The position numbers were made by a program, and so were the translations under genes. Under the pieces are notes generated by a model. It did not search any database. It saw nothing but the letters and a program-made list of their open reading frames with translations, and was not told the DNA's origin. A stretch of DNA of 64,000 nt from the NCBI GenBank assembly GCA_003132405.1, contig PKXQ01000156.1, forward strand, positions 1 to 64,000. Direction: 5' to 3'. Positions within the stretch are counted from its first letter, which is position 1; every line of letters begins with the position of its first letter. Origin of the DNA: Acidobacteriaceae bacterium. Lineage in GTDB: Bacteria > Acidobacteriota > Terriglobia > Terriglobales > Acidobacteriaceae. This document shows positions 1-64,000 of this stretch, piece by piece.

Positions 1-45
1 TACCTTGCCGCAGCGACTATAGCATCGTCGCATCGCATAGCCGCA

Positions 46-75
46 TTGCGTAGTAACGTGCACCGCGGCTATACT
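46..75 (+). promoter_or_regulatory. possible sigma70-type promoter upstream of comF
   Basis: TTGCGT at 46-51 and TATACT at 70-75 are separated by 18 bases, a plausible -35/-10 pair about 30 bases before the earliest comF start. It was found by eye only; a match of this quality can arise by chance. Confidence 0.3.
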
Positions 76-105
76 GGCGAAGTGTTGACCGGCAGAGTCT
101 GAATT

Positions 106-1095
106 GTGCGCCGGATGCGGGAGGCCGTCTTCAGCAGTAGTAGTACTGGGTTTCGAATACGGGCTGCCCAGGGCCAAGCGGCGGACCATTTGACCTCGAC
201 GGGTCATAGGTTGGCTGGCTTCGCCGAGCGCGCTGCTGCAACTTTGTTTTTCACTTTTTTCCCCGCCGATTGTCGGATCTGTGGCTCTCCTCTCCTTACA
301 GTTTCCCGCCTGCCCGTTTGTCAGTCCTGTCTAACTACGCTGCGCCCGCTGCTGGGATCGTATTGCCCCGTCTGCGGACAAGCCTCGCCGCCCGTTTCCC
401 TTACGCGTCGAGAGGGCGAAGATGTAGATCCACGCTGCCTACTCTGCCAGCGCATCGATCCTCCCTTTGAGCGGGCGGTCGCCTATGGCAGCTATGAAAC
501 CGGATTGCGCGACCTGATTCATCTGCTCAAATTTCATCAGGTTCGTCCCGCCGCCAAGGTTCTGGGACGCGTATTGGCTGGCACCATCGCGGGGCTCGAA
601 AAGGCGATGCCGGTGGGCTCGATCGCCGTCGTACCCGTCCCTTTGCACAAGCATAAGAAGGCGCAGCGCGGGTTTAACCAGGCGGAGATGATCGCGCGCG
701 CAGCACTGCGGCGACTCGCTCGCCCGAAGAGATTCGATCTTTGCACCAGCGTCTTACTGCGTCGTCGCGATACTGGCAGCCAGATTGGCCTCACTAGCCA
801 CGAACGGCGCGAGAACCTGCGAGGTGCCTTTAGTGTGAATGATCCAACGCGAATATTGAATCGCGACATCTTATTGGTGGATGATGTGTATACCACCGGG
901 ACCACGGCGTCGGAGTGCGCCCGCGTCCTTCTTCGCGCCAGAGCAGCGCGCGTGTGGGTGGCAACGGTGGCACGCACGTTGAAGGTCTCGAGTGTCAACG
1001 AGTTGGCAGGAAATGATTTCTCAGTTCCCGATTCTCAGTTTTCAGTGCCTCCGCCCGTCCTTACTGAGAACCGGCAACTGAGAACTGGGAACTGA
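106..1095 (+). CDS. comF: ComF family protein / phosphoribosyltransferase
   Basis: ComF-type protein, related to proteins needed for DNA uptake in competent bacteria; biochemical role unsettled. After about 50 poorly conserved residues come two zinc-ribbon-like cysteine pairs (CRICG, CQSC) and two more (CPVCG, CLLC). A type I phosphoribosyltransferase fold follows, with [19 protein letters not shown] in the middle and the PRPP loop [12 protein letters not shown] near residue 260. The start is uncertain: GTG at 106 gives the longest form, ATG at 115 is an alternative. The last 25 or so residues (from about 1018) are encoded by one of the window's imperfect hairpin repeats, so the native C-terminus has probably been replaced or extended. 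An HNH nuclease gene follows after 4 bases. Confidence 0.9.
1018..1094. repeat. imperfect hairpin of CAGTT/AACTG units inside the comF 3' end
   Basis: The left arm carries repeated TCAGTTC/TCTCAG units and the right arm their reverse complement (ACTGAGAACC, CAACTGAGAAC, GGGAACTGA), with a short loop between. It ends at the comF stop codon and is read through as coding sequence. It has the architecture of the hairpins at 8723, 25263 and 36684. Confidence 0.7.
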
Positions 1096-1099
1096 CTTC

Positions 1100-1708
1100 A
1101 TGTCATTGCGCATACACAATTTCGCTGGCGGCATGCGCTCTCACCTTCCAGCGGCGATGCTCGCCTCCGGCATGCATCATGATAACGACGGCCATGCCCT
1201 GCATCAGCCCGTCCTGGTACTGAACGCCTCTTACGAGCCAATCAACGTCTGCGCCGCGCGCCGCGCCATCGTTCTCGTGCTCAAGGGCGTCGCCATGACC
1301 GAAGAAGAAAACGGACACTTCCTGCACGCCGCCCGCGTAGCCATGCGCGTGCCCTCAGTCATCCGCCTGCTCGAATACCGCCGCATTCCGCACCAGTCGC
1401 GCGCACTGTCGCGCAAGAACATTCTGCTGCGCGACCGCAACACCTGCCAGTATTGCAGCACCACGCTGCCCTCCGGCGAACTCACGCTCGACCACGTAAT
1501 TCCACGCTCCCGCGGCGGACTCTCCACCTGGGAAAATCTCGTAGCCTGCTGCCATCCCTGCAACCGCCGCAAAGGCAATCAGCTCCCGCACGAAGCCAAC
1601 ATGCGCCCTTCCCGCGAACCTCGCTCCTTCAATCTCCACACCAGCCGCCACATCATGCGCCTGATGGGCCACTCCGACGATAAGTGGAGAAAGTACCTGT
1701 TCTACTAA
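1100..1708 (+). CDS. HNH endonuclease
   Basis: HNH family protein of 202 residues, of the 5-methylcytosine-restriction-like type widespread in soil bacteria. The core lies at residues 110-160: NTCQYC, then [13 protein letters not shown] with the HNH histidine, WENLVACC, and CNRRKGN. The two CxxC pairs should hold a structural zinc. The N-terminal half ([14 protein letters not shown] onward) is the conserved extension of this subfamily. ATG 1100 lies 4 bases after comF, suggesting co-transcription; internal ATGs at residues 12, 20 and 25 are alternatives, and the conserved part begins only after residue 25. No methylase is nearby, so a restriction role is not supported. Confidence 0.85.
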
Positions 1709-1740
1709 GGCAGGTTTCAATCCAATCCCCGCCATAAAAT

Positions 1741-1767
1741 TGTCATCCTGAGCGAAGCGAAGGACCT
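1741..1767. repeat. interspersed repeat family A, half copy
   Basis: A 27-base copy beginning TGTCATCCTGAGCGAAGCGA and ending AGGACCT, between two convergent genes. Near-identical units occur at 26256, 33239, 39705 and 63136, with a diverged one near 4060. Confidence 0.85.
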
Positions 1768-1809
1768 GCTGTTTTTCCGCCGGTAGCAGCGATACCATCA
1801 ACGGCGTCA

Positions 1810-2964
1810 TTACTTCTGAAAAATTAGCGGTGCAAAGCGCGCCAGATCATCCCGCCAAACCATCCAAGTATGCATCCCCGGAGTTTCAATCACCGTCACT
1901 GCAACATCCTTTGATTTGAGCCACGCCACAAACTTGCGATTCGGCGCAAGCAGTTGTTCGTCCGTCCCGCAAGCAATCCACAGCAGGCGGAGATTCGCGC
2001 TTTTCGCATTCACCCCAGCGAACCGCTCTTCATCATTGTGTCCAAGAGCGGAGCTGAATCCGCCAACCCACGCGAACAGCTCCGGATGCGTCAGCCCCAC
2101 CGTCAAACTTTCCAATCCTCCCATCGACAGTCCAGCAATCGAGCGATAGTCCCTCTTCTTCGAAACCCGATACTCCGACTCCACCTGCGGCATTATTTCA
2201 GTAAGCAACGCCTGGCTGAAGAGATTCACATTCCGATCGATCGCAGCATTGTCGTCCCACCCGCCGTGCCCGTTCAGCACGAACTTAATATCGCCGTAGC
2301 CGAGTGGCATGACGACAACCATCGGCTTAACTTTCCCTTCGGCAATCAGATTGTCGAAAATAAAATTCGTCTTGCCCACCGTCGTCCAGCCGTTGGCCTT
2401 GTCGCTCCATCCATGCAGCAGATACAACACCGGATACCGCTTGCCCTTTTTCGCATCGTACCCCGGAGGCGTATAGACGTAGTAGTCGTTCCCGTCCGCC
2501 AAGCCAATCACCACCTTCGACGTATAAAAGCGGTGATGCACCACACCGTGCGGCACATCGCGCGCCTCCCACACCTGCAGCGTCGCCCCCGGCACCGTAA
2601 CCAGGTTTCCGACCGAGACCAGGTTGTCCTTTATCTCAAAATTATGCGGATCGAATTGCTCCTGCCCGTCGACTTCAAACGAATACCCATAAATCTCCGG
2701 AGTCAGCGAAGGCGTGACCACGCTCCACACACCAGCACCGTCCTTCTCCATCGGCAGCGCCTCAGCCGCGCCTTCAAGATGGAGCAGAACTTTTCCGGCA
2801 TTGGCATCGAGATAACGGAAGGTGATCCTCCCGTCGACATGTACTTCGTGGGAATTAAAAGAAGCGTTCTCTTGGCCGAGCGCGTGCACCGGAATTACCA
2901 GCGCCACAAGAAAAGCTAACCCAAATACGCCGTTGGCCAAAAGAAAGAGGCGTCGAGATTTCAT
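1810..2964 (-). CDS. secreted esterase, enterochelin-esterase/CE1-like alpha/beta hydrolase
   Basis: Exported alpha/beta hydrolase of the esterase D / Fes family. A signal peptide covers about the first 30 residues (hydrophobic stretch ending near HALGQ). An immunoglobulin-like E-set domain (residues 40-125) precedes the hydrolase domain. Catalytic elements visible are AGLSMGGLE (Ser), CGTDEQL (Asp region) and PGMHTWMVW (His). Homologues with this layout cleave acetyl or feruloyl groups from plant polysaccharides, or siderophore esters; the substrate cannot be read here. It is convergent with the HNH gene and has the LolA-like gene upstream on the same strand. Confidence 0.88.
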   Translation of the reverse strand: MKSRRLFLLANGVFGLAFLVALVIPVHALGQENASFNSHEVHVDGRITFRYLDANAGKVLLHLEGAAEALPMEKDGAGVWSVVTPSLTPEIYGYSFEVDGQEQFDPHNFEIKDNLVSVGNLVTVPGATLQVWEARDVPHGVVHHRFYTSKVVIGLADGNDYYVYTPPGYDAKKGKRYPVLYLLHGWSDKANGWTTVGKTNFIFDNLIAEGKVKPMVVVMPLGYGDIKFVLNGHGGWDDNAAIDRNVNLFSQALLTEIMPQVESEYRVSKKRDYRSIAGLSMGGLESLTVGLTHPELFAWVGGFSSALGHNDEERFAGVNAKSANLRLLWIACGTDEQLLAPNRKFVAWLKSKDVAVTVIETPGMHTWMVWRDDLARFAPLIFQK

Positions 2965-3062
2965 GGCGGCCAGTCTAGCTGCTCACCGACGCCACTGTCA
3001 CCTAACTTTTCGCGCCGCAACTGTAGCGCCGCCGTCCCGCTCGCCGCGTGCGCTAAAAAAAC

Positions 3063-3938
3063 CTACTGCGGCTTCGGAGGCTCCGCCGACTTCTGATCGT
3101 TCGGCTTCGGCTCCGCCTTCTGCACTTCCCGCCCGTCATACATAATTCGCGACTTCGATCCGAAGCGCTTGTAGTTTGTGTATTTGATGATCTCGCGGAT
3201 CTTCACCCCGCCCAACGAAAACTGGAGCGTGTCCTCGGCGCGCGTGTAAGTGGGAAACCAATACTGTCCGTCAATCTGTTCGCGCCAAGTGGTGAACTTC
3301 GGGAAGAGATTCTCCTGTCCCTTCTTCTTCTTGATGTCGGGAACGGTCTTGCCATAGGTTTCGACGATCTGAAAGTCGTGATCATCCACCCAGATGCGCC
3401 CCTGAAAATACCGCTTCTTGCCGGTAATCTGCTTAGGCGCAACATCGAAGACAAAAGTATTCAACTCATCCTGCTTTTGCTGCCCGACATACAGTATGTC
3501 GTATTCTCCAATTTCATCCGAAGTCAGCACGAACGGCAGGCGATTTTCGATATCGTCGAAATCTTCCTCGGTCATCTGAATTCGTTGCAAAGTCGGCTGC
3601 GGCGCAAAGACCACGTTCTTAATCCGGCGCCCTTTATCGTCGAAGGTGACATCGAACACCTGCTGATAAGCTCCGTCCGGAGTGTCGCCATCGAGTGTCA
3701 TCACCTTGACGTCCTGCCGATAGGTGTACTGATCGCGCGCCTCTTTGAACTCCTTCTCCTTCAATGAGAAACGCTTGATGATCTCCGCGACCGTGGTCCC
3801 CTTAGGCTCCGACTTGTCGAGCGGTCCCTGCTGCGCGCGCGCCGCCGGCGCCACCAATAAAAGGGCACCCAACAACGTGGCGACAAAAAGCCAAAGCGAA
3901 GCAGGCGACAAAAGCGAGGACCGGCTGGGGAATTTCAT
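3063..3938 (-). CDS. exported outer-membrane lipoprotein-sorting-like protein
   Basis: Exported protein of 291 residues with a clear signal peptide (hydrophobic segment from about residue 10, cleavage near ARAQQ). The mature part resembles the LolA-like fold: GRIWVDDHDFQIVETYG and a later FPTYTRAEDTLQF match the repeated beta strands of this fold, which holds lipid in LolA/LolB. The C-terminus is a Lys/Pro-rich tail. No sorting machinery is encoded nearby, so the role is an envelope protein of unknown ligand. A start at ATG 3938 fits the signal peptide. Confidence 0.75.
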   Translation of the reverse strand: MKFPSRSSLLSPASLWLFVATLLGALLLVAPAARAQQGPLDKSEPKGTTVAEIIKRFSLKEKEFKEARDQYTYRQDVKVMTLDGDTPDGAYQQVFDVTFDDKGRRIKNVVFAPQPTLQRIQMTEEDFDDIENRLPFVLTSDEIGEYDILYVGQQKQDELNTFVFDVAPKQITGKKRYFQGRIWVDDHDFQIVETYGKTVPDIKKKKGQENLFPKFTTWREQIDGQYWFPTYTRAEDTLQFSLGGVKIREIIKYTNYKRFGSKSRIMYDGREVQKAEPKPNDQKSAEPPKPQ

Positions 3939-3942
3939 ATAC

Positions 3943-4150
3943 CTATTCTAACGAAAAGAAACAGCAATGGGGGATTCGACGGGCAGCCTCCAAACCTTCA
4001 GCCGCAATGTGACAAGCTTTCACGCGAAGGTAGGAGGCTGCAGTTCTGCCAATCCAAATTGTCATTCTGACCCTGAGCAAGTCGAAGGGGAAGAACCCAT
4101 GCATTTCGGCGAGTGCGACCCACGGCTTCCATCGCATTAGAGTCAAACTT
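3943..4150. other. intergenic region with a diverged family A repeat
   Basis: No credible gene is seen here. A diverged repeat (TGTCATTCTGACCCTGAGC) starts at 4060. A 67-codon frame on the minus strand crosses it, but its protein is low-complexity and unlike any family, so it is not called. Confidence 0.5.
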
Positions 4151-4951
4151 TCAATTCCCCGTTCTGGCGGGATTCTTAATCGCTCGAGCCATTACCCACT
4201 CAATCAGCCCCGGCCATAACTGATAGAGCTTGATGGCCGGAATCATCGTCCACGGCACAATCACCTCCCGCTTCCCCACGCGATATCCACGATACGTCGC
4301 CCGCGCCACGCGCTCGGCGGTAATCCCCCTCACCGATGCCGGACGCACATTGCCCTGCCGATTCGCCACCACATGCGCGCCAAATTCGGTGGCCACGTAT
4401 CCCGGACAAACCGTAAGCACATTAATATTGTCCCGCTTTAGCTCGATCCGCGCGCCCTTGCCAATAGCGTTCACCGCAAACTTGCTGGCCGAATAGATCG
4501 CCATAAACGGCACCGGAATATGCCCCGCAACGCTCGAAATATTGACAATAGCACCGCCGCCCGCCTTGCGCATCGCCGGAGCGACCGCCTGTATGCAATG
4601 GATCACGCCAAAGAAATTCGTCTCAAACAATTCGCGGCAAGCCGATTCCTGCATATCCGCGACCGTATCGCGAATCCCCACTCCCGCATTATTCACCCAC
4701 ACATCGACGCGACCAAAGTGGCGGAGAATCACCGCCAGCGCGCCATCAACCTCTTCGCGATTGCGCACATCGCAAGCTAGCGCAACCGTGCGATCAGAGT
4801 TCCCAATCCGTGAACGTGCGGCCTCAGCCCGGCCAGCATCGCGCGACAACAAGACCACACTCGCTCCCGCATCCGCAAAAACCTTGGCGACGGCTTCCCC
4901 GATCCCCATGGAAGCGCCGGTGACCACCACAACGTTCCCATCCATTTCCAT
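4151..4951 (-). CDS. short-chain dehydrogenase/reductase (SDR)
   Basis: Classical SDR of 266 residues: NAD(P)-dependent Rossmann oxidoreductase. Visible motifs are TGASMGIGEA (nucleotide loop), NNAGVG near residue 88, a catalytic Ser in NISSVAG and YSASK near residue 160. SRDAGR after beta2 suggests NADP preference. The C-terminal hydrophobic stretch (PWTMIPAIKLYQLWPGLIEW) may associate with membrane, as in SDRs acting on lipids. Substrate unknown. ATG 4951 and an ATG two codons later are both possible starts. Confidence 0.9.
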   Translation of the reverse strand: MEMDGNVVVVTGASMGIGEAVAKVFADAGASVVLLSRDAGRAEAARSRIGNSDRTVALACDVRNREEVDGALAVILRHFGRVDVWVNNAGVGIRDTVADMQESACRELFETNFFGVIHCIQAVAPAMRKAGGGAIVNISSVAGHIPVPFMAIYSASKFAVNAIGKGARIELKRDNINVLTVCPGYVATEFGAHVVANRQGNVRPASVRGITAERVARATYRGYRVGKREVIVPWTMIPAIKLYQLWPGLIEWVMARAIKNPARTGN

Positions 4952-5044
4952 AGCGACCCTTGTATCGCGTACAAACTAGCCTAGTCAATGGCTGGTAAAA
5001 TCCGACCGTAAGCATTTCATTGTCGGCCGAATTGGTTCCTGGTT

Positions 5045-5125
5045 TTTGGGTGGCGCAGCGGTTCACCGCTGCGATAACAGAACCGTTTGAACACCGGCTT
5101 TAGCCGCTGAGGGAGACCGCGGAAC
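5045..5125. repeat. interspersed repeat family B
   Basis: Begins TTTTTGGGTGGCGCAGCGG. It contains the palindrome CGCAGCGGttcaCCGCTGCG (5054-5073) and a second inverted part around GGCTTTAGCCGCTGAGGGAG. Copies with the same layout lie at 16513-16640 (one and a partial) and 51358-51450. It sits just upstream of the Lon-domain gene. Confidence 0.8.
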
Positions 5126-5164
5126 AGTGCACGCACCAAATTTCCAAAGACGACGCCGACAATT

Positions 5165-5746
5165 GTGACCCTCCTGCCCCTATTCCCGCTCGAACTAGTC
5201 CTCCTCCCTGGCGTGCCCCTGCCGCTGCACATTTTCGAGCCACGCTATAAAGAGATGATTGCGGAGTGCATCGAGCAGAAAAAGCCCTTCGGCGTCGTGC
5301 GTGCCTCTTCCGACGGAGTCGCCGATATAGGCTGCACCGCCGAAATCATGTCCATCACCAAAAAATACGACGACGGCCGCATGGACATCATCACCCGCGG
5401 CGTCGAGCGCTTCGAGGTAATCGAAGTAAACGAAGATCGCTCATTCTTGCAAGCCGAGATTTCAGTAGTCGAAGACGAGCCCGAGAAGCCGCCCGCCGAC
5501 ATGGTGACCCAGGCGGTCCGCCTCCACGCCGAGATCGCAAAACTCGCGGGAGCCGAGCCCTCCGGACCCGACGAGCGGGCCGGCAATCTATCCTTTTTGC
5601 TCGCAGGATCGCTTCCGCTCGATCTCGATTTCAAACAGAGTCTGCTCTCGACCCTCTCCGAAGCCAAGCGCCTGGAGGCGGTTGTCGGCTACCTCGAAGC
5701 GGTCCTGCCCGGTCTCCGCCGCGCCGCAAAAGCGCGCTGGAACTAA
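5165..5746 (+). CDS. stand-alone Lon N-terminal (substrate-binding) domain protein
   Basis: A 193-residue protein consisting only of a Lon N-domain. LFPLELVLLPGVPLPLHIFE at the start and YDDGRMDIITRGVERFEV near residue 75 are typical. There is no AAA+ or protease domain, so it is not a Lon protease; such proteins are thought to bind unfolded peptides. The start is GTG at 5165, chosen because the conserved LLPLFPLELV begins at once and no ATG lies upstream in frame. The family B repeat lies just before it. Confidence 0.88.
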   Translation: MTLLPLFPLELVLLPGVPLPLHIFEPRYKEMIAECIEQKKPFGVVRASSDGVADIGCTAEIMSITKKYDDGRMDIITRGVERFEVIEVNEDRSFLQAEISVVEDEPEKPPADMVTQAVRLHAEIAKLAGAEPSGPDERAGNLSFLLAGSLPLDLDFKQSLLSTLSEAKRLEAVVGYLEAVLPGLRRAAKARWN

Positions 5747-5774
5747 GCACAACCGGCTCGTAATTCTTGAGGAT

Positions 5775-6119
5775 TCATTTTGCTCCCGCAAGTGTCGAGG
5801 GCAGCCCAAGCGTCCCCTCGACGACTTGCACAAAGTTTCTCTCTTCGCGAAGGATAAGCCGCTTCGTCTGCGCCATGGCGAAATTCTCCAGCGCTTCTGC
5901 GTCAGTCCGCAAGCGCGCCCGATAAGCCTCGTAAGAAGCGAGACTATCGAACGCAATCAGTCCCCAAGCAATATCGTTCGTGCCTTCGTGGGGCAGGAAG
6001 TAGCCAATAAGGCGACCGCCGCATCGCGGAATAATCCGCCCCCAATTCTCAGCGTATTTCTTGAACTCATCTTTTTGGAACGGATCGATCTGGTAGCGTA
6101 TGAAACACGTGATTGTCAT
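5775..6119 (-). CDS. NIPSNAP family protein
   Basis: A 114-residue NIPSNAP-type dimeric alpha/beta-barrel protein. [20 protein letters not shown] at the start and [19 protein letters not shown] in the middle are characteristic. The frame is open back to 6302, but the family begins at ATG 6119; upstream residues are unlike the family and overlap the promoter of the divergent ArsR gene. Function in bacteria is poorly known. The divergent layout suggests the ArsR protein may control it; that is inference. Confidence 0.85.
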
Positions 6120-6320
6120 AGAAGCCCTCTTATCGATTGCGTGTCTGTCCTGCGAACTATTGCCGCCAAGAGTCGGCGCTAGGCCCGTCCCCACGAAGAC
6201 TTCAATCGCTTCGCGGCGTGTTATCTGCGCAGCTACGGCTTGTCTTGAGGGCACCCAGAAAATATGCCACTGGCTGAGCATCGATACTTCGTTTATCATC
6301 AAACTATGAATGTAGGAACT

Positions 6321-7037
6321 ATGAAAGTAGGCTACACCGCGGATGATTCGGCCTCCGCCATCGCGGCCGCCATCGGAGAACCGGCCCGCGCCCGCATGCT
6401 CTACTGCCTGCTCGATGGCCGTGCGCGAACCGGTACCGAGCTGGCCGTTGTCGCCGATGTCACCGCGTCAACTGCCAGCGTTCACCTCCAGCGCTTGAAG
6501 ACGCGGCGCTTGGTAAAAGTGCTTGCGCAGGGCAAGCATCGCTATTACAGCCTGGAAGGCGCCAATGTCGCTGCGGCTCTCGAAGCCTTGAGCGTACTCG
6601 CCGGCCGGCCTGGCGCACCATTTGTTCCAAATACTCCGAGCCATCTCCGCGCCGCCCGAACTTGCTACGATCACATCGCTGGCACTTTAGGCGTCTCATT
6701 ACATGACCGCTTTCAGGCGTTGGGATGGTTGCGGCCCGAATCCGGTCGGCCGCATGACTCGACAGCCCGCCCGTGCGACCTCACTCCCAGCGGATCGAGG
6801 GCCTTTGCAGCGCTAGGCATTGACGTCGAGGCAGCCCGAAATCTGCGCCGCCGTTTCGCCTACGCCTGCGTCGATTGGAGCGAGCGTCGCCCTCATCTAG
6901 GCGGAGCGCTAGCCGCCGCGATACTAACAGTCGCCCTGAAAAGAAAATGGCTGTTCCGGGATTTAGACAGCCGGACCCTACGTGTAACAAGCTTTGGCCG
7001 GCGCGAAATGTTGGTAAGATTCGGCCTTCATGTTTAA
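6321..7037 (+). CDS. ArsR/SmtB-family winged-helix transcriptional regulator
   Basis: Regulator of about 238 residues. The N-terminal winged helix reads [15 protein letters not shown], then [21 protein letters not shown] (recognition helix region) and [10 protein letters not shown] (wing). The long C-terminal region ([18 protein letters not shown]) is the conserved extension of a larger ArsR subgroup. No ELCVCD metal site is present, so it is not an arsenic or zinc sensor of that class. ATG 6321 is chosen because AGGA lies 5 bases upstream; ATG 6306 is also in frame. It is divergent from the NIPSNAP gene. Confidence 0.85.
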
Positions 7038-7183
7038 CGTTCTCGACACACCTTCGTGAACCTTCGTGGCCTTGGTGGTGAACGCTTTCGCAAGGTATCG
7101 CGATACCGCCAAAGGCACTTGAAACCCGACACCGCTCGCCAGCGGTATAATCCGCATAAGGCTTCATTTTGGGGGTTCCCACC
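7038..7183. other. intergenic region: repeat, 14-bp palindrome and -10 box
   Basis: Upstream of the AAA+ gene are a repeat with CCTTCGTGGCCTTGGTGGTG (7061-7080, partner at 51792), a perfect palindrome GGTATCGCGATACC (7094-7107) and TATAAT at 7146-7151. TTGAAA lies 21 bases before the TATAAT, too far for a standard -35. The palindrome would suit a dimeric repressor, but no regulator can be assigned. Confidence 0.45.
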
Positions 7184-8722
7184 ATGAGTTTTTCCCGGAC
7201 TCTCGGCGAATTGCGTCGAAGTCCCTTCACTGAACCGCGTCTCCGCGCACGCCGCGTAAAAGATGAACTCCGCGAAAACCTGATGGCCCGTCTGCGCGAA
7301 GGCGGCCCATTGTTTCCCGGCATCGTCGGCTACGACGACACAGTAGTGCCGCAGATCATCAATGCCATTCTCTCGCGCCATAATTTCATTCTTCTAGGCT
7401 TGCGCGGACAGGCGAAGAGCCGCATCCTCCGCGCCCTCACTACGCTACTCGATCCGCAGATGCCCTACGTCGCTGGCTGCGAAATCCACGACAATCCCTA
7501 CGCTCCCATCTGCCGCCGCTGCCGCGAACTGCTCGCGAAAGAGGGCGACGCCACGCCCATCGCATGGTTGACGCCCGAGCATCGCTACGTAGAAAAATTA
7601 GCTACGCCCGACGTCACCATCGCCGACCTGATCGGCGATATCGATCCCATCAAGGCCGCGCGCGGCGGCCACGAACTGTCCAGCGAATTCACCGTGCATT
7701 ACGGATTGCTTCCCCGCGCCAACCGCGGAATTTTCGCCATCAACGAACTGCCCGATCTCGCCGGCAAAATTCAGGTCGGACTCTTCAACATCATGCAAGA
7801 GGGCGACGTGCAGATTAAGGGATATCCCATCCGCCTGCCTCTCGATGTAGCCATCGTCTTCAGCGCCAATCCCGAAGACTACACGGCGCGCGGAAAAATT
7901 ATCACGCCATTGAAGGATCGCATCGGCTCGGAAATTCGCACCCACTATCCGGCGACCCTCGAAGAAGGTATCGCCATTACCGCGCAGGAAGCCTGGATTG
8001 ATCGTGCGCACCACGAGACCGAAGAGGAGGTCGGCGGCGAAAATGACCGCGACGCCTCGCGCTTGCAAATTCCAAAATATATCCAGGAGGTGATCGAGCG
8101 CATCGCCTTCGCCGCGCGCGATGACAAAAAGATCGACAAGCGTTCCGGCGTAAGCCAGCGCCTGCCCATCTCGGCCATCGAGAACGTAATATCGAATGCC
8201 GAGCGCCGCGCCCTCACCCATCAAGAGAAGTTAGTCGTTCCCCGCATCAGCGACATCTACGCTGCGCTGCCCGCCATCACCGGCAAACTCGAACTCGAAT
8301 ACGAAGGCGAAATGAAAGGCGCCGACCACGTCAGCCGCGAGTTGATCCGCACCGCGATCGCGAAAACATTCGACACCTACCTCCACGGCGTCAACCTTAA
8401 TCAAGTCGTGCAGTGGTTCGATCTCGGCGGAGAAATTCAACTCAGCGACAACGCCGCAGCCACGGAAGTTCTCGAAGGCTTGCGCCAGATTCAGGGCCTG
8501 ATGGAAAAACTCGGCAAACTGAACGTGGGCCCAAAAGAAGCGGCCGAGGTGCAAGTGTCGGCGGCAGAGTTCGTGCTGGAAGGCCTGCACGCCCACAAGA
8601 AAATCGGCCGCAACGAAGAGCGCGTCTTCGCCGCCGGAGAAAAGCCCATGAAAGTAGCCGAGAAGCAGACAGCATTCGATCGCGACGAATCTGAATTTGG
8701 CAGGAAACGAGGATTTAATTAG
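7184..8722 (+). CDS. AAA+ ATPase, magnesium-chelatase/MoxR-like
   Basis: AAA+ protein of 512 residues resembling the BchI/MoxR group. These ATPases work with a von Willebrand A partner to remodel or load metal into a target; the partner is the next gene. The P-loop is GLRGQAKS near residue 72, with Ala where most have Gly. The Walker B-like strand reads IFAINEL, Asn replacing the usual Asp. Sensor 1 is FSANPEDY. An insertion with three Cys (GCEIHDN, then ICRRC) could bind zinc or iron. Start ATG 7184 is preferred over TTG 7169, which is in frame. The target is unknown; classical chelatase partners are absent. Confidence 0.82.
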   Translation: MSFSRTLGELRRSPFTEPRLRARRVKDELRENLMARLREGGPLFPGIVGYDDTVVPQIINAILSRHNFILLGLRGQAKSRILRALTTLLDPQMPYVAGCEIHDNPYAPICRRCRELLAKEGDATPIAWLTPEHRYVEKLATPDVTIADLIGDIDPIKAARGGHELSSEFTVHYGLLPRANRGIFAINELPDLAGKIQVGLFNIMQEGDVQIKGYPIRLPLDVAIVFSANPEDYTARGKIITPLKDRIGSEIRTHYPATLEEGIAITAQEAWIDRAHHETEEEVGGENDRDASRLQIPKYIQEVIERIAFAARDDKKIDKRSGVSQRLPISAIENVISNAERRALTHQEKLVVPRISDIYAALPAITGKLELEYEGEMKGADHVSRELIRTAIAKTFDTYLHGVNLNQVVQWFDLGGEIQLSDNAAATEVLEGLRQIQGLMEKLGKLNVGPKEAAEVQVSAAEFVLEGLHAHKKIGRNEERVFAAGEKPMKVAEKQTAFDRDESEFGRKRGFN

Positions 8723-8810
8723 CTCTCAGCCGTCAGCTCTTAGTAAGAACAAGATTTTCGACACGACGAGCCGTAACTGAAAGCTGACAACTGATAGCTG
8801 AAAGCTGCTC
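8723..8810. repeat. imperfect hairpin of AGCTGA/TCAGCT units
   Basis: Left arm AGCTCTCAGCCGTCAGCTC and right arm AACTGAAAGCTGACAACTGA followed by TAGCTGAAAGCT are built of degenerate copies of one 8-10 base unit and are complementary. It separates the AAA+ and VWA genes. It may attenuate or stabilise transcript; no T-run follows, so it is not a standard terminator. Confidence 0.65.
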
Positions 8811-8812
8811 TC

Positions 8813-10051
8813 ATGAAACGCATCCGCTACAGCAAATACGTCCCCGACCCCGCCGGCGACATGAGCATGGAAGACCTGCTCAGCGCCCTCTCTGACTATT
8901 TTCTGCAAAGCGGATTCAACGACAATTTCTGGTACGAACTCCCCGAAGGCGAACAAACGCTAGACGACTTGAAGCGCGCTCTCGAACAAGCGCTCCTCGA
9001 CGGCGAAATGTTCGACGAAGAGATGCGCGACCGTCTCCAGCAAATGCAGATGGAGGGCCAGCTCGAAGAGCTGATCGAAAAGCTGATCGAGCGCATGCAG
9101 CAGGAAGACTATATTTCGATTGACCAGCCTCATGATCCAGCGAAGCAGTCGAGCGTCGGTGGGCAGGTAGGCGACGCGCAGCAGCCAGCGAAATTCGAGA
9201 TCACCGACAAGAGCCTCGATTTCCTCGGATTCAAAGCCCTGCGCGATCTCCTCGGATCGCTAGGCAAATCCAGCTTTGGACGTCACGATACGCGCGATAT
9301 GGCCACCGGCATCGAAGCCAGCGGAGCCTCCAAGCAATACGAATTCGGCGACACCTTAAATCTCGACATCACCGCAACCCTTTCAAGCGCGATTCAGCGC
9401 GAGGGCCTGGGCCTTCCCCTCAATCTCGAATACAACGACCTCCAGGTCCATCAGTGTGAATACCAGTCATCGTGCGCGACAGTGCTGATGCTCGACTGCT
9501 CGCACTCAATGATTCTCTATGGCGAAGACCGCTTCACTCCCGCAAAGAAAGTCGCGATGGCGCTCTCGCAGTTAATTCGTACGCAATATCCCGGAGACTC
9601 TCTCTCGCTAGTCCTCTTCCATGACTCGGCCGAAGAAGTTCCGCTCTCGCAACTGGCGCGCGTCAAAGTCGGTCCTTATTACACCAACACGCGCGAAGGC
9701 CTGCGCATGGCACAACGCATCCTCCAGCGCCAGCGCAAAGACATGAAACAGATCGTCATGATCACCGACGGCAAGCCTTCAGCCCTGACGCTAGAAGACG
9801 GACGCATCTACAAAAACGCCTTCGGCCTCGATCCCTTGGTTGTCAGCCAGACGTTAGAGGAGGTTTCCAAGTGCAAGCGAGCCGGCGTCCTGATCAACAC
9901 CTTCATGCTTGCATCAGATTACGGTTTGGTGCAGTTCGTGCAAAAAGTAACGCAGATGTGCCGCGGCAAAGCCTACTTCACCACGCCCTACACGCTAGGT
10001 CAATATCTGCTGATGGATTACATGTCGCGGAAAACCAAAACGATTCACTAG
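8813..10051 (+). CDS. von Willebrand factor A domain protein, partner of the AAA+ ATPase
   Basis: A 412-residue cytoplasmic protein: acidic helical N-terminal half with coiled-coil-like Glu/Leu/Arg repeats (residues 40-110), then a VWA domain from about residue 215. The MIDAS motif is LDCSHSM, with later Thr/Asp positions in YTNTREG and MITDGKPSA. MoxR-type ATPases are typically paired with a VWA protein that brings the substrate, and the order ATPase then VWA fits. No signal peptide. Start ATG 8813 directly follows the hairpin repeat and has no strong ribosome-binding site, so translation may be weak. Confidence 0.85.
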
Positions 10052-10204
10052 CTGATCTCCCTTCCGAAAACGCGCGAGAAGTGGCATGTTCTCGCTATCA
10101 TCGCCAAAACTGAAGTGTGCTATAGTCTCCCGCCTAAGGGATCGCGGTTCAAGGACGCGCGAACTTGGGTTGCTCTCGCTTGGAGCGGCGTAGCAGGGGA
10201 CAAG

Positions 10205-11146
10205 ATGCGAATTGCGGAAGGCAGGAGCGTGGCGCGCTGCGCCTTCCTACGGAGACTGCGACGAATCGGAGCGCCCCTGGCAATCTTGGTCGCGCTTGCA
10301 CTCGGAGCGGCCCTGCTCGACAACAATGTCTCGATTCGGCGACCTTCCCGAGACGAATTCCTAGGTGGTCTCGATCAGACGCTCGCGCGGGGCACGGACT
10401 GGGCGCTCAGCCAGTATCCCGAAACTGCGACGGGTATCGTTCCCACCCCCGAAGGGCGATTCCTTCTGGGCAACGCCGCGACCGCCCACATGATCGTGGA
10501 CTGCGCCTCGCTTTCGAGCGAGCCGCGCATCACGGCACTTGGTTCCAGTTTTGTCGAGGCTTGGAAGGTCAAAGCGAGTATCTTGGGCAAGCTAGTCGAC
10601 CCCGCGATGCCGACGAATGCGGCGAGCGACCACGAGCTCCAGAGTCTCGAGGAATATCAGCGTTGGAACTTGTACGGAGCCGCTCCTAACGACGTCGCGC
10701 TGTCCGCCGACGAAATGAAAGACTTGTTCTCTCCGAACAAGTATCGAACGGGGAAAGCGACGCACCAACTCTTCGCCCTGTACTTCTACCGGAAGTCCAA
10801 AGGCTCCACGCCCGAGCTAGATGGTCTGATGCAACAAATCGAGGAGCGAATCGCGTGGGAGGCCGCTATCGACTTTCGAGTAACCGATCTCTATCTGCAG
10901 CGGATCGCCTTTTTGCTGGCCGCCGGCAGGCCCGATCTAGTTCGGCCCCGATGGGTCGAACGAGCTTTTGCGGCACAGCAGAATGGAGGAGGCTGGCTGA
11001 AAAACTGGCACGGTTGGAGTCGAACGCCTTATCGTTTCTCTTTCGGCGATGAGTCGCCCACCGCCCATGCCACCGCGCAAGGCATGTGGATCGCTTCCAT
11101 GCTCAGGTATCGTTACCCAGGATGGATCAAGCAGAACTACCAATGA
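10205..11146 (+). CDS. membrane-anchored protein with alpha/alpha-toroid-like domain, function unknown
   Basis: About 313 residues. A basic N-terminus (CAFLRRLRRIG) is followed by one hydrophobic segment (APLAILVALALGAALL), so the protein is likely anchored with its bulk outside the cytoplasm. The rest is helical; the end has AAQQNGGGWLKNW and PTAHATAQGMWIASMLRYR, resembling repeats of terpene-cyclase or glycan-active toroids. No catalytic Asp-rich motif is recognised. ATG 10205 is chosen for GGGGAC just upstream and placement of the anchor; GTG 10115 would add 30 residues. Confidence 0.65.
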   Translation: MRIAEGRSVARCAFLRRLRRIGAPLAILVALALGAALLDNNVSIRRPSRDEFLGGLDQTLARGTDWALSQYPETATGIVPTPEGRFLLGNAATAHMIVDCASLSSEPRITALGSSFVEAWKVKASILGKLVDPAMPTNAASDHELQSLEEYQRWNLYGAAPNDVALSADEMKDLFSPNKYRTGKATHQLFALYFYRKSKGSTPELDGLMQQIEERIAWEAAIDFRVTDLYLQRIAFLLAAGRPDLVRPRWVERAFAAQQNGGGWLKNWHGWSRTPYRFSFGDESPTAHATAQGMWIASMLRYRYPGWIKQNYQ

Positions 11147-11445
11147 CCCGCGCGAGACAGGCGGTGCTACACATTGCCTTACGCTGCAATTCGCAGAAAA
11201 TCTCCCGAGGGATTATATGTCGCGGAATTCACGGCTTTGGAGACTACTGGATCAGCCATATCTGGTTTACGCACGAGCAGAAAGCGGAGGATTTCGGCTA
11301 TATACGCGTCCTTTCCAGCATCAGGGAGATCCACTCTCGACCAGAACCTTCAAGGTCTCTGGATTACAGAAGTAACACCGAAGCCGCCGACAGCGCCCAG
11401 CTTCGGTGTAATATCGCTTCAAGCACCATCCCGTTCGGAGACGTT
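11147..11445. other. intergenic region with a 10-bp stem hairpin
   Basis: No credible gene. A frame entering from 11086 is open through the region but is unlike coding sequence. A hairpin with arms ACACCGAAGC and GCTTCGGTGT (11375-11409) ends immediately before TAATAT, a possible -10 box for the small gene downstream. Confidence 0.4.
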
Positions 11446-11676
11446 ATGAAACGAATCGCTACCTTCATGTTGCTGGTCGTTCTGAGTGTTGCCGCGGCAA
11501 TCCCTGCCCAAGCGCAACGCATTAGCCCTCAGGAAAATGCTCGCCAATCCCGCAAGGCGATCAAGCACCAGCAAAGGATGTTGAACAAGGCCAACAAGAA
11601 ACAATCGAAAGCCATGAAGAAAGCCGCGAAAGCGCTACGCAAAGCAACCAGGAAGGCGAACCGCCGCCGCAGGTAA
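11446..11676 (+). CDS. small exported lysine/arginine-rich protein
   Basis: A 76-residue protein with a strong signal peptide (MKRIATFMLLVVLSVAAAIP, cleavage near AQAQR) and a very basic mature part of about 53 residues made of helical Lys/Arg/Ala/Gln segments (NKANKKQSKAMKKAAKALRK, then ATRKANRRRR). It resembles histone tails in composition but is predicted to leave the cytoplasm. It may bind acidic envelope polymers, extracellular DNA or membranes; none of this is shown. GGAG lies 6 bases before ATG 11446, and the frame upstream lacks family-like sequence. Confidence 0.7.
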   Translation: MKRIATFMLLVVLSVAAAIPAQAQRISPQENARQSRKAIKHQQRMLNKANKKQSKAMKKAAKALRKATRKANRRRR

Positions 11677-11713
11677 CCTCCGCGTCCTCGCGGCCATACC
11701 CATTCGCTCGGCT

Positions 11714-12109
11714 TCAGCGGTTTGCCAAAACCGAGACCTGCCGCGCCTTCAGCAATTGTTCATCCGCAGTCACCAGCGTCAGATCAAACACGCGCGCCGT
11801 GGCAACCAGAAAGCGATCAGCGGGATCACGGTGGGGAAGTTGCACGCGGGCAGTTTCCTGCGCGACTTGGTAATTTATCGGAGCCTCCCGCATCGGGAAC
11901 GCGTCCAGCATATCCGCAATCCATTCCTGCGGAGTCGGACGCAAAGTCAACTTGCGCTTCTCGCCAAGAGTCAGCACCTCCCACAACGAGATCGGGGATA
12001 ACCACAACTCATTACTAGGATTCTCCAGCGCGGCGGTTAAACGCACGGCAAGTCGCGCCCGATCCAGCGCGCTCCACACCCATATATGAGTATCAAGAAG
12101 CAGCCTCAT
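11714..12109 (-). CDS. vapC: PIN-domain toxin (VapC-like)
   Basis: PIN-domain ribonuclease toxin of 131 residues. LLLDTHIWVW carries the first catalytic Asp, ISLWEV the conserved Glu, and DPADRFLVATA and LVTADEQL the remaining acidic residues. The active site looks complete. Start ATG 12109 overlaps the antitoxin stop (TGATG), so translation is coupled. This DTHxWxW subgroup pairs with Phd/YefM-type antitoxins, as here. Confidence 0.9.
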   Translation of the reverse strand: MRLLLDTHIWVWSALDRARLAVRLTAALENPSNELWLSPISLWEVLTLGEKRKLTLRPTPQEWIADMLDAFPMREAPINYQVAQETARVQLPHRDPADRFLVATARVFDLTLVTADEQLLKARQVSVLANR

Positions 12110-12348
12110 CAGCGCAGCGCTTCCCAATCGCTTTCTTCGCTGGCTGGAGAAACAATGTCCCCGTTAATCTGCCCGGTTCCCGCGCGAGATCCCACCCAGT
12201 GCTTGGCCTTCCTCGACGCATGAGGAGGAACGACTTCAGCCACCGGTTCGCCGAAGCGTGTCACCAATACCGTTTTCCCAGTCTTGCGGACGTTTTCGAG
12301 CACGGACAGACAAGTTGCTTTGAACTTGGAAATGGCTATTTCTTCCAT
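12109..12348 (-). CDS. Phd/YefM-family antitoxin
   Basis: A 79-residue antitoxin upstream of the PIN toxin. The N-terminus EEIAISKFKATCLSVLENVR and TRFGEPVAEVVP are the Phd/YefM DNA-binding dimer core; the C-terminal half should wrap the toxin. ATG 12348 has GGAG 6 bases upstream; a frame extending to 12393 is less likely because the family starts at MEEIAIS. The operon is probably autorepressed. Confidence 0.88.
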   Translation of the reverse strand: MEEIAISKFKATCLSVLENVRKTGKTVLVTRFGEPVAEVVPPHASRKAKHWVGSRAGTGQINGDIVSPASEESDWEALR

Positions 12349-12487
12349 CAGAATCTCCTGTAAGATATTACTATGGTCAAAGACCATGGTCAATTCAATT
12401 CATCACAAATCCAAAGTGATCGCCCTCACATCCACTTCAATCCCAACGCGCTAATCTAACCTCACTCCCAGGACCTCTCGCGGTCCC

Positions 12488-13111
12488 ATGCCCTCCAGAA
12501 AGAAGTTCCCTATGCGTGTGTCCGTATGCGGGTTGGCAGTTGCGCTCGCGCTTGTATCGAGCCTCGCCGCCCAGCAATCGGCCCAGCAATCGGTCCAGCA
12601 GTCGGACCAAGCTGTTGCCGCGCGCGTTCTCGGCCCGCGCTGGAAGCAGATTTCACGCCGCGCCGGGATGATCTTCGCCGGCACCGTACTCTCCACTTCG
12701 GCCACGCCCGATCGCGCCACCACCGGCGCTACTCCATCCATCGAGCTCATCTTCCGCGTCGACGAGCCCATCGCCGGAGTCGAGCGCGGACAGATTCTCA
12801 CCATTCACGAGTGGGCCGGCGCCTGGTCCGTGCATCGCCCCATGACCCGAGGCCAACGAATTTTGATCTTCCTGTACCGGCCAAGTCGATTAGGTTTGAC
12901 CAGCCCTGTCGGAGGCTCGCTCGGCCAGATTGCTCTGGATTCCAGCGGCCAGAACGTTTCCGCCGATGCCGTAAGAAACACTGCAGCCCTGCCTTCGCTT
13001 CACGACTCTTCCTCGCGCCAGCCATCATTCCCCGACGCCGAATGCGTTACCGTCATCCAGCTAAAGCGCGCCATCCTCGCCGCCAGAAATAGGAAAGAAG
13101 AAGAGGAGTGA
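12488..13111 (+). CDS. exported hypothetical protein with short QQS repeats
   Basis: A 207-residue protein of unknown function with a signal peptide (RVSVCGLAVALALVSSLAAQ). QQSAQQSVQQSDQ after the cleavage site is encoded by a short tandem repeat and may vary in copy number. The remainder (AGMIFAGTVLSTSATP, FRVDEPIAGVERGQILTIHE, RGQRILIFLYRP) resembles a beta-rich OB- or NTR-like fold often found in exported acidobacterial proteins. It overlaps the next gene by 4 bases (ATGA), so the two are co-translated. Start is at ATG 12488 or at the ninth codon. Confidence 0.7.
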   Translation: MPSRKKFPMRVSVCGLAVALALVSSLAAQQSAQQSVQQSDQAVAARVLGPRWKQISRRAGMIFAGTVLSTSATPDRATTGATPSIELIFRVDEPIAGVERGQILTIHEWAGAWSVHRPMTRGQRILIFLYRPSRLGLTSPVGGSLGQIALDSSGQNVSADAVRNTAALPSLHDSSSRQPSFPDAECVTVIQLKRAILAARNRKEEEE

Positions 13112-16100
13112 ACATGCGCGCGCAAATTCTACCGGGTGTCGCTTTCCTCATTTGTGTCATTCCCCTTAGCAACGCAGGAGGCCCCGCCTTCGTCGCCGGC
13201 TCAGGCTACAACTCCGGAGTCGAAGGCCAAGCCCTCGTCTGGGCGAACGGCTCCATCCAATACTTCACCGACCAGGGCAACCTCAGCCCGATTCTCTCCA
13301 ATACTCAGGCCAATGCCTTTGTCGCCGCCGCCTTCGGTGTCTGGACCAGCATCCCCCCGGCGTCGCCCTGACTGCAGCGTCGGGCGGCAGCCTCGCCGAA
13401 GACGTCAACGGCAGCAACATCCAAACCAACGGCTACGGAGTCGTCACCGCCCCCGCCGACATCACGCCCTCTGCCACCAGCACTCCCGTCGGCATCGTCT
13501 ACGACTACGACGGCACCGTCACCGACGCCATCCTCGGCGAGGGCGCCGGAGACATCGAAGATTGTTTCACCAACGCCGTCTACGGCGGCCCTGACAACTT
13601 TTCCACCGCCGGCAACATCGTGCACTCGCTAGTCGTCATCAACGGAATCTGCGCCGCCACCACCGCTCAGCTCCCCGACGTTCAATACCGCCTCATCCGC
13701 ACCCTGGGTCGCACCATCGGAATCGGATGGTCGCAAGCAAACGTCAACGTCCAGACGCGCAAACCGCCTCCCAGCAGCGCCGACTTCGCCGGATTCCCCG
13801 TGATGCACTTTGCCGACTCCATCGCCTGCGTCCCTATCGCCGTCTGCTACCCCAACCCCGACGCTCCCACCATGGACGACATGGATTCACTCGCGCGCCT
13901 CTACCCCGGCAGCAATCCGCAACCGACCGGCAGAGTTTACGGCAGCGTCTATTTCACGAACGCGTCGGGCAATCCCATCCAGCCCATGCAAGGCGTCAAC
14001 GTAGTCGCCCGCTTGATGGTCTCCGGTCAACCGTCGCGCCAATACGTTGCGACTTCCGTCTCGGGGTTCTCCTTCTGCGGCAACGCCGGCAACATCATCG
14101 ACGGATACGTCGACGGAAACGGTCTCCCCTACAACATCTGGGGATCGAGCAACCCCTCCCTCGAAGGATTTTTCGATCTCGGTCAGCTGATGATTCCGAC
14201 CGGCCAAACCGTCGCCGAATATCAGCTGAGCGTCGAAGGACTCGATCCAAACTGGTCGCTAGGCGTCGTGTCCTACGCTCCCAATCAGGTGACGCCGTCA
14301 GGCGCGTTCACTCCGATAGTAGTCACGGTATCCAGCGGATCAAATGCCGAGAGTGACATTCTGATGTTGCAGGACGAAATCGCCGAAACCCATCCCGGCA
14401 CCGGATCGACCTACCTTACTCCCGCCGCGCTTCCCCAAGGCGGTTCGTGGGGATCGTGGATCTCCGGCTACGGCAGCACCGACTACTTCCAGTTCACCGC
14501 GCAGGCCAATCGCACCGCCTCCGTCGCCATCGTCTCGCTCGACGAAGCCGGACGGCCCACCGAAAACAAGCTGATGCCCGTTATCGGAATCTGGGAATTG
14601 AGCGACCAGAGCGGCGATCCCGCCCCCGCGTCGACTCCGTCGGCCTTCAACTCAATTTACTTCGCCACCACGCGCCTCGATGCGCAATTCGGCACCACCG
14701 AAGCGTTCCGCGTAGGCGTCGCCGATTGGCGCGGCGATGGACGTCCCGACTACTTCTATCAAGCCAACCTTCTTTATTCCGATTCGCTAACTCCCGCGCG
14801 AGTCAGCCTCGCCGGCGGCATCACCACGCTCAAAGGAATCGGCTTCAGCCCCGCCCAGCAAGTCACCGTCGCCGGCAACAATGCCACTACACTGTCCGCG
14901 TCAGCGAGTCAGATTCAAGCCTCCCTACCCGCCGCATCTCTCGATGGAGTCGCCACCGTCCAAGTCACGGATCCGGTCAATGGCGCGTTTTCCCAAATGA
15001 TCGGCGCACTCACTTACGGCGCAGCCGCCACCGATCTTTTGCTTCTTCTCCAAGGCGCCGAGCCCGCAACGGCCGTGGGCTCCGTAGCCCCCAGTCCCCT
15101 CCGTGTCCGCGCCGTCGCCGCCGACGGAGTCACGCCCGTAACCGGCGCAACTATCGCATGGAGCGCTACCAACGGCCTGCAATTCTCTACCTGCAGCGGC
15201 GCGTCCTCATGCTCCGTGTTGACCGACGAAGCGGGAGAATCTTCAACCTCCGTGACTCCAACCGCGATCGGGCAGAGCGCCGTCACCATCGCTCTAGCCC
15301 CCGCCGCCTACTCGCCGCCGCAAACGCAACTCGCGACCGTAGTGGCCACGTCAACTACTCTCGACCTCGCCGCCGTCGCACCCACCCGCTGGATCGCTCA
15401 AGGCGCAACCCTCGCTGTTCCCCTAACCGTCGAAGCCCTCAATCTGGGCGCGCCCATGCCGAACGTCACCGTCAACTTTCAACTCACCCGCGGCACAGCT
15501 TCTTTATCGGCCGCGAGCGCAACCACCAACGCCTCCGGATTCGCCGCCATCACTGCGTCCTTCGCAAATCTAAGCATCAACGTGCAAGTGAGCGCCTGCG
15601 TAGCTCCCAACAACGCACCCTGCCAGACCTTCACCTTGTTCGCGACACCGCCTTCTTTGTGGACGCTCGAAACCGTGAGCGGATCATCGCAGGCCGTTCC
15701 CTCGAATCAGCCCTTTCAGCCGCTAGTCATGCGCGTCACCGACGGCTCCTCCGCCGACAATCCTGTCATGGGAGTCAACCTAACCTTCGCCACCACCATC
15801 GCCCGCCCCAGCGCCAACCCCGGCGGGCAATCCGTCGTGCTCGGCGCATCGCAAGCGCAGGTCGTGACCGCCCAGGATGGCACCGCCTCCATCATCCCCT
15901 CCGCCGAAAACGTTGGCGTCTGCGACCTCTTCATCGTCGTAAGTTCCGGCGCCCAGAGCGCGCAATTTCAATTAGAGAGTCTCGCCGCGATCGTTCTGCC
16001 CCAAACACAAATCGTCGCCACTCCCGCCCCGGCCACGCCGCGCGCTCAGGTATTCGCCCAGCAGACGCTCGCGCCCCAACCATTGCCGACCATGCTGAAT

Positions 16101-16487
16101 GAAGTTCCCGAAAGTATTCCGCTGAACGATCCAGCCGCGAATCAATCCGATTGCTCCGAGTCCCGCCATGGCGGAACCGCCGCCCCTGCGACCTTCGCCG
16201 GACTTGGAACTCCGTGTGACTCGCCACCTGAGCCGAAAGTGGAAAAGTCGCCGCCCGATGAACCACCCGCACCATCGGCGGACCCTCCATCGGAGAAGCA
16301 TGCGCCGTCAGAAGAACACAGCCAAGCTGGCGGAGCCGCGCAACCTCCTCCAGAAGTTCCGTCAGCGATTTTCCCCAGCGGAGCCGATCCCTCGATCAGC
16401 AATGCCCCGCTGACCTGGATGCCAGAAGACAAGCGAAGCTGTCGCTTCGCCCAGAGCGGAGCACAATTGTTCCTCAACATTTACTAA
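13108..16487 (+). pseudogene. frameshifted large exported protein with matrixin-like N-domain and Ig-like repeats
   Basis: The first frame (13108-13371) encodes a signal peptide and a domain start, then hits TGA. A second frame open from 13359 to 16487 continues without a stop. One extra C in the C6 run at 13353-13358 would join them into about 1125 residues (SIPPGVALTAASGG across the join). The N-domain resembles an M10 matrixin: TLGRTIGIGW occupies the place of HExxHxxGxxH, and a later DDMDSLARLYPG fits the domain end, but all three zinc His are replaced. Ig-like repeats follow, with an IPT/TIG-like unit (SLAGGITTLKGIGFSPAQQV). The C-terminus is Pro-rich. Either a dead metalloprotease-like adhesin or a sequencing error. 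Confidence 0.7.
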
Positions 16488-16512
16488 AAACTATCGGAAC
16501 CAATCGATTTTG

Positions 16513-16640
16513 CTTTTGGGTGGCGCAGCGGTTTACCGGTCTCTGCACTTGCCTTTGGGTGGCGCAGCGGTTCACCGCTGCGTTTACCGACCCCCCTAAG
16601 ATTTGGGGCTTTCAGCCCCTGAGGGAGGAGCCCGATTTCG
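16513..16640. repeat. interspersed repeat family B, one partial and one full copy
   Basis: Two TTTGGGTGGCGCAGCGGTT units in tandem (16514 and 16553). The second has the full palindrome with CCGCTGCG and is followed by GGGGCTTTCAGCCCCTGAGG. It matches copies at 5045 and 51358. Confidence 0.8.
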
Positions 16641-16764
16641 CCAAACTCTGTCAAGCCCCCGTTTCGCCGGTTTCGTCGCTAAGCCTATGCATCCGAAGGG
16701 AAGATAAAGTTCAATAACTTGTCGGGCCAGTCGGTCGAACTTGATATAATTAACTTATAGATAG

Positions 16765-16795
16765 AAAAAGGTGCGGATCACTTCCGCACCTTTTT
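16765..16795. terminator. strong bidirectional rho-independent terminator
   Basis: Perfect 13-base arms AAAAAGGTGCGGA and TCCGCACCTTTTT with a 5-base loop, giving a U-run on both strands. It lies downstream of the frameshifted exported protein and about 80 bases before the insertion sequence. Confidence 0.88.
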
Positions 16796-16870
16796 CATTT
16801 GGCCTGTGCTGTTAACCACGAAGCCCTAACTCGTGAAATCGGCCCAGGCTAAGTCCTTATTCCGCAATAT

Positions 16871-16878
16871 TTTGCATA
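16871..16878. repeat. 8-bp target site duplication, left copy
   Basis: TTTGCATA directly precedes the left inverted repeat; the identical TTTGCATA follows the right one at 18853-18860. Eight bases is the usual duplication length for IS1595-family elements. Confidence 0.9.
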
Positions 16879-16927
16879 GGTAATTATCCCTTGAAATCAC
16901 GTATTGGATGGCATATCATTCCGGCTC

Positions 16928-17677
16928 ATGGCCGGAAAATTCGAGAGTGCTTACCAAAGAATCGGTTGGGCAACCGAGCAAATGGGTGAATTGAAACGCA
17001 GATCGCACGTTTACTTTAATCCTGATACGCACCCCAGATTCACGGAGACTGATCCGAAAACCTCTCACACGCTCGATAAAATCAAGCTCAAGCCCATCCC
17101 TAATCCCATCATTCGAAATGTTGTTCAAATTATTGAGGGACTTCGATCTGCTTTGGATCACGCGGCGAATGCCACGGTGCCTAGAGGTAAGAAGGCCTAT
17201 TTCCCTTTTGGTGATACCCGGCGAGACATGAAGGCCTCCTTCGGCAGCGACCGCTATAAACATCTCCCGAAAGACATCAGAACGCTCTTTGTGAAGTTCA
17301 AGCCTTACAAGGCTGGGAACTCTACCCTTTGGGCACTCAACAAAATGTGCAACATGACAAAGCACAGGAAAATGCTGGCTCCTTCGATTTCCATCAAGGA
17401 CACCGTGTTCGAAGATCGCTGGGGCGTCGGGGCTTACGATGCGCTGCCCTTTGCGCCTAGCTGGGATCGCCGAAAAAACGAAATCATAGTTTCCCGATCC
17501 CTCGGCAAGGGAACAGTTCACCACGATGTTGAGTTTTCCATCGGTATACAGTTTGGGAAAGTCCCAGTGCTTAGCGGACGCCCAGTCCCTTCCAATTTGG
17601 GCAAGATGGCTGGCATAGTTTTGAGCATCGTTAGAGCTACGGAAGCGGAGGCGCGAAGACTTGGAATCATCAAATAG
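16928..17677 (+). CDS. passenger gene of the IS1595 element, function unknown
   Basis: A 249-residue protein carried entirely within the insertion sequence, starting 25 bases inside the left repeat (ATG 16928; TTG 16904 is in frame). No known catalytic motif is recognised. Notable segments are FESAYQRIGWATEQMGELKR, IEGLRSALDHAANAT, and NKMCNMTKHRKMLAP near residue 140, rich in His/Asn and possibly a site. No signal peptide or membrane segment. IS1595 elements are known to carry assorted passengers; this one matches none I can name. Codon use is less GC-biased than the neighbours, consistent with transfer. Confidence 0.75.
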   Translation: MAGKFESAYQRIGWATEQMGELKRRSHVYFNPDTHPRFTETDPKTSHTLDKIKLKPIPNPIIRNVVQIIEGLRSALDHAANATVPRGKKAYFPFGDTRRDMKASFGSDRYKHLPKDIRTLFVKFKPYKAGNSTLWALNKMCNMTKHRKMLAPSISIKDTVFEDRWGVGAYDALPFAPSWDRRKNEIIVSRSLGKGTVHHDVEFSIGIQFGKVPVLSGRPVPSNLGKMAGIVLSIVRATEAEARRLGIIK

Positions 17678-17692
17678 CTTCCAATACACACT

Positions 17693-17734
17693 CCCGTCTT
17701 TCCGTCATGCTAAAATGCATGACGTACAGACGGG
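17693..17734. terminator. hairpin between convergent passenger and transposase genes
   Basis: Outer arms CCCGTCT/AGACGGG and inner arms CGTCATGC/GCATGACG enclose loop TAAAAT, with a 3-base bulge on each side. No U-run follows, so the terminator role is inferred from its place between two convergent genes. Confidence 0.5.
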
Positions 17735-17813
17735 CATACGGTGATGAGCCGCCAAGCACAGACCGATCAACCCGGTGCGCGAAAGATTTTGAAGCCGTCC
17801 GCAGAAGTTGCGG

Positions 17814-18794
17814 CTAAAATGGCTCCAGTATCAAGGGCTTCCTTCCACGATCTACTGCAACGGGCGGCAAATCCGCCCTCTCGACAACGCGCTTCAAAAA
17901 AGCGTTGAAGATTAGATTCCCCTGGTCCCTTCGATTGTACCGAAACGAATATTCATCCAAGTAGGTTTGCAAATACTTCCGGCTCACGGAATGGTAGACT
18001 CCGCCGATCCCGCGCTTAATCAGCGACCAAAACCCTTCGATGGTCTGAGTGTGGACATCGCCCATGACATAGATTTTCTGTGCGTGCTTGATCCGCCGAT
18101 GATCGTAACCATTTTTCGGTGTAGCGAGCCGGTCATAGGTTGAATACTCATCGCTGTATACGATACTGTTTGGCAAAATCTTTTCTTCGATGATCGGGAA
18201 AAGCGTAGCGGCCTTGGCATCTGGCGTTACATAAGCCAGCACGCGGCCTTTCCCCCCGCGCTCGACCATGCCGAACACTGGAGTCTTTTCATCGTTATCG
18301 CGTCCGCGCATTCCGCGAGAGCCGTGCTTGTTCTTGCGCTTTCCGCCTACGTAAGTTTCGTCGATCTCCACCGCCGATCCCTCCAGTTGCATGTCAGTTT
18401 CGGACAGCAACGAGCGAATCTGGCGGAACATCCGCCAAGCGGTTTTGTAGGTCACTCCGGTTTCACGCTGAATCTGTTTCGCGGAGATGCCGCAACGAGT
18501 TGAAGCCATCAAATACATGGCGTAGTACCAGAGGCGAAGCGAAGTGCTGGAGTGCTCGAAGATCGTCCCGGCCATCGGGGAAATCTGGGTTCCGCAGTGG
18601 TCGCACGAATACACCGGACGCCCATGGATGCGGTAGTGCTTGCGCTCTGTTTTGCACTTTTCACAGTGGACGATTCCGCCGGGGAACCGCTGCTCTTTTA
18701 GGTGCTCTAGGCAAGCGGCATCATCGGGAAACTGGCGGTTGAAGTCTGTGATCGTGTAGCGTAGATGCTTCGGAATTGTCTGGTAGCGGTTCAT
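17814..18794 (-). CDS. IS1595-family transposase
   Basis: A 326-residue DDE-type transposase, apparently complete. The N-terminal zinc ribbon has CEKCKTERKHY and CDHCGTQ. The catalytic domain starts at EIDETYVGGKR (first Asp), then YSDEYSTYD (second Asp) and VHTQTIEGFWSLIKRG, where IS1595 proteins carry the last catalytic residues. ATG 18794 is chosen because AGGTGG lies 5 bases upstream; a GTG three codons earlier is possible. Confidence 0.95.
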   Translation of the reverse strand: MNRYQTIPKHLRYTITDFNRQFPDDAACLEHLKEQRFPGGIVHCEKCKTERKHYRIHGRPVYSCDHCGTQISPMAGTIFEHSSTSLRLWYYAMYLMASTRCGISAKQIQRETGVTYKTAWRMFRQIRSLLSETDMQLEGSAVEIDETYVGGKRKNKHGSRGMRGRDNDEKTPVFGMVERGGKGRVLAYVTPDAKAATLFPIIEEKILPNSIVYSDEYSTYDRLATPKNGYDHRRIKHAQKIYVMGDVHTQTIEGFWSLIKRGIGGVYHSVSRKYLQTYLDEYSFRYNRRDQGNLIFNAFLKRVVERADLPPVAVDRGRKPLILEPF

Positions 18795-18860
18795 GGCTTC
18801 CACCTACAGGCAGTATGCCATTTGTTCTACGTGATGTCAAGGGATAATTACCTTTGCATA

Positions 18861-19039
18861 TAAGTTCTTTAAATCCAAAGATCTGGAAGGAATTTCGCGC
18901 TATAACCATGATTCTAAAGACCGAGTGTAAAAAAAAATTTCGGTCAAACTCGAAAACTACCGGACTCTGGCCCCGCGTCAGAGCCAAGGCTGACCTTGAG
19001 ACTCCGAAATCTTGAAACTCTGAAACCTTGAAACCTTCC
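18861..19039. other. intergenic region after the IS, with a half copy of the TTGAAAC repeat
   Basis: No gene seen. From 18992 to 19035 are four degenerate copies of CTTGAAACTCTGAAAC, the same unit that forms the hairpin at 21315-21404. The S9 peptidase gene is therefore bracketed by one repeat type. Confidence 0.5.
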
Positions 19040-21277
19040 TCACTTAGTCCAACGATCAACCCAGTCGTTAACCGTCTTATACCAAAGCTGAGAATCTTGC
19101 GGCTTAAGCACCCAGTGCCCTTCATCCGGAAAGTAAAGCATCTTCGAAGGTACGCCCATTGTTTGCAAAGTAGCAAACAGTTGAAGCCCTTCGCTGACAT
19201 CAAGCCGGTAGTCGAGCTGCCCATGAATCACCAGCGTAGGCGTCTTGAATTTCAAAGCCGAATTCCGCGGAGACCACTTCTCATACATCTCCGGATTCGT
19301 ATAAGGAGTGCCCTTGAACTCCCAGTTATTGAACCAGAGTTCCTCGGTAGTCCCCCAGGCAGAAACAGTATTAAACATGCCATCATGCGACACGATGCAC
19401 TTGAAACGGTCGGAATGCCCAAGCACCCAGTTCGCCATGTATCCGCCATAACTCGCGCCCAGAGCGCACTCCCGGCCACTGTCAATAAACGGATAAGTCT
19501 TCTCCGCGTAATCCAGCCCCTTCATCAAATCTTCAAACGGAGCGCCGCCCCAGTCGCCATTGATCTCATCAATAAACTTCTGCCCATATCCCGGCGACCC
19601 ATGAAAATTAATCATGACCACGACGTATCCGCTAGCCGCAAAAAGCTCAGCATTCCAGCGATAGCTCCAGAGGTCGCCCATCGGAACTTCAGGTCCGCCA
19701 TGAATGATGAACTTCAGCGGATATTTCTTGTTCGGGTCGAAGTTCGGCGGCTTTACGAGAAATCCGTGGACTCTCTCTGCGAATGCTCCGGGAAACCAGA
19801 AAGGTTCGATCGGTGCCATGGCAGCTTGGGATAGGACCGCATCGTTAAGATGAGTCAGCGAAGATGCCTTGGGCAATGCGCAATCCGGCGTCTCATACGA
19901 CGGCGGGAAGCCGGGTGGAGAGAACGCGTCAACCGTGCAATTCTTATTGTTCACCAGCGAAACGCCCGACATGAAGATGTTTGTGGGACTGGCGATCGAC
20001 ATATGCGTATACAAAATCGTGCGTCCGCCATCAATGACCGAAATGTCGTCATCGTATCCACCGCCGGCAATTTCTTTGATCGCATTTGCACCGTCCAATG
20101 CGATTTTGTAGATCGGCGACTGGCCAGCGTTTGCGGAGCTGAAATAAATCATTTTCGAGCCTGGATCCCAAGCGATCGCATCCACCCAGCGATCAAAATT
20201 TGGAGTTAGGTCTTTCTTCCTTCCCGTCTTCCGGTCGTACAACATCAGCCGAAACCGGTCGCTCTCGTATCCCGGACGCTGCTGGGCGCGATACGCGATG
20301 TACTTGCCATCGGGAGAATAGAGCGGAGTCGAGTCGCTGGCGGGATTGTCGGCGGTAATGTTTTTCGCTGCCCCTCCATTCACCGAAACGATCCAAAGAT
20401 CATTGTTAGTAGAAGTGGCCTCAACCTTGTCATGATTCGACGTGTAGCAAATCTCCTGCCCGTCAGGCGAGAAAGCATAATTATCCTGCCCGCCCAGCGA
20501 GAACACAGGAGCGTCGTAGTCGCCAGGTGTGAGGTCGCGATATCGGCTCGGACAACATTGCATGCCCGGCAGGCAGGCAGTGACAACGCACGCGGGACGG
20601 GCTTCATCTTTCTGCCGAAACTCGGTTACGAAGATGTGGGAGCGCTTGCCTTCCTTGTACGCGTTCCAGTGGCGATAGAGAAGGCGATCAAACACGAGCG
20701 CCCTGGTCTTCGAATTCTCGGCTTCCTTAAGTTTCGCGGCGTTGCAGTCCTCGTCGTTGCCCGATCGGGGCGTATTGCACTCGGGATAAACATCCGACGT
20801 GAACAAGATGTTCTTCCCATCAGGCGACCAGATTTCGCCGCTGGCTTCGGTCGCAATCCCAGTCTGCCGCCATTTGTCGCTCACAGTTCCCGCCGCGCCA
20901 TCAAACTCCGCAATCCAAACCTGCGATCCACCTTCTTTATTCGAAATAAAAGCAAACCGCTTCCCATCCGGAGCCCACCGCGGACGATCGCCATCCTGAT
21001 CCGCAATAAGAACGCGCTCGGTTTGGATGGGAGAGTGGCCACTCTCCACGGCCCTATTCAGCGGCACAATCCATATATGTGATGTCTTCTTGTTAGCCGC
21101 CAGATCGACATCGACAGCGGCAAACAGCACCCACTTCCCATCCGGAGAAGGCACCGGCTCCCCCACCCGCTTCAGCTTCATCATGTCTTCAAAAGTAAAA
21201 GGATGCTTGGTCTGAGAAAATGCAGAAAGAGTAAGAAGAGAAAACGACAGAAGAAAAAGAAAAGCAAAGCGGCGCAT
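19040..21277 (-). CDS. S9 family peptidase (acylaminoacyl-/dipeptidyl-peptidase type), exported
   Basis: Exported prolyl-oligopeptidase-family serine peptidase of about 745 residues. Signal peptide RRFAFLFLLSFSLLTLSAFS. A beta-propeller with repeated SPDGK segments (WSPDGKNILF, SPDGQEICY, YSPDGKYIAYR) fills the first two thirds. The alpha/beta-hydrolase domain has GASYGGYMANW (Ser near residue 608), HGQLDYRLDV (Asp near 687) and DEGHW (His near 720). Several Cys pairs in the propeller (CNTPRSGNDEDC, ACLPGMQCC) suggest disulfides, consistent with export. ATG 21277 is preferred because GGAGGG lies just upstream. It probably degrades peptides from biomass outside the cytoplasm. Confidence 0.93.
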   Translation of the reverse strand: MRRFAFLFLLSFSLLTLSAFSQTKHPFTFEDMMKLKRVGEPVPSPDGKWVLFAAVDVDLAANKKTSHIWIVPLNRAVESGHSPIQTERVLIADQDGDRPRWAPDGKRFAFISNKEGGSQVWIAEFDGAAGTVSDKWRQTGIATEASGEIWSPDGKNILFTSDVYPECNTPRSGNDEDCNAAKLKEAENSKTRALVFDRLLYRHWNAYKEGKRSHIFVTEFRQKDEARPACVVTACLPGMQCCPSRYRDLTPGDYDAPVFSLGGQDNYAFSPDGQEICYTSNHDKVEATSTNNDLWIVSVNGGAAKNITADNPASDSTPLYSPDGKYIAYRAQQRPGYESDRFRLMLYDRKTGRKKDLTPNFDRWVDAIAWDPGSKMIYFSSANAGQSPIYKIALDGANAIKEIAGGGYDDDISVIDGGRTILYTHMSIASPTNIFMSGVSLVNNKNCTVDAFSPPGFPPSYETPDCALPKASSLTHLNDAVLSQAAMAPIEPFWFPGAFAERVHGFLVKPPNFDPNKKYPLKFIIHGGPEVPMGDLWSYRWNAELFAASGYVVVMINFHGSPGYGQKFIDEINGDWGGAPFEDLMKGLDYAEKTYPFIDSGRECALGASYGGYMANWVLGHSDRFKCIVSHDGMFNTVSAWGTTEELWFNNWEFKGTPYTNPEMYEKWSPRNSALKFKTPTLVIHGQLDYRLDVSEGLQLFATLQTMGVPSKMLYFPDEGHWVLKPQDSQLWYKTVNDWVDRWTK

Positions 21278-21314
21278 GCGTCCCTCCGGCAAACAGAAGA
21301 GTGTAGCAAAGAGC

Positions 21315-21404
21315 CAGGTTTCAATGTTTCAAGGTTTCAGAGTTTCAAGGCAGGCTAAAAGGTCGCGGCCTTTGAAACCTTGAAACTCTGAAACCTTGAA
21401 ACCT
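21315..21404. repeat. long palindromic repeat of TTTCAAGG/CCTTGAAA units
   Basis: Left arm CAGGTTTCAATGTTTCAAGG and onward pairs with right arm CTTGAAACTCTGAAACCTTG and onward, about 35 bases each, with a roughly 20-base loop. It lies between the TPR and S9 genes. Partial copy at 18992-19035. Confidence 0.8.
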
Positions 21405-21407
21405 GCC

Positions 21408-21716
21408 TTACCCCAGCTCTTCCAGCATCGCCGTCATCTCCGACTGCGCATGATTATTCCCTGTCCGCCGCGCGGAAGAAATCCCATCCACCAGCCAGCG
21501 CTTTGCCTCATCGACGCGGCTAGCGGCAGCCAGCGCCTGCGCCGCCATAAAATAGGCGGGTGTATAATCCGGATTCTTTTCAATCAAAGTTTTAAATTCG
21601 GTAAGCGCCTGCTCGATCTGTCCAGCCTTCGAATACTCCATAGCGAGCCCATAGCGCGCAAACGAATCCGCCGGATTCGCCGTCACAATCTCCGTCAACA
21701 TCGCAATACGATCCAT
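21408..21716 (-). CDS. small tetratricopeptide-repeat protein
   Basis: A 102-residue protein with about two TPR units (PADSFARYGLAMEYSKAGQI, PDYTPAYFMAAQALAAAS). No signal peptide. TPR proteins act as binding scaffolds; the partner is unknown. The stop is almost on the palindromic repeat, and the same-strand S9 gene lies beyond it. Confidence 0.82.
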   Translation of the reverse strand: MDRIAMLTEIVTANPADSFARYGLAMEYSKAGQIEQALTEFKTLIEKNPDYTPAYFMAAQALAAASRVDEAKRWLVDGISSARRTGNNHAQSEMTAMLEELG

Positions 21717-21837
21717 AAGATAGGTCTCAGGTATTAGGTCTCAGGTCTAAGCGAAAAGCCAAAAGCGCAAAGCGAACAGCGAGCTGTCTTTCGATTCTAC
21801 ATTCAGATCACAGCATTCCGTCCCATACCGCGCTACA

Positions 21838-22305
21838 ATGTCTGTTCTCCGAGAGACCAACTTGGCCTGCCCATTTTTTGTGCCGCGAGAAATTTTGAAC
21901 GACGGCTCCTGGCCGCATCCGTCGCGTCTCCCCTTGGGGGCAGGATGGACCGGCGCTTGCGCCGCCTCCGGCCAAGAAGTGCTGGCATCCGATCTTCACA
22001 TACAAGATTTTTGCAATTTAGGTTATGCGACCGTATGTCCGCATCTTCCGCAGCATCGCGACTGGGATGCAATCCGCTTCTCCATAGCGCATACCAGCAG
22101 TCGGCAGGTCACGATTTGCTTTGTTTGCGAACTCGCTCATGCTCCCATCGAGCATGGCAAATTAACTTTCGATCTGACGAGCGAGGTTTGGCTCAACTCG
22201 CATTCCGACTCGCGCGTACTAAGGCTAGCAACTGCTTATCTCCGAGCCTATCGCGCGCGAAGGAGTTTCCTCTCGCCTGATAATCAATGCGCCAAAACTC
22301 TATGA
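21838..22305 (+). CDS. conserved cysteine-rich acidobacterial protein, function unknown
   Basis: A 155-residue protein. Motifs ACPFFVPREI, WPHPSRLPLGAGWTGAC, FCNLGYATVCPHLP and FVCELAHAP place five or more Cys with His residues, as in a metal or Fe-S binding site. I recognise the pattern from acidobacterial genomes, always as a hypothetical protein. It is the first gene of a tight run: 6 bases to the thioesterase, then 13 to cydA. That context suggests a link to electron transport or cofactor delivery, but this is inference. Start ATG 21838. Confidence 0.7.
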   Translation: MSVLRETNLACPFFVPREILNDGSWPHPSRLPLGAGWTGACAASGQEVLASDLHIQDFCNLGYATVCPHLPQHRDWDAIRFSIAHTSSRQVTICFVCELAHAPIEHGKLTFDLTSEVWLNSHSDSRVLRLATAYLRAYRARRSFLSPDNQCAKTL

Positions 22306-22311
22306 ACAATT

Positions 22312-22839
22312 ATGAATAACGACGACAAAACATTGCGCCCGCGTCCCGTGCGCGAATCGATCTCGGAGATGGTCGAGATCGTTCTGCCCAACGACGCCAA
22401 TCCGCTGAACGCGCTCCTCGGCGGCCGCCTTATGCACTGGATCGATCTCGCCGGCGCCATGGCCGCTCACCGCCATTCCCGCGCCTACGTGGTCACCGCT
22501 TCCATCGATCATATGGATTTTCTCGTGCCCGTCCGCGTTGGCGATTTCGTGGTGTTGCGCTCGTCGGTCAATCGCGTTTATCACACTTCAATGGAGGTGG
22601 GCGTCAAGGTTTGGGTAGAAAATTATCGATCGCAACAAAACCGTCACGTCAGTTCCGCCTATCTAACGTTTGTCGCCGTCGATGCCGTCGGAAATCGTGT
22701 TCCGGTCCCCCAAGTTATCCCCGAGACCGAAGATGAAAAGCGCCGCTACGAAGGCGCTGCCCGCCGCCGTGAGATCCGCCGAGCCGAGTCGGCGCGCAAG
22801 AAAAGGGTTCCAAGTGAGACGATGCTGACTGACCGATAG
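22312..22839 (+). CDS. acyl-CoA thioesterase, hotdog fold
   Basis: A 175-residue single hotdog-domain thioesterase that hydrolyses acyl-CoA to free acid and CoA. NDANPLNALLGGRLMHWIDL, then ASIDHMDFLVPVRVGDFVVL and HTSMEVGVKVWVE are the family signatures; the Asn-Leu region near residue 25 and the Asp in WIDLAGA match the active site of the YciA/BACH type. The C-terminus is a basic tail. It sits in the operon ahead of cydAB. Confidence 0.9.
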   Translation: MNNDDKTLRPRPVRESISEMVEIVLPNDANPLNALLGGRLMHWIDLAGAMAAHRHSRAYVVTASIDHMDFLVPVRVGDFVVLRSSVNRVYHTSMEVGVKVWVENYRSQQNRHVSSAYLTFVAVDAVGNRVPVPQVIPETEDEKRRYEGAARRREIRRAESARKKRVPSETMLTDR

Positions 22840-22852
22840 CTGAAAGCTGACT

Positions 22853-24223
22853 ATGGATAGCGCACTCTTAATTCACCGCCTGCATTTCGCTTTCACAATA
22901 ACCTTCCACTATCTCTTCCCCGAACTAACCATGGGCCTCGCCTTGTTGATCGTAGTGCTCAAAACAATTGCGTTGCGGCGCAATGATCCTCTCTACAACG
23001 AGGCCGCGCGCTTCTGGGCAAAGATTTTCGGTATCAATTTTGTCTTGGGCGTCGTCACCGGCATTCCGATGGAATTCCAGTTCGGCACCAACTGGTCCCA
23101 CTTCTCGCGCTTCGCCGGCGGTGTCATCGGCCAGACCCTCGCCATGGAAGGCATGTTCGCCTTCTTTCTAGAGTCCGCATTCATAGGATTATTTCTCTTC
23201 GGAGAAAAGAAGCTAAGCCCGCGCGCCCACTGGTGGTCGGCCGTCGGAGTCTTTCTAGGTTCGTGGTTATCAGGCTACTTCATCATAGCTACTGATGCCT
23301 TCATGCAATATCCCGTCGGCTATTACAAGGCTTCCGACGGGAGCTTACAACTGGCCAGCTTCTGGGATTTTGTCCTCAATCCCTGGGCAGGATGGCAGTA
23401 TGCCCATAACATGAGTGGAGCTGCCATCACCGGCGCCTTCATTATGACCTCCGTCGGCGCGTTCTACTTACTTTCGAATAAGTGGACTGCGCACGCCCGA
23501 ATCTTCGTTAAGACAGGTGTCATCGCCGGCTGCATCTTCAGCGTGCTCCAGATTTTTCCCACCGGCGATCGCCAAGGCAAAATGGTAACCGAGCTACAAC
23601 CCGCGACACTAGCGGCGATGGAAGGATTGTTTCACGGCCAGACGCAAGCTCCATTAGTCATCATAGGTCAGCCGAATGACCAGCAAGGTAAGATCGATAA
23701 CCCTCTCCAGGTTCCTGGTATGTTAAGTATGTTGACTTACAAGCGCTGGAGCGCCCACGTCCGCGGGTTAGACGCTTTCCCTAGACAAGACTGGCCGGGT
23801 AACATTCCGTTGCTCTACTACAGTTACCACATCATGGTTGGCCTTGGCACTTTCTTCATCGCCATCATGGCTGTTGCCTTGTTACTGCTCTGGAGCGGCA
23901 AACTTTTTAACGCGCGATGGATGCTGTGGATCTTGATGCTAGCGGCGCCGTTCCCTTACATCGCCAACACTGCCGGCTGGATGACCGCCGAGTTAGGCCG
24001 CCAGCCGTGGCTCGTCTACGGACTAATGCGCACCGAGGACGGCTACTCCACGCTAGTTTCGGCCGGCAACGCCATGTTCACTCTCTTAGGCTTCATGGGA
24101 ATGTACATGGTGCTCGGAATTCTCGGTCTCTTCCTCCTGTGGCGAGAAATTGACCACGGCCCAGCAGTCCCATCCTTATCCAATCTTCAGCTGCCGACCG
24201 ATGCAACAGGAGAGGCGAGGTAA
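22853..24223 (+). CDS. cydA: cytochrome bd ubiquinol oxidase subunit I
   Basis: Membrane subunit of the bd-type terminal oxidase, which passes quinol electrons to oxygen at high affinity without pumping protons. 456 residues with about nine membrane spans. Visible are the N-terminal heme-ligand region (HRLHFAFTITFHYLFPELTM), PMEFQFGTNW, the quinol loop (PTGDRQGKMV onward) and the C-terminal GRQPWLVYG. The quinol loop is short, as in the CIO-like branch lacking the E. coli insertion. Start ATG 22853 follows the thioesterase by 13 bases. Confidence 0.96.
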   Translation: MDSALLIHRLHFAFTITFHYLFPELTMGLALLIVVLKTIALRRNDPLYNEAARFWAKIFGINFVLGVVTGIPMEFQFGTNWSHFSRFAGGVIGQTLAMEGMFAFFLESAFIGLFLFGEKKLSPRAHWWSAVGVFLGSWLSGYFIIATDAFMQYPVGYYKASDGSLQLASFWDFVLNPWAGWQYAHNMSGAAITGAFIMTSVGAFYLLSNKWTAHARIFVKTGVIAGCIFSVLQIFPTGDRQGKMVTELQPATLAAMEGLFHGQTQAPLVIIGQPNDQQGKIDNPLQVPGMLSMLTYKRWSAHVRGLDAFPRQDWPGNIPLLYYSYHIMVGLGTFFIAIMAVALLLLWSGKLFNARWMLWILMLAAPFPYIANTAGWMTAELGRQPWLVYGLMRTEDGYSTLVSAGNAMFTLLGFMGMYMVLGILGLFLLWREIDHGPAVPSLSNLQLPTDATGEAR

Positions 24224-24224
24224 T

Positions 24225-25262
24225 ATGTCGACTCTATGGTTCTGGATTGTCGCCGCCATGATTGCGACTTATGTCGTACTTGACGGATTCGATATCGGCG
24301 CGGGAGCGATTTATCTGTTAGCGGCGAAAACGAACGACGAGCGCCGCCGCGTCCTGCGTGCCATCGGCCCCGTCTGGGATGGCAACGAAGTCTGGTTGCT
24401 CGCCGCCGGCGGCACACTCTACTTCGCATTCCCTAAACTCTATGCCTCGAGCTTCAGCGGATTTTATTTGCCACTCATGATGGTCCTATGGCTGCTCATG
24501 CTGCGCGCCATTGGAATTGAGTTTCGCGCTCACATCGAACACTCCGTCTGGCAGGATTTCTTTGACGTTGTCTTCAGCGTCTCCAGCATTCTGCTCGCTG
24601 TATTTTTCGGCGCGGCTTTAGGTAATGTCGTTCGCGGAGTCCCGCTCGATGCCACCGGCTACTTCTTCGAACCGCTGTGGACGAACTTCAAACTCAACGC
24701 GGACATCGGCGTTCTCGATTGGTACACCGTACTTATAGGAGTAATGGCCCTGGTTACTCTTACCGCGCACGGATCTTACTACGTGGCTCTCAAGACGGAT
24801 GCTGATTTGGGCCGCCGCGCCCGCGGTTTCGCCTTGCTGTGCTGGCCCTTACAATTTTTTCTGACTTTCAGCGCCCTAGTCGCGACTTACTTTATCCGCC
24901 CAACCATCATGGCGAACTATCGCAATCACCCAATCGGGATACTGATTCCAATTGTCGTCGTTGCCTGCCTCGCAGTGATGTTGTGGGCCAATCCCAAAGG
25001 AAAAGAAAAACTGGCATTCATCGCGTCCGGCCTCTATATCGCCTTCATGCTGGTGGGCGCGGCCTTCGCTCTCTATCCAGTGGTTCTGTCCGCTCGTGAG
25101 CACCAATACGATCTCACCATCTACAACAGCGCTGCCGGGAGCCACGGCCTGCGCGTCGGCTTAGTCTGGTGGACGCTGGGCGCAATCCTCGCCGTCGGCT
25201 ACTTCGTTTTCGTCTATTGGAAATTCCGCGGCAAGGTGCAATTGGGAGAAGGGCACTACTGA
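24225..25262 (+). CDS. cydB: cytochrome bd ubiquinol oxidase subunit II
   Basis: Second subunit of the bd oxidase, about 345 residues with eight to nine membrane spans. VVLDGFDIGAGAIYLLAA near the N-terminus and GPVWDGNEVWLLAAGG are the hallmark motifs. ATG 24225 directly follows the cydA stop (24221-24223) and has AGGAGAGGCGAGG upstream; the longer frame from 24150 lies inside cydA and is rejected. No cydX or cydDC is present here. Confidence 0.96.
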   Translation: MSTLWFWIVAAMIATYVVLDGFDIGAGAIYLLAAKTNDERRRVLRAIGPVWDGNEVWLLAAGGTLYFAFPKLYASSFSGFYLPLMMVLWLLMLRAIGIEFRAHIEHSVWQDFFDVVFSVSSILLAVFFGAALGNVVRGVPLDATGYFFEPLWTNFKLNADIGVLDWYTVLIGVMALVTLTAHGSYYVALKTDADLGRRARGFALLCWPLQFFLTFSALVATYFIRPTIMANYRNHPIGILIPIVVVACLAVMLWANPKGKEKLAFIASGLYIAFMLVGAAFALYPVVLSAREHQYDLTIYNSAAGSHGLRVGLVWWTLGAILAVGYFVFVYWKFRGKVQLGEGHY

Positions 25263-25338
25263 AGCACTCAGCAGTCAGCACTCAGCATTCAGGAAAAACC
25301 GGGAATCGCTGAATGCTGATTGCCGAGTGCCGAGTGCT
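25263..25338. repeat. imperfect hairpin of GCACTCA/TGAGTGC units
   Basis: Arms built of AGCACTCAGCAGTCAGCACT and CGAGTGCCGAGTGCT units pair over about 30 bases, just after cydB. Same architecture as hairpins at 1018, 8723 and 36684 but a different unit. It may act in transcript processing between cydB and the Mrp gene. Confidence 0.7.
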
Positions 25339-25360
25339 GTCTTCCCCGTATAATCAAAGC

Positions 25361-26209
25361 ATGAGCGCTCACTCCCATCATCCCGGCCAGCAGCAGCCCA
25401 CCCCGCAACCCCTACCAGGCGTCAACGCCATTATCGCCGTCGGTTCCGGCAAGGGCGGGGTCGGCAAGACGACCCTCTCCGTCAATCTCGCGATCGCCCT
25501 CAGCAAAATGGGCCTCAAAGTCGGATTGCTCGACGGCGACGTCTACGGCCCGAATGTCCCGCTCATGCTCGGCACCAATGAGCAGCCGAAAGTGATGAGC
25601 GAGAATCAGATCGCTCCCATCAATTCGCACGGCCTCAAAGTGATCTCGGTCGGCTTCCTCAATCCCGGCGACAAGCCGCTCATCTGGCGTGGACCCATGC
25701 TCCACTCGATCATGAAACAATTTCTCGGATCGGTGCAGTGGGGCGAACTCGACTACCTCGTCATCGACCTTCCTCCCGGAACCGGTGACGTGGCGCTCTC
25801 GCTCATTCAAACCGTTCCGTTGACCGGCGCGATCATAGTCTCCACGCCCTCTGACGTTGCCTTGCAGGATGCGCGCAAAGCCATCGAAATGTTCCGCCAG
25901 ATGAAAGTCGACATCGTCGGCATGGTCGAAAACATGAGCTACTTCGTCTGCCCGCATTGCCAGCATGAGATCGACATTTTCTCGCGCGGCGGCGCGGAAA
26001 AAACCGCAAAGCAATTCGGCATCTCGTACCTCGGAGCCGTAGAGCTCGATCCTGAGATTCGCAAATCCGGCGACGGCGGCTCTCCCGCCGTGCTTAAGGG
26101 AGAAGACTCGCCCCACGCCAAATCGCTATTCGCCTTCGCCCGCAACGTAGTCTCGCGGGTAGAAGAGCTAAAAGCTACCAGCTCAGAAAGTGTGATTCAG
26201 ATTCAGTAA
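25361..26209 (+). CDS. Mrp/NBP35/ApbC family iron-sulfur carrier ATPase
   Basis: P-loop NTPase of about 282 residues that assembles and transfers Fe-S clusters. AVGSGKGGVGKTTLSVNLA is the deviant Walker A; GLLDGDVYGPNVP follows, and YLVIDLPPGTGD is the switch region. CPHCQHE holds the CxxC that binds a bridging 4Fe-4S cluster in the dimer. A His-rich N-terminus (HSHHPGQQQ) replaces the DUF59 domain. Start ATG 25361 is chosen over 25313, which lies in the hairpin repeat. Placement after cydAB fits redox cofactor supply. Confidence 0.93.
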   Translation: MSAHSHHPGQQQPTPQPLPGVNAIIAVGSGKGGVGKTTLSVNLAIALSKMGLKVGLLDGDVYGPNVPLMLGTNEQPKVMSENQIAPINSHGLKVISVGFLNPGDKPLIWRGPMLHSIMKQFLGSVQWGELDYLVIDLPPGTGDVALSLIQTVPLTGAIIVSTPSDVALQDARKAIEMFRQMKVDIVGMVENMSYFVCPHCQHEIDIFSRGGAEKTAKQFGISYLGAVELDPEIRKSGDGGSPAVLKGEDSPHAKSLFAFARNVVSRVEELKATSSESVIQIQ

Positions 26210-26255
26210 TGTGATTCAGACTCAGTAAGGCGACTCTCGACCTAATAAATCTGGT

Positions 26256-26334
26256 TGTCATCTTGAGCGAAGCGAAAGACCTGTGCATTTGGTCGCTGCT
26301 AGACTCCATAGGTTTTCGCTTCGCTCCGATGACA
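26256..26334. repeat. interspersed repeat family A, full palindromic copy
   Basis: Starts TGTCATCTTGAGCGAAGCGA and closes with TTCGCTTCGCTCCGATGACA, so it can form a long stem of about 26 pairs with a 25-base loop. Located between the convergent Mrp and FAD-oxidoreductase genes. Confidence 0.85.
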
Positions 26335-26338
26335 AACG

Positions 26339-27523
26339 TCATCTGCCCTGAAATCTCTCCAGCCGATACACGGTGTTCGCAGTCCCATCTCTAAGCACGA
26401 GCCGAGCCACCATCTCTCCCACCGCCGGCCCGTGCTTAAAACCATGCCCCGAGCCGCCTCCCACAATCCACACGTTCGCATTGCGCGGATGCCGATCGAT
26501 GATGAAATTGTGGTCGACCGTATTTTCGTACTGGCAAACGCGCGTCTCGATCACCGGCGCGCCTTTCATTCCAGGGAACCGATAGCCCAGATATCGCCGC
26601 GCCGCCGCAAGCCCCTCTTCGCTTACGACCCGCTCGCCTGACGTCGGATTGAACTTCGTCCCGCGCGTGTCATCGGCAAGCTTGAATCCGCGCCCCTGAT
26701 TTCCCGGAATGCCATACATAAAGCGCTCGCCGTGATCGGCCCACACCGGCATGTTTTCTTCGTTGTAGCGTGAGTCGCCCGTCGGCGTGCCAAAGAAAAA
26801 AACTTCCTGCCGCGTCGACACAAAATGTGGCCCGACCGTCCGCGGAAACATCTTCCCCAGCCACGGCCCGCAAGCAAACACGTAGCGATCAGCGACCATG
26901 CGGTCCGTCACGATGTCCGAACTTTCAGAAGTCACCGCACGCTTGGACGCTGGCGCGTCCGCAAGCCGCAACTCTTTCCAATCGCCCGCATCAAGTTCCT
27001 GCGCCGCGACCGCCTCCTGCCGGTATTCTCCGCCCTCAGCCACAAACCGATCGACCACGGCTTGCGTCGACGCACGCGCCAGCAAGTAGCCGCTCTTCGG
27101 CTCGTAGATTCCCCATTCCACATTTTCACAACTAATCTGCGGCCATCGTCGCGCCAGCTCTTTGGCGCCAAGCTCTTCGAAGCCGATTCCAGCATCCTTC
27201 AATAACGGCAGCGATCCTCGCTCGAAGGCGCCATCGCCCTCAAACATCCATAGCACTCCGACCGGAAAAAAGAATTGCCGCTTCCACTCGCCTTCGTGCT
27301 GCTTCCAGAGCTCAAGAGCGCGGGCCGCGAGTTTCGTATAGGGCTGATTGGGCCCGTAAGCGCCTCGCATGATCCGAGTCTCCCCGCCCGAGGATGCCCG
27401 CGAATTCCCCGGCCCCCAGGCATCGACCAGCGTAACCCGCGCCCCGCCACGAAGCAGATAAAGCGCGGCCCATCCCCCAAACGCGCCCGCTCCGACGACA
27501 GCAATGTGAGGTTTGGCGCTCAT
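26339..27523 (-). CDS. FAD-dependent oxidoreductase (sarcosine/amino-acid oxidase type)
   Basis: A 394-residue DAO-family flavoenzyme. The FAD Rossmann motif is VVGAGAFGGWAALYLL at the N-terminus; SSGGETRIMRGAY near residue 45 and CQYENTVDHNFIIDRHP with GGGSGHGFKHGP near the C-terminus match monomeric sarcosine oxidase and N-methyltryptophan oxidase. The Cys in VCQYENT is where that group links FAD covalently. It should oxidise an N-methyl or secondary amine with oxygen; the exact substrate is not readable. Start ATG 27523. Confidence 0.9.
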   Translation of the reverse strand: MSAKPHIAVVGAGAFGGWAALYLLRGGARVTLVDAWGPGNSRASSGGETRIMRGAYGPNQPYTKLAARALELWKQHEGEWKRQFFFPVGVLWMFEGDGAFERGSLPLLKDAGIGFEELGAKELARRWPQISCENVEWGIYEPKSGYLLARASTQAVVDRFVAEGGEYRQEAVAAQELDAGDWKELRLADAPASKRAVTSESSDIVTDRMVADRYVFACGPWLGKMFPRTVGPHFVSTRQEVFFFGTPTGDSRYNEENMPVWADHGERFMYGIPGNQGRGFKLADDTRGTKFNPTSGERVVSEEGLAAARRYLGYRFPGMKGAPVIETRVCQYENTVDHNFIIDRHPRNANVWIVGGGSGHGFKHGPAVGEMVARLVLRDGTANTVYRLERFQGR

Positions 27524-27619
27524 GCACGCGCAGTATATATCGCCGAGGCTTTGTGCTCGCTAGCAGGTGATCTCGATCAATGTTGAGAACAACAAATATC
27601 GTTGATGCAGCCGGAAAAG

Positions 27620-28558
27620 CTACCGCACAAGCCACTCCGTGATTTCATGAGTGAGCGCCAGCACCGGGCGGTGCGCAACGCTCACGAACAAAGAAACCGC
27701 GACTGCAAACGGAATTACGAACCAAGCCCGTATGTGCACGCGCCGCGCTTTGCTCGCTTCGTCCCACACAAGAAGACGCTCGACACGTTGGCCAATGGAA
27801 CCGTCTACGAAGCCTGTACTGCAGACCGGACCAGCTTTAACCGGAACCAGGCGAGAAAGCTTGACCAATGCTGCGGCCAGGTCGAGAGCATCACGATGAT
27901 TCGAGACGGCTGCATCGTCGGCGGCAAGTTCTGCGGCTTGCGACCACGCGCTCTCCAACTTGGCCATGCCGGGGAAGGGACAAAACGCAAAGATGAGCCG
28001 CTTCAAGTTATCGCGAGATTTCATGTGCTCCAGCTCATGTTGCAGCGCCATGCGGAGTTCGTCAGGAGTTAACAGGGCAACCGTAGATTCTGAAACTAAT
28101 ACTCTCGGATGGCGGACGCCCACCAGAATGAGCGGCGGACTCTCCCGTCGAGACTGAAAAGTCGCGGCAAAGTTGGCATTGGCTTGCAGCGGGCACGCGC
28201 CTTCGAGCCAGCGAGTTACTACTTGTGTAGTCCTGGTTTGAGCCATGATTGCGCGGAAGACGCCATCGGCAATCAAAAGAAGAGCGCAAACGCCAAGCCC
28301 GACCGGTATCGCGCCCATACCCTCAGGGATCGGCAGCGGTTGCAGCAACTCAAACGACGGCACAACCAAAGCGAGTGTAATGATCACGGAGACTACAAGC
28401 GGGACAATCCGCAACCCGAAGAGTATCGTGGCCACGCTCTGTTGCGCCACATCCGAAGGCTTCAGCGCGCGCCATGCCGTCGCTACCAGCAGCGACAGCA
28501 GACAGTAGAGAAGCACGAAACAATCGAGCGAAACCGCGATTCCATGCAGGGCAAACAT
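27620..28558 (-). CDS. M56 (BlaR1/MecR1-type) membrane metallopeptidase
   Basis: A 312-residue membrane protease. Several N-terminal membrane segments (CFVLLYCLLSLLVATAW, IVPLVVSVIITLALVVP) precede the zinc protease domain, with HELEHMKSRDN as the HExxH motif and ELAADDAAV carrying the third ligand. One more membrane segment closes the protein (IPFAVAVSLFVSVAH). There is no penicillin-sensor domain, so this is a BlaR1-like protease without a beta-lactam sensor. The BlaI-type repressor is encoded upstream on the same strand, the usual partner: signal-induced cleavage frees the promoter. Confidence 0.9.
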   Translation of the reverse strand: MFALHGIAVSLDCFVLLYCLLSLLVATAWRALKPSDVAQQSVATILFGLRIVPLVVSVIITLALVVPSFELLQPLPIPEGMGAIPVGLGVCALLLIADGVFRAIMAQTRTTQVVTRWLEGACPLQANANFAATFQSRRESPPLILVGVRHPRVLVSESTVALLTPDELRMALQHELEHMKSRDNLKRLIFAFCPFPGMAKLESAWSQAAELAADDAAVSNHRDALDLAAALVKLSRLVPVKAGPVCSTGFVDGSIGQRVERLLVWDEASKARRVHIRAWFVIPFAVAVSLFVSVAHRPVLALTHEITEWLVR

Positions 28559-28641
28559 CAGCGTTGCTCCCAGGTGTTTTCCTGGCCCTTCAGTTTCCAG
28601 CGTTTGTGTTCGACCAGGAGTTGGAATTCTTTAGTGACCAT
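28558..28641 (-). CDS. possible 27-residue leader peptide overlapping the M56 gene
   Basis: ATG 28641 opens a short frame (MVTKEFQLLVEHKRWKLKGQ, then seven more residues) whose TGA overlaps the M56 start as TGATG. This could couple translation of the protease to the leader. There is no strong ribosome-binding site before it, and a frame this short can occur by chance, so the call is tentative. Confidence 0.3.
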   Translation of the reverse strand: MVTKEFQLLVEHKRWKLKGQENTWEQR

Positions 28642-28834
28642 CGGCCCGGCACATCTGCCATGAGGAAATTTTTTCCAATTTTCGGCTGAGGCGTTCTGTT
28701 TCAAAAACGGCACCGATCATACACCCTTCCAACTACTCGCTGACAGCGCGAATTTATCGTTCGGCTCCGAATCTACACCGCTGAAACTGGTTTCCGCTCT
28801 GCGGCTCGGATTTCAACCTGCGCATATCCGCGCA

Positions 28835-29266
28835 TTACTTTGAACTATTACGGCGCTTCTCATCCACCAGGCGCCCCAGCTCATCCAGCAATTCGGCGTC
28901 GTGCTTGCTGATTTCTTCCACCATGCGTGAAAGCAAAAGCGGCCCAGCCACGTCCAATCCTAGAAGCTGACGAATGGCATTGCTTGCGACATCTCGTTCT
29001 ACTTCCGCCATGGTGTACCGAGGCACGTAGCGGAAGGTCACCACCTTAGTTCCTTCGATGGCGATCCGGTCTACCAACCCTTTCTTACGCAGGCGATTCA
29101 GCGTCGTCACAATAGTGATATAAGCTCGCCCGATGTCAGCGCGATCTTGGAGTTCGCGTATCGTGATACCCTCCGGCTCCCGCCATATGGCGGACAAAAG
29201 CTTCTGTTCAAGCGGACCCAGCCGGATTTTACGAGACGCTAGAAGTAGCCGAAATATATCGTTCAT
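28835..29266 (-). CDS. BlaI/MecI/CopY-family transcriptional repressor
   Basis: Winged-helix repressor of about 143 residues. LGPLEQKLLSAIWREPEGIT, then AYITIVTTLNRLRKKGLVDR (recognition helix) and FRYVPRYTMAEVERDVAS are BlaI-type. A long C-terminal helix region (ISKHDAELLDELGRLVDEKR) gives dimerisation. ATG 29266 is selected; the frame extends upstream to 29386, with another ATG at 29350, but those residues are not family-like. It probably represses its own operon with the M56 protease; the regulated target may lie elsewhere. Confidence 0.9.
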   Translation of the reverse strand: MNDIFRLLLASRKIRLGPLEQKLLSAIWREPEGITIRELQDRADIGRAYITIVTTLNRLRKKGLVDRIAIEGTKVVTFRYVPRYTMAEVERDVASNAIRQLLGLDVAGPLLLSRMVEEISKHDAELLDELGRLVDEKRRNSSK

Positions 29267-29393
29267 TGTGACCACGCACCGACATCCGGTGAGTGTACGA
29301 TGATTTTTAATGAAGTTGTAGTCGAAATCGTTAAAAGCAGTCGCGGACATCCTCCGGCGGTTTTCCCTAAAGAATGCTAACCCCATCTCTTCC

Positions 29394-29422
29394 TTGACAC
29401 CCTAGCTCACGCTCCCTAGAAT
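29394..29422 (+). promoter_or_regulatory. sigma70-type promoter of the hrcA operon
   Basis: TTGACA (29394-29399), a 17-base spacer and TAGAAT (29417-29422) form a near-consensus promoter about 85 bases before hrcA. CCCCATCT at 29381-29388 equals the sigma32-type -10 box, but no matching -35 precedes it. No CIRCE inverted repeat is seen between 29267 and 29506. Confidence 0.7.
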
Positions 29423-29506
29423 TCCAATAGCAGTAGTGAATCCTAATCTAAGCCACTGCATCTAAAGTATTTACGGAGCGTATTCGCTCCCAGGATTCGG
29501 GTTGAT

Positions 29507-30562
29507 ATGCCGGCAGGGCCATCCGGCGGACGGGAACGCGAAATCCTGACCGCCATCGTCGAAACATTTATAGCTAGCGGAGAGCCGGTCGGCTCGCGCA
29601 CACTTGCGCGCGCCAGCCGCGAAGGTCTAAGCGCGGCCACCATCCGCAACGTCATGGCCGATCTCGCCGACGCCGGATTTCTCGAGCAGCCGCACGCTTC
29701 GGCCGGCCGCGTCCCCACCGCCGAGGCCTATCGTTATTATGTTGAGCAATTGAGTGGCGAGGCGCATCTTTCGCACGAAAACCAGAGCATCATCCAGGAC
29801 ACCCTGACCGGTGTCACCGACGTGCAGGAATTCATGGAGCGCACCTCGCACGTGCTCTCGCTGATCTCGCACGGCGTCGGCGTCACCGTGACCACCACCG
29901 GGCCGCGCAACGCGCTCGATCACGTTTACTTCTCGCGGCTAAGCGATCAGAAAGTATTGGCCGTCGTCGTCACGCGTTCAGGGGTGGTGCGCGACCGCGT
30001 GCTGCGGCTGGATATTCCGCAGTCGGATCTCGATCTGGCCGCCCGCTACATCAACGAAAATTTTCGTGGATGGACGATGGGCGACATGCGCGCCGAACTT
30101 GCTCGCCGCCTCGAGCAGGAACGCAGCGAATACGATCGCCTGATGAAGTCGATCCAGCAGCTCTATCAGCAAGGCGCGCTGGCTTCGAGTGATGACACGC
30201 AGGCTGTCTACGTCGAAGGCGCGGCAAACTTGGTGGGCAGCCACGTTACAGGCCAGGAAGGTCGCCAGCGCCTGCAAGAAATGCTGCGGACGCTCGAGGA
30301 AAAAGAAAAAGTTGTGAAGCTGCTGGGTGCCTATCTCGACACGCGCCAGGAGGCGGTCCGCGTAGTGATTGGGCTCGACGATGCGCTCCCGGCTTCGAAT
30401 TTACAGAACTTCGTGCTCATCGGCGCGCCCGCTCGCGTCGGCGGCGAAGTGATGGGATCTCTAGCGGTGATTGGGCCAACGCGCCTCGATTATCAGCACA
30501 CGATGTCGGCTGTCTCCTATATCGCGCGCTTGTTCGACCAACTTTTAAATGAACCGGAGTAA
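29507..30562 (+). CDS. hrcA: heat-inducible transcription repressor HrcA
   Basis: HrcA represses chaperone operons by binding CIRCE and is kept active by GroEL. 351 residues. The N-terminal winged helix reads REREILTAIVETFIASGEPV, ATIRNVMADLADAGFLEQPH and AGRVPTAEAYRYYVE. The middle GAF-like domain and the C-terminal IGPTRLDYQHTMSAVSYIA are complete. It heads hrcA-grpE-dnaJ with 9 bases to grpE. No CIRCE site is visible upstream, so it may not autoregulate, or may use a diverged operator. Confidence 0.96.
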   Translation: MPAGPSGGREREILTAIVETFIASGEPVGSRTLARASREGLSAATIRNVMADLADAGFLEQPHASAGRVPTAEAYRYYVEQLSGEAHLSHENQSIIQDTLTGVTDVQEFMERTSHVLSLISHGVGVTVTTTGPRNALDHVYFSRLSDQKVLAVVVTRSGVVRDRVLRLDIPQSDLDLAARYINENFRGWTMGDMRAELARRLEQERSEYDRLMKSIQQLYQQGALASSDDTQAVYVEGAANLVGSHVTGQEGRQRLQEMLRTLEEKEKVVKLLGAYLDTRQEAVRVVIGLDDALPASNLQNFVLIGAPARVGGEVMGSLAVIGPTRLDYQHTMSAVSYIARLFDQLLNEPE

Positions 30563-30571
30563 TGCATTCGC

Positions 30572-31165
30572 ATGGCTAAAGGAAATGGAAAGACCAACGC
30601 AGATTTTGATCTGGATCGCGAGCTTCCACCGGCTGAAGCTGGAGAAGGCGCAGCGCCCAATGTGATCCCAATCAACGCCAGTGATACCAGCGACGCGTCC
30701 GAGACCGAGAAGCTGAAAGCCGAACGCGACGCGCTGCTGGATCGCCTGGCGCGGCTTCAGGCCGAATTTGACAATGCGCGCAAGCGCGCCGTGCGCGAAC
30801 AGCAGGACTTCCGCGAATACGCCGCCACCGACGTAATCAAGAATTTTCTGCCGGTTCTCGACAGTTTTGAGCGTGCCCTGAAAGTCGCTGGCGAATCCGG
30901 TTCAAACTCCAATTCCAATGAGTTTCGCAATGGCATCGATCTCATCTATCGCCAGTTTCAAGATGCGTTGCAGAAAAGCGGCGTGCAACCGATCATTGCC
31001 GTGGGGCAGCCCTTTGATCCGCGGATTCACGAAGCCGTCGAAATGGTGGATACGACCGGCGTGCCCGATCACCACGTCCTCGAAGAATTGCAGCGCGGCT
31101 ACAAATACAAAGACCGCCTGCTGCGCCCCGCCATGGTGCGGGTGGCGCGCAATTCCAATGCGTAA
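30572..31165 (+). CDS. grpE: nucleotide exchange factor GrpE
   Basis: Cochaperone of DnaK that drives ADP release. 197 residues: an acidic disordered N-terminus, a long helical dimerisation region (LKAERDALLDRLARLQAEFD, NARKRAVREQQDF) and the C-terminal beta domain with GVQPIIAVGQPFDPRIHEAV and GYKYKDRLLRPAMVRVA. Start ATG 30572, immediately after hrcA. dnaK is not in the window. Confidence 0.96.
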   Translation: MAKGNGKTNADFDLDRELPPAEAGEGAAPNVIPINASDTSDASETEKLKAERDALLDRLARLQAEFDNARKRAVREQQDFREYAATDVIKNFLPVLDSFERALKVAGESGSNSNSNEFRNGIDLIYRQFQDALQKSGVQPIIAVGQPFDPRIHEAVEMVDTTGVPDHHVLEELQRGYKYKDRLLRPAMVRVARNSNA

Positions 31166-31213
31166 CCCGATAACCTGATGCTCAACTGACTTGTAGTTCC
31201 CAATCAATTTAAT

Positions 31214-32371
31214 TTGACCGATAAAACACTGGGGGAGTTTCTGGCGGCTAATACAAAACGCGATTTTTACGAAGTACTCGGTGTCGCCCGCGTGGCCACC
31301 GACGTCGAGATCAAGAGCGCTTATCGCAAGCTGGCGATGGCATACCATCCTGACCGTAATCCGAATAATCCCGACGCGGAAGAAAAGTTCAAAGAGATCA
31401 CCGAGGCCTACGCCATTCTCGCCGACAGCGAGAAGCGAAGCTTATATGACCGCTTCGGTCACGCGGGCGTGGGAGGCGGCGGATCTCCGGCCGGATTCGA
31501 TCCCGCCATCTTCCAGGATTTCGGCGACATCTTTGGCGATATTTTTGGTTTTAGCGACATGTTTGGTCAGGGCGGCGGCCGTCGCCGCAGTCGCGCCCAG
31601 CGTGGCGCCGACCTGCGCGAAGACTTGCATCTCGAATTCGATGAAGCCGTCTTTGGCACCGAAAAGCAAGTCAACGTTCGCCGCCATGAAACCTGCGACG
31701 TATGTCGCGGCACTGGCGCAGCGCCCGGCAAAGCCGCGGTCAACTGCAAGACTTGCGCCGGCCGAGGCCAGGTCCGCTATCAGCAAGGCTTCTTTAGCAT
31801 CGCTCGCACTTGTCCAACTTGCCAGGGGGCGGGCAGCGTCATCACTGATCCCTGCACGAAGTGCAAAGGTGAAGGCCGCCTTCTGCGCGAGCGCGCGGTA
31901 GAAACCAAAGTTCCCGCCGGAGTCGAGGACGGTACGCGGATCCGTTTCACAGGCCTAGGCGAAGCAGGCGCGTTCGGCGGACCGGCCGGCGATTTATACG
32001 TCGTCTTGCATGTCAAGGAGCACGCCTTTTTTGAACGTGAGGGCAACGACATTCACTGCGTCGTACCCATCTCGTTCCCGCAAGCCGCCCTCGGCACCGA
32101 AATTGTCGTTCCCACGCTAGACGGAGAACATAAACTGAAAATTCCCGAAGGCACACAATCAGGAACCTCATTTCGCATCCGCAACAAAGGCGTGCCCATG
32201 CTGAATAGCCATGGCAAAGGCGACCTTTATGTCGAGGTGCGGATCCAAACCCCTGGAAAATTGAATAAGCGCCAGCGCGAACTGTTGGCTGAACTGGCAG
32301 AACTATCGCCGGTAGAAAATAAACCCCAGCACCGATCTCTATTAGGCCGAGTGAAAGACATGTTTGTGTAA
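31214..32371 (+). CDS. dnaJ: chaperone protein DnaJ
   Basis: Hsp40 that delivers substrates to DnaK and stimulates its ATPase. J domain at residues 17-80 with YHPDRNPNN (HPD motif), a Gly/Phe-rich linker (GDIFGDIFGFSDMFGQGG), four zinc motifs (CDVCRGTG, CKTCAGRG, CPTCQGAG, CTKCKGEG) and two beta substrate domains. The start is TTG 31214: no ATG or GTG in frame precedes the J domain. GGGGGAG sits 14 bases after the TTG, so a CTG immediately after it is conceivable but spaced too closely. The true start needs evidence. Confidence 0.94.
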   Translation: MTDKTLGEFLAANTKRDFYEVLGVARVATDVEIKSAYRKLAMAYHPDRNPNNPDAEEKFKEITEAYAILADSEKRSLYDRFGHAGVGGGGSPAGFDPAIFQDFGDIFGDIFGFSDMFGQGGGRRRSRAQRGADLREDLHLEFDEAVFGTEKQVNVRRHETCDVCRGTGAAPGKAAVNCKTCAGRGQVRYQQGFFSIARTCPTCQGAGSVITDPCTKCKGEGRLLRERAVETKVPAGVEDGTRIRFTGLGEAGAFGGPAGDLYVVLHVKEHAFFEREGNDIHCVVPISFPQAALGTEIVVPTLDGEHKLKIPEGTQSGTSFRIRNKGVPMLNSHGKGDLYVEVRIQTPGKLNKRQRELLAELAELSPVENKPQHRSLLGRVKDMFV

Positions 32372-32384
32372 CGAGTTCTGACAC

Positions 32385-32457
32385 GCCAGAGTGTTAGCCA
32401 ATTTTCCAGGTGCAAGCTTTCCCGTCACCTGACACCTAAGACCTGTCACCTGATCTA
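32385..32457. repeat. short repeat of CACCTGACACCTGA units
   Basis: CCAGGTGCAAGC at 32406 opposes the direct repeats CACCTGACACCTAAGACCTG and TCACCTGAT, giving a weak hairpin between dnaJ and rsmE. It is one more member of the variable-unit hairpin group. Confidence 0.5.
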
Positions 32458-32459
32458 TC

Positions 32460-33212
32460 ATGCGCCGCCGCTGGATCGCCGACCAAGTAACCGGAGACAC
32501 CGCCGCCCTCCTAGGCGATCATGCCGCTCATCTTTCGCGTGTTCTCCGCGCCCAAGTCGGCCAGGAATTCGACATCGCCACCGGCAATGAAGTGCGTCGC
32601 GGCACGATCACCACCATCTCCTACGACCGCGTCGAATTCGCGCTCGCCGCGAAGCCACACCGCAAGCAAAGCTTAAATCCCACCGCTCCCAAAATCACCC
32701 TCGCCCTAGCCATCTTCAAGTTCGACCGCATGGAGTGGGCAATCGAAAAGTGCACGGAGATCGGTGTCGCTCGCATCATCCCCGTAATCGCGCGGCGCAC
32801 CGACGCCCATTTGGCCGTCGCCGCCGCAAAGCGCCACGACCGTTGGCAGCGCATCGCGCGTCAAGCCTCAGAACAATCCCGCCGTGACGCTCCACCTGAG
32901 ATCGCAGGCGCAGTCAAATTAAAAGATCTCGCCGGAGAAGGCGTTCTGCCCGCCGCCGACGTGACGCGCGTCGTCCTCGATGAATCTCTCGCGGAGGCTG
33001 CCGAGGAAACGCGCCTGACAGAAATTTTGCAATCAAGTCCGCCTGCAACCGAACTCGCGCTCGCGGTTGGCCCAGAAGGTGGATGGACCGACTCGGAACT
33101 CACTTGGTTCCACGATGAAGGATGGACTGCAGCTGCGCTCGGCAACACGATCCTCCGCTCCGAAACCGCCGCCATCGTCGCCACCGCCCTCGCTTTCGAA
33201 GCACTGCGGTAA
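32460..33212 (+). CDS. rsmE: 16S rRNA (uracil-1498-N3)-methyltransferase RsmE
   Basis: SPOUT-family methyltransferase of 250 residues that methylates U1498 in the small subunit. MRRRWIADQVTGDTAALLGDHAAHLSRVLR is the start region in outline; KFDRMEWAIEKCTEIGV and AVGPEGGWTDSEL with LGNTILRSETAA form the SAM knot. It follows dnaJ, a common order. ATG 32460 directly follows the hairpin repeat, so its ribosome-binding site is unclear. Confidence 0.94.
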   Translation: MRRRWIADQVTGDTAALLGDHAAHLSRVLRAQVGQEFDIATGNEVRRGTITTISYDRVEFALAAKPHRKQSLNPTAPKITLALAIFKFDRMEWAIEKCTEIGVARIIPVIARRTDAHLAVAAAKRHDRWQRIARQASEQSRRDAPPEIAGAVKLKDLAGEGVLPAADVTRVVLDESLAEAAEETRLTEILQSSPPATELALAVGPEGGWTDSELTWFHDEGWTAAALGNTILRSETAAIVATALAFEALR

Positions 33213-33238
33213 AGGCCGCGTTGTGCTCCAAATCTGCA

Positions 33239-33265
33239 TGTCATCCTGAGCGGAGCGAAGGACCC
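33239..33265. repeat. interspersed repeat family A, half copy
   Basis: TGTCATCCTGAGCGGAGCGA followed by AGGACCC. Same unit as at 1741 and 39705, between rsmE and the helicase-nuclease gene. Confidence 0.85.
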
Positions 33266-33345
33266 ATGCATTCGCACCGCGTAAATCTCGACTCGGCAAC
33301 ACCCTTCCACAACCACCTCTGATATTCTCCCGCTAGAGACTTCCC

Positions 33346-36300
33346 GTGGCCGTAACCGTTTTTCCCGCGACCAAGACAGCTTCTGCGAAGAAGATCGTCC
33401 CCGACCAACCCCAGCGCCAGGCCATCGAACATGTTGCCGGCCCCATGCTGGTGGTCGCTGGCGCTGGCACGGGGAAGACAACCGTCCTCGTGCAACGCGT
33501 GGCCAACCTCATCCGCGAGGGGCACGCCCGGGCCGACGAAATCGTCGCCCTCACCTATACCGACAATTCCGCCGCCGAGATGCTGGCCCGCGTTCGCGCA
33601 GAACTGCATGGCACCAATATCGATGGCCTCCAGGCATGCACCTTTCATGCGTGGTGTAATGGATTGCTTCAGCTTCGCGGCGTGGGTTTCAACGCACTCG
33701 ATGACAAAGATCTCTGGGTATTCTTGCGCCGCCGCATCCGCGACCTTCGCCTCAAGCACTTTGTCCGCGCCGCCAATGTCGGCCAGTTCCTCAACAGCCT
33801 GCTCGAATTCATGCGCCGTTGCCATGACGAACTAGTCGGCCCCGCCGATTACGCGCGTTACGTCGAGCGCATCGAGAACGGCGAGTTCCCTTTGCCTCGC
33901 GTTGCCAAATCGAAGCATCAGGGAGATTTGCAGAAAGAAGAAATCATCGATCGCTGCCGCGAAATTGCCCGCGTCTTCGAGACCGTCGAAAACATGCTTC
34001 GTGGAAAAAACCTGGGCACCTTCGGCCACATGATCACCAACGCCTATCATCTTCTGAAAAATGATGCCGCCTTGCTCGAAGCCCAGCGCAGCCGCACAAA
34101 ATTCCTGCTGGTGGACGAATTTCAAGACGCAAACTTTGCCCAAGTCGAAATCCTTTCCCTTCTCGCCGGCCCCGAGGCCAACGTCTTTGCGGTCGGCGAT
34201 CCCGACCAGGCCATCTACCAGTTTCGTGGCGCGTCCAGCGACGCGTTCGCCCTGTTCGCAAATAAATTTCCTGCAATGCAACTTGTCGCCCTCGACAAAA
34301 ACCGCCGCTCGCTCTCGCCCATCCTCCGCTGCGCCTTCGGCATAGTGAATTGCAACCCCGAGGCGTTCGCCAGAGGGTTCGCGCCCAGCGGAAATTCGAT
34401 CTCTCATCAGCGCACGCCGCTCGAGTCTCTCCGTGACGAGCAGGCGAAACAAAATGGCGAGACCGCGCCCGCAGCGCTCGTCGAAATTGTCACCTGGAGA
34501 GATAAAGAAGTTGAAGCCGCCGACCTTGCGCGTCGAATCCAGAAGATGCGCAAGAATAAGAATATCGATAACAAAAACGAGCGCTGCGCCTGGAGCGACT
34601 TCGCCGTCCTCTATCGTCAGCACAGCAATCGCGATGAACTGGTCCACGAATTCACCGAGCGCGGCATTCCGTTTTCCATCGAAGGACTCGACGTACTCGA
34701 TACACCCGAAGTCCGTGACGTAATCGCCTGCTTGACTGCGGCTGTGTCTCCTAGCGACGCGGCCAGCATGTTTCGTGTAGCTGCGCTGCCCGAGTTTGCC
34801 ATAGACCCAATCGAATTACGCGCCGCGATGCGCGCCGGTCGTCGCGAACTCGATCTGCGGAAGGCATTGTCGCAACTCGCTGGCGGTTCCGCGGTGCTCG
34901 ACAAGGTCGAGAAAATTCACCGCGAAATAAAAAAAGACGGTGTGCGCGCCGCCGACGCAATTAAACACGTGATTAACCACTTCAACCTCGAGCGCTCAGA
35001 CCTGGTCGATACGCTCGTAACCTTCGTCGAAGCGTGGCAGAAAAAAGCCATCGCCGAAACCGGCAGCCCCTCCGAATTTCTTGAGTATCTCGACTACTAC
35101 GTCGAAGCGGGCGGCGGCATCGCGCTCCCGCGCAGCGAAGAAGATGCGGTCCAGCTCTTGACCGCCCACGCCGCCAAAGGACTCGAATTTCGCCACGTCG
35201 CCATCATTCGCGGCTCATCTATTTCTTTTCCCACTGCCTATCACGAGCCGCTCATCGCTCTTCCGCCCGAACTGCGCCGCACCGGTGCGATTTCCACTGC
35301 AGCCAAGCCGCCTGACGACAAAACGCTGCACGAAGAAGAAGAGCGCCGACTTTTTTATGTAGCCATGACGCGCGCCAAAGATACCCTCGCGATCTACGCG
35401 CACCAGGGGCAGAGCAAGAAAGACCCGAAGCCGACAAAATTCCTCCGCGAATTCATGATTCATCCGGCGTACAAGAATTTCTGGTCAACCCGCTCAGCCG
35501 CCGCGGTGCAAGACACTTTGTTTGCCGAAGAAGAAGAGAAAATCGCGTTGCAGCAATCGACCGTCGCCGCTTGGCTGCTAATGGATCCGTCCGCAAATTT
35601 CGTAACTGGCCTAAGCGCGTCAGCAATCGAAATCTACGAGATGTGTCCGCTGCGCTTCAAGCTCGAACGCGAGTGGAATCTGCCGCGCGAGGTCTCGGCA
35701 GCATTGCATTATGGCGCCGCCATGCACGGCGTGCTCCGCACCTTCTACGATGCCCATCGCTATCAACGCATCATCAGCGACGACGAATTGCTGGAACAAT
35801 TTCGTTCCGACCTGGCTGCGCGCGGTATCGCCGATCGCTACCAATACGACCTTTATCTCCGCCAGGGCATCGAGCAGCTGCGCCAGTTTTTCGAATGTGC
35901 GCGCAACGAAAAACTTCCCGACGTGATCGAGACCGAGCGCAGATTCGATTTGCAAGTCGGCACTGCAAAGCTAGCTGGGCGCGTCGATCGCATCGATAGC
36001 ACCGGCCCCAACACAGTTGCCGTCGTCGATTACAAGACCGGCAAGCCGAAGACGCAAGACGACGCCGACGAGAGCCTGCAGCTTTCTCTCTATGCAATCG
36101 CGGCCCAGGAAACCCTGGGCAAGCGGGCCGACCGCTTGATCTTTCACAACCTCGAAAACAATACGACCATCTCGACCACGCGCAACGACGCAGAGCTGGA
36201 AGAAGCCAAACACCGCGTCCAGAAGGTCGCTGCGGCCATTGCCGGCGGAGAGTTCCCGCCGAATCCCAAGTATCACTGCGGCTTTTGTCCCTATCGCAAT

Positions 36301-36366
36301 CTCTGCCCCGCGACCGAAAAGGTCGTGAGAATCGCGGCTCCGCAGAAAAAATCGCGCGTCAACTAG
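33346..36366 (+). CDS. UvrD/Rep-type helicase with C-terminal RecB-like Fe-S nuclease
   Basis: 1006 residues combining a superfamily 1A helicase with a RecB-type PD-(D/E)XK nuclease, as in AdnA/AddAB enzymes that resect DNA breaks. Helicase motifs: [20 protein letters not shown] (I), [24 protein letters not shown] (II), [13 protein letters not shown] (III), [10 protein letters not shown] (V) and [14 protein letters not shown] (VI). The nuclease core is [20 protein letters not shown]. Cys in [10 protein letters not shown] plus three in [10 protein letters not shown] should hold a 4Fe-4S cluster. The start is GTG 33346. No second subunit is adjacent. Confidence 0.92.
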
Positions 36367-36398
36367 GCCGCCCGCAATCGCACTCACCACATCGCCCC

Positions 36399-36429
36399 AA
36401 AAACTTAGGGGACGCTCATCGCGTCCCCT
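36399..36429 (-). terminator. minus-strand hairpin plus T5, downstream of the tiny Lys-rich frame
   Basis: AGGGGACGC and GCGTCCCCT (36407-36415, 36421-36429) form a perfect 9-bp stem with a 5-base loop; read on the minus strand it is followed by AAGTTTTT. On the plus strand no U-run follows, so it points to a transcript from the minus strand. Confidence 0.55.
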
Positions 36430-36458
36430 CGGTCATTGCAGTTGCCTGTTACAGGTTC

Positions 36459-36500
36459 TTAATGCTTCTTTTTCTTTGCAGCTTTCTTTTTGGTTGCCAT
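36459..36500 (-). CDS. possible 13-residue lysine-rich peptide
   Basis: On the minus strand, ATG 36500 opens [13 protein letters not shown] followed by TAA. GGGAG lies about 10 bases upstream and the hairpin-plus-T5 terminator starts 30 bases downstream. The sequence resembles a histone H1-like tail. Such short frames are usually ignored, but the three signals together support a small gene. It would be cytoplasmic and nucleic-acid-binding by composition only. Confidence 0.4.
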
Positions 36501-36683
36501 GGATCTATTCTCCCTTTCCATTCTTCATGGAATTTCGCAACGGTGTTTTGTTGCAACTAGTTGAATGTATAGAGTCATCGCAGAACGAAGTCAAGAGAAA
36601 AATGATCGAAAGAGATACATGCAATGCTGTACCAAAGTCACGTGCGTCACTCGCGCGCGAAAAAAAATCTAGCAAGACGATTC

Positions 36684-36757
36684 GTCGTCGGTCGTTAGTC
36701 GATAGTCGTTGGCAAAACTCTGCGAACGACCAGCGACGAACGACCAACGACTCTCCT
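36684..36757. repeat. imperfect hairpin of GTCGTTGGTCG/CGACCAACGAC units
   Basis: Left arm GTCGTCGGTCGTTAGTCGAT and right arm CGAACGACCAGCGACGAACG, then ACCAACGAC, pair over about 28 bases. The same layout as at 8723 and 25263, with a different unit. Upstream of the thiolase gene. Confidence 0.65.
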
Positions 36758-36814
36758 CGCTGCATCTATAATGGAAGGCAATTTAGAAGCGTGAATAATA
36801 AAAGGAGCGCAATC

Positions 36815-38008
36815 ATGTCCACTTCAAATGACGTAGTAATCATCGCGGGATGCCGCACTCCAATCGGAAAATTTCAAGGAAGCCTGAGCGACATGACCGC
36901 TCCGCAAATCGGCGCAGTCGTCGTGCGCGAAGCCGTGAAGCGCGCCAATCTCCAGCCCGAGCAAATCGACGAGTGCATCATGGGCAACGTCGTCTCCGCC
37001 GGCATCGGCCAAAATCCCGCGCGCCAGGCCGCGCTTTTCGGAGGTCTCACTCCCGAGGTAGGTGCCATGACCATCAACAAAGTCTGCGGCTCGGGATTGA
37101 AAGCCGTCGCGCTAGCAGCGCAAGCGATCGAAACCGGCAACAGCTCCATCGTCGTCGCCGGCGGCATGGAGTCGATGACCAACGCGCCCTACCTTCTGCC
37201 CAACGCGCGCAAAGGTTATCGCCTCGGCAACGGACAGCTCGTCGACTCCATGGTCCACGACGGCCTCTGGGATATTTACAACGACTATCACATGGGCCTC
37301 ACCGGAGAGAACGTCGCCGAAAAATACAACATCACCCGCGAAGAGCAGGATGAATTCGCCGTCAACTCCCATCGCAAAGCCATCTCCGCGCAAAAGGAAT
37401 GCCGCTTCAAGGCGCAGATCGTTCCCGTCGAACTGCCCGCAAAAAAGAAAGGCCTGCCGCCCGTGATCTTCGACAAAGACGAAGGCCCGCGCGAAGACAC
37501 CACCATCGAAGCCCTGCGCGCCCTTAAGCCAGCCTTCAAGAAAGACGGCACCGTCACCGCCGGCAACGCTCCCGGAGTCAACGACGGAGCCGCCGCCCTG
37601 GTCGTAACCAGCGCCGCGCGCGCAAAAGAGCTCGGCGCAAACGCGATGGTCCGCATCGTCACCCAATCCACCAGCGGAGTCGATCCGAAGTGGGTGATGA
37701 TGGCTCCCGTAGGCGCCGTGCAAAAAATCTGGCAGAAGACCGGATGGAAAAAAGACGAAGTTGATCTCTACGAACTGAACGAAGCCTTCTCCGTGCAGGC
37801 CCTAGGAGTGATTCGCGAACTCGGCCTCGACATCGACCGCGTCAACGTCAATGGAGGCGCCGTAGCTCTAGGCCATCCCATAGGCGCCAGCGGAGCCCGC
37901 GTCCTCGTAACCCTGATCTACGAAATGATCCGCCGCGACGTGCACCGAGGCATCGCGGCGCTGTGCCTGGGCGGAGGGAATGCAGTGGCGATGGCGGTCG
38001 AGCGGTAG
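36815..38008 (+). CDS. acetyl-CoA C-acetyltransferase (thiolase)
   Basis: Thiolase of 397 residues that condenses two acetyl-CoA or performs the last step of beta-oxidation. The N-terminal nucleophile is in [19 protein letters not shown] (Cys near 89); [15 protein letters not shown]-type sequence is present as [17 protein letters not shown], and [14 protein letters not shown] carries the second Cys. Start ATG 36815 has AAAGGAGCG upstream; the frame extends to 36476 but that part is not family-like. It is a free-standing gene here. Confidence 0.94.
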
Positions 38009-38055
38009 GGCGAACTCCAGATCGCAAGTGTAATCGTCGGCGACACTGCCTCTAC

Positions 38056-39307
38056 TTACCCCGGAATCCGAATAGCCTTCAATGTGTGTACCTCAGCTAT
38101 AAATATCCAATCGCCGTCCGGCGAAAAGCTGTAATGCGAAAACCCGTCGCTCACCTTTGCCTTGAGGACAGGGTCAGGATTTGGAAGTGCCCAAACGTAC
38201 AAATGAGACCCTACAGGTGCCATATCCAAGTCCCGCCAAAGCTCTATTGTGGATTGCCAATTAATCAGCGAGGCTAAGTGGCGACCGTCGGAGGACGTGA
38301 CAAAATGGGTCGCTACGCGACAACTCATGATGGTTCTCCCGGATGCTCTGGGATAAAACGTTCGTGCCGTCAGTACGGGACACAATCAGACGATATCCAT
38401 TCGTTCCGGCTCCGCTTTCCACCCGGTGCTCTTCAAAGCCAGCAACCAGATCATCGGAAAGAAACTGCCATGTGTAATTGGATTTTCGAAATGGTCTCCA
38501 TGGGCCGTCGAGCGTCCGAACCAAGAACTCGTACTTTCCTTTGGCCTCCGCAGGCTCACTTTGCGCTACAGATTGGCTGGCACCCAACAACTCATTATCT
38601 GAGACTGCGAAGACCGCCGGGTTCTTGCGACCAGCGTCGGTCCATTCAGACCTTTTTCTTAGCGTGTTAGCATCCACGATCTCGTAGTGACGACCATCGA
38701 CCCGAGGTTCTGCAAGGAGCAACGTTTTCCTGCTGGGCGAAATTGAGACTATCCAATCGCGATCTGCCAGTTCGGGATCAGAGATGGCCGCGAGATCAAG
38801 TTCTTTTACTTGTTCCCCGGAAGGCGAGATCAGGAGGAGAGCCTCGCCCGGTTTCTCTCTTGCGCGCGAGCTGTGGTAGTCCCAAAGATGCAGGAGAAAA
38901 CTTCCCTGCGAAGTGGAAAATATCTCAAATGCTAAGCTACCCGTCCATGGCCCGCTTTTCGCCCTCAGCTTGCCCGTCTTTACGTCGAAAAGGAAGAGGA
39001 ACACATCCCATCGAGCTTGCAGGTATCTGCCCGGTTTCTCGATCCGGGATGAAGGGGAAAGCTTTTGCATCGCCAAAGCAACCACGTTTTCGGACGCCGC
39101 AACCCTGGTAGCCGAAACGTAATCGCTCTCGTCCCCGCCTCCCACGTGAAAGCCATAGGGGACAAGATCGATCGACCACTGCTTTCCTCCCGTACCCGCA
39201 AGTACGGCCGAATTGCATGACAAAAACGGAAAGTTGATCGGATTGCTCGCGACAAAAATCAGCAAGCCAGTCAGCAGCAGAACCCTGCGGATGCTCGCGC
39301 TTTCCAT
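38056..39307 (-). pseudogene. frameshifted exported beta-propeller-like protein
   Basis: Two minus-strand frames continue one another: 39307 down to about 38360 (signal anchor RRVLLLTGLLIFVAS, then beta-rich segments such as WDVFLFLFDVKTGKLRAKSG), and 38380 down to 38056 (THFVTSSDGRHLASLINWQS, FSHYSFSPDGDWIFIAEVHT). They overlap near GTTTTATCCC; adding two T, or losing one base, would restore the frame. No stop precedes the overlap in either frame, so the gene is otherwise intact. Function unknown; WD40-like repeats suggest a binding protein outside the cytoplasm. ATG 39307 or 39316 may be the start. Confidence 0.65.
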
Positions 39308-39317
39308 GGACAACATT

Positions 39318-39362
39318 TTACTCAGAAGACGCCAGCGACGCGTCCAATACCAAATCACTCAC
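39318..39362 (-). pseudogene. remnant of a PIN toxin (VapC) start, 14 codons
   Basis: GTG 39362 overlaps the antitoxin stop as GTGA and reads MSDLVLDASLASSE then TAA. LVLDAS is the canonical PIN start with the first catalytic Asp. The rest of the toxin is absent: the next gene follows within a few bases. The antitoxin is therefore orphaned. Confidence 0.65.
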
Positions 39363-39619
39363 AACCGGTGACCCTCGCGGATCAGTTGCTTAACAGACAC
39401 GTCCCGCAGAGGGATTCGATTCTTTTCTACAAAATTCATCATCTCGCGTACCGCGCGGCTGCGGTCATCGACAGAGCGGCCAGCAGCCAACGACGCACCG
39501 TCTCTTTCGCGCAGCACGACCAGCGCTTTCGCAATTACTTCTTCCACAGAGCGAAAGTGACCCGATCTCACTTCCTCGTTGATGATCCGCTCCTGCTCGG
39601 GCGTTAAGTTGATGTTCAT
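39359..39619 (-). CDS. ribbon-helix-helix antitoxin (ParD/VapB-like), orphan
   Basis: An 86-residue antitoxin. INLTPEQERIINEEVRSGHF with SVEEVIAKALVVLRERD is the RHH DNA-binding part; the C-terminal RIPLRDVSVKQLIREGHRL matches antitoxins of PIN toxins, which bind the toxin with that tail. The expected toxin survives only as the 14-codon stump overlapping its stop. It may still bind DNA or cross-neutralise a related toxin elsewhere. ATG 39619. Confidence 0.82.
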   Translation of the reverse strand: MNINLTPEQERIINEEVRSGHFRSVEEVIAKALVVLRERDGASLAAGRSVDDRSRAVREMMNFVEKNRIPLRDVSVKQLIREGHRL

Positions 39620-39704
39620 TGGCTAAACGTGTCGACCCGCTCCGATCCGATGATAGCAGCTTCCCTTAGTGTCCCGCCCGCAACTTTCGGATCAAAACTC
39701 TCAT

Positions 39705-39731
39705 TGTCATCCTGAGCGAAGCGAAGGACCT
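39705..39731. repeat. interspersed repeat family A, half copy
   Basis: TGTCATCCTGAGCGAAGCGA followed by AGGACCT, identical to the copy at 1741. Between the antitoxin and the PAS kinase genes. Confidence 0.85.
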
Positions 39732-39816
39732 ATGTATTTTGTTTGCACTACCAACGCGCTTCAAGTGAGTGATAATGGCCCCCGTTTGCTATGCTGCGAA
39801 TTTTCGGAACACGATA

Positions 39817-41982
39817 CTAGCTAACTGTGCGTGTCTCCGTTGCAGCCTCACTTCCCACCGGCAGCGTAATAGTAAAGATCGCCCCACCCCCCGGCGCAGA
39901 CGCTGCCTCAATGTTCCCACCATGCTCGCGCAGCACCGTCTTGCAGATGCTAAGCCCCAGTCCCGTCCCGCGCCCCGGCCGTTTCGTCGTAAAGAACGGA
40001 TCAAAAATGTGCGCCAGATTTTCCGGCGCGATCCCTGGACCATCATCCTGAAACACAATCCATACCGTGTCCTGATTCGCAGCATCGTTCGCTGCAGCGC
40101 CGCGCCCCAGCCGCACGCGAATCGTTCCCTTCTCGCGACTCTCGCGAATCGCCTGCTCCGAGTTCAGCAATAAATTCAAAAATACCTGCATCAGCTGATT
40201 CGGATCGGCCACCACCGCCGGAATCGTTGTCTCAGGCAGAAAGTCGACTGTGATATTGCTCTTGCGCAGCGGGTACGCCTGCATCTGCACCGTCCGCTGC
40301 ACCAGTTCATTCAGATTGACCGGGCTGCGCCCCGGAGCGGGCGGCCGCGCGAAATATTGCAGGTTCTGCACAATCTCCGCTGCGCGCCGCGCCTGCTGAT
40401 GCAGCACCGCGAGTTGTTTGCGCGCCCCTTCGCTGATCCCGCCTTCTTGCAACAATTCCGCCATCCCCAGAATGCTGGTCAGCGGATTATTCAGCTCATG
40501 GGCAAAGCCGCCAATCATTTGCCCCATCGCCGCCAGGCGCTCGCTTTGAATAATCTGCTGCTCCAGTTTTTTCTCCGTCGTCACATCCCGCACCGAAATA
40601 ATCACGCCCGCCGGCTTGCCCTCCGCATCGAGCAGAGGGCTGGCCATGCCAAGCATCGTGCGCCAACTGCCATCGCGATGCCGCGAGCCATATTCGCACG
40701 AGGTCAACTTACTCTCACCGCTCGCGACCGTGCGGAAAAGCGCCGCCAGTTCCGGCGAAGTAATCTCCGCATCCTCGACATTCTTGTCCATGAGCTGTTC
40801 CGGCCCATAGCCCAACAGTTGGCCGATGCGCGCGCTCACAAACGTATATTGCCCCTTCAAATCGAGCACCAGAATCAGATCTGGGAAACTTTCCAGCAGC
40901 CGCCGGCGAAACTCCTCTTGCCGCCGCACTTGCTGCTCCAGCGTTCGCTTCTCGGTCACATCGACCAGCGTGCCGTGGTAGCGGATTACCTTTCCGGCTT
41001 CCGTCACTCCCGTTGAGGTGTCCACGCACACCGCGACCCCGCCGTCTTTTTTTCGCAAGCGAATCTCGCGCGTGCGCGTCCGCCCACTCTGGCTCCCGCT
41101 GCGCCCCAGCACTGGCTCGCCACCAGCTTCCACTCCCAACTGTTCGGGAGGCAGGTCCAGCAATTCTTCCTTGCTCGTGTATCCTAAAATCGAAACCAGC
41201 GCCGGATTCACCTCCAGCAGCCTGCCCTCGGGACTGCTGATGTAGACGCCCTCCTGCAATGACTCGAATAACTGCGTGAAGCGCTGTTCCTTTTCGCGAT
41301 GCCCGGTGATGTCGCGAGCCAGCACGCTCGCCCCGGTCACGTCGCCGCCCTTAACGATGGCGTTGACCACGCAGTCGTAATAATGCCGCCGCGGATCATT
41401 CTTCAGTTGAACTTCAACCACTCCCGACCAATTTCGCTTCTCCAAAAACCGCTCCAGGTTTGTCGACTCCTCCGTGCGCAAAGGCGCTCCTAGAAATTCC
41501 TCTAGCTTGTGGCCCACCAGTTCGGAATAAGACACACCGAAAATTTCTGCGACCCGGCGATTGACGGTTCGCAGCGTGCCATCGAGCGAAATGGCGAGTG
41601 CTGCATCGTCCAGCGAATCGATCAGCTCTTTGAAATTTCGCTGCGAGCGCATGATCAGCTGGCCCAGCTGATCCAGTTGCTCTTCAGAAGGAGTTACCCC
41701 GCCCCGATCCTGAAATCCTTTCAGAATCTGCTTGAGCTCGCCAACCTCGCGCTTGCGCCCAAACGCGTAGCTGGCAAATAATACCGCGAGCACGAAGAGT
41801 CCCAACGGAATCGCCCACAACCTGTAAGGAAGATCTTTGAGTTGTTCCCACGACAACGCCGCTACCGCCGCCGCAAATAAAACCAGCAGCCAAAGCGCCC
41901 ATCGCCACAACTGGCTCTCTTCGCGTTCCAGCCGGCTGGGCGACGGATCGGGACGTTTTGAACTGGGATCTTCGTCGACCAT
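39817..41982 (-). CDS. membrane PAS-domain sensor histidine kinase
   Basis: About 721 residues. Two adjacent membrane spans (LWLLVLFAAAVAALSW, LWAIPLGLFVLAVLFASYAF) precede three PAS domains (starting near ELIDSLDDAALAISLDG, LFESLQEGVYISSPEG and LLESFPDLILVLDLKG). HisKA is SERLAAMGQMIGGFAHELNN (phospho-His near residue 510) and the ATPase domain has FQDDGPGIAPENL and GTGLGLSICKTVL. ATG 41982 is chosen because GGAG lies 7 bases upstream. No response regulator is adjacent; the ligand is unknown. The C-terminus near 39840 reads ITLPVGSEAATETRTVS. Confidence 0.94.
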   Translation of the reverse strand: MVDEDPSSKRPDPSPSRLEREESQLWRWALWLLVLFAAAVAALSWEQLKDLPYRLWAIPLGLFVLAVLFASYAFGRKREVGELKQILKGFQDRGGVTPSEEQLDQLGQLIMRSQRNFKELIDSLDDAALAISLDGTLRTVNRRVAEIFGVSYSELVGHKLEEFLGAPLRTEESTNLERFLEKRNWSGVVEVQLKNDPRRHYYDCVVNAIVKGGDVTGASVLARDITGHREKEQRFTQLFESLQEGVYISSPEGRLLEVNPALVSILGYTSKEELLDLPPEQLGVEAGGEPVLGRSGSQSGRTRTREIRLRKKDGGVAVCVDTSTGVTEAGKVIRYHGTLVDVTEKRTLEQQVRRQEEFRRRLLESFPDLILVLDLKGQYTFVSARIGQLLGYGPEQLMDKNVEDAEITSPELAALFRTVASGESKLTSCEYGSRHRDGSWRTMLGMASPLLDAEGKPAGVIISVRDVTTEKKLEQQIIQSERLAAMGQMIGGFAHELNNPLTSILGMAELLQEGGISEGARKQLAVLHQQARRAAEIVQNLQYFARPPAPGRSPVNLNELVQRTVQMQAYPLRKSNITVDFLPETTIPAVVADPNQLMQVFLNLLLNSEQAIRESREKGTIRVRLGRGAAANDAANQDTVWIVFQDDGPGIAPENLAHIFDPFFTTKRPGRGTGLGLSICKTVLREHGGNIEAASAPGGGAIFTITLPVGSEAATETRTVS

Positions 41983-42207
41983 CAGGAAACTCCGCTGCCC
42001 CAGGAAACAATCTTCCGAAACATCGCAACGTTTTCTGAAAGATTGACCTAGCGTAGCACTGAATTCCCCACCCGAGCGAGAACGTTCCTTCATGTTCCAT
42101 CACGGTAACCGGGTGATGGCCATCACATCGTCCAAATCCGGCGCGGACTATGATCTCCCCAAGGATCTCCCATCCGCGCTCGCCCCTTCGTGTGCCAACG
42201 AATCTCT

Positions 42208-43755
42208 ATGCTCTATAAAACCTTGAGCGCCGCCGTTTACGGCATTGACGCTAACATCATCGAAGTCGAAGTCGACGTCTCCGGCGTAAAGAAGGATCAG
42301 GATTACTTTCACACCGTCGGCCTGCCCGACGCGGCCGTGCGCGAGAGTCGCGACCGCGTTCGCGCCGCGCTAAAAAACTGCGGCTACGATATTCCTCCCA
42401 CTCACATCACCATCAATCTCGCGCCCGCCGACATTCGCAAAGAAGGCTCCGGCTTCGATCTGCCCATGGCCCTCGGCATTCTCGGCGCCTACGGCGGCCT
42501 CAATAAGAAGGAAGTCCCCGACGCGCTATTTGTTGGTGAACTCTCTCTCGACGGACGAGTTCGCGGAGTTCGTGGCGCCCTGCCCATCGCCATCGAAGCC
42601 CGCCGCACCAAGGTCAAACGTCTGATCGTCCCCGAAGTCAACGCCCGCGAAGCCGCCATGGTTGGCGACGTCGAGGTCTACCCGGTCAAGTCGCTGACCG
42701 AAGTGATTCATCTGATCAACTCCGGTAACGGAGTTCCCCGCCTGCAGGTCGACACCGGCCAGCTGCTTTGCCAGGCGCAGCAATTTCACGTCGATTTCAA
42801 AGACGTTCGCGGACAGCAAACCGCCAAGCGCGCCCTCGAAGTCGCCTGCGCCGGCGGCCACAACATTCTCATGATCGGCCCTCCCGGCTCCGGCAAAACC
42901 ATGCTCGCCAAGCGTATGCCGACCATCTTGCCGCCTTTTACTTTCGAAGAAGCGTTAGAGACTACCAAGATCCACAGCGTCGCCGGCGTGCTCGACGCGC
43001 ATGCCGGACTCGTCGGCCTGCGCCCCTTCCGCGCCCCGCATCACACCATCTCCGACGCCGGCCTAATCGGCGGCGGCGCGATCCCTCGCCCCGGCGAAGT
43101 TTCCCTCGCTCACAACGGCGTGCTCTTCCTCGACGAATTTCCCGAGTTCCCGCGCAACGTTCTCGACGTGATGCGCCAGCCGCTCGAAGACGGCACCGTC
43201 TGCATCGCGCGCGCCGCCATGTCTCTGACCTTTCCCGCGCGCTTCATGCTGGCCGCCGCCATGAATCCCTGCCCCTGCGGATTCCACAACGACCGCACTC
43301 GCGAATGCCATTGCACTCCGCCGATGATTCAGCGCTACATTTCTAAAATCTCCGGCCCGCTCCTCGATCGCATCGACATTCACATCGACGTCCCGGCGGT
43401 GAACTACAAAGAATTGCGCAGCACGAAAGATGCGGAAACTTCGGCCAGCATTCTCGAACGAGTAGTCCGCGCCCGCGGAGTACAGTTGCAGCGCTTTTCT
43501 GCCGGCCGCGAAAAGGTCTATTGCAACGCCCAGATGCCAACCCAACTCATCCGAAAGTTCTGCGAACTCTCAGCCGATTGCGAGCGCCTGCTCGAACGTG
43601 CCATGGCCCAGCAAGGCTTAAGCGCCCGCGCCCACGATCGCATTCTCAAGGTAGCCCGCACCCTCGCCGATCTCGACGGCATTCCCCAACTCGAACCGAA
43701 ACACATCGCCGAGGCCATTCAGTACCGGACGCTGGATCGCACCTATTGGGCGTAG
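42208..43755 (+). CDS. YifB/ComM-family Mg-chelatase-like AAA+ ATPase
   Basis: A 515-residue protein. The N-terminal Lon-protease-like S5/ChlI domain ([40 protein letters not shown]) precedes the AAA+ core with [13 protein letters not shown] (Walker A) and [10 protein letters not shown] (Walker B). ComM-type proteins promote branch migration during natural transformation. The C-terminal [20 protein letters not shown] is conserved. Together with comF at the window start this hints at a competence system, though the two are 42 kb apart. ATG 42208 is chosen over GTG 42190 because the family starts MLYKTLS. Confidence 0.93.
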
Positions 43756-43812
43756 CCGCCTCTGCGGAGTCGACGCGCGTCCCACCCGTCACTCGGGGGA
43801 ATGTCCTTACCT

Positions 43813-44172
43813 CTAGCGAGAAAAACGCCCGAACAGGACAAACACTGCCCGCAAGAAAAGGATGCCGGGCGCGACCGGCGACTCGTGGCGGCGCACATGA
43901 AAGCCAATTGCCAGGAGCATGAGAGTCGAAAGTCCGACTGCGGCCCACATGCTGACCGACGGAGCGGTGTTAGTTGCCATTGGCAGGACGATGCCGATGC
44001 CTCCCGCAACCTCAGCGACGCCAATGAAGGCCGCGAGGCCGCGTGTGATGCCGGTTGGTCCCTTCTTCTCGGATCGGGCTTTGAACTTTTCGTAGGCAAA
44101 CAGCTTCATCGTACCGACGGCGATGAAGGCGAACGCCAGGGGGCTTCGAACGACCCATAGGGTCACATTCAT
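43813..44172 (-). CDS. DoxX-like membrane protein
   Basis: A 119-residue protein with four membrane spans (SPLAFAFIAVGTMKLFAYEK, AAFIGVAEVAGGIGIVLPMA, WAAVGLSTLMLLAIGFHV, ILFLRAVFVLFG). DoxX-like proteins are often linked to quinone or thiosulfate oxidation, but the small forms are uncharacterised. It overlaps the azoreductase gene by ATGA, so the pair is one operon. Confidence 0.85.
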   Translation of the reverse strand: MNVTLWVVRSPLAFAFIAVGTMKLFAYEKFKARSEKKGPTGITRGLAAFIGVAEVAGGIGIVLPMATNTAPSVSMWAAVGLSTLMLLAIGFHVRRHESPVAPGILFLRAVFVLFGRFSR

Positions 44173-44816
44173 ATATGCTTCCTTTCCTTATCTCCATGAG
44201 CAACTTGCTGGCTTTGCTCGGCCGCCAGGCGTTCAACATGTTCAGCCGCGGCTGCAAACGATGGACCGGCCCCCTCACGCGACTGGTTCTCAGTGTGGAT
44301 GAATGTCACATCAGTGAGACCGATGAATCCGAGAATGTGACGCAAATAGGGCTCCTGGAAATCGAACTTCTCTGCGGGAGTGCCCTTTTCATAGGCGCCG
44401 CCTCGCGCCGTGACGACAATCACTCTTTTCTTGGCTAGAAGTCCGCGCACACCGCTTGATCCATAACCAAACGTCTTCCCCAACCTCACAATCTGATCGA
44501 TCCACGCCTTAAGGGAAGAAGGGATCGCGAAGTTGTGCATGGGCGCGCCCATTACGATGATGTCCGCCGCCTCCAATTCTTCGATCAAGTGATCGGACAT
44601 GGATAGATAATTCCGCTGAGCAGGCGTCAACTGAGACGGTTCGAGACGGGTCGCGCCCCAATCATCGGTGATGTGCGGGAACATGGTTGTGGTGAGGTCT
44701 CTCTGTATAACTTCGCCAGCGGGATAATTCCTTTTCCATTCCTCAACAAACTTCGCGGCTAATTGCCGAGTTACTGAACTGGAACGAGCACTGGAATCAA
44801 TTTGAAGTAGTTTCAT
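44169..44816 (-). CDS. azoR: FMN-dependent NADH azoreductase/quinone reductase
   Basis: A 215-residue flavodoxin-fold reductase. LLQIDSSARSSSVTRQLAAK is the FMN-binding start, MGAPMHNFAIPSSLKAWIDQ is the family signature, and VVTARGGAY lies near the flavin. It reduces quinones, azo dyes and nitro compounds, protecting from thiol and electrophile stress. Start ATG 44816 is preferred over 44870. The divergent AraC-type gene upstream is the likely regulator. Confidence 0.92.
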   Translation of the reverse strand: MKLLQIDSSARSSSVTRQLAAKFVEEWKRNYPAGEVIQRDLTTTMFPHITDDWGATRLEPSQLTPAQRNYLSMSDHLIEELEAADIIVMGAPMHNFAIPSSLKAWIDQIVRLGKTFGYGSSGVRGLLAKKRVIVVTARGGAYEKGTPAEKFDFQEPYLRHILGFIGLTDVTFIHTENQSREGAGPSFAAAAEHVERLAAEQSQQVAHGDKERKHI

Positions 44817-44934
44817 ATGCACCTCTTGAGCCGTGCGATTCATCCAAACTGATAGAGTAGATGTCCGCACCGGTGGACGAGATCTGTCACTTAGTCCACA
44901 TAACTTGTCTTATCGTCCAACAAGGAGGCTGAAG

Positions 44935-45908
44935 TTGGACCCGATTACAGATTTGTTCCACACCATGCACGTGGCCAGCGTAGTGCACGCCCGTTTGGAG
45001 GTCACTGCACCCTGGGGTCTTATGCGCGGGGCTGAAGACGCGAATGAAGCAGTGGCGCATTCGTCTGCCCTTAGGAATTTGCCGTCCCAGTTCGCCACTT
45101 CGGCATGGTTTCGCGTGGCAATTGCTGGCTGAGCGTAAAAGGGATTCCGGATCCGATTCCGCTCACCGGCGGAGATTGCTTCCTGTTAGCTCCGGCGAGC
45201 ACGTACGCCCTGCGGGACAACCCACGCACACGTGCGCGCAGTTTTTGTGAGGCCGCACCCAAAAACCGTAGCAACGTGATCCATTATGGCGGAGGCGGCG
45301 TCCCGACCACCGTAATCTCGGGATGGTTCAGCTTTGGCCAGATGAGCGTCAAGCCCCTGAAACGTTTGCTTCCAGAGTTAATACTGGTCAAGGCAGACCA
45401 AGCCCAAACCCTTGCACTCCACGCGACTTTACAGTTGCTGGCATCGGAAATGGCAGAACCGGCGCCTGGCTCGGAGGTGATGGTCAACCGGTTAGCGGAT
45501 ATTTTGTTCATCCAGTGTGTCCGTGTGCACATAGCATCGAGCTCCGAAAATTGTAAAAGCGGATGGCTTCGCGCCATCTTCGATCCAAAGATTGGATCTG
45601 CGCTCAAAGCAATGCACGAGAGAGTTGAGAATCCGTGGACGGTGGAAACCCTGGCCGACGCAGCAGGTATGTCGCGCTCAGCCTTCGCGTTGAAATTCAA
45701 AGAACTGCTCGGGGAAACGCCTCTCGAATACTTGACGAACTGGCGAATGTATAAGGCGACCAGATTGCTACAGCAAGATAATAGGAAGCTGTTCGAGGTA
45801 GCTAAGTCGGTTGGCTACGACTCCGACGCCGCCTTTAGCAAAGCGTTCAAACGTGTCTTGGGTGTGGCTCCTAAAGAGTATCGACGAAACGCCGGCGCTC
45901 GTCCTTAG
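44935..45908 (+). pseudogene. frameshifted AraC-family regulator with N-terminal cupin
   Basis: TTG 44935, 6 bases after AGGAGG, opens the Cupin_6 domain (DPITDLFHTMHVASVVHARL, EVTAPWGL) but runs into TGA near 45130. The frame at 45105-45908 continues it: MVSRGNCWLSVKG, a middle region, and an intact AraC HTH (WTVETLADAAGMSRSAFALK, GYDSDAAFSKAFKRVLG). Restoring one C in GCC-ACTTC near 45093 would join QFA to HFGMVSRG exactly as in homologues. It faces azoR-doxX, so it would be their regulator. Either a sequencing error or a recent loss. Confidence 0.75.
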
Positions 45909-45973
45909 CCCTTCGCGAACAACCTCGAACTGCGGCGACCGCCGCGCATTCTATAATCCACTCCGGAGGCTTC

Positions 45974-46363
45974 ATGCCGGGTTGGGGTACAGGTAGCTTC
46001 GAAAACGAACAGGCGCAGAATTTTCTGGGGCGGCTCAACTCGCTGGGAATCGATGATCTGTCGCCGATGCTGGCCCGCGCCACCGATCACGGCTATGGGG
46101 ATGCGTCCGAAAGCACTGTCGTGATCGTGGTTGCCGAGATCGTTGCCACGGCGAGGGGCAACCCTCCACAGTCTGTGCCGAGCCAGATTGTGGAATGGAT
46201 CGCCAAGATCGAAGGCAGCCCAAGCGCCGAAATGTCAGAGCTCGCCAGCCGCGCCGTAGAGAAAGTGCGAACCAACTCCGAACTCAAGGATTTGTGGCTT
46301 GAGGCAGAAGGATTGAACGAGTGGAGCGCGGTGCTCCGAGACTTGGAAAAAAGACTCGCGTAG
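45974..46363 (+). CDS. DUF4259 domain protein
   Basis: A 129-residue protein of unknown function. MPGWGTGSFENEQAQNFLGR at the start and ELKDLWLEAEGLNEWSAVLR at the end are the DUF4259 signatures. Mostly helical, no signal peptide or membrane span. Members occur singly in many bacteria, sometimes near contact-dependent toxin immunity genes, but nothing here supports that. Start ATG 45974. Confidence 0.85.
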   Translation: MPGWGTGSFENEQAQNFLGRLNSLGIDDLSPMLARATDHGYGDASESTVVIVVAEIVATARGNPPQSVPSQIVEWIAKIEGSPSAEMSELASRAVEKVRTNSELKDLWLEAEGLNEWSAVLRDLEKRLA

Positions 46364-46441
46364 CGACGGGCCCTACGTAAGCGTGCCTTAGGTCGAGGGA
46401 TTCAGGCAAGCGAAATTCGCTCGCCGTCGGCATTCGCAACC

Positions 46442-47539
46442 TTAATCGGCCGCTGCTCCGTTCGTAGTGTTAGTCGGGCTCCCCTTACTCCCGTTAGCGC
46501 TGTCCTTCTCCGCCTGCCGCAAGCGCAGCGCACGGTTCGAAGGCAGCCCCGCATCGCGGATCTTATACAACAGCGCGCGATAGCTGATGGCCAGCGTCCG
46601 CGCCGTCTGCTTCCGATTCCAGTGATGCTGCTGCAGCACCTTTAATATGACCTTGCGCTCCAGTTCACGCACGCACTGCCGTGTCAGCTTCTTCAGCGAA
46701 ATCGGCCCATCCAGCGAAATCTCCGAATTGAAAAAATCCGGCTCCCGCGCCACCAGGTCATTCGTGATCACTTCCTCATGCCCCAGAATCACGTAGCGCT
46801 TGATCAGGTTTTCCAGTTCCCGAATGTTTCCCGGCCAGTGATACTTCTGCAGCACTGCCATCACTTCGCCCGACAATGGACGCGCCCGGCAGTTGAACTT
46901 CCGGTTGTAATACTCCAGGAAGTACGCGCACAAATCCGGAATGTCACTATGCCGCTCACGCAACGCCGGCATCCTTATATTCACCACATTAATTCGATAG
47001 TAGAGATCCTGCCGGAACGTCCCCGATTCGATCTCCGTCTCCAGGTGGCGATTGGTCGCGCAAACCACGCGCACCTCGACTTTCTTATCTTCCTGCGCGC
47101 CGATGCGGCAGAACTGCCCATCCTGCAAGAGCTGCAAGAGTTTCGATTGCAAAGTTGGATCCAGTTCGGAAATCTCGTCCAGAAACAGCGTCCCGCGATG
47201 GGCCATTTCCACCCGCCCAGGCTTCGATCCAACCGCCCCCGTGAACGCTCCCTTTTCGTAACCAAACAGTTCGCTCTCCAGCAGCGTCCCAGGAATCGCC
47301 GGGCAGTTTACTTTCACATAGGGCCCGGATTTCCACGGCGAAAGGCTATGGATCAGCCGGGCAATGATGTCCTTGCCAGTTCCGCTTTCGCCCGTGATCA
47401 GCACAGGAACGTTGGCCGCGGCAACCTTGCTCAGCCGCGAGCGCACTGCCTGCATCACCTCAGTGTGGCCAAAAACGATGTTATCCGGAGGAATCTCGCC
47501 CAACGATTGCTGCAATGAGCTTACCGAGAGTGTGGTCAT
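46442..47539 (-). CDS. sigma54-dependent transcriptional activator without receiver domain
   Basis: About 365 residues: AAA+ domain directly after a short N-terminus, then a Fis-type HTH. ITGESGTGKDIIARLIH (Walker A), GYEKGAFTGAV (the sigma54-contacting GAFTGA loop), LFLDEISELD (Walker B) and WPGNIRELENL are intact. HTH: VLQQHHWNRKQTARTLAISY. No receiver or GAF domain, so activity may be controlled by level or a partner. ATG 47539 is preferred, as the sigma54-like box at 47588 would place the transcript start near 47577; ATG 47581 is the alternative. Confidence 0.93.
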   Translation of the reverse strand: MTTLSVSSLQQSLGEIPPDNIVFGHTEVMQAVRSRLSKVAAANVPVLITGESGTGKDIIARLIHSLSPWKSGPYVKVNCPAIPGTLLESELFGYEKGAFTGAVGSKPGRVEMAHRGTLFLDEISELDPTLQSKLLQLLQDGQFCRIGAQEDKKVEVRVVCATNRHLETEIESGTFRQDLYYRINVVNIRMPALRERHSDIPDLCAYFLEYYNRKFNCRARPLSGEVMAVLQKYHWPGNIRELENLIKRYVILGHEEVITNDLVAREPDFFNSEISLDGPISLKKLTRQCVRELERKVILKVLQQHHWNRKQTARTLAISYRALLYKIRDAGLPSNRALRLRQAEKDSANGSKGSPTNTTNGAAAD

Positions 47540-47587
47540 AGGAGTGAATGCCCTTTGCGGAGGGTCTTCATCCGCATGCACTAAAAG

Positions 47588-47603
47588 TGCATCCCAAGCA
47601 CCA
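47588..47603 (-). promoter_or_regulatory. candidate sigma54 promoter
   Basis: On the minus strand TGGTGCTTGGGATGCA has GG and GC at exact -24/-12 spacing, though the boxes deviate from TGGCAC-N5-TTGCA. It would serve the sigma54 activator gene itself. A similar box lies at 48342. Confidence 0.4.
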
Positions 47604-47703
47604 AACTGGGGAAGTTGGCTGGGCGCCCTGCAAGCTTGCTGTTAAGCGCTCAACTTATGAATGGCTTGCAAAGATCATAGCCTATTAGCGCTAAGGAATA
47701 GCA

Positions 47704-47719
47704 TGGCACCAAAGTGCCA
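47704..47719. promoter_or_regulatory. inverted repeat TGGCAC-N4-GTGCCA
   Basis: Perfect palindrome TGGCACCAAAGTGCCA between the sigma54 activator and the PilZ gene. The half-site resembles a -24 box, but the second half does not give a -12 box at proper spacing, so it is more likely an operator. Confidence 0.4.
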
Positions 47720-47751
47720 CTATGAGATGGGTGGTAGAGAGGAAAAACATT

Positions 47752-48183
47752 TCACACTGGTGCTCGGACTTTCCTCAAATGCTTGCTTGAAATCGCCTCT
47801 GTATCGGTATTCAGGGGCCGAGCAAACTTCAGTCCCAGAAGATGATGCTCATCGGTATGTGCTACCCAGACAGCCTTAGCCAGCATGATTCGGGCCGAGG
47901 TCTTCAACCCATGCGTGGAGCCAAGTGGTGCGCTCGGAATTTCCACTGAAACCACGGCAGATTCAGGCAAAGAACGCCGTACTGCCACCAAAGCGCCCCC
48001 CGCTCCTATATTAATAGCGGTGGCAAACTCCAGGGATTCCTTGCCGTTTCCGTCGTGCGCACGGATAAAAACCGGAATCGCCAGCTGCAACCGCGCCCAT
48101 TTTCGTTGTTCCTTCTTGGATAATCTGCGAGGCAAGGTTCTATCCGCTCCTATATAAGGGTTATTGCAACTAGAGGGCCGCAT
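47752..48183 (-). CDS. PilZ-domain protein
   Basis: About 143 residues with one PilZ domain, which usually binds cyclic di-GMP: KKEQRKWARLQLAIPVFIRA carries an RxxxR-like basic start and TAINIGAGGALVAVRR the DxSxxG-like second motif, here N-IGAGG, with the Asp/Ser replaced. Binding may therefore be weak or absent. The C-terminus EHHLLGLKFARPL is typical. ATG 48183 is chosen for the compact form; the frame reaches 48249. Confidence 0.78.
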   Translation of the reverse strand: MRPSSCNNPYIGADRTLPRRLSKKEQRKWARLQLAIPVFIRAHDGNGKESLEFATAINIGAGGALVAVRRSLPESAVVSVEIPSAPLGSTHGLKTSARIMLAKAVWVAHTDEHHLLGLKFARPLNTDTEAISSKHLRKVRAPV

Positions 48184-48456
48184 CTCATGGGCCAAACCTC
48201 GGCGACTGTCTGTGTTCGGTCGACCATCTCCAAACCTCGCCTCCCACACCGAATTTGACGCAATGTCACCAGGACACGAGCACTTGACGATTGACTGCTA
48301 GTCATAGATAAAAAGTGCAAATCTTTTCCTCTCGGCCCGGTTGGTGCATGGTTTGTAATTGACAGTCCGGAGTGGCTCCCCTATGATGGAGTCAAATCCC
48401 CCACGTTCTGACGGTAGTAGTTTCCTCCCCATTTAGTTGTTTTGATTGGGATTTCC
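48184..48456. other. intergenic region between PilZ and histidine kinase, promoter candidates
   Basis: TTGACG (48284-48289) and GATAAA (48307-48312), 17 bases apart, form a weak sigma70-type pair. TGGTGC-N5-TTGTA at 48342-48357 resembles a sigma54 box like that at 47588. No gene is seen. Confidence 0.35.
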
Positions 48457-49386
48457 ATGTCTTCGATAAGCGAGAAAAGGCCAGCCGCCGCTATCGCTGG
48501 TACAACCCCAAATGACCGCTCGCCGGCAGCCGTCGCCGCGCCTGCTTATGCCTCTAGCCTCGGGGATGAGGGGACGCGTGAGCTGGAGCAACTGCGCGAT
48601 CGATTTCGCAAAACCACGAACGCGCTCGCTTCCGCCGCCCACGACTTAAAAACTCCGCTCGCGATCCTCAACGGTTACATCGAACTGTTGCGCAGTCAGA
48701 AACTCGGTCCGCTCAACGAGCGCCAGCGCGAAGTGATGGCAGACATGTTCTCGAGTGGTCAGCGCTTGCAGCAGTTCATTCAGGACTTCCTCACCTTCAG
48801 CGTGCTCGAAACCGGTGAACTGCGCATGCAATTTATCGAAGGTGACATGAACGCCTGCCTCTCTGAAGTTTGCCGCCTTTGGTCTGGCCGTTTTCAAGAG
48901 CGCGGCCTCGCTCTCTATTTCCTCGCGAATGACAAATTGACGCCCTTCGCCTTCGATGGCCCCAAGATCCAACGCGTCATTTCCAATCTTCTCGAGAATG
49001 CCTCGAAATACACGCCCCAGGGAGGCACCGTTTGGCTGCACGCCGAACCTCATATGTGGGAGCGTCGCGGCGCCAGTGCATCGTCTGTCAACGGCGAGCG
49101 CCGTCGCCAATCGACAAATGTGCCGAATGCCGTCAAAGTCAGCGTAGCTGACACCGGCCCCGGGATCCGCCCCGAGTTTCATCTCGAAATTTTCGATGAT
49201 TTCTTCCGCTCGCCGGGAAGCGAATCCGCTGAAGGTATGGGCCTCGGCCTCGCCATCGCGCGCCGTCTTCTTCAGGGCATGAGCGGCAAGATCTGGGTCG
49301 AAAGCGAACCCGGCGCAGGTTGCAAGTTTTCTTTTCTCATTCCCCTCAACCCCATTCTGAATACTCCGACAAGAGGAGCCGAATGA
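48457..49386 (+). CDS. cytoplasmic sensor histidine kinase
   Basis: About 309 residues with no membrane span. HisKA: RKTTNALASAAHDLKTPLAI (phospho-His in AAHDLKTP near residue 63). The ATPase domain has QRVISNLLENASKYTPQGGT (N box), VSVADTGPGIRPEF and GMGLGLAIARRLLQG. The first 45 residues lack a known sensor domain, so input may come from a partner. Its stop overlaps the response regulator start (ATGA), making a two-component pair. ATG 48457 is chosen; TTG 48442 is in frame. Confidence 0.94.
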   Translation: MSSISEKRPAAAIAGTTPNDRSPAAVAAPAYASSLGDEGTRELEQLRDRFRKTTNALASAAHDLKTPLAILNGYIELLRSQKLGPLNERQREVMADMFSSGQRLQQFIQDFLTFSVLETGELRMQFIEGDMNACLSEVCRLWSGRFQERGLALYFLANDKLTPFAFDGPKIQRVISNLLENASKYTPQGGTVWLHAEPHMWERRGASASSVNGERRRQSTNVPNAVKVSVADTGPGIRPEFHLEIFDDFFRSPGSESAEGMGLGLAIARRLLQGMSGKIWVESEPGAGCKFSFLIPLNPILNTPTRGAE

Positions 49387-50807
49387 GCGAAACCGCCAAC
49401 ATTTTGCTGGTGGATGACGAACCGGGAATGCTGCGCTACATCCGCACCCTGCTGGAAGTCGACGAGCATAAAGTTCAAACCGCCAGCACCGGCGAAGAAG
49501 CCGTCGAACACGTCCAGAAGGGCCTGCATCCCGACCTCGTTTTGCTCGATCTCCTCATGCCCGGCATCGACGGCTTGCAGACTCTCGAAAAACTGCGCCA
49601 ACTCAAGCCCGGATTAAAAGTCGTCATGCTCTCCTGCGTCAACGACACGCGCAAAGTCGTACAGGCCATGCGCCTGGGCGCCGTCGATTATTTGACCAAG
49701 CCTTTTCAGAAAGCCGAATTAGACGCCGTCATCGGGCAGTGCATCGGCACCGCCAAAGGCGAGAGCTACTCAGGCGAAATCGAAGAGCTTTGCGATGACG
49801 TTTTCTTCGTAGCCGCCAGCCCTGCGATGAAAAAGATTCGCTCGCAAGCCGCGCTCGTCGCCAATGTTGAGATTCCTGTTCTCCTGTTAGGCGAAAGCGG
49901 CACGGGCAAGGAAGTGCTTGCGCGCCTCATTCACAAGCTTTCTCCGCGCGCTCACCGCACTTTCCTGAAAGTGAATTGCGCGGCCGTTCCCGCCGACCTG
50001 CTCGAAAGCGAACTCTTCGGCTACGAGGCGGGAGCCTTCACCGGCGCCACTCATCCCAAGCCCGGCAAATTTGAACTGTGCAACAAGGGCACTATCCTGT
50101 TAGACGAAATCGGCGAAATGTCGCCGCTCCTGCAGGCCAAACTGTTGCACGTTCTTCAGGATCAGACCTTCTCGCGCCTCGGCAGCCGCACCATGATCAA
50201 GGTCGACGTCCGCATCCTGGCCGCGACCAATATCAATATTCCCGAAGCTCTCGCCAACAAGCGCCTGCGCGAGGATCTCTACTACCGCTTGAACGCCTTC
50301 ACCATGTCGCTGCCGCCGCTGCGCGAGCGCAAAGAAGAAATTCCGATCCTGCTGAAGCATTTCATGTCGCGCATGTCGGAGTCCTACGCCCGCCCTCCTC
50401 TTCCATTGTCAGGGCCACTCATGGAAGCATGCCTGCGCCATAGCTGGCCCGGCAATTTGCGCGAACTCAGCAACTTCATCAAGCGCTACTTGGTTCTGGG
50501 AGACGAAACCCTGGCCGCATCCGAATTGCAGCCCCGGCCCGATGGCGGTAGCGGAATGCATTTCGATGCCGCCGGCAGAGCCGCTGTAGTCAGCGCCGAC
50601 GGTTCCGGTGGATTGAAGTCGGTCTCCCGCAACGCCAAAGATGAAGCGGAAGCAGAAGCCATTTCCCGCGCATTAGAAGAGACAAACTGGAACCGAAAAC
50701 AAGCCGCAGCCTTGCTGAAGATCAGCTATAAAGCCCTGCTCTACAAAATCCGCCAATACGGCATAGCCCAAACCAGAAGCACCCACCGCCTATCCGCCGG
50801 CGCCTGA
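49383..50807 (+). CDS. NtrC-family sigma54 response regulator
   Basis: A 474-residue regulator with receiver, AAA+ and Fis domains. Receiver: NILLVDDEPGMLRYIRTLLE, DLVLLDLLMPGIDG (phospho-Asp near 53), and DYLTKPFQKAEL. AAA+: LGESGTGKEVLARLIHKLSP, GYEAGAFTGATHP, ILLDEIGEMSP, HSWPGNLRELSNFI. HTH: ALEETNWNRKQAAALLKISY. GAGGAG lies before ATG 49383, which overlaps the kinase stop. It should activate sigma54 promoters on phosphorylation by the kinase upstream. Confidence 0.95.
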   Translation: MSETANILLVDDEPGMLRYIRTLLEVDEHKVQTASTGEEAVEHVQKGLHPDLVLLDLLMPGIDGLQTLEKLRQLKPGLKVVMLSCVNDTRKVVQAMRLGAVDYLTKPFQKAELDAVIGQCIGTAKGESYSGEIEELCDDVFFVAASPAMKKIRSQAALVANVEIPVLLLGESGTGKEVLARLIHKLSPRAHRTFLKVNCAAVPADLLESELFGYEAGAFTGATHPKPGKFELCNKGTILLDEIGEMSPLLQAKLLHVLQDQTFSRLGSRTMIKVDVRILAATNINIPEALANKRLREDLYYRLNAFTMSLPPLRERKEEIPILLKHFMSRMSESYARPPLPLSGPLMEACLRHSWPGNLRELSNFIKRYLVLGDETLAASELQPRPDGGSGMHFDAAGRAAVVSADGSGGLKSVSRNAKDEAEAEAISRALEETNWNRKQAAALLKISYKALLYKIRQYGIAQTRSTHRLSAGA

Positions 50808-51133
50808 TGAAATCTCGTGCCGATGGCCTTGTCTTTCTTGCCGTCGCGTTAATGGCCATCTGCCTTTCTGGACCGGCAATCGATTTAACCGATCAACTCA
50901 TCGTGCGGCATCCGGTTCGGCTGCCGGCGTTCTTTGAGGCCCCTTTCGCAATACTCTGGTTTCTCGATTACGCCTGCGGCAAGGTTTTTGCCGGAGTTCT
51001 TTCTCTTTGCGTTCTGGCCGCCCTATTCAGCCGGGAAATCAGGTGGTGGACGAAGATGATCCTCGTTATCGTAACGGTGGAGGTTTGGCGCGTCTTGCCG
51101 CCATTTATCGAGCGATCAAAGCATCTTTGGTAA
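50807..51133 (+). CDS. small membrane protein, function unknown
   Basis: A 108-residue protein with three likely membrane spans (LVFLAVALMAICLSGPAI, FFEAPFAILWFLDYACGKVF, TKMILVIVTVEVWRV). ATG 50807 overlaps the response regulator stop by one base (TGATG), so it is co-translated with the two-component pair and may be a third component. No family recognised. Confidence 0.6.
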   Translation: MKSRADGLVFLAVALMAICLSGPAIDLTDQLIVRHPVRLPAFFEAPFAILWFLDYACGKVFAGVLSLCVLAALFSREIRWWTKMILVIVTVEVWRVLPPFIERSKHLW

Positions 51134-51137
51134 TGTG

Positions 51138-51224
51138 TGGTGCGGATAAGAGGACTCGAACCTCCACGACCTTGCGATCACTAGGACCTGAACCTAGCGC
51201 GTCTGCCAGTTCCGCCATATCCGC
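51138..51224 (-). tRNA. tRNA-Leu (CAG)
   Basis: Minus-strand tRNA of 87 bases including an encoded CCA. Acceptor arms GCGGATA and TATCCGC pair; T arm GGAGGTTCGAGTCCTC; anticodon loop TTCAGGT with CAG at 51188-51190; the long variable arm (TGATCGCAAGGTCG) fits Leu. It lies 4 bases after the membrane protein gene, on the opposite strand. Confidence 0.96.
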
Positions 51225-51357
51225 ATTAGAGAAAAAATCGGAGGGCCTTCTATCAAGGCGACTATACTAATATTCTACTGGCTGCTGTCCACCTGTCAAA
51301 CTCGCGCTCCCAATTCGAAGCCTCAGCCGCCCCGCTCTTTCCGCAGTTCCGGCCCTT

Positions 51358-51450
51358 GTTTTTGGGTGGCGCAGCGGTTCACCGCTGCGATAGGTCGGCC
51401 CTTCAACCCGGGCTTTAGCCGCTGCGAGAGACAGCGAGGAGTTTTCCATT
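51358..51450. repeat. interspersed repeat family B
   Basis: TTTTTGGGTGGCGCAGCGG with the palindrome closing CCGCTGCG, followed by CCCGGGCTTTAGCCGCTGCG. Matches copies at 5045 and 16513. Confidence 0.8.
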
Positions 51451-51515
51451 TTTCCCCCAGCCTTTTGACGCGCGGGATTTAGAATTTCAAAAGCCACGGA
51501 GAGACTCAAGCGACC

Positions 51516-51743
51516 ATGCCAAATCCACCCAACAAAATCCCTGCCGAGTTGGCCAAAGAACTCCGCACCCTCGCCCACGATCTCAGTAATTCGCTGGAGA
51601 CCATCGTCCAAGCTACTTACCTGATCTCCCAATCCGGCCCTCCCGACAACATTCGCCGCTGGGTAGAACTCACCGACCAAGCCTCCCAGGAAGCCGTAAA
51701 AATCAACCAAAAACTGCGTCAATTACTCCGCTCCCAAAGCTAG
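51516..51743 (+). CDS. small protein resembling a histidine-kinase dimerisation domain
   Basis: A 75-residue helical protein. ELRTLAHDLSNSLETIVQAT resembles the H-box of histidine kinases, with His in LAHDLSN, and a second helix (DQASQEAVKINQKLRQLL) follows. No ATPase domain is present. It might be a phosphotransfer or anti-kinase protein, or simply an exported fold lookalike; no signal peptide. Start ATG 51516, with a GGAGAG upstream. Confidence 0.6.
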   Translation: MPNPPNKIPAELAKELRTLAHDLSNSLETIVQATYLISQSGPPDNIRRWVELTDQASQEAVKINQKLRQLLRSQS

Positions 51744-51791
51744 CCCAAAATTCCGCCTGGATCGCCGCTAAGATAAAGCTCCGTGAGCTTT

Positions 51792-51836
51792 CCTTCGTGG
51801 ACCTTAGTGTCCTTGGTGGTGAACGATTTTCGCAAA
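51792..51836. repeat. CCTTCGTGGACC...CCTTGGTGGTGAACG repeat
   Basis: CCTTCGTGGACCTTAGTGTC followed by CTTGGTGGTGAACG and TTTCGCAA matches the copy at 7061-7094. Both are in intergenic DNA. Only two copies are in the window. Confidence 0.7.
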
Positions 51837-51885
51837 GTGAGACATATACGTATAAATTCGTATGTACACAAATGACACCACAAAT

Positions 51886-51901
51886 GTTCCACGTGGAACA
51901 T
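51886..51901. promoter_or_regulatory. parS-like centromere site
   Basis: TGTTCCACGTGGAACA is a perfect 16-base palindrome. It differs from the classic parS TGTTTCACGTGAAACA at two symmetric positions and equals variants known as ParB sites in other bacteria. It lies in a convergent intergenic region (51744-51917), where binding disturbs no promoter. parAB are not in the window. A single copy is visible here; parS sites usually cluster toward oriC. Confidence 0.7.
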
Positions 51902-51917
51902 TTTCTCCTTTTATACG

Positions 51918-52340
51918 CTATCCCAGCTTGGCGTCCATGGTGATCTCGGCGTTTAGCACCTTCGAAACCGGGCAGCCCGCCTTGGCATTCTGCGCCGCCG
52001 TGCTAAAGCTTTCCGCAGTCGCCCCCGGCACCTTGGCGACGACATCGAGATGCACCGCCGTGATCGCCCAACCCGCCTCAAGCTTCTCCATGGTCAGCGT
52101 GGCCGAGGTGTTGATGCTCTCCGGGGTCAGGTTCGCGCCACCCAGTTGCGCCGACAGCGCCATCGAAAAGCACGCCGCGTGCGCCGCCGCAATCAACTCC
52201 TCCGGATTTGTACCCGGAGCATTTTCAAACCGCGTCGTAAAGGAATAAGGCGTGTTCGCAAGTACGCCGCTCGCGGACGACACCGTCCCCTTGCCATCCT
52301 TAAGACCGCCCTTCCACACCGCACTAGCCTTCCGTTGCAT
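51918..52340 (-). CDS. OsmC/Ohr-family peroxiredoxin
   Basis: A 140-residue OsmC-type hydroperoxide-reducing protein. The catalytic Cys pair lies in IAAAHAACFSMALSAQL (peroxidatic) and AKAGCPVSKVL (resolving); GTNPEELIA is conserved. It detoxifies organic peroxides with dihydrolipoyl-type thiols. Start ATG 52340. No OhrR regulator is adjacent. Confidence 0.92.
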   Translation of the reverse strand: MQRKASAVWKGGLKDGKGTVSSASGVLANTPYSFTTRFENAPGTNPEELIAAAHAACFSMALSAQLGGANLTPESINTSATLTMEKLEAGWAITAVHLDVVAKVPGATAESFSTAAQNAKAGCPVSKVLNAEITMDAKLG

Positions 52341-52432
52341 ACCAATCTCCTGAGATGAGGATTGAAGTCCTAGCTATTGTAGAGGCTCGGGAGTTCCTGG
52401 GCGACGCAGCCCTTCAGCAAAAAAGCGCCCCC

Positions 52433-52654
52433 TCAGTAAAAATCAGAGCAGCTCAGGTAGAATCCGCATTTCTTGCAGACCACTTTGCAACCATGCCCGC
52501 GCAACTCGGTCGAGCAGTTAGGGCAGATCGAGGCGGCATCGGTCTTCACAATCACCGCCCGAACCTCGCCAGGAATTTGCGGAGATACACCGTTCGCAAT
52601 CTCAACCCGCGCTGGCGCAGCGGTTAACCCAGACGGATTCCTGAACGAAGTCAT
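52433..52654 (-). CDS. small zinc-ribbon protein
   Basis: A 73-residue protein ending in ICPNCSTELRGHGCKVVCKK then CGFYLSCSDFY, with CxxC, CxxxxCxxC and a final Cys that suit a zinc ribbon. The N-terminal half is Pro/Ala-rich. ATG 52654 is chosen because a longer frame would run under tRNA-Cys. The function is unknown; such short ribbons often bind nucleic acid or partner proteins. I recall this C-terminal pattern from acidobacterial genomes. Confidence 0.72.
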   Translation of the reverse strand: MTSFRNPSGLTAAPARVEIANGVSPQIPGEVRAVIVKTDAASICPNCSTELRGHGCKVVCKKCGFYLSCSDFY

Positions 52655-52780
52655 GTCCGGTGTTGTAACACAAATGGCGGTCGTCAGAAAATTAAAGCGT
52701 TGCGGTTCGCGGTTCGTCGCTCGAGATTCGCTGTTCAGAATAGACAAAGCACCCCCCAAAGTTCTACCGTCATAAAACTG

Positions 52781-52855
52781 GGCGCGGTACCCAAGTGGTA
52801 AGGGAGAGGTCTGCAAAACCTTTACACGCCGGTTCGATTCCGGCCCGCGCCTCCA
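52781..52855 (+). tRNA. tRNA-Cys (GCA)
   Basis: Plus-strand tRNA of 75 bases with encoded CCA. Acceptor GGCGCGG/CCGCGCC pairs; T arm GCCGGTTCGATTCCGGC; anticodon loop CTGCAAA with GCA at 52813-52815. The following 400 bases hold a gene fragment. Confidence 0.96.
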
Positions 52856-53255
52856 AGTTTCCCCCGCTCGAAGCTGCGAGAGACGCCCGCCGTGGCGCTT
52901 GAGGGACGATTGGATCGCACGGTTCCCCTCGGCTGCTCCGAACGAAGAGGTTTACGGCAACTACAACTGTAGTTACGGTCACGGCGACCAATATGCGACA
53001 GGCGGACCAGATTACATGTTCTTCGGAGTGGTTGAAAACCCGAGCGCAGTGTATACCTTCCTGTTACCCGCAGGGGCTGTGAGCGGTACCGATACGGCGA
53101 CAAACACGACCGATGCAGTTGGCGGAACAAGCGCGATCATCGTGGATAATGATTCAACTGCCGGACAGGCGTCGAGCCTCTACTTCGGCACACTGGCGAC
53201 GTCAACCACGGTTTGCGGAACTACGGCCGCGTATTGCGCGGTCAAGCTGACGTAG
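52856..53255 (+). pseudogene. 3' fragment of an exported repeat protein
   Basis: The frame ending 53255 is open back to the tRNA and has no good start (a TTG at 52899 is the first possible). Its end, GQASSLYFGTLATSTTVCGT followed by TAAYCAVKLT, looks like the C-terminus of large exported acidobacterial proteins. It probably lost its 5' part, perhaps by a deletion or integration event at the tRNA 3' end. Confidence 0.55.
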
Positions 53256-53391
53256 GCTGGATTGCAGTAGTTCACCGCTCAGGCCGCATGGGACTCTCTT
53301 TTCGAGAAACCTCTTAAGATTTCAGCGACCACGTCGCGTCCCCTAACCCTAATGCCATCATGAGAAGGCTTCCACTATAATTGCGCCACGA

Positions 53392-55983
53392 ATGTCGCTG
53401 GCCTCTGGCACAAAACTTGGTCCTTACGAAATCATCGCGCCCCTCGGCGCTGGCGGCATGGGAGAAGTGTATCGCGCGCGTGATGCGCGGCTCGGCCGCG
53501 AAGTCGCCCTCAAGGTGTTGCCGGAATCTTTTTCGCGCGATGCCGATCGCCTGCGGCGTTTTGAGCAAGAGGCGCGCGCTGTCGCGGCGCTCAGCCATCC
53601 GAACATCCTGGCCATTCACGACATCGGCGAGCAAGATGGATCGCCTTTCATCGTCTCCGAACTTTTAGAGGGCGCCAGCTTGCGCAGCGAACTCGATAAC
53701 GGTCCGCTGCCGCCGCGCAAGGCTGCCGATTATGCGGCGCAAATCGCGCAAGGGCTGGCTGCGGCTCACGACAAGGGCATCATCCATCGCGATTTGAAGC
53801 CAGAGAACGTCTTTATCACGCGCGATGGGCGGGTGAAGATTCTCGATTTTGGCCTGGCTAAGCTCGCGCCGGCTCGCGATGCTGAGCGCGATTCTGCGGA
53901 TTCCGATGGCCTGACGCTGACCAGTTCGCCGACCGAAGCCGGAATTGTGATGGGCACGGCGGGATACATGGCGCCGGAGCAAGTCCGCGGCGCGGCCATC
54001 GATTCTCGCACAGACATTTTTGCTTTCGGCGCACTGCTGTACGAGATGCTCTCCGGCCAGCGCGCCTTTCGCCGTGATACAGCGGCGGAGACCATGACGG
54101 CGATCCTGAAGGAAGAGCCGCCGGAGCTGAGCGAGATGAATCAGCCGATCTCGCCGGGACTGGAGCGCATCGTTCGCCGCTGTCTCGAGAAACAACCAGA
54201 GCAGCGTTTTCAGTCCGCGAAGGATCTGGCCTTCGCGCTGGAAGCATTGACGGGCACGACCTCAAAGACCGCCGCGAATGCTGCGATTGCCGTCGGAGCC
54301 GAAAGGCCGCGCTGGTTGGGCTTCGTCGCCATCGCCGCAGTCGTCGGAATTGCGATTGGAGCCGCGATCGCGTGGTTTCTGCGTCCTGCTCCGGCGTCGC
54401 CGCCAACTTTTGAGCGAGTGTCATTCCGGCGTGGCGAGGTTATCCGCGGCCGATTTGCGCCGGATGGAAAGACTGTTCTCTACAGCGCGAGATTCGGTGG
54501 TGGAGCGCCAGATACCTACAACATTCGCGAGGACTATCCCGAATCAACGCCGGCGGGATTGGGCGGGGCGACCGTGCTCTCGATCTCGAGGCAGGGCCAG
54601 ATGGCGGTTCTGATGCGGCCGAAATTTTTCGCTCACTATCAATGGGGCGGCACGCTGGCCGTGTCTCCGCTCGGTGGCAGTGCGCCCCGCGAACTGCTGG
54701 AGAACGTCTACGATGCCGACTGGTCGCCGGACGGCAACGAGCTTGCTGTGATGGATCGGGCCAACCATCGTTGGCGATTGCAATATCCCGTGGGCAAGGT
54801 GCTGCTCGACGGCGAGAACTGGATGAGCGACCCGAGAGTTTCGCCCGATGGAACGCAAGTAGCGCTCTTTCGCCATCCGCCCAATATCGATGATCGCGGC
54901 GATGTGATCCTAGTCGACCGCGCCGGGCACGTCCACGTCTTGTCGACGGGATGGGAATCGCTGGAAGGCTTGGCGTGGTCGCCATCGGGGAAAGAAGTCT
55001 GGTTCTCCGCGGCGGCATCGGGCGAGCAATATTGCATCCACGCCGTCAGCTTGTCGGCGAAGGAAAGACTGTTGTATTGCGGCACTGCGCCGACGCGCAT
55101 ACTCGACATCGCACAGTCAGGTCGCGTGCTGGTTTCAACCGAAGAATCGCGCGGATCGATGGCCGTGGTCGAGCACGGCGCAAACACCAGCGATCGTGAT
55201 CTGAGTTGGCTCTCCTATAGTTACGGCCCCAGATTATCGCGCGACGGAAGTGAAATGTTGTTCAGCGATTTATCCGAGCAGGGAGGCAACGAATACTCGG
55301 TGTATGTACGCAAGACAGATGGATCGCCCGCGGTTCGCATCGGAGGAGGCGGATTCGGCACGGATATTTCTGCGGACGGAAAATGGGCGCTGATCATGAT
55401 GCCCGGTGATGGGACGGGGCGCTTACAGATAGTTCCGGTGGGCCCGGGGCAGGCCCGCACACTACACTGGGATGGTTTTCAGCTGCGCTGGGCGCTGTGG
55501 TTCGCCGATGGCCAACATATTCTGTTGAACGCCAGCCACGGCGGACAACCCGAGGGTGTTTACGTCGCCGACGTAAACGGTTTGACGCCCAAGCAGTTGA
55601 TGCCCGCGACGATAGACTGGTCGACGGTCTCGCCGGACGGGCGCTTTCTTTCAACTACGCAGAATGGAGCGTGGGTGGTTCTCTCCATCGCCGACGGAAA
55701 GACCAAGCCAATTCCGGGCATGCAACCCGGAGAATTTCCGGCGGCCTGGGCCGAAGACTCGAAGCATGTATTCACGCAATCGATCACCCCGACAGGCATC
55801 ACTATTTATAAGGTCGACGTCGAATCAGGCCAGCGGGAACTGTGGCGAGTGGTGACTCCGAAAGACCAGGTGGGCCTGAGGCCGATGGTCACTCCCACCG
55901 CGATTACGCCAGATGGCCGCTGGATGGCATTTACTTACAGAACGCAATTGGGGCAGCTCTACCGCAGCGATACGTTGAAGTAG
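53392..55983 (+). CDS. membrane Ser/Thr protein kinase with C-terminal beta-propeller
   Basis: 863 residues. Kinase domain: LGAGGMGEVYRARDARLGRE, VALKVL (ATP-binding Lys), HRDLKPENVFI (catalytic loop), LDFGLAKL (DFG) and GTAGYMAPEQVRGA. One membrane span (WLGFVAIAAVVGIAIGAAIA) near residue 305 separates it from a TolB-like six-blade propeller of about 540 residues with SPDG repeats (YDADWSPDGNELAVMD, GLAWSPSGKEVWFSAA). The propeller should face the periplasm as a sensor. This architecture is much expanded in Acidobacteriota. Start ATG 53392. Confidence 0.95.
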   Translation: MSLASGTKLGPYEIIAPLGAGGMGEVYRARDARLGREVALKVLPESFSRDADRLRRFEQEARAVAALSHPNILAIHDIGEQDGSPFIVSELLEGASLRSELDNGPLPPRKAADYAAQIAQGLAAAHDKGIIHRDLKPENVFITRDGRVKILDFGLAKLAPARDAERDSADSDGLTLTSSPTEAGIVMGTAGYMAPEQVRGAAIDSRTDIFAFGALLYEMLSGQRAFRRDTAAETMTAILKEEPPELSEMNQPISPGLERIVRRCLEKQPEQRFQSAKDLAFALEALTGTTSKTAANAAIAVGAERPRWLGFVAIAAVVGIAIGAAIAWFLRPAPASPPTFERVSFRRGEVIRGRFAPDGKTVLYSARFGGGAPDTYNIREDYPESTPAGLGGATVLSISRQGQMAVLMRPKFFAHYQWGGTLAVSPLGGSAPRELLENVYDADWSPDGNELAVMDRANHRWRLQYPVGKVLLDGENWMSDPRVSPDGTQVALFRHPPNIDDRGDVILVDRAGHVHVLSTGWESLEGLAWSPSGKEVWFSAAASGEQYCIHAVSLSAKERLLYCGTAPTRILDIAQSGRVLVSTEESRGSMAVVEHGANTSDRDLSWLSYSYGPRLSRDGSEMLFSDLSEQGGNEYSVYVRKTDGSPAVRIGGGGFGTDISADGKWALIMMPGDGTGRLQIVPVGPGQARTLHWDGFQLRWALWFADGQHILLNASHGGQPEGVYVADVNGLTPKQLMPATIDWSTVSPDGRFLSTTQNGAWVVLSIADGKTKPIPGMQPGEFPAAWAEDSKHVFTQSITPTGITIYKVDVESGQRELWRVVTPKDQVGLRPMVTPTAITPDGRWMAFTYRTQLGQLYRSDTLK

Positions 55984-56044
55984 GGTGGGTTGAAATTATT
56001 CTTTTGTCGCTCAGCCGCAACCAACAATTCATTCTCAATGCAAA

Positions 56045-56386
56045 TCAGAAGTTAGCCGCTGCGGCCGCCGTGCTCGGATGCAGCGCAATTATCTGGTGGA
56101 TGTTCGTCATTCTCAGCACTTGTTGAACCTGCCCGGTAGCGCCCGCCACTCGCAACTCGCCTCCCGCCTTTTTTACCTGTTCGGCAGACATGACGATAAT
56201 CCCTATGCCCGTGCTGTCGACGTTGGTCACGCCGCTGGAATCAAAAATAACTTTTTTCCGGCCCTCGCCCACCAGGTTGTCCACCGCCCATTCCAGTTGC
56301 TTACATTGTCGGCCGAGAGTCATTCTTCCTGTCAGCTGAAGCACAACGATGTCAGGCTGCATTTGCTTGCTCTGAATCTCCAGCAT
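56045..56386 (-). CDS. STAS-domain anti-sigma factor antagonist
   Basis: A 113-residue single STAS protein like SpoIIAA/RsbV. VLQLTGRMTLGRQCKQLEWA at the start and VIFDSSGVTNVDSTGIGIIV carry the phosphorylated Ser (DSTGIG). The C-terminus ends in poly-Ala (TAAAAANF). It should be controlled by an anti-sigma kinase; none is adjacent, but the upstream kinase gene is convergent. Start ATG 56386. Confidence 0.9.
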   Translation of the reverse strand: MLEIQSKQMQPDIVVLQLTGRMTLGRQCKQLEWAVDNLVGEGRKKVIFDSSGVTNVDSTGIGIIVMSAEQVKKAGGELRVAGATGQVQQVLRMTNIHQIIALHPSTAAAAANF

Positions 56387-56570
56387 ATGCTCAGGTCCTT
56401 TCGCTTTCCATTTTTCCTGGCGGCCATTTTTTCCCCTGAAGTTCGCTGTCCGCTACGAGGCAGGCCTGACATTGTATCGGAAGAGCAAACTTCCCGACTG
56501 TAAAGTTTTGTTGGCCGAAAGGGCCTAGGGTTTGGTGTCAAAAACGCCGCTATCTGGCGCCTTGCAGCCT

Positions 56571-58271
56571 TTACGGTTTCACCTCGGCAATCATCAGTCC
56601 AAAGGGCTCAAGCGTGATCCTATTACCTTGGAGCAATGCTCCGGGCGAGGCGATCAGCGCCTTGAGTTTGGCTCCGCCAAATCCCTGCTTCGCCAGATCG
56701 AAAGCCGGTTTTTCCGGAGTCGCTGACATATTCAGCGTCACCAGCACGGCTTTTCCTTTATAGCTGCGCAGGTAAGACATCACATGCGTATCATTTTCGT
56801 TGAGCGCGGTGTAACTGCCGTCGAGCAGAGCCTCATTGCTGTGGCGCAGCGTGAGCACTTTTTTATAAAGGTTGAGAATAGAGTTAGGATCCTTCGACTC
56901 CGTCTCCACGTTATGCGTGCGGTAGCTCGGCGGCACCGGCAACCAGGGCTTAACCGTGCTGAATCCCGCGTTCGGCTCAGTGTTCCACTGCATCGGCGTG
57001 CGTTCGCCGTCGCGCCCTTTTTCTTTCGGCCATCCTGTACGCCCGATCGGATCCTTCACATCTTCTCTGCGCTTCGGATCGTTATTCCGCATTCCGATCT
57101 CTTCGCCGTAGTACATGATGGGCGTGCCACGCAGCGTCAGATAAAACGCGCCCATCAGTTTCGCGATCTCATCGTTGTGCTTGCCATCGCCATAACGATT
57201 GTAGGAGCGCTCGCGATCGTGATTGTTGATGACGAAAACGGGCCAGCCGTGCGCACTCTCAACCGCGGCGATCTGGCGCCGGTATTCGCGGGGCGAAAGC
57301 TTATCGACCATCATGAACATGAAATCCATAGGCATCTGAAGTTCGTTGCCGTTCCGGCCGTAATAGCAATCGAGTTCCGCCGCCGTCGAGGTCCAGGTCT
57401 CGCCGATCAGCACCGCTCCGGACTCGTCCGCCACTTTGCGCATCTTCTGCAATTCCGTGTGCACCTCGGGAAAGTTCGTGTTGTTCTTGTTCTCCATGTT
57501 GGGATCGCCCTGCGCGTTCTTCCCCGGCAGGACAGGGTTGTCATGCAGCGCGGGATCTTCAAACAGAGTGTCGACGGCATCGAGTCGAAATCCGGCAACT
57601 CCGCGCTGATACCACCAACTCATGGTGCCGAGCATCGCTGTTTCCACCGCGGGATTGCGCCAGTTCAAGTCAGGCTGCTGCGCGTAGAAAAAGTGATAGT
57701 AGTACTGATTGGTCGTGGGATCGAACTTCCATGCCGAGCCGCCGAAAAGCGAAATCCAATTATTGGGAGGCTGGCCGGGTCCTTTGCCATCGCGCCAGAT
57801 ATACCAATCGCGATGGGCTGACGTGCGCGAAGATTTCGAATCCAAAAACCACGGATGCTTGTCTGAAGTATGGTTGGGCACGAAATCCATAATGATGCGG
57901 ACGTCGTGCTTCTTACCGTCGGCCACCATGTGATCGAAATCGGCGAGCGTTCCATACATGAGATCGATATTTTCGTAATCGGAAATATCGTAGCCGAAAT
58001 CGACCTGGGGCGAGGGATAGCAGGGAGTGATCCAAATGGCGTCGACGCCAAGGTCGCGCAGATAACCCATCTTCGAGCTGATGCCGTTGAGGTCGCCGAC
58101 GCCGTTGTTATCGCTGTCCGCAAAACTGCGCGGATAGATTTCATAAAACACGGCATTCTGCCACCACTGATGGCCTTCCGCATCGACCGGCTGGGTTTGA
58201 GCTTGCGCGAAAAAGCCGCACAACAAACTGAAGAGCAGGGCGACGGACGAGAGCCACGACCGCATGGACAT
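56571..58271 (-). CDS. secreted GH13 alpha-glucosidase/alpha-amylase family protein
   Basis: About 566 residues. A signal peptide (MRSWLSSVALLFSLLCGFFA, cleavage near AQAQ) precedes the GH13 barrel: AVFYEIYPRSFADSDNNGVG, DFVPNHTSDKH, GVAGFRLDAVDTL (nucleophile Asp), VLIGETWTS (acid/base Glu) and FVINNHDRER (transition-state Asp). The C-terminal beta domain ends ITLEPFGLMIAEVKP. The group is closest to oligo-1,6-glucosidase/alpha-glucosidase; secretion suggests extracellular sugar use. ATG 58271 has GAGGAG about 9 bases upstream. Confidence 0.93.
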   Translation of the reverse strand: MSMRSWLSSVALLFSLLCGFFAQAQTQPVDAEGHQWWQNAVFYEIYPRSFADSDNNGVGDLNGISSKMGYLRDLGVDAIWITPCYPSPQVDFGYDISDYENIDLMYGTLADFDHMVADGKKHDVRIIMDFVPNHTSDKHPWFLDSKSSRTSAHRDWYIWRDGKGPGQPPNNWISLFGGSAWKFDPTTNQYYYHFFYAQQPDLNWRNPAVETAMLGTMSWWYQRGVAGFRLDAVDTLFEDPALHDNPVLPGKNAQGDPNMENKNNTNFPEVHTELQKMRKVADESGAVLIGETWTSTAAELDCYYGRNGNELQMPMDFMFMMVDKLSPREYRRQIAAVESAHGWPVFVINNHDRERSYNRYGDGKHNDEIAKLMGAFYLTLRGTPIMYYGEEIGMRNNDPKRREDVKDPIGRTGWPKEKGRDGERTPMQWNTEPNAGFSTVKPWLPVPPSYRTHNVETESKDPNSILNLYKKVLTLRHSNEALLDGSYTALNENDTHVMSYLRSYKGKAVLVTLNMSATPEKPAFDLAKQGFGGAKLKALIASPGALLQGNRITLEPFGLMIAEVKP

Positions 58272-58354
58272 TAATTTTCTCTCCTCAAGAAACATAATGC
58301 GGTCGCGAAAAGTTCGCAAATGGTGCAAACTGCAAAATTGAATCGAGGCTGTCT

Positions 58355-58807
58355 ATGAGCGTGATAAACCGAGCGTTTCAGTTGCTGTTCAGCCCGACCT
58401 TAGCTCCGCGCAGCGTGCTGCTGGTCCGTCTTGCCGTAGGATTAATATTTTTTTCCCAAGGCATTCTGAAGTTTATCGACCCCAACCTGGGAGTGGTTCG
58501 TTTCACCAGAATCGGCTTCCCGCATCCCTACTTCACGGCTCATTTTGTGGGCACATTCGAGGTAGCATGCGGCTTGCTGCTTCTGTTGGGTCTGTGGACG
58601 AGACTCGTTTCCATCCCACTGCTGATCGTGATCACGACCGCAATTGCAACGACGAAAATTCCAGAGTTGTTTCGCGCCCATCAAGGTTTCTGGTATATGG
58701 TCAGCGATGCGCGCACCGACTTTGCCATGTTCTGCTGTCTGATTTTTCTCATCTCAGTAGGTGGCGGAAGGTGGTCTCTTGATGCCCCGCTCAATAGACA
58801 CAAATGA
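58355..58807 (+). CDS. DoxX family membrane protein
   Basis: A 150-residue protein with four membrane spans (SVLLVRLAVGLIFFSQGILK, FVGTFEVACGLLLLLGLW, LVSIPLLIVITTAIATTK, MFCCLIFLISVG). DoxX family; related proteins feed electrons from thiosulfate or ascorbate, or protect from redox stress. It is divergent from the glucosidase and precedes a multicopper oxidase. Start ATG 58355. Confidence 0.88.
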   Translation: MSVINRAFQLLFSPTLAPRSVLLVRLAVGLIFFSQGILKFIDPNLGVVRFTRIGFPHPYFTAHFVGTFEVACGLLLLLGLWTRLVSIPLLIVITTAIATTKIPELFRAHQGFWYMVSDARTDFAMFCCLIFLISVGGGRWSLDAPLNRHK

Positions 58808-58867
58808 AGGTGCGTTCGGCGCGACCGCCGATCGTCAAAGCGAACGGCATCCCGATACGGAGGCTCG

Positions 58868-60394
58868 ATGGCACCATTTGAATCCAGGCGCAGTTTCTTG
58901 AAAGCAGCGAGCCTTACAGCTGCCGCGACCGTTTTCCCGACCAATAAGGTGCTTGCTCAAGCTGGCACATCCCCGCAGCAGAGCGATTCGCCCGTCGCTC
59001 CCTCAGAGCAGGATCCGGCTGACTACACATTGCGCATCAAAAACTCCCCCATCGAGATCGCGCCCAAAAGGATTATTTCAGCGACCACGTATAACGGGCA
59101 GTTTCCCGGCCCACTGTTGCGTTTCAAAGAAAGTGCGCCGGTAACGATAGACGTGCACAACGAAACCGACACGCCCGAACAGTTGCACTGGCACGGTCAA
59201 AAAGTTCCGGTTTTCGTAGATGGCGCGTCCGAGGAAGGCACTCCGTTCATTCCAGCCCACGGCAGGCGGCGCCTTATGTTTACGCCAGGACCAGCCGGCC
59301 TGCGTTTTTATCACACCCATAACCGCGCCGGTGCAAACCTCGCCGCCGGACAATACAGCGGCCAAGTAGGGCCGGTTTATATCGAGCCCAAACAGGAAGC
59401 GGGTCGGTACGATCGCGAAGTGTTTCTTGTGCTCAAAGAGTTTGAGCCAACTTTCAGCCGCGGCGGAGACATGCCGCAGAATTTTCTGCCTCCCAAGAAG
59501 ATCAAGGCCCTCGAAGATCAAGGCGAGTCTGCGATGAAAGCGTCGCTCGCCAAGGGCATGCCGCACGGCTATGAAGTCGGCTATCAGTCATTCACGATTA
59601 ACGGGCGCATGCTCGGCCACGGAGAGCCAATCCGCGTGAAGCGCGGCGAACGTGTGCTTTTTCACGTTGTGAATGGAAGCGCAACCGAGATTCGGAGCCT
59701 CGCCTTGCCCGGCCACTTCTTCCAGGTTGTGGCGCTGGATGGAAATCCTGTACCCAATCCTGCGTCCGTTCCCGTCCTCTGGCTCGGCACTGCGGAGCGC
59801 GTCTCCGCCATCGTAGAAATGAGTCATCCCGGAGTATGGATTATGGGCGATCTCGCGGATGACGATCGTCATCACGGCATGGGAATCATAGTCGAATATG
59901 CGGGAGCCTCGGGCAAAGCGCACGCGGGCAAAGGAGAATGGATCGCTCCGCCGAAATTTCATTGGGACTATTCTCTCTTTGCCAAGCCGGGAGCGACGGC
60001 TGCGCAGCCGGACGAAACCTTCGACATGATCTTTGAGAAAGATAATGCCGCCGAAGACGGCTTCAATCGATGGACGATCAATGGAAACGCGTATCCCATG
60101 AGCGATCAGCCCGCGTCCGCGTCGTTTCATTTGCAGCAAGGCAAGCGCTACCGGATTCGCATGCGCAACGCCAGCGACGACATCCATCCCATCCATCTAC
60201 ATCGCCATAGTTTCGAACTTACGAAGATCGGCGGAAAACCAACTGCCCGCGTTACGAAAGATGTTGTGATGCTGGGTGGCTACCAGGAGGCCGAAATCGA
60301 CTTCGTCGCCGACAACCCCGGACTCACCCTATTCCACTGTCACCAGCAACTGCACATGGATTTCGGTTTCATGGCCCTGTTCGATTACGTATGA
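58868..60394 (+). CDS. Tat-exported multicopper oxidase
   Basis: A 508-residue three-cupredoxin oxidase. The twin-arginine signal is SRRSFLKAASLTAAATVF. Copper ligands: HWHG near residue 100, HTHN near 155, HPIHLHRHSFEL near 440 and HCHQQLHMDFGF near 490, giving complete T1 (Cys, His, Met) and T2/T3 sites. It couples oxidation of phenols or metals to oxygen reduction in the periplasm. No assembly chaperone is adjacent. Start ATG 58868, 60 bases after doxX. Confidence 0.94.
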   Translation: MAPFESRRSFLKAASLTAAATVFPTNKVLAQAGTSPQQSDSPVAPSEQDPADYTLRIKNSPIEIAPKRIISATTYNGQFPGPLLRFKESAPVTIDVHNETDTPEQLHWHGQKVPVFVDGASEEGTPFIPAHGRRRLMFTPGPAGLRFYHTHNRAGANLAAGQYSGQVGPVYIEPKQEAGRYDREVFLVLKEFEPTFSRGGDMPQNFLPPKKIKALEDQGESAMKASLAKGMPHGYEVGYQSFTINGRMLGHGEPIRVKRGERVLFHVVNGSATEIRSLALPGHFFQVVALDGNPVPNPASVPVLWLGTAERVSAIVEMSHPGVWIMGDLADDDRHHGMGIIVEYAGASGKAHAGKGEWIAPPKFHWDYSLFAKPGATAAQPDETFDMIFEKDNAAEDGFNRWTINGNAYPMSDQPASASFHLQQGKRYRIRMRNASDDIHPIHLHRHSFELTKIGGKPTARVTKDVVMLGGYQEAEIDFVADNPGLTLFHCHQQLHMDFGFMALFDYV

Positions 60395-60464
60395 ATGCAA
60401 GAGCACACCAAGCTAGAATCGGGTGACGGTCTTAACGCCAGTTTTGAGGGACGGATATTTGCCA

Positions 60465-61388
60465 ATGAAAAAACAATTCTTGGTAGCCGCGGGGTTTGTG
60501 TTGGTGATGCTCGCGCAATTGCTGGTGGCTAGTTCTGACGATGGAGCCTCGTGGCAGCACGACCTGCTCACCTGGCGCGCGCAACGGGCAGCGAACTTGC
60601 AGGCGCCGGAGGGCTGGCTTTCTCTGGTCGCCCTCGGCTGGCTGCAAGAAGGCGACAACAGTTTCGGCTCGGCGGATGACAGCCACGTGCAGATTTCCGG
60701 CAAGGCGCCATCGCACATTGCGGTCGTTCGTCTGGAAAAAAGTACGCTGCGCTTGTTGCCTCCGGTCGAGGGCTTTCCGAAAGATCTTCTCGTCGATGGT
60801 CAGCCGGCGAAAGAGCAAGTTCTGTTGGCGGACGATGTTAACAAGCCGTCGAAGCTTACGATCGGCACCATCACCATCATCGTCATTCATCGCGACGACC
60901 GCTATGCGCTGCGCGTCAAGGACCTGCAAGCCGCTACCCGCACCGCTTTCCACGGATTGCGCTGGTACGATCCGAATGCGAACTATCGCGTTCATGCGCG
61001 TTGGATTCCCTACAATCCGCCTAAAGTGCTCGACATTCCAACCGTGCTTGGCACCACCACGCATATGCCGGCGCCCGGCGTCGCCGAATTTTCGGTAGAT
61101 GGAAAAGTCTTGCGCCTCGAGCCTGTGCTCGAAGATCCAAAGGCGACCGATCTTTTCTTCATCATGCGCGATGCCACCAGCAAGACTACGACTTATGGCG
61201 CGGGGCGATTTCTGTATACCGAATTTCCCGACCATGGCCTAAATCAGCCCGGCGAAATCTGGCTCGATTTCAATCGGCTGTTTAATCCGCCCTGCGCTTT
61301 CACTGCCTATGCCACGTGTCCGCTGCCGCCGCCGCAGAATCGGCTCACAGTGCCGATTCCGGCGGGCGAACTGCGGTATCACGATTGA
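60465..61388 (+). CDS. DUF1684 domain protein, exported
   Basis: A 307-residue protein with a signal peptide (KKQFLVAAGFVLVMLAQLLV). DUF1684 signatures: LTWRAQRAANLQAPEGWLSL, then FHGLRWYDPNANYRVHARW and GAGRFLYTEFP with PGEIWLDFNRLFNPPCAFT. Function unknown; the fold is beta-rich and the Cys pair near the end may be structural. ATG 60465 is chosen because it starts the signal peptide. Confidence 0.9.
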   Translation: MKKQFLVAAGFVLVMLAQLLVASSDDGASWQHDLLTWRAQRAANLQAPEGWLSLVALGWLQEGDNSFGSADDSHVQISGKAPSHIAVVRLEKSTLRLLPPVEGFPKDLLVDGQPAKEQVLLADDVNKPSKLTIGTITIIVIHRDDRYALRVKDLQAATRTAFHGLRWYDPNANYRVHARWIPYNPPKVLDIPTVLGTTTHMPAPGVAEFSVDGKVLRLEPVLEDPKATDLFFIMRDATSKTTTYGAGRFLYTEFPDHGLNQPGEIWLDFNRLFNPPCAFTAYATCPLPPPQNRLTVPIPAGELRYHD

Positions 61389-61452
61389 TATCAAGCGTGG
61401 ATAATATTTTGTTTGCCGACACACTTCGTTTATTTCGATTCGGGAGTCTTAC

Positions 61453-61866
61453 ATGAGATGGGTTTTAATTGTTCTTGCGGTCGCTGGCATCGTCGCTTCT
61501 TCGCTCGCGTTGCGCGAGCATTACCGCACCGACGCGTCGCCTTGCAGCATCAATGAGCGTTGGGATTGCGGCATCGTCAATCACAGTCCTTACGCGATGC
61601 TCTTCGGAATTCCCGTAGCCGTAATCGGCATTGCCGGATATCTTCTGCTTGGCGTGCTCGCTGCTCTGCGAGCGTACGCGTGGATGCTGCCCTTCGTGAT
61701 GGTCGCCTTTGCTTTTGCGATCCATCTCGCCGACGTCGAGTCTATGATTCTCGGCGTCTGGTGTATCTACTGCGTCATCTCGCTCGGCATCATCACTCTC
61801 ATGAGCCTCCTAGTCGTCGGCACCGTGATCATGAATTCGATGAAGCGGCCAAGGCTGGCCCAGTAA
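61453..61866 (+). CDS. vitamin K epoxide reductase (VKOR)-like membrane protein
   Basis: A 137-residue four-helix membrane protein. Cys in ASPCSINERWDCGIVN and the active-site CIYC near residue 100 match VKOR homologues that reoxidise DsbA-like partners using quinone. Compared with full VKOR there is no fused thioredoxin domain. Placed after a Tat oxidase it could support periplasmic disulfide formation. Start ATG 61453. Confidence 0.9.
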   Translation: MRWVLIVLAVAGIVASSLALREHYRTDASPCSINERWDCGIVNHSPYAMLFGIPVAVIGIAGYLLLGVLAALRAYAWMLPFVMVAFAFAIHLADVESMILGVWCIYCVISLGIITLMSLLVVGTVIMNSMKRPRLAQ

Positions 61867-61873
61867 AACCACC

Positions 61874-63121
61874 TTATTCGTAGCGCAGACTCTCGATTGG
61901 ATCGAGTTGCGCTGCTCGAATCGCCGGCACCATTCCGCTGAGCACTCCCACCACGCCAAGAATGATTGTCGCTACAGCGAGACTGCTGATATTGATTTGC
62001 AGATGAATGTCGCCAGCCTGCAGGTTATCGCCAAAGGCGCTCATCAGCGGAAGAGCGCCCACGCACCACGAAATCAAATACGCGATCCCGATTCCGGCGA
62101 TTCCTCCGGCAAACGTAATCGCCAATGCCTCCGCGAGAAACTGAAAGAGGATGTGATGTTTCTGCGCGCCCAGCGCCTTCTCCACGCCGATCTCTCGTGT
62201 GCGCTGCTGCACCGAAACCAGCATGATGTTCATCAGACCGATGCCACCGATGCCAAGCGTCAGCGCGCCGATGAACGCCAACAAAATCTTGAGCGCGGTG
62301 GTTACAACCGTAAACTCGTCGAAGTCCTGCTTGAAATCGGCGATGAAGACGGCCCGCTTATCATCGGGGCGGAAGTTGTGATGCCCGGCGAGCACGCTGC
62401 GCACCACGCGCGCGAGTTGCTGATGATCCTGCCCCTCATAGTCCATGAAAATCCCTGTGATGTATTGCGTGTCGTAGAGATCGCCTATGGCGCTGAACGG
62501 GATCGCGATCAGCGTGTTGTCATTGTTGTCGCCGCCTTGCACCTTGTGCTGGTAAATCCCGATTACCTGAAAACTCACCCCGGTGATGCGGATGCTCTGC
62601 CCGAGAGCCTGTTCGCCGGAGAAAAGTCTACGCTTTGCTTCGTCGCCGATCACAGCCACGCGCGCATGCTCCGCCAGATCCTGTTCGCTCAAGCCGCGGC
62701 CGGTAGCAACTGCGAAACCGCGAATGCGCTCATAAACAGGGAAGACGCCGGTCAGGAAAAGGTTGGTGAAGGTGCGCGTGTCATGCTGAATGATCACTCC
62801 CTGCTTGTCGAAAATCGGAGTGACTCCCTTGGCCATCGGCACTTCGTTGCGAATGTAGTCGACGTCGGCCAGCTTCAGCCGCACTTCGGCGCCCGCCTTT
62901 GCGCCGCCCGCCTGCAGCGATGTTCGGCCGGGGAAAGCTCCGATCACGTCCGTTCCCCACGAACTGAAAATTAGATTAATGGCGCGCTCAAAGCCTGAGC
63001 CGAAGGCCAGAAGGATGACCACCGTCGCAATTCCCCAAGCCATCCCCAGCATGGTTAACGTTGTACGGCGTCGATTGTGCCGCATCGCGCCATACGCTTC
63101 CTTGAGCAGGTCGTTTGTCAT
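61874..63121 (-). CDS. MacB-type ABC transporter permease
   Basis: A 415-residue permease with the MacB/FtsX layout: N-terminal span (TLTMLGMAWGIATVVILLAF), a periplasmic domain of about 220 residues, then three spans (LLAFIGALTLGIGGIGLMNI, FLAEALAITFAGGIAGIGIA, VATIILGVVGVLSGMVPAIR) and the C-terminal RAAQLDPIESLRYE. VQQRTREIGVEKALGAQKHH is the coupling helix. It exports peptides or lipoproteins with an ATPase encoded elsewhere. ATG 63121 or 63133 is the start. Confidence 0.93.
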   Translation of the reverse strand: MTNDLLKEAYGAMRHNRRRTTLTMLGMAWGIATVVILLAFGSGFERAINLIFSSWGTDVIGAFPGRTSLQAGGAKAGAEVRLKLADVDYIRNEVPMAKGVTPIFDKQGVIIQHDTRTFTNLFLTGVFPVYERIRGFAVATGRGLSEQDLAEHARVAVIGDEAKRRLFSGEQALGQSIRITGVSFQVIGIYQHKVQGGDNNDNTLIAIPFSAIGDLYDTQYITGIFMDYEGQDHQQLARVVRSVLAGHHNFRPDDKRAVFIADFKQDFDEFTVVTTALKILLAFIGALTLGIGGIGLMNIMLVSVQQRTREIGVEKALGAQKHHILFQFLAEALAITFAGGIAGIGIAYLISWCVGALPLMSAFGDNLQAGDIHLQINISSLAVATIILGVVGVLSGMVPAIRAAQLDPIESLRYE

Positions 63122-63135
63122 ACTCTCTCCCATCT

Positions 63136-63215
63136 TGTCATCCTGAGCGAAGCGAAGGACCTATGCATTCGGGCGCATGCTTATGCAGAGTTCCTTCGCT
63201 CCGCTCAGGATGACA
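63136..63215. repeat. interspersed repeat family A, full palindromic copy
   Basis: TGTCATCCTGAGCGAAGCGA opens and TTCGCTCCGCTCAGGATGAC closes an 80-base hairpin with a loop of about 26 bases. It separates two same-strand permease genes. Confidence 0.88.
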
Positions 63216-63224
63216 CTACGGGTG

Positions 63225-64000
63225 TTATTCCTGTCGCAACGCTTCCACTGGCTCAAGCATCGCCGCCTTGCGCGCCGGACAACCCCGCCGCAATCCCCGC
63301 AATCGCCAGCGACAGCACCGCGCCAATCGCCGACACCGGCACAATCCGCGGAGTATCGAAACCCGGCGGCAGTTGCACTCCCGAAAGCAGGTGAACGACA
63401 AGCATCGCGCCAACGACTCCGACCGCTCCGCTCAAAAGAGTCAAAAACGCGCCCTCCAGAAAAAATTGAAACAAAATATTGCGCTGGGTCGCGCCAACCG
63501 CTTTGCGCAATCCGATTTCGCGTGTGCGCTCAGTCACGGCTACCAGCATGATGTTCACGATCCCGATCGCACCCAGCGCCAGCGTTACCAGGCCGACTCC
63601 GCCGAGAAACCAATCCATCGCCGTGAAAATCTTGCCCATCGTCTTCTGATTCTTAATCGTGTCCCATTCTTCCCATACATCAGGATTCTTCGGATCGAAT
63701 CCCCCATGATTACGCGCGACGATGCTGTGCAACTCGGCCTTAGCCGTCTCGTTCTCGTCAAAAGTTCGCGGCTGATAATTGATGAACGAAATTGCCTTGC
63801 CATCGAGCGAGTCATCGCCCGTCAACGGAAACAACTCGCGCATCGTGTTAAACGGAATAAAAATTCGAATGTTGGTGAAGTTCTGCTCCTCGTGGCCGAT
63901 CATCGAAAGCACGCCGACCACCTGAAAGCGAACGCCATTGAGCAAAATAGTGTTTCCGACCGCGGGCCGTCCCGGAAATATATTGCGCGTCATTTGACTG
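63225..64000 (-). CDS. MacB-type ABC transporter permease, partial, frameshifted C-terminus
   Basis: The window begins inside the periplasmic domain; the N-terminus lies beyond 64000. Spans LGGVGLVTLALGAIGIVNIM, FLEGAFLTLLSGAVGVVGAM and IGAVLSLAIAGIAAGL follow, with the coupling helix VTERTREIGLRKAVGATQRN. The frame runs into TGA at 63253, ending AGLSGAQGGDA, while the usual tail PARKAAMLEPVEALRQE lies in another frame ending at 63225. Two extra C near 63280 would restore it. The same-strand permease gene follows downstream. Confidence 0.88.

Follow-up and report, generated by a model that had tools for sequence, protein, structure and literature searches.

An IS1595-family insertion sequence with an exchangeable passenger gene of predicted HEPN-like fold

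A complete IS1595-family insertion sequence lies in the window, which is the whole 64,000-nucleotide stretch of soil Acidobacteriaceae DNA analysed here, and its 1974 bp (16879-18852) enclose two genes. The left terminal inverted repeat, GGTAATTATCCCTTGAAATCACGTA (16879..16903, + strand), and the right terminal inverted repeat, GGTAATTATCCCTTGACATCACGTA (18828..18852, - strand, read 18852-18828), are each 25 bp long and are identical at 24 of 25 positions. Both ends open with GGTAATTATCCC and are flanked by identical copies of the target-site duplication (TSD) TTTGCATA, at 16871..16878 on the left and 18853..18860 on the right; a terminal GG and an 8-bp TSD are among the features by which the IS1595 family is recognised. 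A search for matching ends directly flanked by an 8-bp duplication returned exactly 16879-18852. The gene on the - strand (17814..18803) encodes a transposase of 329 aa, with a GTG start at 18803 and a possible ATG start at 18794, and matches the Pfam families PF12762 (DDE_Tnp_IS1595, E=4.9e-45) and PF12760 (the N-terminal zinc ribbon of most IS1595 groups, E=1.7e-10) and the NCBIfam family IS1595 (NF033547, E=6.5e-64). The first-pass annotation, made from the sequence alone, had described a complete IS1595 element with 25-base inverted repeats, an identical 8-base target duplication and an intact transposase, and the repeats, the TSD and both the zinc-ribbon and DDE domains were confirmed. 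The element is probably autonomous. The 5.7-Mb host assembly contains one copy of the whole element, one copy of the passenger gene and 11 IS1595 transposase matches. L056 (C61) and L057 (C18), also IS1595 elements of the host genome, have as passengers small, unrelated proteins with an apparent membrane anchor. The upstream gene probably ends in a terminator at 16764-16796, close to the left side of the element, where a T-run follows a perfect inverted repeat of 14 bp.

The second gene, the passenger (16928..17677, + strand), encodes 249 aa. Its ATG lies 49 nt from the outer end of the element and 25 nt past the inner edge of the repeat, and so a start within 25 bases of the end, as previously described, holds when measured from the inner edge and fails when measured from the outer end. 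Translation from a TTG in the same frame, 25 nt inside the outer end, would yield a protein of 257 aa; family members align at the ATG, and residues are numbered from this codon (16928). Searches of Pfam, NCBIfam, PHROGs, PADLOC and the PDB sequences, the last with both the protein and a profile, returned no match to the passenger. A scan of 34 family members against Pfam, PHROG and PADLOC likewise gave no convincing match, with a best PADLOC E no lower than 0.018, and no described defence protein was matched. As a sole query in related genomes, the passenger retrieved 24 relatives; the alignment of these 24 sequences was too divergent for scanning, and closer sub-alignments were used as profiles. 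By profile search, 77 of the 298 genomes sampled from the host's order (about a quarter) have a family member, and further members lie on genome and viral contigs (Pseudomonadota (Rivibacter), 'Bacterium MnTg02' and proviral contigs). Plasmid and phage collections contain few relatives (Mesorhizobium, Arthrobacter and Clavibacter plasmids and two Gordonia phages) and offered no helpful named annotation. The original view of a passenger without a known family is thus correct for the libraries searched, but the protein belongs to a large, unnamed and widespread family. All members share the signature LRSALD(H) ... FP ... PY.GG...LW.L..L.N.DKHR, by which the family is referred to here as LRSALD/DKHR. 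Across 96 sequences H146 is invariant, and D77 (99%), K145 (97%) and R73 (94%) are nearly so; the segment NKMCNMTKHRK, which had looked conserved at first reading, is indeed so at H146 (96/96) and K145.

The first-pass annotation had proposed a structure prediction for the passenger, and this allows a HEPN-like fold with a beta insert to be put forward. The AlphaFold2 model of the window passenger, built from 34 alignment rows, has a pLDDT of 89.0 and a pTM of 0.84, and that of the distant member L070 (~25% identical) has a pLDDT of 88.5. Helices are predicted at residues 6-29, 59-81, 98-105, 115-123, 132-143 and 220-244, with the beta insert at about 150-209. A Foldseek search of the PDB with both models returned no match below E 0.001. 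Upon realignment with VIA-align 2, HEPN proteins ranked top for both models, with Z scores for 4nqf of 9.6 and 10.7, although a Z near 10 in helical bundles can reflect a common arrangement. Other top entries were 1ufb, 2hsb and the HepT/HEPN-MNT toxins 6m6w, 7bxo, 5yep and 8xeh, and the agreement of two independent models together with the concentration of HEPN entries argues that the likeness is real. Both models show a helical core arranged much like that of the metal-independent HEPN RNases and of HEPN toxins (HepT 7bxo, 5yep and 6m6w; 2hsb). As in these proteins, helix 2 of the predicted structure has an acidic and a basic residue separated by one turn, and helix 4 ends in a conserved H. 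In contrast to these proteins, the passenger has a beta-sheet insert before the last helix and a KH signature, and lacks an MNT partner, PF05168 profile similarity and a conserved Rx4-6H motif. Comparison by hhalign of the family profile with 22 PF05168 HEPN members from the host's phylum gave a probability of 0.1-0.2%, PF05168 being the one HEPN family compared by profile; the HepT (PF01934) proteins collected and aligned from related genomes were too few for a profile. Rx4-6H is the primary determinant of the HEPN active site, and an acidic residue that is part of an Ex3[KR] motif often lies upstream of it; HEPN families that have lost it exist and are often non-catalytic binding domains (PMC3710099). 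Rx4H (73-78) is present in 45 of the 90 passenger sequences with R73, and Rx4-6H before H146 in 15 of 96. Because Rx4H occurs in only half of these members, the passenger is labelled HEPN-like on the basis of its predicted fold with a beta insert, and not a proven HEPN member.

Each end of the element contains a candidate sigma70-like promoter by consensus match, and the region has no other promoter-like sequence. The putative passenger promoter (16891..16919, + strand) consists of a -35 TTGAAA inside the repeat (16891-16896), a 17-nt spacer and a -10 TATCAT (16914-16919), and the passenger ATG begins 8 nt after the latter. The putative transposase promoter (18812..18840, - strand) consists of a -35 TTGACA, also inside the repeat, a 17-nt spacer and a -10 CATACT. 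All 37 element ends at which a transposase or passenger gene starts have a TTGAC-like hexamer at position 13 or 14 of the repeat. A -10 at the fixed 17-nt spacing with at least four TATAAT positions is found in 18 of 29 transposase ends and 4 of 8 passenger ends, compared with 22% of shuffled interiors that reach four matches even with free spacing. The first in-frame ATG of 18 of the 29 transposases lies 6-9 nt past the -10, and the first start codon of six of the eight passengers lies 6-8 nt past it. These consensus matches predict near-leaderless mRNAs from both ends.

Between the two genes lies a hairpin, or dyad (17693..17734, no strand assigned), with a folding energy of -25.9 kcal/mol and a z of -6.9. 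The junctions of related elements differ in sequence and are mostly foldable, with z from -1.0 to -6.5 and a core resembling TGCTAnAAT, possibly an extended -10. Rfam gave nothing at gathering strength, with sub-threshold matches only. A small ORF of 54 aa, MSRQAQTDQPGARKILKPSAEVAAKMAP... (17744..17908, + strand), overlaps the 3' end of the transposase gene in antisense. It is kept alongside the transposase in related IS1595 elements and has weak matches in L205, L212 and L214, the passengers of which differ. A role for this ORF as a passenger-specific antitoxin was rejected as first choice because it tracks the transposase block rather than the passenger, and no cognate antitoxin is visible. 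Another subgroup (L035, L036, L045 and L136) possesses a different small ORF (F..AL..VL.VSK.DL..R) at the same place.

The association of the family with IS1595 was assessed at 65 family loci from the host's bacterial family, found by protein search irrespective of IS context. An IS1595 transposase lies within 3.5 kb at 23 of these loci, and 20 of the 65 are inside an element with matching ends and a TSD, which answers the first-pass proposal to look for the passenger in other IS1595 copies. The chance expectation, based on how many transposases each genome contains (253 in total over 60 genomes and 286 Mb), is 0.49 loci, corresponding to an approximately 47-fold excess and a Poisson-binomial tail of ~8e-34 with loci treated as independent. 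About 60% of the loci show neither a nearby IS1595 transposase nor any other recognisable sign of IS1595, and the family is therefore not IS-specific; a strictly IS-specific passenger was rejected by the widespread family, the IS-free loci and the family tree. Wide occurrence of the passenger at chromosomal loci with no IS ends had been named beforehand as evidence against the first-pass reading. Half of this was found, because the family is widespread and most of its loci outside elements lack IS1595 ends, yet the association with IS1595 far exceeds chance. Some loci (e.g. L088, L137, L040, L146, L043 and L039) possess a single strong inward-facing IS1595-type end ~20-110 bp from the passenger and are perhaps relics.

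Whether the passenger always keeps to one transposase group had been asked at the outset, and it does not. Over 27 pairs, similarity between passengers does not correlate with similarity between transposases (Mantel r about 0.04, p 0.18), and co-evolution of the two was rejected on this ground. The transposases of the window and L160 are 90% identical and their passengers 15% identical, and L036 and L045, from one genome, have transposases that are 96% identical and passengers from different sub-clades. The reverse is seen for L042 and L148, with passengers that are 51% identical and transposases in different groups. At the DNA level the window element resembles L160 or L142 in essentially two places only, the left repeat and the segment from 17686, 9 nt past the passenger stop, to the right end. 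When 97 passengers are placed on a maximum-likelihood tree, IS1595 association is scattered: its label switches 24 times, a number no lower than that obtained by shuffling, and well-supported branches force at least 15 gains or losses of IS1595 context. Together, the decoupling, the confined DNA homology and the changes on the tree indicate that the passenger slot has been refilled repeatedly. The contents of the slot were surveyed in a small sample of 22 elements chosen by similarity to the window transposase. The slot holds the LRSALD/DKHR family in the window, L154, L203 and L204 (the ends of L204 were not found), a PIN-domain gene in L205, DUF3800 in L210, a ClpP-like gene in L219 and matches to PDC-S45, a phage-defence candidate, in L217, L218 and L219; some slots hold genes without a family. 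L214 looks similar to the DUF3800 gene of L210 but falls below a Pfam match, and L220 resembles the PDC-S45-carrying elements by eye. The nuclease- and protease-like genes among these suggest a toxin or defence role for the cargo.

The reading preferred here, to which we assign a probability of about one half, is that the element is a minimal IS1595 with a single exchangeable cargo gene, and that the passenger is a divergent HEPN-fold, toxin- or defence-like effector. The right repeat, transposase, small ORF and junction hairpin form a constant block, and the gene flanked by the left repeat and that hairpin sits in a variable slot, refilled perhaps by recombination between elements or by capture. 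Each end would double as an inward promoter giving a leaderless or nearly leaderless mRNA, so that a gene landing beside an end would be expressed like the transposase. The structure models suggest that the conserved R73, D77, K145 and H146 form an active or nucleic-acid-binding site, in which R73/D77 and K145/H146 may come together as one. With less confidence, the passenger may be an RNA-cleaving, growth-arrest or anti-invader effector, and the cargo may be retained for the protection it gives the host cell or for the penalty it places on losing the element. A bolder form of this reading, which is possible but doubtful, is that IS1595 elements of Acidobacteria and other hosts are minimal vehicles for one swappable toxin or defence gene, set at a fixed distance from an end-borne promoter and transcribed as a leaderless mRNA, and that one of the recurrent cargoes represents a new class of RNases with a HEPN fold in which an R-D-KH site replaces Rx4-6H.

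A rather unlikely alternative is that the passenger has a HEPN fold but no catalytic activity, serving in binding or regulation, or else is an ordinary gene that benefits the host, and that the element carries it neutrally or for some unrelated function in metabolism or stress. The non-conserved Rx4-6H, the frequent non-catalytic binding role of HEPN domains without the motif (PMC3710099) and the location of most family members outside IS1595 are consistent with such a protein, whereas the near-invariant charged residues R, D, K and H suggest catalysis or the binding of a ligand, and other slot genes are nuclease- or protease-like. An accessory or regulatory factor of transposition, acting in target choice, repression or immunity, would fit a gene inside complete elements, near an end and under a promoter-like sequence borne on the inverted repeat. 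Such a role is improbable, however, for a protein that is decoupled from the transposase lineage and has many members far from any IS1595, and related transposases occur without the family or with unrelated genes. Slightly less probable again is a toxin-antitoxin pair formed by the passenger and the 54-aa ORF, for which the adjacency of the two, the conserved junction dyad with its TGCTAnAAT-like core and the HEPN and PIN toxin pairs known in Tn3 transposons (PMC7157771) can be cited, but the ORF belongs to the constant block and has its weak matches beside other passengers. That an ordinary chromosomal gene merely neighbours an IS between accidental repeats would accord with the IS-free family members and nothing more, and is very improbable given that near-perfect 25-bp repeats and an exact 8-bp TSD enclose both genes and that this arrangement recurs at 20 sampled loci with differing TSDs.

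The preferred reading, of a minimal element with exchangeable cargo, has partial precedents. IS1595 members with passenger genes have been described as 'transporter IS' (Siguier et al. 2009, Res Microbiol, as cited in PMC3129680). The window element shares with these the transposase domains, the terminal GG, the 8-bp TSD and an extra gene unrelated to transposition, but differs in its cargo family, in repeated exchange and in the placement of the cargo under the promoter-like sequence of the end opposite the transposase. No report of this cargo family, of exchange or of end-borne promoter placement in IS1595 was found in the open literature searched, Siguier et al. (2009) aside. As far as that literature shows, the protein family and its predicted fold, its association with IS1595, the decoupling of passenger and transposase, and the end-borne promoter geometry are new. 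In Tn3 transposons, toxin genes, including HEPN and PIN, have been recruited repeatedly and exchanged at one position near the transposon promoters (PMC7157771). Cargo of putative toxin type, several recruitments, exchange between elements and a fixed position near promoter-like sequences are likewise seen here, but Tn3 elements are larger and carry toxin-antitoxin pairs and resolvases, whereas the present element is a 2-kb IS with one such gene and no visible antitoxin. The results link a very simple kind of transposon to a cargo slot repeatedly refilled with nuclease- or protease-like genes. Repeatedly refilled cargo is known for the larger Tn3 and Tn7 elements. A common protein family that had not been described now has a structural hypothesis with four testable residues, and should the cargo prove to be a toxin or an effector of defence, the ends of IS1595 would provide a simple handle in searching for new effectors.

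A transposase-less arrangement is seen at L032 (3135-5315), where IS1595-type ends and a TSD bound a DUF3800 gene and a gene of the passenger family, the two separated by an internal repeat that resembles an end. Mobile insertion cassettes (IS231-MIC231) are mentioned in PMC3129680, and L032 is similarly bounded by ends and a TSD without a transposase; it differs in its IS1595-type ends and in the extra internal repeat, which suggests that L032 is a fused pair of elements. L032, L035, L036 and L045, which belong to one subgroup, are inserted in a similar target sequence (about TGGAATCA...GTTAGCGG), which suggests either a preferred target or a dispersed repeat into which they have inserted.
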